A stretch of 23,416 bases of DNA from contig JAJFBK010000008.1 of the NCBI GenBank assembly GCA_020696955.1, positions 1 to 23,416 on the forward strand, given 5' to 3'. Under the pieces are notes generated by a model that saw only the letters and a program-made list of their open reading frames with translations, was not told the origin of the DNA and did not search any database. This document shows positions 1 through 23,416 of this stretch, piece after piece. A program made the position numbers and the translations under genes. The DNA is from Patescibacteria group bacterium. Its GTDB lineage: Bacteria; Patescibacteria; UBA1384; CAILIB01. Numbering within the stretch: position 1 is the stretch's first letter; the number at the start of each line of letters is the position of its first letter.

Positions 1-765
1 TGGTGGCCAAATCGACGTCGTGAGCCATGGGGAGTGGTAAGTGAAGGTGAAACCAATATTCCAGTCCTCGGAAGCCGTGTGACGCTTCATAATGCCATTA
101 CAGCCGAAGAAAAAGCGGTATGTATCACGGATAGGGCAGGTAGGTTCGGATTTACCAATCCTGAGCCTGGGGAATATTACGTTTTGGCTTCTCATCCACT
201 GACAAGTTCAGTTAAGAGTGCTAGCTTCACTCTTACCCGAGAAATGCCATGGCCAACCGGTATGCGAATCGAAGTCACCCGTATCATAAAGAGACCGGCA
301 AGTGGTTTGATCAGTTTCCTTATAAAACTGTTGGCGGTGCTTGAGGCATGCCGATTGCCACTTCTTGCTATCGGAAGCGCCTTGGCTATTGTTAATGCGG
401 TTCTCGTGGCCGATCTTCTTTCTTACATTTTGGTAGGGGTCTACGCCTTCTTCTGGATAGTTGAATTCATATTGATGCGCAGAGGACGTGAGTACGGACT
501 GGTTAAGGATAGCGACGCTTCTTCGTTGATCCAGGGAGCAGCTCTCAGTCTTTACCGACTTGAGAATGGGTACCGCATCCTGGTAACCTCGACGCTTTCA
601 AACTTCCAAGGGAAGTACCGTCTCTTTGTAACTCCTGGCACCTATACCTTGAACGTCCAGCATCCTGAGTATTTGCCAGGCAACCAGGAGATTGTGACTT
701 CTAAGCAGACTCCTGAATCCCATACCATCAATCTGTTGAAGGACACGGGACAGCTCATAGTGTAG
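1..765 (+). CDS. Carboxypeptidase-regulatory-like domain membrane protein, 5' partial
   Basis: The reading frame is open from base 1, so the GTG at 34 is probably not the start and this is the 3' end (254 residues) of a longer gene. The visible part begins with W-G-V-V and P-V-x-G-x-x-V-T-L, then TDRAGRFGF and [11 protein letters not shown], the signature of a carboxypeptidase-regulatory-like (prealbumin-like beta sandwich) domain. About two hydrophobic helices follow (near bases 300-470), closed by a basic MRRGR, and then a second, weaker copy of the same fold ([21 protein letters not shown]). This suggests a membrane-anchored surface protein with Ig-like modules on both sides of a helical hairpin, an arrangement common in large CPR surface proteins. 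The exact function is unknown. A promoter for the next gene overlaps its stop codon. Confidence 0.75.
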
Positions 766-791
766 ACAGTGGGGCTGTCCTGTCATATACT
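763..791 (+). promoter_or_regulatory. Sigma70-type promoter for the G5/RlpA gene
   Basis: TAGACA (763-768), a 17-bp spacer and TATACT (786-791). The -35 box starts on the stop codon of the upstream gene. The predicted transcription start is near 798, two bases before the ATG at 800, so the mRNA would be leaderless. Confidence 0.7.
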
Positions 792-799
792 ATTGTCAT

Positions 800-1768
800 A
801 TGACATTACGCCGAATCGCCTTATTAGGTGTCTGTGCAGTGACTGGTGGTGCGACCATAACCTGGCTAACCCGGATGCCTTCTTATACCGTAAGCAAGGC
901 TGAGGCCGCAGGCTCAACGCAGGTTATTTCTTTTGGTGATATGCCTACGGATCGCTCCCCTGAAGAGTATCAAGGGAGCTTTTTTTATGGATCCAGTGAA
1001 GAAATGCTCGGTGCGCTTTCAGTACGGGTTTATCCAGAGGATAAAGTATTTGCCTTTCCTGAGCCGGCCTTGGGTCTGGGAAGTCGCTTGAGCGTCTACA
1101 GGGCACAACCAGTGCTTATCAAGGACGGATCAGCTGAAAGACTGGTAAGAACGTGGAGTAGCACAGTAGAAGAGGTTCTTAAAGAGCAGGGGGTGGAGCT
1201 AGATGGGAAAGATAAGATTTACCCCGGTAGAGACGCTTCGATTGCGATAGGGGAAAGTCCTGCGGTAGTTACCATTACTCGAGTGGCTGAGTCAGAAGTG
1301 GTAGTGAAAGAATCTATTTCCTTCAAGACGGAGTACGTAGATGACGCTACCTTGGAAAAAGGAGTGGAGAAAGTTGAGTCGGCAGGAAGCAATGGTGTTT
1401 TACAGAAGACGTATTCGGTTCGGAGAGAAAATGGTGTCGAGATTTCTAGGAGACTTATTGGAAACGCCACAACCAAAGAAGCGGTTTCCAAAGTAATACG
1501 ACGGGGGACAAAGGTGGTGGACCTTGGAAGTGGCGGAGCCAGTTGGTATGGAGGGGTTCCTGCCCTTACGGCCGCTCATCGTACCTTGCCATTCGGAACG
1601 AAAGTGAAGGTGGTAAATGTGGCTAACGGAAAAAGCGTGGTGGTTACCATTGCTGACCGGGGGCCGTTTATTGCAGGGAGGGTTATCGACCTTTCCTCTG
1701 ATGCCTTTGCCCAAATCTCGACCTTAGGCACCGGAGTGGCTACCGTAAGGCTCGAAAAGGCGCAGTAA
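800..1768 (+). CDS. Secreted DUF348/G5/RlpA-like cell-wall protein
   Basis: This is a 322-residue exported protein. Residues 1-37 form a signal peptide or N-terminal anchor (basic start, hydrophobic stretch, AEAAG). About 95-152 resemble the DUF348 ubiquitin-like domain ([19 protein letters not shown]) and about 157-228 a G5 domain ([11 protein letters not shown]...). Residues 245-318 are an RlpA-type double-psi beta barrel: ASWYG (247-251), [11 protein letters not shown] (256-266), ADRGPF (285-290) and RVIDLS (294-299). RlpA proteins are septal lytic transglycosylases acting on peptidoglycan; G5 domains occur in wall-binding proteins. The loop between SWYG and LTAAH is almost absent. In classic RlpA it carries T-A-(N/S)-G-E-x-(F/Y), so catalysis may differ. 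The start codon sits about 2 nt after the predicted transcription start and has no Shine-Dalgarno. The domain calls are by motif; the activity is inferred. Confidence 0.85.
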
Positions 1769-1779
1769 AAGAGCAGGTG

Positions 1780-1808
1780 TTGACTCTTTTCAACAGCAAG
1801 AATATACT
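1780..1808 (+). promoter_or_regulatory. Promoter of the trmB-rsmA-recG operon
   Basis: TTGACT (1780-1785), a 17-bp spacer and TATACT (1803-1808). The predicted start is near 1815, giving a leader of about 19 nt. A 7-bp inverted repeat (AAAAGAG 1767-1773 with CTCTTTT 1784-1790) overlaps the -35 box. It could be an operator or a weak AT-rich terminator of the preceding gene. Confidence 0.7.
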
Positions 1809-1833
1809 GTGATAAACAGGGTAATTTCGCATT

Positions 1834-2166
1834 ATGTTCGTTACGACAATTGAGCGCCTTGGTCTCACTGAAAAAGAATCAAAGCTTTACCTTACGAGTT
1901 TACGAGTAGGTCCTGCCAGCATGCAGGTTTTGGCTCGCAAAGCCGGTATTGATCGTGGTACCGCTTATCACGTGGCCCAGACGCTGGGAGAAAAAGGATT
2001 GTTTGACATGGTGCAGGAGGGGAAGCGTCCACTATTTCGAGCCACTCATCCTCAGAAACTTTACCAGTACGTTGAGCAGAAAAAGAAGGAAGCCGAACAG
2101 CACTATCAGGCTATGGAGAGCATGATAGGTGATCTCGAGGCTTTGTATGAAGTAGGAATGGCCTAA
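1834..2166 (+). CDS. TrmB-family HTH transcriptional regulator, short form
   Basis: This 110-residue protein opens with the TrmB winged-helix signature (LGLTEKESKLYL, then AGIDRGTAYHVAQTLGEKGL and a wing ending in PLFRATHP). A charged helix (YQYVEQKKKEAEQHYQAM) follows and is probably a dimerising coiled coil. Classic TrmB proteins are about 250 residues or longer with a sugar-binding C-terminal half. That half is absent here without sign of damage, so this is a short DNA-binding form rather than a sugar sensor. It is the first gene of the rsmA-recG operon and 55 nt upstream of rsmA. The promoter in front has an inverted repeat across its -35 box, so autoregulation is plausible. The target and ligand are unknown. 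Confidence 0.8.
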   Translation: MFVTTIERLGLTEKESKLYLTSLRVGPASMQVLARKAGIDRGTAYHVAQTLGEKGLFDMVQEGKRPLFRATHPQKLYQYVEQKKKEAEQHYQAMESMIGDLEALYEVGMA

Positions 2167-2221
2167 AGGCCGGGTGTTGCCCCTGTTAAAAAAGGGAAAT
2201 TTCAGGTAAGGTGGTGACATT

Positions 2222-3055
2222 ATGGATTTGCTGCGTAAAGAAGAGGTACTACAACGATTGCAAGAGGAGGGTGTCTGGTCAAAGAAGAGTCTTGGCCAGC
2301 ACTTTTTGGTGGATGAAAAAGCCCTGGAAACCATCCTTGAAGCAGCCGCCCTGGATGATACTGACACCGTGGTGGAAATCGGCCCCGGAATGGGCGTTCT
2401 GAGCAGCCGACTTTTGGAGAAGGTGGAGAGAGTGGTTGCCTTTGAGTTTGACCCTGACATGAGAAGAATCCTCGAGAAGGATTTTCCTGAGCTGGAAGTA
2501 GTAGCGGGCGACGTTCTTAAAACCGCTCCCCAAGTTATTCCTGATCTTGGACCGTATAAGGTCGTGGCTAACATTCCTTATCAGATCACTACCCCTCTAA
2601 TGAGGTTGTTTCTGGAAGGGGGAATACCTAATCCACCCCTTAGCATGACCTTACTTGTCCAAAAAGAGGTGGGAAAACGGTTTGCAGCAGGGGCAAAGAT
2701 GTCGGATAGGGGATATCTTTCAGTTCTTATCGAGTACTTTTCAGATATTTCATACGTGATGACGGTTCCTGCTAGCTCATTTTTCCCACCACCAAAGGTT
2801 GATTCTGCGGTAATACACTTGAAGATGAAGCCTGAGCGGCTGTTTCCGCAGCAAGAGGAGCGAGAGTTCCTGAAGTTTGTTCATCGGTTCTTTATTACCC
2901 CTCGCAAGCAGCTCAAAAACGTAGTGGCCGGGATTCGTGGCCTTACTTCGGCCGAAGTTGAAGAAGCCTTTGCAAAAATTGGCCTGCCATTTACGGCTCG
3001 TGCCCAAGAACTCACGCTTTTGGAGTGGAAGGCGCTTGATGAAAGTAGCTTGTAA
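2222..3055 (+). CDS. rsmA: 16S rRNA (adenine1518/1519-N6)-dimethyltransferase RsmA/KsgA
   Basis: RsmA uses S-adenosylmethionine to dimethylate two adjacent adenines in the helix-45 loop of 16S rRNA late in 30S assembly. The 277 residues show the family marks in order: KKSLGQHFL (21-29), the SAM-binding EIGPGMGVLS (52-61), an acidic residue after strand 2 (FEFDPD, 74-79), GDVLK (96-100), the catalytic N-I-P-Y (117-120; N-L-P-Y in most members) and FFPPPKVDSAV (187-197). The C-terminal helical domain is present and the length is normal. The ATG follows AAGGTGGTGA at 5 nt, a near-consensus Shine-Dalgarno that fixes the start. rsmI begins 3 nt after the stop, so two 30S methyltransferases are translated together. 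Confidence 0.96.
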   Translation: MDLLRKEEVLQRLQEEGVWSKKSLGQHFLVDEKALETILEAAALDDTDTVVEIGPGMGVLSSRLLEKVERVVAFEFDPDMRRILEKDFPELEVVAGDVLKTAPQVIPDLGPYKVVANIPYQITTPLMRLFLEGGIPNPPLSMTLLVQKEVGKRFAAGAKMSDRGYLSVLIEYFSDISYVMTVPASSFFPPPKVDSAVIHLKMKPERLFPQQEEREFLKFVHRFFITPRKQLKNVVAGIRGLTSAEVEEAFAKIGLPFTARAQELTLLEWKALDESSL

Positions 3056-3058
3056 TAT

Positions 3059-3769
3059 ATGAATGACCTTAAACCATCGACACTCTATATAATAGCTACG
3101 CCGATCGGAAACATGGAAGACATGACCGCTCGAGGTATGAGGGCGTTAGCTGAATGCGACGTGCTCTATGCCGAAGATACTCGGGTTACTAGGAAGCTTC
3201 TTGATCGGTATGAAATCAAGAAATCCCTCTTTTCTTATAGGGAGTCTGCCGGTCCCGGACTTGTGCAAAAGACTATCTCAGAGATCATTTTTCATCTGAA
3301 AGAAGGAAAATCCGTTGGGTATGTGAGTGATGCAGGAACCCCTGGGATCTCTGACCCAGGAAGCTATTTGGTGAGCAAGGTGAGGGAGGAAGGCTTTGAA
3401 GTTTTGCCGATTCCAGGGGTCAGTGCCTTGGCAACATTACTTTCAGCCACCGGCTTTCCTTCGCAACGTCCGCTCTTTGTGGGATTCTTACCAAAGAAAA
3501 AAGGTCATCAGACGCTTATGGGAAAGTTAGAGTCAGCTCTGGATTCAGGGGTTTGTGATACCATTGTCTTGTATGAATCACCTGAACGAATTATTAAATT
3601 ACTCGAGGAATTAAAGACCTGGAAGGCTTCTCTCAGAGTATGCGTAGGAAGAGAGCTTACGAAATTACATGAAGAATTGTTAGTAGGTACGACCGACGAG
3701 GTATATGAAAAATTACGAGCCAAGACATCGATCAAGGGAGAAATAAGCCTAGCCATTTGTAAGGAATAG
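3059..3769 (+). CDS. rsmI: 16S rRNA (cytidine1402-2'-O)-methyltransferase RsmI
   Basis: RsmI adds a 2'-O-methyl group to C1402 in the 30S decoding centre. The 236-residue protein has the tetrapyrrole-methylase-type SAM fold with the RsmI signatures ATPIGNMEDMT (13-23), YAEDTR (37-42), SDAGTPGISDPG (90-101), PIPGVSA (117-123), YESPERI and RELTKLHEE. It is shorter than E. coli RsmI (about 286 residues), because the C-terminal extension is missing; this truncation is common. No Shine-Dalgarno is seen, so translation probably depends on coupling to rsmA, 3 nt upstream. metG starts 2 nt after the stop. Confidence 0.95.
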   Translation: MNDLKPSTLYIIATPIGNMEDMTARGMRALAECDVLYAEDTRVTRKLLDRYEIKKSLFSYRESAGPGLVQKTISEIIFHLKEGKSVGYVSDAGTPGISDPGSYLVSKVREEGFEVLPIPGVSALATLLSATGFPSQRPLFVGFLPKKKGHQTLMGKLESALDSGVCDTIVLYESPERIIKLLEELKTWKASLRVCVGRELTKLHEELLVGTTDEVYEKLRAKTSIKGEISLAICKE

Positions 3770-3771
3770 CC

Positions 3772-5319
3772 ATGAAACCTTTTTACATTACTACTGCAAT
3801 TGCCTATCCAAATGCCAAACCCCACATTGGTCATGCTTTGGAAATGGTGCAGGCTGACTTTTTGGCTCGGTACTATCGACTAGCCGGAAGAGAGGTATAT
3901 TTTTTGACAGGTCTCGATGTGCACGGCTTGAAGATTCAGCGTACAGCCGAGAAGGCAGATCTGTCCCCTTCTGATTTCGTTAATAAGATGAGTCCAGTCT
4001 TCACTGACATGGCAGCCAAGCTCGGGCTGACCCACGACCGCTTCATCAGGACTGACGATGAGGATCACATAAGGACTGCCCAGGCATTATGGAACCGCTC
4101 TTTGGCGAATGGCGACATTTACAAGAAGAACTACCGAGCCTGGTACAACGTAAAGGAAGAAGAGTTTTTGGGGCTGGTTGATGACATTCCTGATTCGTCG
4201 GTCTTTGAGGTTGATCCTCAGTTTATTGAAATGATTGATGAGGAGAATTATTTCTTTGCCCTTTCCAAATATTCGGACCAGGTGGCTGACTTGCTTCGAT
4301 CCCAGGAGTATAAGGTAAGTCCGAAGAGCCGTTTAAATGAGCTTATAAACTTCATTGAAGCAAAAGGTCTGCAGGACGTTTCAATTTCACGAGAAAAAAG
4401 TAAGCTTGGATGGGGCGTGCCAGTGCCAAACGATCCTGACCAGGTAATGTATGTATGGTTTGATGCTCTTACTAACTATCTAACTCCTGTATGCACCGTA
4501 ACTGAAGAAGGTGACCTGGTTCCAGGTGAATTATGGCCAGCTGACATTCATTGTGTCGGGAAGGATATTAACCGCTTCCACAGTTTGCTGTGGACTGGAA
4601 TGCTGCTTTCGGCAAAGCTGCCAGTGCCTAAGGAGTTGCTGGTACATGGGTTCATTACTTCTGGAGGGCAGAAGATGAGCAAGAGTATCGGAAACGTCGT
4701 GGACCCCATGGAAGTGATTGAGTCTTACGGTACCGATCCTGCCCGCTGGTTTCTTTTGAAAGAAGTGCCGACAACCGGAGATGCTGACTATACTGATGAA
4801 CGAATGAATCAGGTTTATACTGCCGATTTGGCCAATGACCTCGGTAATTTGGTAAGTCGAGTTTGGAGCATGTGTCAGAAGTACACTGAAGGAAAAGTAC
4901 CTTCAGGTTCTGGGGATCTCAATAAGGAAGAAATGTCGGTCGTATCAGATGCCTGGTCAAAGTATCACGCCTCAATAGAAAAACGGGAGATTCATTCTGG
5001 ATTGGCTGCTGCCCATTCCTTGCTCGTTTTTTGCAACAAACGAATTGATGAAAGGAAGCCATGGGTACTTGCTAAGGATCCGGCTGCTCGGCAAGAACTG
5101 GAGTCCTTGTTATATGGACTGCTCGAAGTGATCAGAATGGCGGTCATTATGATCTCACCTGCTCTTCCTTCTGCTTCCGTAAAAATCTTTGAGACCGTAT
5201 TTCCTTCTCTTCTCAGTGAGATCGGCTTTGAGCTTGGTTCGAAATGGGGCTTGCTGGAACCCGGAACAGATTTGGGTACAGGTCCGGGAGTGCTCTTCCC
5301 AAAGAAGGAGCAGGCATGA
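3772..5319 (+). CDS. metG: Methionyl-tRNA synthetase
   Basis: This class I aminoacyl-tRNA synthetase charges tRNA-Met with methionine using ATP. The 515 residues contain the HIGH motif (18-21, in AYPNAKPHIGHA), the Rossmann signature through VYFLTGLDVHG, the WFDAL segment, and KMSKS (301-305) followed by IGNVVDP. The helical anticodon-binding domain follows (TADLANDLGNLVSR). No Cys-x-x-Cys pairs are visible in the connective region, so it is the zinc-free form, and no C-terminal tRNA-binding OB domain is fused. The usual T-D-E-H-G is L-D-V-H-G here, keeping the Asp and His. AAGGA 6 nt before the ATG supports the start. The stop overlaps tatD by four bases (ATGA). Confidence 0.96.
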   Translation: MKPFYITTAIAYPNAKPHIGHALEMVQADFLARYYRLAGREVYFLTGLDVHGLKIQRTAEKADLSPSDFVNKMSPVFTDMAAKLGLTHDRFIRTDDEDHIRTAQALWNRSLANGDIYKKNYRAWYNVKEEEFLGLVDDIPDSSVFEVDPQFIEMIDEENYFFALSKYSDQVADLLRSQEYKVSPKSRLNELINFIEAKGLQDVSISREKSKLGWGVPVPNDPDQVMYVWFDALTNYLTPVCTVTEEGDLVPGELWPADIHCVGKDINRFHSLLWTGMLLSAKLPVPKELLVHGFITSGGQKMSKSIGNVVDPMEVIESYGTDPARWFLLKEVPTTGDADYTDERMNQVYTADLANDLGNLVSRVWSMCQKYTEGKVPSGSGDLNKEEMSVVSDAWSKYHASIEKREIHSGLAAAHSLLVFCNKRIDERKPWVLAKDPAARQELESLLYGLLEVIRMAVIMISPALPSASVKIFETVFPSLLSEIGFELGSKWGLLEPGTDLGTGPGVLFPKKEQA

Positions 5320-6104
5320 TTGACACTCATTGTCATCTTAATTTTCCTGAGCTGGCCCATGACTTGCCAGGTGTTTTAGAGCGGGCAGAAAAAGCAGGAG
5401 TTACCAAGATCATAGTGCCAAGCACTAATGCTTCCGACTCTACCTCGTCCGTCAACCTAAGTGAAATATATCCTACTGTTTTTTCTGCAGTAGGCATACA
5501 TCCTTGCGATGCGGAAGGTTATGAGGAAGATTCCAGGAGTAAGTTAAAAGAGCTCCTGCAAGGAATAAACTCCATTGTATCGATAGGCGAGGTAGGCCTT
5601 GATTATTACCATTTTGAAGACTGCAAGACCGATGAAGATCGAACGGCTCGCAAAGAATTACAAAAAAAAGTCTTCATTGAAATGATTGAGCTTGCCAAGA
5701 GTTTTGGTCTCCCCCTTATCATTCATAGCCGTGACGCCTTTGCCGACACTTATGCCCTCCTTAAAGAATATGCTTCTGGCCACCCAACGGTAATCCACTG
5801 TCTTACCGGCACTTCAGAAGAAGCGGCTGCTTGGATAGAGCTTGGCTGCTTTATCTCTTTTACTGGCATTATCACCTATAAAAGAAATGAGGAGCTGCGG
5901 GATATGGTAAAAACAGTGCCTCTTGATCGAGTAATGATTGAAACTGATGGCCCTTTCTTGGCTCCCGAAGGATTTCGAGGCAAAACCTGTGAACCGGCCC
6001 ATGTTCGGCAGGTGGCAGATTGCTTGGCTGCGATTCATGATGTTTCCTTTGATGAGGTGGATCAGGTAACCACGGCAACAGCCGAACGGTTTTTTGGAAT
6101 ATGA
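5316..6104 (+). CDS. tatD: TatD-family metal-dependent hydrolase (DNase)
   Basis: This TIM-barrel metallohydrolase is of the TatD/YcfH type; members are 3'-5' DNases, and some act on D-aminoacyl-tRNA. The start is set at MIDTHCHL (5316) because AAGGAG lies 5 nt upstream and this residue opens the family; the frame is open further upstream, but that part falls inside metG. The 262 residues carry the metal ligands of the family: H4 and H6 (DTHCHL), E92 (GEVGLDYY), H127 (IIHSRD), H151 (VIHCLTG) and D211 (ETDGPFLAP). The length is normal. It overlaps metG by ATGA and the glycosyltransferase by ATGA. The metG-tatD-rsmA neighbourhood is widespread in bacteria, although here rsmA precedes metG. Confidence 0.93.
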   Translation: MIDTHCHLNFPELAHDLPGVLERAEKAGVTKIIVPSTNASDSTSSVNLSEIYPTVFSAVGIHPCDAEGYEEDSRSKLKELLQGINSIVSIGEVGLDYYHFEDCKTDEDRTARKELQKKVFIEMIELAKSFGLPLIIHSRDAFADTYALLKEYASGHPTVIHCLTGTSEEAAAWIELGCFISFTGIITYKRNEELRDMVKTVPLDRVMIETDGPFLAPEGFRGKTCEPAHVRQVADCLAAIHDVSFDEVDQVTTATAERFFGI

Positions 6105-6835
6105 AATCGGTTTCGATAATCGTGAGGGCCTACAATGAATCTGCCCAGCTTAAGCTCCTGCTAGAATCGCTTAAATCTCAGGATTATCCCCGGGAACTTA
6201 TTGAGATTGTCGTAGTAGACAATGGCTCAAAGGACGATACGGTGTCGGTGGCTAAAGAGTATGGAGTAAAAGTTATCGTGCTTTCTCAAGATGATTTCAG
6301 CTATCCCATGTCCTCAAATGCAGGAATATCAGCTGCAGCTGGAGAGATAATCGTGCTTGCTTCGGCCCATTCCCTTCCTCTCTCTAAGGAGTGGCTAGGT
6401 TCCGGCTTGGTTCATTTCTCCGATGAAAAAGTGGCAGGTGTCTACGGAACGACACTTGCGAGGTGGAAAATGTCCTGGATAGAATCTGTCGCAACCTATC
6501 CGGTTTACTGGATTTTGAAGTTACGAGGGGCCTATGCGGTAAAGAAAAAGGGGATCGGCGTACTTGGCGCCACAAATTGCGCTATCAGAAAGAGCTTATG
6601 GATAGATCATCATTTTGATGAATCTTATGGTGCGGGAGGCGAGGACACTGAATGGGCGGGATGGGCGCTCTCCAAAGGTCTGAAGGTGATTTTTGAACCA
6701 GATTTCAGCGTGTATCATTCTCATGGACATGGTATTGTCGGATATATAAAGCAGAGAATACTGTGGCATAAGCTTCAGTATCCCCGGCCTTTTAGCAAGA
6801 AAGAGTTATCTTTTCGGAAAGATATTAAAGAATAG
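6101..6835 (+). CDS. Family 2 glycosyltransferase
   Basis: This is a GT-A fold glycosyltransferase of 244 residues, cytoplasmic or peripheral, that would move a sugar from a nucleotide donor to an unknown glycan or lipid. It shows SIIVRAYNE (5-13), VVVDNGSKDDT (37-47), the acceptor-side GATNCAIRKSLW, and GGEDTEWAGWAL (179-190), which holds the likely catalytic acid and the conserved Trp. The usual D-x-D metal motif is replaced by ASAHS (87-91). A subset of GT2 enzymes also shows S-A-H in this place (FSY...N-G-I...GEIIVL), so this is a subfamily trait rather than decay. Two basic residues and a hydrophobic patch may aid membrane contact. It lies between tatD and mnmA in the operon; the substrate cannot be told from context. 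Confidence 0.88.
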   Translation: MKSVSIIVRAYNESAQLKLLLESLKSQDYPRELIEIVVVDNGSKDDTVSVAKEYGVKVIVLSQDDFSYPMSSNAGISAAAGEIIVLASAHSLPLSKEWLGSGLVHFSDEKVAGVYGTTLARWKMSWIESVATYPVYWILKLRGAYAVKKKGIGVLGATNCAIRKSLWIDHHFDESYGAGGEDTEWAGWALSKGLKVIFEPDFSVYHSHGHGIVGYIKQRILWHKLQYPRPFSKKELSFRKDIKE

Positions 6836-6836
6836 T

Positions 6837-8000
6837 ATGCCCAAGGTTATCGTAGCAATGTCAGGAGGAGTAGATTCCTCAGTTACGGCCGCGCTTTTGC
6901 AGCGTGAGGGCTTTGAGGTGGAAGGAATGTTCATGAAAAACTGGTCACCTGAAACAATCCAGAGCCTCACTGATTGTCCTTGGGAACAGGATCAGGCTGA
7001 TGCGGCAGCTGTCTGTGAGCATCTGGGGATCCCCTTCCGCTCTATTAACTTTGAAAAAGAATACAAGGAACGGGTAGTCGATTACTTCTTAGCTGAATAT
7101 GCAGCAGGCCGGACTCCCAACCCTGACATCATGTGCAACAAAGAGATTAAGTTCAAAGCATTTTTGGCTGAGGCAGAGAAAATGGGGGCTGACCTTATCG
7201 CTACCGGGCACTATGTTCAAAAACATGAAGAAAACGGTGTCTTTTATGTGAAGCGTGGAGTTGATCCTCGTAAAGACCAGTCATACTTTCTTTGGACACT
7301 TTCCCAAGCACAGCTTTCCAGGTCTCTCTTTCCCCTTGGATCCATGCAGAAATCAGAGGTAAGGAAGCTGGCTGAGGAGTTTGGTTTGCCAACTGCGACT
7401 AAAAAAGATAGTCAAGGAATCTGTTTCATCGGTCACATCGATCTCAAAAAATTCTTAATGGAGCAGATCAGTTCTTCCTCTGGTTCTACTTATTTATTGC
7501 CTTCTCATGACGAAAAACTGACATTTTCAGAGCGCATGGCCAAATCAGTGGTGGCCGGTAAACACCAAGGGGCTCTTTTCTATACCTACGGTGAGCGGGG
7601 AGGTGCCGTGCTTGATAATGGACTGTATCGAAAGGCCAGAGGAAATGCAGATGTTCCTTCTGTATATGTTGTCCATAAAGATTCCCAGCAAAATGCCCTC
7701 TATGTTTCCGAGGAACATAATGACCCCGACCTCTACTCCAAGGAAATAATCGTAGAAGGTTGGCAGGGAGTCGAAGAATTGGAAGGGGAGACGTATTGCC
7801 AGGTTCGGTATCAGCAGCAAGAGCGCTCACTAGCGGTCTCTCTACGAAAAGAAGGCGACAAGATGGTTGTAAACTTACAAACCCCGTTATGGGGGGTGGC
7901 TGCAGGTCAATCGCTGGTTTTGTATCATGATGATTTGGTTATGTGTGGAGGAACTATCGCAGGCCATAAAAAGGGGAATGAGGAGGCCTGGTATGTATAG
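6837..8000 (+). CDS. mnmA: tRNA-uridine 2-sulfurtransferase MnmA
   Basis: MnmA makes 2-thiouridine at wobble position 34 of tRNA-Lys, -Glu and -Gln. It adenylates the base and transfers sulfur through a cysteine persulfide. The 387-residue sequence shows the PP-loop SGGVDSS (9-15), the first catalytic Cys at 100 (PNPDIMCNKEIKF), the conserved ATGHY (122-126) and the second Cys at 196 (DSQGICFIG). The central beta-barrel signature reads GKHQGALFYTYGERGG, preceded by a slightly longer insert than usual (SSSSGSTYLLPSHDEK). The C-terminal barrel is complete. It starts 1 nt after the glycosyltransferase stop and overlaps recG by 8 nt. No MnmA sulfur-relay partner is seen in the window. Confidence 0.95.
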   Translation: MPKVIVAMSGGVDSSVTAALLQREGFEVEGMFMKNWSPETIQSLTDCPWEQDQADAAAVCEHLGIPFRSINFEKEYKERVVDYFLAEYAAGRTPNPDIMCNKEIKFKAFLAEAEKMGADLIATGHYVQKHEENGVFYVKRGVDPRKDQSYFLWTLSQAQLSRSLFPLGSMQKSEVRKLAEEFGLPTATKKDSQGICFIGHIDLKKFLMEQISSSSGSTYLLPSHDEKLTFSERMAKSVVAGKHQGALFYTYGERGGAVLDNGLYRKARGNADVPSVYVVHKDSQQNALYVSEEHNDPDLYSKEIIVEGWQGVEELEGETYCQVRYQQQERSLAVSLRKEGDKMVVNLQTPLWGVAAGQSLVLYHDDLVMCGGTIAGHKKGNEEAWYV

Positions 8001-10032
8001 CCAGTCTGATCCGGTTGGAGTTATCAACGGGGTGGGGGATGTGGCGAGGGCCAACCTGGAGAAACTTGGCATTCGAACGATCAATGACTTGCTCCAGTGG
8101 TATCCGAGGGATTATTTGGATGCTTCTAATCCTACGCCTGTGGCAAAGGTTCCTTTTGGAAGGCTTGTTGCGGTTCAGGTGACGGTGCAATCAGTTGAGA
8201 GCCGCCGAACTAAAAATCGAAATCTGCAGATGCTGGAAGCGGTTTGCGGGGACGAATCGGGGGCTCTAAAGGTGCGTTGGTTCAACCAATCTTTTCTCAA
8301 GCAAAAACTAAAACCGGGGTCTGTCTGGATTTTCATTGGCAGCGTCAATCGTTTTCAGGGTGAGTCCATAATGATGGGGCCGATCATCGAAGAGCGTCCT
8401 CGCATCCTTTCAATCTATGCTCAGACCAAGGGCCTGACTTCTCGTATGCTGAGAGGTTATCTGGATTGGGTATTGAAGAATGTCGATCTTAAAGAGGGGG
8501 CCATTCCTGAAGAAATAACCTTGAAAGAAGAATTGTTGGCACATGACAAGGCACTGCTTGGCATTCACCAGCCTGAAAACCTTGAAGAGAGAGAAGTGGC
8601 GTTCAAGCAGCTTGCCTTTGAAGAAGCCTTCTGGTTCTTCGTACGAATGGCTCTTTCAAGACGGGAAGTGGTGGAAGAAAAAGGGATTCCCATCCAGGCT
8701 GATGCTGAACTCCTAAAAGAATTGGTAGGCTCATTACCCTTTGAGCTGACTCCAGGACAAAAGCGATCGGTATGGGACATGGTCCAGGAAATGGGTTCTG
8801 GGCACCCCATGACCCGGCTTTTAAACGGAGATGTTGGCTCTGGAAAAACCGTGGTAGCAGCCTTGCTTGCCGCAGTGGTGGCAAAATCCGGATATCGGAC
8901 GGCGTTATTAGTGCCTACTGAGATCTTAGCTAAGCAACATTACGAATCGGTTAAGAAGTTATTAGAAAACCACGGAGTTGGGGTTTCTATGTGGACGGCT
9001 GCCCAAAAAGACGCTCTGGAAGGTTCAAACGTGATAATTGGAACCCATGCCTTGCTTCATAAAAAAGAACCTATTCCCGATCTTGGCCTGGTTATTATTG
9101 ATGAGCAGCATCGTTTTGGAGTCAAGCAGCGACATTTGCTTCGGCAGAATCAGGAGCAGTCTCCCCACATGCTCTCGATGACGGCTACTCCGATTCCTCG
9201 GACACTAGCTTTGGCGCTTTATAGTGACCTGGCGGTTTCAATCCTACCTGACAAACCCAAGAACCGTTTGCCGGTTCTTACCAGAATCGTGCATTCCGAG
9301 CAGCGGGCCGCCATGTATCAGAAGATTGAAGAAGAGCTGACAGCGGGCCATCAAGTTTTCGTACTCTGTCCGCTTATTGAAGAAGCAGAGAAAAAAGAAG
9401 AAGTGGAAGGGGCGCAGTTCACGATTCCTACCGAAGAAGAGCAACAGGTAAAGGAGAAAAAGACAGTTCTGGCCGAGGTTGAACGTCTTCGAAAGGAGTT
9501 TCCTCATTTTGGCACTATTGAAGCCGTGCATGGAAAGATGAAGGCTGATGAAAAACGGAAAGTGATGGAGAGAATGAGTGCCGGAGAAATACAGGTGTTA
9601 GTATCGACATCTGTGATTGAGGTGGGAGTGGATGTACCGAACGCCACAATAATGGTGATCGAAGGTGCTGAACGATTTGGCCTAGCTCAGCTTCACCAGC
9701 TCCGAGGTCGGGTTGGCCGGGGATCTTCCCAATCGTACTGCTTCCTTTGTCCGTCGGTTCGAAGTCAAAATGCCATGGAAAGGCTTCAAGTTTTAGTGGA
9801 GAGCGACAGTGGCTTTGAGCTGGCAGAAGCCGACTTGGCTTTGCGTGGACCAGGAGAAATGATCGGTAGCGTGCAGTCAGGGCTTCCCGACTTCCGGATG
9901 GCCTCTCTGACCGACGTAGCCTTTTTGCAACGAATCAAGGCGATTGTTGATGAATATTCGAAGGCTCATCCGGAATTCCTGCAACAGTACGCTAAAATTG
10001 CCTATTCCAATGAACTGACAGGCTTGGAATAG
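7993..10032 (+). CDS. recG: ATP-dependent DNA helicase RecG
   Basis: RecG is a superfamily 2 helicase that remodels stalled replication forks and Holliday junctions. The start at 7993 is chosen because AGGAGG lies 6 nt upstream; the longer frame from 7927 lies inside mnmA. The 679 residues open with the helix-hairpin and wedge OB-fold domain (INGVGDVARANLEKLGI; LEAVCGDESGALKVRWFN). The helicase core follows: Walker A GDVGSGKT (279-286), DEQHRFG (370-376), TATPIPRTLAL, and motif VI QLRGRVGRG (569-577). A charged linker between the helicase lobes (EEAEKKEEVEGAQF...) is typical. It is the last gene of the operon. No terminator is visible after it, and a new promoter begins 6 nt after the stop. 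Confidence 0.95.
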   Translation: MYSQSDPVGVINGVGDVARANLEKLGIRTINDLLQWYPRDYLDASNPTPVAKVPFGRLVAVQVTVQSVESRRTKNRNLQMLEAVCGDESGALKVRWFNQSFLKQKLKPGSVWIFIGSVNRFQGESIMMGPIIEERPRILSIYAQTKGLTSRMLRGYLDWVLKNVDLKEGAIPEEITLKEELLAHDKALLGIHQPENLEEREVAFKQLAFEEAFWFFVRMALSRREVVEEKGIPIQADAELLKELVGSLPFELTPGQKRSVWDMVQEMGSGHPMTRLLNGDVGSGKTVVAALLAAVVAKSGYRTALLVPTEILAKQHYESVKKLLENHGVGVSMWTAAQKDALEGSNVIIGTHALLHKKEPIPDLGLVIIDEQHRFGVKQRHLLRQNQEQSPHMLSMTATPIPRTLALALYSDLAVSILPDKPKNRLPVLTRIVHSEQRAAMYQKIEEELTAGHQVFVLCPLIEEAEKKEEVEGAQFTIPTEEEQQVKEKKTVLAEVERLRKEFPHFGTIEAVHGKMKADEKRKVMERMSAGEIQVLVSTSVIEVGVDVPNATIMVIEGAERFGLAQLHQLRGRVGRGSSQSYCFLCPSVRSQNAMERLQVLVESDSGFELAEADLALRGPGEMIGSVQSGLPDFRMASLTDVAFLQRIKAIVDEYSKAHPEFLQQYAKIAYSNELTGLE

Positions 10033-10037
10033 CCTTC

Positions 10038-10066
10038 TTGTCCAGGTTGTTTGGTTCTGGTATAAC
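10038..10066 (+). promoter_or_regulatory. Promoter of the unknown 175-aa gene
   Basis: TTGTCC (10038-10043), a 17-bp spacer and TATAAC (10061-10066), with the predicted start near 10073. Because a promoter occupies this stretch, the upstream ATG in frame at 10038 is unlikely to be the translation start of the next gene. Confidence 0.65.
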
Positions 10067-10118
10067 TGACTCAGAAAAACGTTCGCCGAGTTTTTTGAAA
10101 AAATGTGAGGAGCGCACA

Positions 10119-10646
10119 ATGAAAGTCGCGGATCTGAAAGGGTTGGTTAATTTCATGATGGATGAAGAGCCGTGGAAGTATGCGGTATGGGGAACTCCCA
10201 TTTCCCTTCCATCTGATTCTGGCCCATTACTGGGGGAGGCCATCCTGGTAGTGGCACTCGTCAGGGCGGGAATCCAGGATAAGCGTCCATGGCTGTCCTG
10301 TGATCAGTTGAAGCACATCTCGCCTGAAAACCTGGAGGAGACGATCAAGGTGATTGTCGAAGTCAGGCTGAAACATGACGGGCAGATTCCTTTGTGGGTA
10401 ATACATGCCTGCGAGGTATACGAGGCCAACGGATGGGAGGTGCCTACGGCTTGGATCCTTGTATTGAAGCAGGCACTGGGCCTGGTCTCGTCTGGAATGG
10501 AGGCTAACGCCGCACGGAACAGGGCGGCAGTATGGCTGAATGGCCGTGAAGAGGCTGGTTTTACTAGCCCGAGCGAGTATTCTGCGAGCATCGGGCGAGC
10601 GCTTGAAAATACTCTAATGCCCAAAGAGGAGCCGGTTCTTTCTTAG
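10119..10646 (+). CDS. Unknown 175-residue protein
   Basis: The family is not recognised. The ATG at 10119 is preferred over the in-frame ATG at 10038 because GAGGAG lies 6 nt upstream and because a promoter overlaps the longer version. The protein has no signal peptide and no clear membrane span, so it is probably cytoplasmic. It appears largely alpha-helical and Trp-rich (PWKYAVWGTP, RPWLSCDQL, LWVIHACEVYEANGW), with an Asn/Ala/Arg patch (EANAARNRAAVWLNGREE). It is monocistronic, with its own promoter and a strong terminator 18 nt after the stop. It is therefore expressed apart from recG upstream. The function cannot be assigned from sequence. Confidence 0.75.
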   Translation: MKVADLKGLVNFMMDEEPWKYAVWGTPISLPSDSGPLLGEAILVVALVRAGIQDKRPWLSCDQLKHISPENLEETIKVIVEVRLKHDGQIPLWVIHACEVYEANGWEVPTAWILVLKQALGLVSSGMEANAARNRAAVWLNGREEAGFTSPSEYSASIGRALENTLMPKEEPVLS

Positions 10647-10664
10647 GGAGAAGTTGTTTGCATG

Positions 10665-10694
10665 CACGGCATTCTGTACGAATGCCGTGTTTTT
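10665..10694 (+). terminator. Rho-independent terminator
   Basis: A 9-bp perfect stem (CACGGCATT with AATGCCGTG), a 7-nt loop and five Ts. It ends the unit that begins at 10119. Confidence 0.9.
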
Positions 10695-10754
10695 ATATAT
10701 CGGACTAGCTTGTGCGACATTGATTACGATCGGTATGGTCGTCTTATCGATCAC

Positions 10755-10760
10755 TAATAC
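10755..10760 (+). promoter_or_regulatory. Possible -10 box directly before the ComEA-like gene
   Basis: TAATAC ends 6 nt before the ATG at 10767, so transcription would start on the A of the start codon. No good -35 box is seen at 16-18 bp. It is called only because the same spacing recurs at other genes here. Confidence 0.35.
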
Positions 10761-10766
10761 GATTTC

Positions 10767-11453
10767 ATGGAGCTTTCCTATGAGCAGATCCTGAAGTATG
10801 CAAAAGAGTGTAAATGGTGGGTTGCGGGAGCAATAGCTGTTTTTATTTTTGTTGGCGCCATATGGTTTCTTCCTGGGGTAAGGGCTTATGCCATGAACGG
10901 GCTCGCAGCGGCGTTGCCAATGAACGCAGAGGCAGAACGAGAACAGGCAGAGCGGGAGAAGAAGCTGGGTGAGAAAATGAAATCCCTGCAGGATGCGGTT
11001 ATTGCTTTGGAAGCGAATAGCCAGAAGAATAATGAGGGCTTGACGATGGCGACAGCCAGAACCGGAGAGGTAGAAACGAGTATCCGGGATGTGCTTCAGG
11101 AAATGAGCAATACTGATGCCTTGCTTGCCAAGCAGTATAAGGAGTTGCAGGCAAGTATCCGCAGAGTGAATCAGAACGTTGCTTTGGCAAATAGCATCCA
11201 GCTGCCCGACATCATAGAAAATACGACTCCTTCAGATGAGTCTCCAGTCCCAACTCAGCCAGGTAAAATAAATCTAAATATGGCAACGGCCGCCCAACTT
11301 GATGAGCTGCCAGGAATAGGGCTTACCTACGCCAACCGTATCATCGAATACCGAGAAAAGAATGGCAATTTCAAGACATTGGAAGGAGTTATGGAGGTGA
11401 GCGGCATAGGTGAAAGCCTCTTTGCTAAAATAAAAGATCTGATTACGCTTTAA
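10767..11453 (+). CDS. Membrane-anchored ComEA-like helix-hairpin-helix protein
   Basis: This 228-residue protein has a short basic/aromatic N-terminus and one membrane span at about 16-36 (WWVAGAIAVFIFVGAIWFL). A charged, coiled-coil-like stretch follows at about 52-140 and a Pro/Ser linker at 148-165. The ComEA-type tandem helix-hairpin-helix domain is at 167-227: KINLNMATAAQLDELPGIG, ANRIIEYREKNGNF, LEGVMEVSGIGESLFAKIKDL. ComEA proteins bind double-stranded DNA outside the membrane during natural uptake, and CPR genomes often retain competence-like genes. The long coiled coil between anchor and DNA-binding domain is unusual for ComEA. No comEC is in the window. DNA binding is well supported by motif; a role in uptake is inference. 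No Shine-Dalgarno is seen. Confidence 0.85.
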   Translation: MELSYEQILKYAKECKWWVAGAIAVFIFVGAIWFLPGVRAYAMNGLAAALPMNAEAEREQAEREKKLGEKMKSLQDAVIALEANSQKNNEGLTMATARTGEVETSIRDVLQEMSNTDALLAKQYKELQASIRRVNQNVALANSIQLPDIIENTTPSDESPVPTQPGKINLNMATAAQLDELPGIGLTYANRIIEYREKNGNFKTLEGVMEVSGIGESLFAKIKDLITL

Positions 11454-11479
11454 ATCTGGATTTTCTTAGAATAATGCGA

Positions 11480-11485
11480 TATAGT
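11480..11485 (+). promoter_or_regulatory. Likely -10 box of the tRNA-Leu gene
   Basis: TATAGT ends 18 nt before the mature tRNA 5' end. TGGATT at 11457-11462, 17 bp upstream, is a poor -35 match (3 of 6). Confidence 0.4.
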
Positions 11486-11503
11486 ATACCGGTAGTCGCA
11501 TCT

Positions 11504-11587
11504 GCCGGGGTGGTGGAATGGTAGACACGCATGCCTTAGGAGCATGTGCCGTAAGGCGTGAAGGTTCGAGTCCTTTCCCCGGTACCA
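11504..11587 (+). tRNA. trnL: tRNA-Leu (anticodon UAG)
   Basis: This is an 84-nt class II tRNA. The 7-bp acceptor stem is GCCGGGG with CCCCGGT (one G-U at the end), with discriminator A and encoded CCA. The anticodon stem CATGC/GCATG holds loop CTTAGGA, so the anticodon is TAG at 11537-11539 and reads CUN leucine codons. A long variable arm (TGCC-GTAA-GGCG) confirms the leucine class. The T loop is TTCGAGT. The CCA end runs directly into a long inverted repeat. Confidence 0.95.
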
Positions 11588-11673
11588 AAAACAACCAGCC
11601 AATTTTCAATGCTAGTCCTCGCTCTTCAGAAATGGAAGCTGCGGAGGCAATGAAAATTGGCTGGTTGTTTTTG
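11586..11673 (+). terminator. 23-bp perfect inverted repeat at the tRNA 3' end (probable terminator)
   Basis: Bases 11586-11608 are exactly complementary to 11651-11673. The left arm starts on the CA of the tRNA CCA end and has an A run; the right arm ends in five Ts, the layout of a bidirectional terminator. The 42-nt loop can itself fold through CCTC/GAGG and a GCTCTTC/GGAAGC stem. It is much longer than the other terminators here (8-13 bp). Confidence 0.75.
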
Positions 11674-11690
11674 TATGGGTGAGAGGAGGA

Positions 11691-11742
11691 CTCGAAACCA
11701 AGGTTCGATGGCGAGCCCTTCAGCGAGCCGTGGAGCTTCCTT
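11691..11742. repeat. Intergenic repeat copy A
   Basis: This 52-nt element shares its two ends with 12493-12531: a bulged hairpin around TCGAAAC / GTTCGA, then CCGTGGAGC-YY-CCTT. Copy A has about 12 extra bases in the middle, including a direct repeat of GCGAGCC. It ends about 104 nt before the XRE-regulator ATG. Confidence 0.55.
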
Positions 11743-11780
11743 GGCTTTTCTGTGAAGAGCGAAACCGTCCTTTTCCCGTC

Positions 11781-11808
11781 TTTAAAAATAATAGGCTGTA
11801 TTGATAAT
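11781..11808 (+). promoter_or_regulatory. Possible promoter of the XRE regulator
   Basis: TTTAAA (11781-11786), a 16-bp spacer and GATAAT (11803-11808). If real, it excludes the TTG at 11801 as a start codon and favours the ATG at 11846. Confidence 0.4.
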
Positions 11809-11845
11809 AATCAGCCATAAGAGTATAAGAGAATGGTTCAGTCCT

Positions 11846-12412
11846 ATGGAAAAGGAAGTGATTCACTTGAAAAAAAGTAAAGTTAAAGAGGGCGGCAGGA
11901 CTTACGGATTAATGTTTTTAGAAGCTCGTGGAAATAGAAGTCAAAAATGGTCGGCTGAAGTAGTGGGAATAAGCCAGTCAACAGTCTCAAAGATTGAGTC
12001 TGAGGACATCTTTCCAAGCTATGAGTTAAGCTCTGCTTTGTGTGCAAAACTTGACATAGACTTGCAAAAATTTTGGCATTCAGTTGAGGTTGCTAGACTT
12101 CAAAAGAAGCAGCAAGAATTAAGCCAAACTGATTTGTCTTTTCATCCTCCCGAAGTTGAATCTCTTGCGGCTGAGAAAACTTCCGACACAAATCTGCCAA
12201 TCATTCTGTTTCGTAAGGAGTTTAATCCCGAAGAGATGGTTGTGGTGATTCGCTTGAAAGCTAGCGATCCTCAGACGGAAGAACGCATGAAATTACTGAT
12301 AAGCGATAAGGGTTATCGGTGCTATGCAGTTCTGCTCGTCAATGAAGTTAAGGACGGAAAGCAATCGCAAGATATTCTGTATATTCTGGCATCGAATCAT
12401 GTTTCCGTATAA
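11846..12412 (+). CDS. XRE-type HTH regulator with a C-terminal domain of unknown type
   Basis: The start is set at ATG 11846 (188 residues). The frame extends to a TTG at 11801, but a -10-like GATAAT lies there. Residues about 20-77 form a Cro/C1-type helix-turn-helix; the recognition helix is in VGISQSTVSKIES (40-52), followed by PSYELSSALCAKLDIDLQKFW. A polar linker leads to a C-terminal region of about 75 residues with alternating hydrophobic strands (LPIILFRKEF, MVVVIRLKAS, RCYAVLLVNEV, DILYILASN) that I do not recognise. It may be a dimerisation or sensing domain. The gene stands alone between the tRNA hairpin and its own terminator, and its base use looks more AT-rich than its neighbours. 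The regulated targets are unknown. Confidence 0.75.
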   Translation: MEKEVIHLKKSKVKEGGRTYGLMFLEARGNRSQKWSAEVVGISQSTVSKIESEDIFPSYELSSALCAKLDIDLQKFWHSVEVARLQKKQQELSQTDLSFHPPEVESLAAEKTSDTNLPIILFRKEFNPEEMVVVIRLKASDPQTEERMKLLISDKGYRCYAVLLVNEVKDGKQSQDILYILASNHVSV

Positions 12413-12437
12413 TCTTTGCTGAGTCAAAATGGTTTCT

Positions 12438-12470
12438 GAGCGCAGCCCAACAGAGGGACTGCGCTCTTTT
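12438..12470 (+). terminator. Rho-independent terminator after the XRE regulator
   Basis: An 8-bp perfect stem (GAGCGCAG with CTGCGCTC), a 13-nt loop that can pair further (CCC/GGG), and TTTT. Confidence 0.85.
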
Positions 12471-12492
12471 ATTTAAAATATTGGCGAGATCG

Positions 12493-12531
12493 TTCGAAAC
12501 TAAGTTCGACGATAAACCGTGGAGCCCCCTT
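12493..12531. repeat. Intergenic repeat copy B
   Basis: This 39-nt partner of copy A (11691-11742) has TTCGAAAC-TAA-GTTCGAC, then AAACCGTGGAGC and CCCCTT. It ends 6 nt before the -35 box of the next gene's promoter, a position compatible with an activator site. Confidence 0.55.
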
Positions 12532-12537
12532 AACTCA

Positions 12538-12566
12538 TTGACCGGCCTGACCCTCTCCTGTATAAG
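12538..12566 (+). promoter_or_regulatory. Promoter of the unknown 152-aa gene
   Basis: TTGACC (12538-12543), a 17-bp spacer and TATAAG (12561-12566). The predicted start is near 12573, giving a leader of about 44 nt with GGAGG 7 nt before the ATG. Confidence 0.75.
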
Positions 12567-12616
12567 GATAGGTAACTCAGCTCTTCATTGCAGCGAGAAA
12601 CTTTGGAGGCATTAAC

Positions 12617-13075
12617 ATGTCAATCGGTACGCAAAATGGACCAGCGGTTGAAGTTGGAGATCTGGATGTGTCAAATCCGTCTCGTGGATTCACTTTTCCC
12701 GATCCTTTCACGACAGAAAGGAGAAGCGGGTATTTTGTTCCTTGGAGTGTAGCTTCTTTCAATTGTGGTGAAGTGCTTGGGATCGTTGGTGAGGACTGGG
12801 ACCCGGTGCACCGCTATCTTGTCGTAGTTTCCACTGTAGTGAATAACCCTTTAATTGTAGTGAGGGAATTTGAAGCAGCGGCCGATGGAAAAGAGGGGAT
12901 GAACTACCCTTCCAAGGTGGTTGAGCCACCTGGCGAAATGGAAGTGCTTATCGAAGGAATAGTGGCAATGCTCACTTTTCCCCGTTATCTTTCCTATTCC
13001 ACAGAGCGGGGGAATGAGCAGCTGGAGAAGGTGCAAGTGGCGGGCATTGGCATTGAACCTGAGTTAATGCCCTAA
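12617..13075 (+). CDS. Unknown 152-residue protein
   Basis: The family is not recognised. The start is well fixed: GGAGG lies 7 nt before the ATG and a near-consensus promoter is upstream. There is no signal peptide or clear membrane span. The sequence mixes short beta-like stretches (RYLVVVSTVV, NPLIVVREF, VQVAGIGIEP) with Pro/Gly turns (FTFPDPFTTE, VVEPPGEMEVL), suggesting a small cytoplasmic alpha/beta protein. It is monocistronic, with a terminator 32 nt downstream. The upstream repeat shared with the XRE regulator hints that both may answer to the same control. No function is proposed. Confidence 0.75.
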   Translation: MSIGTQNGPAVEVGDLDVSNPSRGFTFPDPFTTERRSGYFVPWSVASFNCGEVLGIVGEDWDPVHRYLVVVSTVVNNPLIVVREFEAAADGKEGMNYPSKVVEPPGEMEVLIEGIVAMLTFPRYLSYSTERGNEQLEKVQVAGIGIEPELMP

Positions 13076-13107
13076 GGGCGTGGTCAGCACTCTTGAGCAG
13101 TCATTTC

Positions 13108-13141
13108 AAAACGACTCGTACATTTTCGGGTCGTTTTTTTT
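13108..13141 (+). terminator. Rho-independent terminator, convergent with the minus-strand pseudogene
   Basis: An 11-bp stem (AAAACGACTCG with CGGGTCGTTTT, one G-T pair), an 8-nt loop and a run of eight Ts. The A run on the left arm may let it also stop minus-strand transcription. Confidence 0.9.
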
Positions 13142-13150
13142 GTGCCTATT

Positions 13151-13668
13151 TTATTTCTTCAAATCCTTCAGCTCACTGGCCACGTTCCAGAGCATTTCAA
13201 ATACCTGTCGTTGGGCTTGACTGAGTACGGCGCTCTCAATAATAATTCCGATCAGTTCATTTTTTACGAAAGAAACCGTGGCGATTTTGTTGGCGTATAC
13301 ATTCATCTCGATGGCTCCTTGAAACTGGGAAGGATCAAGCAGGCGAGTATGGCGGAGCTCTTTGGGATCACGCTCGGCCACATTGATTCCACCGGGAGTG
13401 GAAGGAGTGAGGGCTCGCATGCTGATTTCTCCAGCTACCCGGCGCTCTTCTCAGGGCTTTCGCTCGCAAGTCCGAGTAGTCCAGGGAGCGCCTCTTCAAA
13501 CGTGTTAAGTTTGCTCTTTTGCAACGCAAGAATTTTTTTTGGATCCTCTGCCCTGTAGCGACGTGTTGAGCCGGAAACAGGGGAGACAAAGCCTTTTTTC
13601 ACCAGGCTGTCCAAAATAATATACGTAGTTGGCCGCTTTATTTCAGCCTTGGAAGCTATTTCGCTTTA
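13151..13668 (-). pseudogene. Decayed TrmB-family regulator (HTH and C-terminal remnants)
   Basis: Read on the minus strand, 13665-13435 encodes a TrmB winged helix (SEIASKAEIKRPTTYIILDSL, VKKGFVSPVSG, YRAEDPKKILAL) and a short helix to SESPEK, then hits TAG. A second frame over 13450-13151 encodes the family's C-terminal part (ERRVAGEISMRALTP, AERDPKELRHTRLL, NVYANKIATVSF, NELIGIIIES). Between them the middle domain, about 100 residues in intact members, is gone and the frame has shifted. The N-terminal 20-25 residues are also missing: a stop precedes SEIA, and removing one A would restore V-S-E-I-A. It is therefore an internally deleted, frameshifted gene. A divergent methyltransferase lies upstream with a palindrome between them. 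The family call rests on remembered consensus, not on a search. Confidence 0.75.
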
Positions 13669-13739
13669 CTTTATTGTCAACTATTATAACATATATTTTC
13701 AACCTTATTCTATACTCTGGTATTTAATTATTATTTAAT

Positions 13740-13760
13740 CTTGTCATAATACTTGACAAG
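13740..13760. promoter_or_regulatory. Palindromic operator-like site in the divergent intergenic region
   Basis: CTTGTCA and TGACAAG form a perfect 7-bp inverted repeat with a 7-nt spacer, and the right arm covers most of the methyltransferase -35 box. A related half site, TTGACAA, occurs on the minus strand at 13674-13680. Confidence 0.55.
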
Positions 13761-13781
13761 ATAAGTTTATTGCCGTAATAT
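13753..13781 (+). promoter_or_regulatory. Strong promoter of the methyltransferase gene
   Basis: Consensus TTGACA (13753-13758), a 17-bp spacer and TAATAT (13776-13781), with the predicted start near 13788. The -35 box lies inside the palindrome at 13740-13760, so repression by a bound regulator is likely. Confidence 0.8.
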
Positions 13782-13826
13782 ACGAGCTGCATTCAGACGT
13801 ACATTAATTCTTTGGAGAGTGAAGAG

Positions 13827-14792
13827 ATGGAGAGCTCACAAGCGCCAGGTGACTCAGGGAACAGCAGGGAAGAAGGGTCATTTTATTCCCATTTTGTTTC
13901 GGGGACTGTCTATAACCAAGAGATAAACGCCCATGTTTATGTCAAGGAAGCGGACAATTGGTTGGTGGGGCAGATTGCCCGGCTTAGCCAAGACAAGAAA
14001 GGGGAGATTCTTAGGATTGCGGACTTGGGTGGAGGCCCAGCCAGGATGGCCCAGACTTGGGCGTCCATACGTAATCTTGAAGCGGACATTGTGGATCATG
14101 ATCCGCAATTTGTAGCCGACGGGCAACAGATCATTGATTCTCTTGGAGTGGGTAGCCGAGTAAGGATGGTTCAAGGTGATATCAGATCCTTTGTTCCTGA
14201 AAAACCTTATGACGCCGCAGTCTTGCAAGGAACGGCTCATCATTTTGAAAAAGATGAAGAGGCGCCTGCCTGCTACGCCCAAATAGCCAAGCACTTTCGC
14301 CGGGTTTATATTCAGGATGAGATACTACCTGAGTATGACCCAGAAGATGAGACTTCTCGGTTGATCGTGGCCATCATCTGGTATCTGTTTGTTATCAATC
14401 AGGCCCAGAGAGGGGATCACGAGACTACGGTCATCGAGGAGATCAGCATCCTATTGGATGAGCTTGGATATCCGGGGCAATCAACGGAGTTTGGTGGGCT
14501 TGTTCGCGAAGCGGCTATTTCTATGGGGGAGCTGCTTGATAAAAAGGATTTTGAAACTGCCAGGCAAGAGGCCAGGGGATTTCTCGACTCCTTGCGAATA
14601 CGCAGCACTTCTTCTCTTGGCTCTCCATCGAATGAAGGAAAGTCCCGTGGGGATTATAAAGTTTCCCACAGCGTTTTTCTGAAAGAGCTGGCACCTTATT
14701 TCCATGTAGTGGACAGAGTGGTATTCGGCGATCTGGAAAACGTAGGGGCGATGGTGACGTACGTATTGGAGAGCAAAATTTCATACAGGTGA
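13827..14792 (+). CDS. Class I SAM-dependent methyltransferase-like protein
   Basis: The ATG at 13827 (321 residues) is preferred over an in-frame TTG at 13812, which overlaps the Shine-Dalgarno (GGAGAG). Residues 62-140 form a Rossmann SAM-binding core: motif I ADLGGGPAR (65-73), an acidic strand-2 end DHDPQF (90-95), MVQGDIRSF (114-122) and motif IV-like YDAAVLQGTAHHF (128-140). The remaining half is helical (LLDELGYPG, GELLDKKDFETARQEARGFL), ends in a beta segment, and is not recognised. The substrate is unknown; a small molecule or a protein is as likely as nucleic acid. It has a strong, operator-covered promoter, a strong terminator, and a broken TrmB regulator diverging from it. The fold is well supported; the reaction is inferred. 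Confidence 0.82.
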   Translation: MESSQAPGDSGNSREEGSFYSHFVSGTVYNQEINAHVYVKEADNWLVGQIARLSQDKKGEILRIADLGGGPARMAQTWASIRNLEADIVDHDPQFVADGQQIIDSLGVGSRVRMVQGDIRSFVPEKPYDAAVLQGTAHHFEKDEEAPACYAQIAKHFRRVYIQDEILPEYDPEDETSRLIVAIIWYLFVINQAQRGDHETTVIEEISILLDELGYPGQSTEFGGLVREAAISMGELLDKKDFETARQEARGFLDSLRIRSTSSLGSPSNEGKSRGDYKVSHSVFLKELAPYFHVVDRVVFGDLENVGAMVTYVLESKISYR

Positions 14793-14818
14793 ATTAGCAA
14801 TTCATCAATCGATTTCCT

Positions 14819-14850
14819 GAAAAGCCCGGCACTTCTGCCGGGCTTTTCGT
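14819..14850 (+). terminator. Rho-independent terminator after the methyltransferase
   Basis: A 13-bp perfect stem (GAAAAGCCCGGCA with TGCCGGGCTTTTC) with a CTTC tetraloop. The T run is inside the right arm. Confidence 0.9.
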
Positions 14851-14940
14851 TTGCCTAGAGGGATTCCTGTGATCCAGGTTACTGCGGCTTTTTACCCGGT
14901 CCTTCATTATGGATGTGTTCACACATAAAGAAAGGGGTTT

Positions 14941-15105
14941 ATGGACTTAGAGGAGGCGCTACGTCAAGCCAAGGAGAGCTATAATCGATGGGGTCAGAAT
15001 TTGAAAGAAGTGGAAGAGAAATCAAAGCAAAGGGCTGAGCAGTCAAAACGTCAAAACTCTTTGCAAGAAGTGGGTTCGGACGAGGGTCCTGACAACAAGA
15101 GGTAG
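14941..15105 (+). CDS. Small charged 54-residue protein, unknown
   Basis: This short frame has 54 residues. AAAGGGG lies 3 nt before its ATG, and a rho-independent terminator begins 11 nt after its TAG, so it sits like a real gene between two terminators. The product is highly polar (MDLEEALRQAKESYNRWGQN, then Lys/Glu/Gln-rich) and predicted to be mostly one long helix. There is no signal peptide or membrane span and no recognised family. It could be a small regulator, an antitoxin-like peptide or a ribosome-associated protein; nothing in the sequence chooses among these. No convincing promoter was found. Confidence 0.55.
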   Translation: MDLEEALRQAKESYNRWGQNLKEVEEKSKQRAEQSKRQNSLQEVGSDEGPDNKR

Positions 15106-15115
15106 CTACCCTTGG

Positions 15116-15142
15116 AAAATCGCCTATCAGAGGCGGTTTTTT
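15116..15142 (+). terminator. Rho-independent terminator after the 54-aa gene
   Basis: A 10-bp stem (AAAATCGCCT with AGGCGGTTTT, one T-G pair), loop ATCAG and six Ts in total. The next promoter's -35 box starts 3 nt later. Confidence 0.88.
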
Positions 15143-15144
15143 AT

Positions 15145-15173
15145 TTGTCTAAAGGGGATTTTTCTCCTAAGAT
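15145..15173 (+). promoter_or_regulatory. Promoter of the histidine phosphatase-miaA unit
   Basis: TTGTCT (15145-15150), a 17-bp spacer and TAAGAT (15168-15173). The predicted start near 15180 leaves only about 3 nt before the ATG at 15183. Confidence 0.6.
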
Positions 15174-15182
15174 TAATTTACT

Positions 15183-15803
15183 ATGAAGTTCTTCTTTGTA
15201 AGACATGCCGAAACCTATGCCAATGCTGAAATGGTCAATCAAGACAGCAGCCCGGTTCTTTCTGAGACCGGACATCTTCAAGCTGCAAAGCTAGCCGAGA
15301 GGTTTAGGGATCTTTCGCTGGATATTATTATTTCCAGTCCTTATCCACGATCACAGCAAACTGCCGCAGCAATTGCCGATCAGACAGGAGTGCCAATCAT
15401 CATGAGCGACTTTTTTACTGAGATAAGAAGGCCATCGGAAATTTTAGGGAAAAATAAGTCGGAGCCCGAAGTGATCGAGATCCGGCGTCTTATGGAGCAG
15501 CATTTATCCGATCCGGCCTGGCGCTACAGCGACGAGGAGAATGTGGCTGACGTGAGCGTTAGAGCTGTGAAGGCGGCCCAGTTCCTGCAAACCTTTAGTG
15601 GCCAGCGAGTGGGTATAGTCACTCACCATGCCTTCATGAAGGTTCTGGCAGGCGTAATGCTCTTTGGTCCCAGATACGACCACGAAATTCATACCCGCAT
15701 GTACCACAGGATGAGAGTTGCCAATGCTGGAATATGCGAATTTGATTTGGTAGGAGAAGGGGAGTGGCAACTTCTAGCTTGGAATGAACAAGGTCACTTA
15801 TAA
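15183..15803 (+). CDS. Histidine phosphatase (phosphoglycerate mutase-like) superfamily protein
   Basis: This is a 206-residue branch-1 histidine phosphatase. The phosphate-accepting motif is RHAE (7-10) with H8 as nucleophile, in place of the common R-H-G. The second Arg lies in SSPYPRSQQTA (R56), the acid is probably E80 (FFTEIRRP), and the second His is H148 in IVTHHAF. All four catalytic parts are therefore present. The size fits broad-specificity phosphatases of the CobC/PhoE/GpmB kind rather than glycolytic cofactor-dependent mutase, which is longer and has R-H-G-x-S-x-W-N. The substrate is unknown. The gene has its own promoter, no Shine-Dalgarno and an almost absent leader. miaA follows within a few bases. 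Confidence 0.88.
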   Translation: MKFFFVRHAETYANAEMVNQDSSPVLSETGHLQAAKLAERFRDLSLDIIISSPYPRSQQTAAAIADQTGVPIIMSDFFTEIRRPSEILGKNKSEPEVIEIRRLMEQHLSDPAWRYSDEENVADVSVRAVKAAQFLQTFSGQRVGIVTHHAFMKVLAGVMLFGPRYDHEIHTRMYHRMRVANAGICEFDLVGEGEWQLLAWNEQGHL

Positions 15804-15807
15804 AGGT

Positions 15808-16536
15808 ATGAGGAATAATCTTGGGCCACTTATTGCGATTATCGGTCCCACCGCTTCAGGAAAGACTGCCCTGGCTAGTTCTTTGGCGGTTACGCTTGGT
15901 GGTGAATTGATCTCAGCTGACTCAAGGCAGGTGTACCGAGGCATGGATATCGGTACGGCCAAGGAGAGGAATCTTCCTGTCCCACAGCATTTGATCGATA
16001 TCAAAGATCCGGAGGAAGGGATGACCGTCGCCGAGTTCCAAGCGCTGGCCTATAAGGAAATCAATAACATTCATGCTGCTGGAAAAATACCTTTTCTGGT
16101 TGGTGGGAGCGGACTGTACGCCGAAGCCGTTATGAACGGGTATCTTTTCGAAGAATCTGGGAAAAGTACGGCCTCCCATCCTCGCTACACAAGTTTGAAA
16201 ATAGGCATAGCCATCGAAAGGGAAGAGCTACGAAAAAGGGTGGCAGCCAGAACCTCTCAGTGGATCGAGCAGGGGCTGCTCGAAGAAATTAAGGGCTTGA
16301 TTCAACAAGGAGTAAGTCGCGACTGGATCGTCTCTTTGGGGATGGAATACCGGTACTTTACCCTTTACCTAGAAGGGGTATTGAGTTTGGAAGAAGCTAT
16401 AACCAAGACGAATATCAGTATCAATCAGTTTATCAAGCGTCAGTACACATGGTGGAGGCGGCATGCTGATGTCCACTGGGTGGAGGGTGAGACTGAGGCT
16501 GAAGCCCTGGTAAAGGCCTTTTTGCAATCATTTTAG
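15808..16536 (+). CDS. miaA: tRNA dimethylallyltransferase MiaA, short form
   Basis: MiaA puts a dimethylallyl group on N6 of A37 in tRNAs that read U-starting codons. The ATG at 15808, 4 nt after the phosphatase stop, gives 242 residues; an in-frame ATG at 15784 would overlap that gene by 20 nt, and neither has a good Shine-Dalgarno. Present are the P-loop GPTASGKT (13-20), ADSRQVYR (37-44) with the catalytic Asp, HLIDI (61-65), VGGSGLY (98-104), GMEYRYF (188-194) and FIKRQYTWWRR (218-228). Typical MiaA is about 300 residues. The missing part lies between residues about 112 and 127, where the tRNA-gripping insertion with its D-P-x-N-x-x-R-x-x-R-A-x-E motif should be. The core looks active; tRNA recognition may be altered. 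Confidence 0.9.
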   Translation: MRNNLGPLIAIIGPTASGKTALASSLAVTLGGELISADSRQVYRGMDIGTAKERNLPVPQHLIDIKDPEEGMTVAEFQALAYKEINNIHAAGKIPFLVGGSGLYAEAVMNGYLFEESGKSTASHPRYTSLKIGIAIEREELRKRVAARTSQWIEQGLLEEIKGLIQQGVSRDWIVSLGMEYRYFTLYLEGVLSLEEAITKTNISINQFIKRQYTWWRRHADVHWVEGETEAEALVKAFLQSF

Positions 16537-16614
16537 AAAAAGAAAGTTAGTGGCTACCAAAGCCAAAAATTATATTGCTCAGCAGTAGAGCCGGTGTTCA
16601 GCCAAAGAGTCGCA

Positions 16615-16623
16615 TGCTATACT
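16615..16623 (+). promoter_or_regulatory. Extended -10 promoter of ftsE
   Basis: TGC-TATACT is an extended -10 element; the only -35 candidate is a poor TGTTCA at 16595-16600. The hexamer ends 6 nt before the ATG at 16630, so transcription is predicted to begin on the A of the start codon. Confidence 0.6.
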
Positions 16624-16629
16624 TTCACT

Positions 16630-17526
16630 ATGTCTGATCAAGCCAACAACGAAACACAGAGCCCGGTTACCTATTCTGAGCCCAGTACTGCTGCTAAACC
16701 TGAAAAGGTGGCCACCACTCCAAAGGAGGCGGAGGCTGCAAAAAGTGTTGAAGCAACTGGACAAACAGCTGAAAAATCCCGTCGACCGCTGTACGGAAGG
16801 GCAAAGCCTCAGGCCAAGCTTATCGATACCGTACCTTCTCGTCCTGTTCTCGTAGAGTATCGAGACGTGGTAAAGAGCTACGAGGATCATCTGGTGCTTG
16901 ATCATATTTCTCTCAAATTATACAAAGGTGAGTTCTTGAGTGTAGTAGGCCCTTCCGGCGCCGGAAAGTCTACTCTTATCAAATGTCTTGCCTTGCAAGA
17001 ACGGCCAGAAGAAGGCCGAATTATCGTGGCCGGGCGTGACATTACCATGCTTCGTGACCGTGAATTGCCATATTACCGACGTAAGGTGGGAATTGTTTTC
17101 CAGGACTTCAAGCTTCTTACCAGCAAAACGGTTTATGAAAACGTGGCCTTCGCCCTTGAAGTTGCCAGTACTCCTTCTAAGGAGATTAAGGAACGGGTTC
17201 GCATCATGCTGGAAACCGTCGGCATGTCCTCCAAGGCCGAGAACTTTCCTCACGAGCTTTCAGGTGGTGAGCAACAACGTGTGGCCATTGCTCGGGCTTT
17301 GGTTCATGATCCGAAGATTCTGATTGCCGACGAGCCTACTGGAAACCTTGACCCTGTGAATACCTGGGAAATTATCGAGCTTCTTTTCAAGATCAACAAG
17401 TCCGGAACCATGGTGGTTTTGGCCACTCACGACCGTGAAATCGTTGATGCCTTGAAGAAAAGGGTAATTACCATGAGGGCCGGCCAAATCGTTTCTGACC
17501 AAGAAAAAGGAACCTATCTTGTTTAA
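16630..17526 (+). CDS. ftsE: Cell-division ABC transporter ATPase FtsE with an N-terminal extension
   Basis: FtsE is the cytoplasmic ATPase that, with FtsX, drives activation of cell-wall hydrolases at the septum. The start is ATG 16630 (298 residues), directly after a -10 box. The ABC motifs are complete: Walker A GPSGAGKST (107-115), Q loop VFQDFKLL, signature LSGGEQQR (210-217), Walker B ILIADEPTGNLD with E235, and switch H267 (ATHD). FtsE is usually about 220-230 residues. Here about 70 extra residues precede the ATPase core (MSDQANNETQSPVTYSEP, then Ala/Glu/Lys/Pro-rich to SRRPLYGRAKP), predicted to be disordered. ftsX follows at once. The extension could bind FtsZ or another divisome protein; that is speculation. 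Confidence 0.94.
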   Translation: MSDQANNETQSPVTYSEPSTAAKPEKVATTPKEAEAAKSVEATGQTAEKSRRPLYGRAKPQAKLIDTVPSRPVLVEYRDVVKSYEDHLVLDHISLKLYKGEFLSVVGPSGAGKSTLIKCLALQERPEEGRIIVAGRDITMLRDRELPYYRRKVGIVFQDFKLLTSKTVYENVAFALEVASTPSKEIKERVRIMLETVGMSSKAENFPHELSGGEQQRVAIARALVHDPKILIADEPTGNLDPVNTWEIIELLFKINKSGTMVVLATHDREIVDALKKRVITMRAGQIVSDQEKGTYLV

Positions 17527-17527
17527 T

Positions 17528-18478
17528 ATGAATAGCGTATTTCGCATCTTTAGTTACGGCATCCAAGGTTTCCGACGTAATATTTGGCTTTCGGTTATCG
17601 CCATCATTACCATGACCCTGACCATTACCACGATCACGGTATTTTCACTTGCCAATATCGTGGCTTCGAAAAAATATCAGGAGTTCAATGAAAAAATCGA
17701 TTACAACATTTTCTTGCGGGACGCTGCCAGTGAGGCTGACGTTACCAACTTCAAGGACCAGGTCTCTTCACGTCCAGAAGTTGAAAATAGTATTTATCTG
17801 AACAAAGACCAGGTGCGGGAACGGTTCAACGGTTTCTTCGGACAGGTGGATGCTCTTAAGGGAATTATTACTGACGAAAACAATCCGCTTCCTCGTGAGA
17901 TTGACGTAAAATTCAAAGATCCAGGGCAAATCGATCTGTTTGATGAATTTGTACGGCAGGAACGGTTCGGTTCACTGATCGAGAAGACCAGCTACCAGGA
18001 CAACAAGAACCTTATCTCCACCTACTTACGGCTTACCAATTTCCTAAAGGTATTCGGTATCTCCTTTACGGTTTTCTTCTTGCTCATCGCCATCCTGGTA
18101 ATTCTTAATACCATCAGGCTGGCCATCTATTCCCGTCGTGAAGAAATTGAAATCATGCGTCTGGTTGGTGCCACCCGTGGCTTTATCCGGGGGCCTTTCC
18201 TGGTGGAAGGCGTACTGTTCGGACTGATTGGAGCGCTTATCTCCGGACTTTTGGCTTGGGCGTTCTTGCTCCAGCTGAAAAGCCTGCTTGAAAGTAGTTT
18301 CAGCACCCAGTCGGCTAACTTCATTACCGACCTGTTTGGAGGCAGTCTTGGCGGCATCACGAATGCCAGTGGATTCAATACCTTGTTCGCTCAGCTGTTT
18401 GCCATTCAAATTGCAATAGGATTGGCTCTAGGAGTCGCTTGTAGCTTTATCGCAATTCGCCGTTACTTGAAAGAGTAA
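17528..18478 (+). CDS. ftsX: Cell-division permease-like protein FtsX
   Basis: FtsX is the membrane partner of FtsE and passes ATP-driven movement to an extracellular murein-hydrolase activator. The 316 residues show the expected layout: a short cytoplasmic start (FRIFSYGIQGFRRNIWL), TM1 at about 20-42, an extracellular loop of about 130 residues (SRPEVENSIYLNKDQVRERF and on), then three further TM segments beginning near VFGISFTVFFLLIAILVI. Between TM2 and TM3 lies the cytoplasmic YSRREEIEIMRLVGATRGFIRGPF, the typical FtsX contact with FtsE. The ATG at 17528 is 1 nt after the ftsE stop. A TTG at 17519 with AAGGA 7 nt upstream is a real alternative (319 residues). The next gene's -35 box lies in its last codons. 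Confidence 0.94.
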   Translation: MNSVFRIFSYGIQGFRRNIWLSVIAIITMTLTITTITVFSLANIVASKKYQEFNEKIDYNIFLRDAASEADVTNFKDQVSSRPEVENSIYLNKDQVRERFNGFFGQVDALKGIITDENNPLPREIDVKFKDPGQIDLFDEFVRQERFGSLIEKTSYQDNKNLISTYLRLTNFLKVFGISFTVFFLLIAILVILNTIRLAIYSRREEIEIMRLVGATRGFIRGPFLVEGVLFGLIGALISGLLAWAFLLQLKSLLESSFSTQSANFITDLFGGSLGGITNASGFNTLFAQLFAIQIAIGLALGVACSFIAIRRYLKE

Positions 18479-18495
18479 GGGTTCGGCCTTATACT
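18467..18495 (+). promoter_or_regulatory. Promoter of the coiled-coil M23 gene
   Basis: TTGAAA (18467-18472, inside the end of ftsX), a 17-bp spacer and TATACT (18490-18495). The predicted start near 18502 is 4 nt before the ATG at 18506. The M23 protein can therefore be made independently of ftsEX. Confidence 0.75.
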
Positions 18496-18505
18496 AAGCC
18501 CACAT

Positions 18506-19705
18506 ATGCAGATTCATTCTGAAGTTTCTTCATCACCTGTCCTCCGATACTGCGCAACTCTCTTTACTGTATTAGCTGTTTTTTCAGCTTGTTCGTTCTC
18601 TTCCTATGGAATGGGAACCGTTGAGCGTGTCCAAGCGGCCACGGTTGACCAACTTAATCGCGAAAAAGCCGAGCTTGAAGCCAGGCAGAAAGCTGCCCAG
18701 CAGCAAGCCCAGGCTCAAAAAAGCGTGGCTCAGCGAGCAGCTGAAAAAGTACAGGAAGTAAGTTCTCAGATCAACCAGATCCAGGGCAGTATCACGTCGA
18801 CCACTCAGAATATGGCCCAAACACAGGCTCAGATTGCTCAAAAGAATCAGGAAGTTGCTGAGCTTGAAGGAAAGCTTCGAAGTTATAAGGACACCCAGGA
18901 TCTCTTGGTCCGCAACATTTACATGCTCCGTATGAGCATGCCTGACCAGCTCATGCTCTTTTCTGACCAGCCGATCAGCAAACGTGAACAGGATCAGGCC
19001 CAATTCGAGGCCATGAAGAAGTCATTAGCCAGCATCTATGAAAAGACAAACTCAGCCAAGCTGGCAGTTGAAGGAACCAGGGCTGATCTGGTTAGGCACA
19101 GCGAAGAGCTCCAGTCACAGAAGATCCAGCAAGAAGAGCAGCGCTTGGGGTTAGCCAGCGTCAAGCAGGATCAGGCAAGGCTTCAGGAAAATGCCGAAGA
19201 AGCAGTGGTCGCCTTGGAGCAGCGTGCTCAGCAGGCAAGGATTGAGCTGGCTAAGAAGGAACAGCAGATCTCGGCTGCCCTTACCGCCGCTATCAATGCT
19301 AACAGAGGAGGAATCAGTTCCAATGCGGCTCAGGGGAAACGAGTTCGTCGGGGTGAAATTGTGGGGCACCTGGGAAGCACGGGTAACTCGACTGGACCTC
19401 ACGTTCACTTCGAGGTTCGTGTAAACAATAGCCCCGTAAATCCTCGGCCTTATGTCAGCAACGGAACCCTCAGCTGGCCGGTAAGCAACTATGTTATTTC
19501 ACAGGAATTTGGCGTAAGAGGTGCTACTAGTTACTATGACGCTCATACCGGAATGGACTTGGCCGGACCATACGGCCAGCCAGTAAGGGCTCCGGCGGAC
19601 GGCACGGTTATCCTTAACCAGTACTATGGAGGTTATGGATATGCTTGGGCACAACAGCTAGACAACGGTCTCGTAGTCCTTCTCGGACACATGACCGGAA
19701 AGTAA
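18506..19705 (+). CDS. Secreted coiled-coil protein with M23 (LytM) motifs in circularly permuted order
   Basis: This 399-residue exported protein is probably the FtsEX-controlled murein hydrolase or activator, like EnvC, PcsB or RipC. A hydrophobic signal runs from about 15 to 45 (cleavage likely near VQAA), then a long Gln/Ala/Glu-rich coiled coil at about 46-265. In a normal M23 domain HTGxD comes first, then the A-H of YAHL, then GPHxHFE. Here RRGEIVGHLGSTGNSTGPHV and HFEV (281-304, with H299 and H301) come first, followed by NPRPYV. Next are WPV...ISQEFG, HTGMD (H347, D351), GTV and VVLLGHMTGK (H395), where the protein ends. All expected zinc ligands and catalytic His are present, but the domain halves are swapped. 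A terminator follows, so it is not cut short. Whether it is an enzyme or an activator is unknown. Confidence 0.88.
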   Translation: MQIHSEVSSSPVLRYCATLFTVLAVFSACSFSSYGMGTVERVQAATVDQLNREKAELEARQKAAQQQAQAQKSVAQRAAEKVQEVSSQINQIQGSITSTTQNMAQTQAQIAQKNQEVAELEGKLRSYKDTQDLLVRNIYMLRMSMPDQLMLFSDQPISKREQDQAQFEAMKKSLASIYEKTNSAKLAVEGTRADLVRHSEELQSQKIQQEEQRLGLASVKQDQARLQENAEEAVVALEQRAQQARIELAKKEQQISAALTAAINANRGGISSNAAQGKRVRRGEIVGHLGSTGNSTGPHVHFEVRVNNSPVNPRPYVSNGTLSWPVSNYVISQEFGVRGATSYYDAHTGMDLAGPYGQPVRAPADGTVILNQYYGGYGYAWAQQLDNGLVVLLGHMTGK

Positions 19706-19710
19706 AAAGT

Positions 19711-19739
19711 ACCGCAGGCAATTGGAGCCTGCGGTTTTT
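19711..19739 (+). terminator. Rho-independent terminator after the M23 gene
   Basis: A 9-bp perfect stem (ACCGCAGGC with GCCTGCGGT), a 7-nt loop and five Ts. It confirms that the M23 gene ends at 19705. Confidence 0.9.
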
Positions 19740-19803
19740 GATTTCAAACCAATCCAGAGCCTTAGCGGGACCTTCAACTATGGTTTTTTAGAGGGCTTGG
19801 ACG

Positions 19804-19809
19804 TATACT
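19804..19809 (+). promoter_or_regulatory. -10 box directly before the S41 protease gene
   Basis: TATACT ends 6 nt before the ATG at 19816, so +1 would be the A of the start codon. No convincing -35 box is seen at 16-18 bp. Confidence 0.5.
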
Positions 19810-19815
19810 GGAGCT

Positions 19816-21081
19816 ATGTCTATTTCACAACGAAACTCAACTTTTGGTCGGCGTGTTCTCCTCTTGGCTTTGGTGTGCCTGATGGTGCTTGGCAGCCTTG
19901 CACTTGGCTTTTATGTTGGTAGGTATAACCAGGTTATCACTTCTTCCATACCTAGCTACATCACCAGCCCTTTCGGAGCCAACAACGATCATAAAAAAAC
20001 CGATCTCAGTCTCTTTTGGCAGGCCTGGAATGCCATTGACCAAAAATATTACGGCCAAATCGATGACGCAAAGCGTATCGACGGTGCTATTGCAGGGATG
20101 GTTGCCAGTCTTGAAGATCCTTACACCGTTTACATGGAGCCAAGCGCCAGCGAGAGCTTCCTTTCAGATTTGGAAGGTGAGTTCAGTGGTATCGGAGCCG
20201 AGCTCAATGTGAAGGACGGCCAGTTGGTAATCGTGGCGGCTTTAGAAGGGACTCCGGCTGAAAAGGCAGGCCTGAAAGGGCAGGATGTCATTCTGGAAGT
20301 GGACGGTAAGAAAACCTCTGAGATGAGCTTCGATGACGCCATCAGTAGCATTCGAGGACCAAAGGGCACCGAAGTCGAACTGACCATTGCCCGTCAGGGG
20401 GCTGAGTCAAGCCTTAAGGTCAAAATTTCCCGTGACACCATTATCGTCAAGAGCGTAAAAAGCAGTGTCATTGGTCAGAATGAATCGATCTCTTATATCA
20501 AGGTGAACCAATTCGGAGAAGATACAGCCCAATTATTGCAGGATGCCCTTGCCGATGCGGTAAGTTCTGGAAAGAAAGGGGCGATTTTGGACTTGAGAAA
20601 CAATCCCGGTGGATATCTAGATACTGCCATTCAGGCAATTGGCATGGTCTTGCCTAAGAATCCTCAAAGTGAGAATGCCGTACTACGAAACCGCACTGCC
20701 GTCATCGAACGCTTCAAGGATGGAAGCGAGCAGTCCCATAAGTCACAAAACGATCCAGTGGCAGCTTCTCTGCCCATTGCGGTATTGGTGAATGGGGGAA
20801 GTGCTTCTGCCTCAGAGATCTTCGCTGGTGCCATGAAGGACTACGGACGGGCAAAGGTCATAGGAACCAAAACTTTTGGAAAAGGAAGCGTTCAGGAATT
20901 GCAGAAACTCAACAATGAAGGAAGCGTAAAGGTGACGATTGCCAAATGGTTTACGCCGGCCGGTACCGGTATTGACGGAATTGGGGTTGAGCCAGACGTA
21001 GTAGTGGAAGTTCCGGCAGAAACAGAGCTGGGCACTACGGATCCTCAGGCTCAGAAAGCCCTGGAATTGCTTCAACAATAG
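19816..21081 (+). CDS. S41 family C-terminal processing protease (CtpA/Prc type)
   Basis: This 421-residue serine protease acts outside the membrane and trims or degrades exported proteins from their C-terminus; several homologues regulate murein hydrolases. Residues about 12-34 are an N-terminal anchor (LLLALVCLMVLGSLALGFYV). An N-terminal helical part (WNAIDQKYYGQI) leads to a PDZ domain (GIGAELNVKDG, PAEKAGLKGQDVILEVDG, SIRGPKGTEVELTIAR). The catalytic domain holds DLRNNPGG, VNGGSASASEI with Ser331 as probable nucleophile, and FGKGSVQ with K356 and Q360, the spacing of the Ser-Lys-Gln triad of CtpB. The protein is complete. It starts 6 nt after a -10 box and has no Shine-Dalgarno. Its position beside the M23 protein makes that protein a candidate substrate, by inference only. 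Confidence 0.94.
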   Translation: MSISQRNSTFGRRVLLLALVCLMVLGSLALGFYVGRYNQVITSSIPSYITSPFGANNDHKKTDLSLFWQAWNAIDQKYYGQIDDAKRIDGAIAGMVASLEDPYTVYMEPSASESFLSDLEGEFSGIGAELNVKDGQLVIVAALEGTPAEKAGLKGQDVILEVDGKKTSEMSFDDAISSIRGPKGTEVELTIARQGAESSLKVKISRDTIIVKSVKSSVIGQNESISYIKVNQFGEDTAQLLQDALADAVSSGKKGAILDLRNNPGGYLDTAIQAIGMVLPKNPQSENAVLRNRTAVIERFKDGSEQSHKSQNDPVAASLPIAVLVNGGSASASEIFAGAMKDYGRAKVIGTKTFGKGSVQELQKLNNEGSVKVTIAKWFTPAGTGIDGIGVEPDVVVEVPAETELGTTDPQAQKALELLQQ

Positions 21082-21104
21082 AGACATAACCTAATCGCAA
21101 TAGT

Positions 21105-23117
21105 ATGGCTAACCCGCCTCTCCCTAATCAGGACCCGCTTCAGTCTCCAGTTTCTGGAGGCCAGGTTCCTGTAAGCGCTCCAACTCCTTCGCCTACCAAT
21201 TCTACGCCACCGCCTGCAACCGCCTCCCCGTCAGTTCAGCTTTCAGTTCCGGCTACCAATTCTCAGTCTGAAGATACTCAAAGTTCGATTGATAAGGAGC
21301 TTGAGTCACTCAGCCCGTTTACTATAATGCAAAAGCGAAAACCGGTAACTCAAGCCCCGCCACCAGCTCCGGCTCCCGCACCAGTTCAGTCTCCAGTCCC
21401 AGCGCCAGCCTCACCTTCTCCTGCGCCAATTCAGTCTCAGCCTGTGCCGGCACAGCAGTCTGGCCTTACTCGGGAGGAGCTTATTAAGCAGGCAGCTACC
21501 GCTTCAAGCGATCCCTTTATTTTGCCGACCGGAGTTCCTCAGCCAGCAACCCCAGCCCCATCACCGTCGCCAGCATCTCAAGTTGTCGCTGCGTCTCTGC
21601 CAACTCAGACGATTCCTTCTCGGCCACCAATGCCTCCTGCTCCCATTCCACAGGCTCCTCGTCCGACACCTCCTGTGCCTGCTGCCCCTGTTGCGGCTTT
21701 GTCTATAGAAAAAAAAGAAGCTCTTACTCCACCTCAAATGGCGCAGCCTGAGAAGAAGTCTGGCGGTTCAAAGGTCGTATTGGCGGGTGCCGGTCTCTTG
21801 GTTGCCCTGGCTCTTCTTGGCGGCGGCGGATATGTCATGGCTTCTGGCGGTAGCCGCATTCCCGTTCTCTATACATTTGCAACCGGACTAAAGACCGATG
21901 GTCTAGGGGTAGCCAAAGATGCTCTCGCTTTTGTCGCTGCTCAGAATTCTTACCAGCAGGCAGGATCTACCCGGATCAGCCTTCAGGAAGCGAGCGATTC
22001 ATTAGGAGGCACTTCAACTCCTCTTACCTTAATTGCAAGCCAGGCCACTGCTGCCGAGCCTCTTCATTACCGATCTTCTAATAAGGCAACTACCGGCCGG
22101 CTGGGCATTACCTTCAATGCCAATCCTGAAATTCCTGTATATTTCACTACCACTTCTGATGTTTTGGAGGAGGGTGAATGGCTCTTTAACTTGCCTGCAA
22201 ATACTGTAGACCCAATGGTTGCGGCAAAAGGGGAAGACGTTAAGAAGAGTTTGCTTTATCCGGCCCTCGTGCCACTGTCGTTAACAGATATTCTTTCTTC
22301 TCTGACTAAGGAAACTGCTTATGAAAAAGTAGAAGGACGCAGTATTGCGCATTATACCTACGAGATTGATAGCGAAGCGCTCAAGTCATCTTTGCCAGAA
22401 GGGGCCAAACTTCAGTCGGCAAAGGCTGATGTGTACTATACGTTCAAGACCAGTGAGCCAATTAAGGTAGTAGTGAAAGGGGTGCTTACCTATGCGGAAA
22501 CCGATTACGACTTCACTCATGAATACTCCTATGGAAGTTGGGGCAAGGCTCTTGAGACAGGGGCGAACGAAGACTTGGACAAGGTAATTAATTCCGACCT
22601 AACCCCAGGCGAGCTTGCTGCATCTTCCTTCAATGCCTTTGTTCCTCAGCTCGGGATAGACTATTCTTCACTGCCTGTAACGCTTGAACCGGGTACCGTT
22701 TCTCCTAGCGAGGAGGCGGTCGTCCCATCAGGGGAGAGCATAACGGCCATAGGTGCTAAAATTACTTCGCCACCTCCTGCGCCTCAGGCAGTCGTTTCTC
22801 TTGAGGCCCAGCGCCGTGATCAGCAACGCCTTATCGATCTTGGCGATTTGAAGAAAGCCCTTGATAATTACCATGTAAAAGAAGGAAAATACCCGGTAAC
22901 CAATAGCCTGGAACAGACTCAGAGTAGTCAAACCCTCTTGACGGCTTTGGTTCCAACCTATATTACTGGACTACCGGTAGATCCGCTTCGGAGCACCTAC
23001 TGGTACGAGTATTCTTCTGACGGCACCACTTACTTTTTGCGAAGCGTTGCGGAAGACAAGGCAAACTCGCAGGCCAAGCCCGGTAAAGTTTATTCATATT
23101 TCGAGCTCACTAACTAA
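21105..23117 (+). CDS. Pro-rich single-span membrane protein with a pilin/GspG-like C-terminus
   Basis: This 670-residue protein has no recognised overall family. Residues 1-215 are low-complexity Pro/Ala/Ser/Gln sequence, predicted to be disordered and cytoplasmic. One membrane span follows at about 222-245 (KVVLAGAGLLVALALLGGGG), after a Lys patch. Residues about 250-530 form a large beta-rich extracellular region with alternating strands (HYRSSNKATTGRLGITFN, AKADVYYTFKTSEPIKVVVK). The last 100 residues (about 569-668) resemble the globular part of GspG/type IV pilins after the N-terminal helix: RRDQQRLIDLGDLKKALDNY, EGKYPV, LPVDPL, YWYEYSSDGTTYFLRS. The start at 21105 is the only good one and has no Shine-Dalgarno. 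It lies between ctp-like and lemA, so an envelope role is likely; the specific job is unknown. Confidence 0.8.
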   Translation: MANPPLPNQDPLQSPVSGGQVPVSAPTPSPTNSTPPPATASPSVQLSVPATNSQSEDTQSSIDKELESLSPFTIMQKRKPVTQAPPPAPAPAPVQSPVPAPASPSPAPIQSQPVPAQQSGLTREELIKQAATASSDPFILPTGVPQPATPAPSPSPASQVVAASLPTQTIPSRPPMPPAPIPQAPRPTPPVPAAPVAALSIEKKEALTPPQMAQPEKKSGGSKVVLAGAGLLVALALLGGGGYVMASGGSRIPVLYTFATGLKTDGLGVAKDALAFVAAQNSYQQAGSTRISLQEASDSLGGTSTPLTLIASQATAAEPLHYRSSNKATTGRLGITFNANPEIPVYFTTTSDVLEEGEWLFNLPANTVDPMVAAKGEDVKKSLLYPALVPLSLTDILSSLTKETAYEKVEGRSIAHYTYEIDSEALKSSLPEGAKLQSAKADVYYTFKTSEPIKVVVKGVLTYAETDYDFTHEYSYGSWGKALETGANEDLDKVINSDLTPGELAASSFNAFVPQLGIDYSSLPVTLEPGTVSPSEEAVVPSGESITAIGAKITSPPPAPQAVVSLEAQRRDQQRLIDLGDLKKALDNYHVKEGKYPVTNSLEQTQSSQTLLTALVPTYITGLPVDPLRSTYWYEYSSDGTTYFLRSVAEDKANSQAKPGKVYSYFELTN

Positions 23118-23126
23118 CTTTTGGAC

Positions 23127-23416
23127 ATGACCACTACTTATATTATTCTCGCCATCGTCATCCTGCTGGCTCTCTTTCTCTTCGTTACCTATAACGGATT
23201 GGTTGCAGCCCGCAACCAGACTGAAGAAGCCTTCAGTGATATCGACGTTCAGCTGAAGCGTCGTTATGATCTGATCCCTAACTTGGTTGAATCTGTAAAA
23301 GGATACGTCAAGCAGGAGAAAGAGGTGCTTGAGAACGTAACCAGGGCTCGCTCAGAAGCCATTTCTGCCGGTGGCCAAGGTTTGGCTCAGCAACAACAAG
23401 CTGAGAACATGTTGAC
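23127..23416 (+). CDS. lemA: LemA family protein, 3' partial
   Basis: The frame opens at ATG 23127, 9 nt after the preceding stop, and runs off the window end (96 complete codons seen; full LemA is about 185-200 residues). An N-terminal membrane segment ([19 protein letters not shown]) is followed by the family signature: [52 protein letters not shown]. LemA proteins are membrane-anchored helical bundles with the bulk probably outside or at the membrane face; their biochemical role is not established. They are common in CPR genomes, often next to TPM-domain or protease genes. Confidence 0.93.

Follow-up and report, generated by a model that had tools for sequence, protein, structure and literature searches.

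EnvC, of the E. coli FtsEX-EnvC-AmiA/B system, joins an antiparallel coiled coil to a LytM-type C-terminal domain of canonical half order and has FtsEX as its partner. EnvC is described in PMC7668044 as an amidase activator and not a hydrolase: the X-lobe of FtsX grips the coiled-coil hairpin, and a restraining-arm helix (residues 222-278) occupies the LytM groove for as long as FtsEX has not moved. PcsB, RipC and CwlO also combine a coil with a C-terminal catalytic domain under direct FtsEX action; for PcsB and RipC, PMC11627006 describes the catalytic domain itself as held and released by FtsEX. The groove of M23 domains is associated with four loops, 1 (b1-b2), 2 (b4-b5), 3 (b9-b10) and 4 (b10-b11) (PMC8269130). 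Circular permutation has a precedent among wall hydrolases in NlpC/P60-like enzymes of the YaeF/G6R and LRAT-like groups (PMC6403190; PMC10318531), which have a papain-like cysteine fold unrelated to M23.

Here we describe a 399-aa coiled-coil protein encoded behind ftsEX in the window, by which we mean the whole analysed stretch of 23,416 nucleotides. Its half order is swapped and its active-site residues are kept, whereas EnvC is canonical in order and activates an amidase. PcsB carries a CHAP domain and RipC an NlpC/P60 domain; the window protein has a permuted M23 domain instead, and it differs from canonical M23/LytM peptidases (LytM, lysostaphin, StM23) in the order of the halves.

The ftsEX locus and the swapped M23 domain

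The gene lies directly downstream of ftsE and ftsX on the plus strand (Table 1), with 27 bases between the ftsX stop and its ATG. FtsE scored 273.2 bits in the NCBIfam profile search, above the TIGR02673 cut-off of 264.85. FtsX passed the cut-offs of both of its Pfam profiles, and its best NCBIfam match, FtsX_Gpos at 191 bits, was under the cut-off of 225. The AlphaFold model places a helix at residues 11-27, inside the probable signal peptide. A terminator-like stem begins five bases past the stop codon; such sites numbered 7 in the 3.6 kb scanned, against 3.8 ± 2.2 expected in shuffles. Downstream of the gene, at window positions 19816-21081, is a CtpB-like S41 peptidase with a PDZ domain, and a neighbour of this kind was also seen in several other permuted loci (e.g. 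L001, L118, L121, L125, L151 and L172).

Table 1. Features of the ftsEX locus, in window coordinates
Feature	Position	Strand	Basis
FtsE, cell-division ATPase of the FtsEX complex	16594..17526	+	NCBIfam TIGR02673 FtsE; Pfam ABC_tran
FtsX, permease-like partner with extracellular domain	17519..18478	+	Pfam PF02687 and PF18075 FtsX_ECD
Coiled-coil protein with circularly permuted M23/LytM domain, 399 aa	18506..19705	+	
Probable Sec signal peptide, residues 1-45, ending ..VQAA	18506..18640	+	Read by eye from sequence
Antiparallel coiled-coil hairpin, EnvC-like, residues 47-267	18644..19306	+	AlphaFold, profile, Foldseek
C-terminal half of M23 domain, placed first, residues 274-313, with H299 and H301	19325..19444	+	PF01551 profile 57-96
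Linker from old C terminus to old N terminus; main insertion site of the family	19445..19474	+	
N-terminal half of M23 domain, placed last, residues 324-399, with H347, D351 and H395	19475..19702	+	
Probable intrinsic terminator, 9-pair stem then T run	19711..19739	+	Consensus match only

The motifs of the protein run G277-K278-RVRRGEIVG, GSTGNSTGPHVHFEV and NP first, followed by WPV, HTGMD, GTV and LLGHMTGK. The whole native protein matched PF01551 at 79.6 bits (cut-off 28.7) and so belongs to family M23 by profile; the match fell into two stretches, with profile positions 57-96 ahead of 2-53. Each half alone exceeded the cut-off, at 39.4 bits for profile 2-53 (aligned over residues 346-397) and 49.6 bits for profile 57-96, and when the halves were rejoined canonically a single stretch, 2-96, was obtained at 91.2 bits. 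The canonical order of the halves is absent, which makes the protein a permuted variant and not a plain M23 member. The swapped order that had been read from motifs was thus confirmed, as two PF01551 pieces became one on rejoining, and the M23/LytM domain is circularly permuted. The original prediction had set the joint at residue 278 (GKRV..); the motif was correct, but the numbering was off by one, the pair being G277-K278. It had also listed H299, H301, H347, D351 and H395 as retained. All five are present, making up the HxxxD, the HxH and the catalytic His, and we take them to be the zinc and catalytic positions of M23.

Structure prediction closed the two halves into one confident unit (AlphaFold, pLDDT 90.8, pTM 0.85 for the permuted domain); together with the rejoining test, this one-unit fold supports a true circular permutation. 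For the full-length protein the pTM was 0.51, and the orientation of the domain relative to the coil is not fixed by the model. Helices were predicted at residues 47-144 and 157-267, and at the flexible linker between coil and domain the mean model confidence was 64 over residues 261-270. M23 chains matched structurally within residues 315-399, only part of the domain, and neither Foldseek nor VIA-align showed both halves on one LytM chain. None of the 42 PDB sequences that the permuted profile matched had a best stretch spanning the whole profile.

The likeness of the coil to EnvC was apparent in two of the searches. The top Foldseek match, and the sole one at E <= 0.001, was the V. cholerae FtsEX-EnvC chain 8tzl_E (E 4.7e-6). 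The best PDB chain for A3, a profile built on the permuted family, was E. coli EnvC (whole chain E 7.9e-33), with the coil aligned to EnvC residues 33-261 at 77.2 bits and a composition bias of 41.5. The 50 VIA-align rows listed for the whole model included generic coiled coils, helical bundles and the RipA N domain, and EnvC was absent among them. Profile A3, with the composition bias noted, and Foldseek support the EnvC-like, FtsEX-linked coil that had been claimed.

A conserved permuted family in Patescibacteria

Among 120 related database proteins, the swapped order was found in P0001-P0042 by motif and reading. Source names noted among relatives are plain 'peptidoglycan DD-metalloendopeptidase' or 'EnvC', with 'septal ring factor EnvC' in one source. 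P0020 (short) and P0025 (aberrant C terminus) were omitted from the domain alignment used for folding; alignment A1 comprised 41 rows, and A2 was the permuted-domain profile. The genome set comprised 379 genomes, their phylum assigned via a Gottesmanbacteria genome (Patescibacteria group at NCBI); we take the GTDB phylum of that organism to be Patescibacteria. Some A2 match at E <= 1e-8 occurred in 312 of the 379 genomes. A match was considered full-span if it started at model position <=10 and ended at >=127, all others listed being partial. The swapped-order profile search across CPR genomes that had been proposed gave, by hand count, at least 75 full-span permuted matches in at least 73/379 Patescibacteria genomes. 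The 75 were checked singly and all were permuted open frames; the four longer partial matches G082 (model 3-103), G366 (6-101), G283 (3-101) and G066 (4-80) were left out of them. At E <= 1e-20, the matches listed contained 62 full-span cases in 60/379 genomes (hand count).

The controls were 992 genomes of four other phyla (301, 299, 246 and 146, from the phyla of a Chloroflexi, a Paenibacillus, a Nocardioides and a Nostoc genome, respectively), in which no full-span A2 match at E <= 1e-20 was found among the best candidates scored. In the Bacillota control, 14/299 genomes had half matches, starting at model position 31-48; the other three phyla gave 0/301, 0/246 and 0/146. Because only the best 14-29 candidates were scored in many control genomes, and because 13 of the 75 full-span matches confirmed in Patescibacteria did not themselves reach E <= 1e-20, a rare or divergent control case could be missed.

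With L001 (Saccharibacteria) and L049 (Patescibacteria), the 75 confirmed matches make 77 permuted loci. An earlier contig profile scan had returned 80 loci diluted by canonical M23, of which a motif scan flagged only L001 and L002 as permuted and L003 as tandem; L049 was recognised as permuted later. The recurrence of the swapped order is far beyond chance, and the permuted M23 domain is a conserved family in Patescibacteria, not peculiar to one genome. It had been foreseen that the order might prove common and already described in CPR. Common it is, while a literature search of open-licence PMC papers found no published description of a permuted M23/LytM domain or of a permuted CPR FtsEX partner; judged by those papers, it is apparently an undescribed variant of the widely studied M23/LytM fold. 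One database protein, P0019, has the source label 'Verrucomicrobiae bacterium', and its domain sequence is identical to that of L117 in the Patescibacteria set; the label is doubtful.

Constraint on the domain was analysed in 292 pooled sequences, of which 287 could be classed (136 permuted, 151 canonical). The 136 permuted rows, comprising the 77 loci, 58 database proteins and the window, represent 134 distinct sequences; the window is present twice, as itself and as P0001, and P0025 failed the coverage rule and was dropped. All five active-site residues were kept in 129/136 permuted rows. The seven exceptions had Pro for H347 (six rows) or Asp for H301 (one row). This retention indicates functional constraint rather than decay, as the original prediction had argued. 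The C terminus lay 2-6 residues past the catalytic His in 132/136 rows, with one of the others ending 7 and three ending 12-21 residues past it. Insertions, in contrast to this fixed cut, pile up after window residue 313, at the junction of the old termini (53/136 rows, up to 39 residues), where the window protein has a linker of only ~10 residues between the halves. Circular permutation predicts just this combination, a cut held in place and a junction free to vary.

The cut follows the catalytic His and precedes GxxVxxGxxIG. Motif mapping places it outside all four groove loops, after loop 2 and before loop 3. Since all four would be spared, the cut itself need not open the groove, and the proposal that it leaves the active site open was not supported.

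Circular permutants usually arise when a domain is duplicated in tandem and the outer halves are subsequently lost. To our knowledge, few catalytic domains are circularly permuted in nature. The permuted M23 domain would likely have arisen in this manner, from a tandem domain duplication whose outer halves were then lost. The motif scan of 80 loci saw a tandem M23-M23 intermediate once only: L003, an open frame of 570 aa from Ruminiclostridium, carries two M23 domains in a row, the sort of intermediate required by the duplication route. For phylogenetic analysis, 127 columns in canonical order were used, with permuted and canonical rows thinned to 115 + 79 at 80% identity, then to 53 + 49 at 62%, and finally limited to 48 + 45. 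The resulting tree of 93 rows required two label changes, and the best tree in which the permuted rows were kept as one group exceeded the free tree by 10 in log-likelihood (p-AU 0.616). One origin of the permuted rows would therefore be allowed, not proved.

Linkage of the permuted domain to FtsEX

Counts of FtsEX linkage were based on the 72 of 77 permuted loci with at least 900 bases upstream, using an FtsX profile built from permuted loci and seeded by the window FtsX. FtsX was found within 1 kb upstream on the same strand in 63/72 loci and FtsE in 62/72, in support of the claimed linkage. The FtsX count depends slightly on the overlap rule: a narrow window gave 47/59 in a first pass, and 13/13 was found in L181-L193; 63/72 was obtained with the widened overlap, and 62/72 when overlaps >250 bases were disallowed. 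Distances from FtsX to its partner, measured on stop-to-stop frames, were mostly -30 to +10 bases.

Canonical coiled-coil M23 open frames were sampled for comparison (24 in total, 21 from 20 loci with strong N-half matches and three lying behind a permuted gene, L122, L123 and L127, scored as without FtsX directly upstream). FtsX was within 1 kb upstream of only one of these (L207), and canonical CPR paralogues were accordingly rejected as the usual FtsEX partner. In the three permuted loci just named, the permuted gene is followed immediately, on its own strand, by the canonical coiled-coil M23 gene (L122:2006-3241, L123:3928-5163, L127:4336-5619). L207 has two tandem canonical coiled-coil M23 genes behind ftsEX (1905-3074 and 3059-4324, minus strand).

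FtsX was also found in 39 of 40 Patescibacteria genomes picked for being without a listed permuted match. Thirty FtsX loci were examined there, and the downstream gene was canonical M23 in 8 (L207 again included; L219, L220 and L225 end before the second half is complete), CHAP in 3, C39-like in 3, and a tentatively permuted, divergent M23 in 3 (19.6-30.1 bits); the remaining 13, some of which are truncated at a contig or locus end, had a different kind of gene there or none. Among the C39-like calls, L240 was over the Pfam cut-off, L221 was under it, and L241 was assigned by likeness to L240. As canonical M23, CHAP and C39-like domains also occur behind FtsX, permutation and FtsEX linkage are associated, not equivalent. 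FtsX-adjacent coil proteins with interchangeable wall-hydrolase domains were thus encountered, with CHAP in L216, L222 and L223 and canonical M23 in L224 and L231. The C39-like L240 and L221 look unusual as FtsEX partners.

Function and competing explanations

The gene adjoins ftsEX, encodes a coil, and retains intact catalytic residues, in the manner of PcsB and RipC; of the features of an EnvC-type activator, it has the FtsEX-linked EnvC-like coil, but not the degenerate active site. The gene product is quite probably a secreted, FtsEX-coupled peptidoglycan endopeptidase with a permuted M23/LytM domain, acting as a direct hydrolase like PcsB/RipC. The FtsX extracellular domain would grip the coiled-coil hairpin, as in EnvC, and the ATP cycle of FtsE would move the coil. 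The moving coil would release or reposition the M23 domain, which would itself cut septal cross-links in the PcsB or RipC manner instead of activating an amidase as EnvC does.

If the protein were no hydrolase but an adaptor of the EnvC kind, serving to activate a separate amidase, it would also have an EnvC-like coil, and one source does call relatives 'septal ring factor EnvC'. This reading is improbable given the five active-site residues kept in 129/136 rows and the scarcity of amidases: an AmiA/B/C-type amidase, counted as the PF01520 family only and in the genomes of relatives, was found in just 7 of 40 genomes examined from the 75 with permuted M23, against 8/14 control genomes. The kept active site and the low amidase count together favour a direct hydrolase. 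Still less probable is a domain-swapped dimer, in which the halves complement each other between two molecules and not within one chain. The short flexible tether, and the longer inter-half linker in 53/136 rows, would permit such an arrangement, but the confident single-chain model (pTM 0.85) and the ~10-residue linker of the window protein speak against it. That the assembly is rearranged here, or that the gene is decaying, has negligible probability. No evidence in support of either was found, and the same order in 77 loci and 58 database proteins (P0001 being the window's own), the intact frame and the terminator-like site just past the stop all argue otherwise; the same order in independent genomes, with the active-site residues kept, refutes both.

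The direct-hydrolase reading leaves the role of the permutation to be weighed. In EnvC the restraining-arm helix 222-278 occupies the groove (PMC7668044), whereas the window protein has a helix to ~267 and then a short linker. The alignment with EnvC extends over the coil and into the beginning of the arm; the flexible linker that follows enters the domain at the strand after the catalytic His, and the coil would be tethered to the strand after that residue and not to the old N terminus. With the tether moved by permutation, the catalytic face may be expected to sit differently relative to the coil. A bolder proposal, possible though on balance doubtful, is that a single ancient permutation re-tethered an FtsEX-driven LytM domain, with a gating geometry unlike that of the EnvC arm, PcsB or RipC, and that the enzyme is the division hydrolase of cells mostly without AmiA/B/C-type amidases. 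We see even chances that the permutation is real but neutral, an old accident of duplication and truncation by which neither fold nor groove nor FtsEX gating came to differ from those of PcsB/RipC-type hydrolases; this would be compatible with an FtsEX-driven hydrolase, and a new gating mode is the one proposal with which it is at odds. Neutrality is consistent with a cut that avoids the four groove loops (motif mapping onto the loops of PMC8269130) and with canonical M23 or CHAP domains on FtsX-adjacent coils in other Patescibacteria, which show that the order is not required. Order and cut point are, however, conserved across very divergent rows, although one origin and difficult reversion would explain this equally well.

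Within cell division the permuted family occupies the FtsEX node, and the bacteria concerned form a large group, most of it uncultured. As FtsX coil partners in Patescibacteria bear canonical M23, permuted M23 or CHAP, they constitute a natural experiment on which part of FtsEX gating depends on the tether point. The three divergent, tentatively permuted M23 proteins behind FtsX (L238:221-1522, L243:186-1502 and L244:201-1532, all on the minus strand) keep the HxH, and the HxxxD spacing is seemingly absent; judged from these motifs, they could be inactive, EnvC-like permuted versions.
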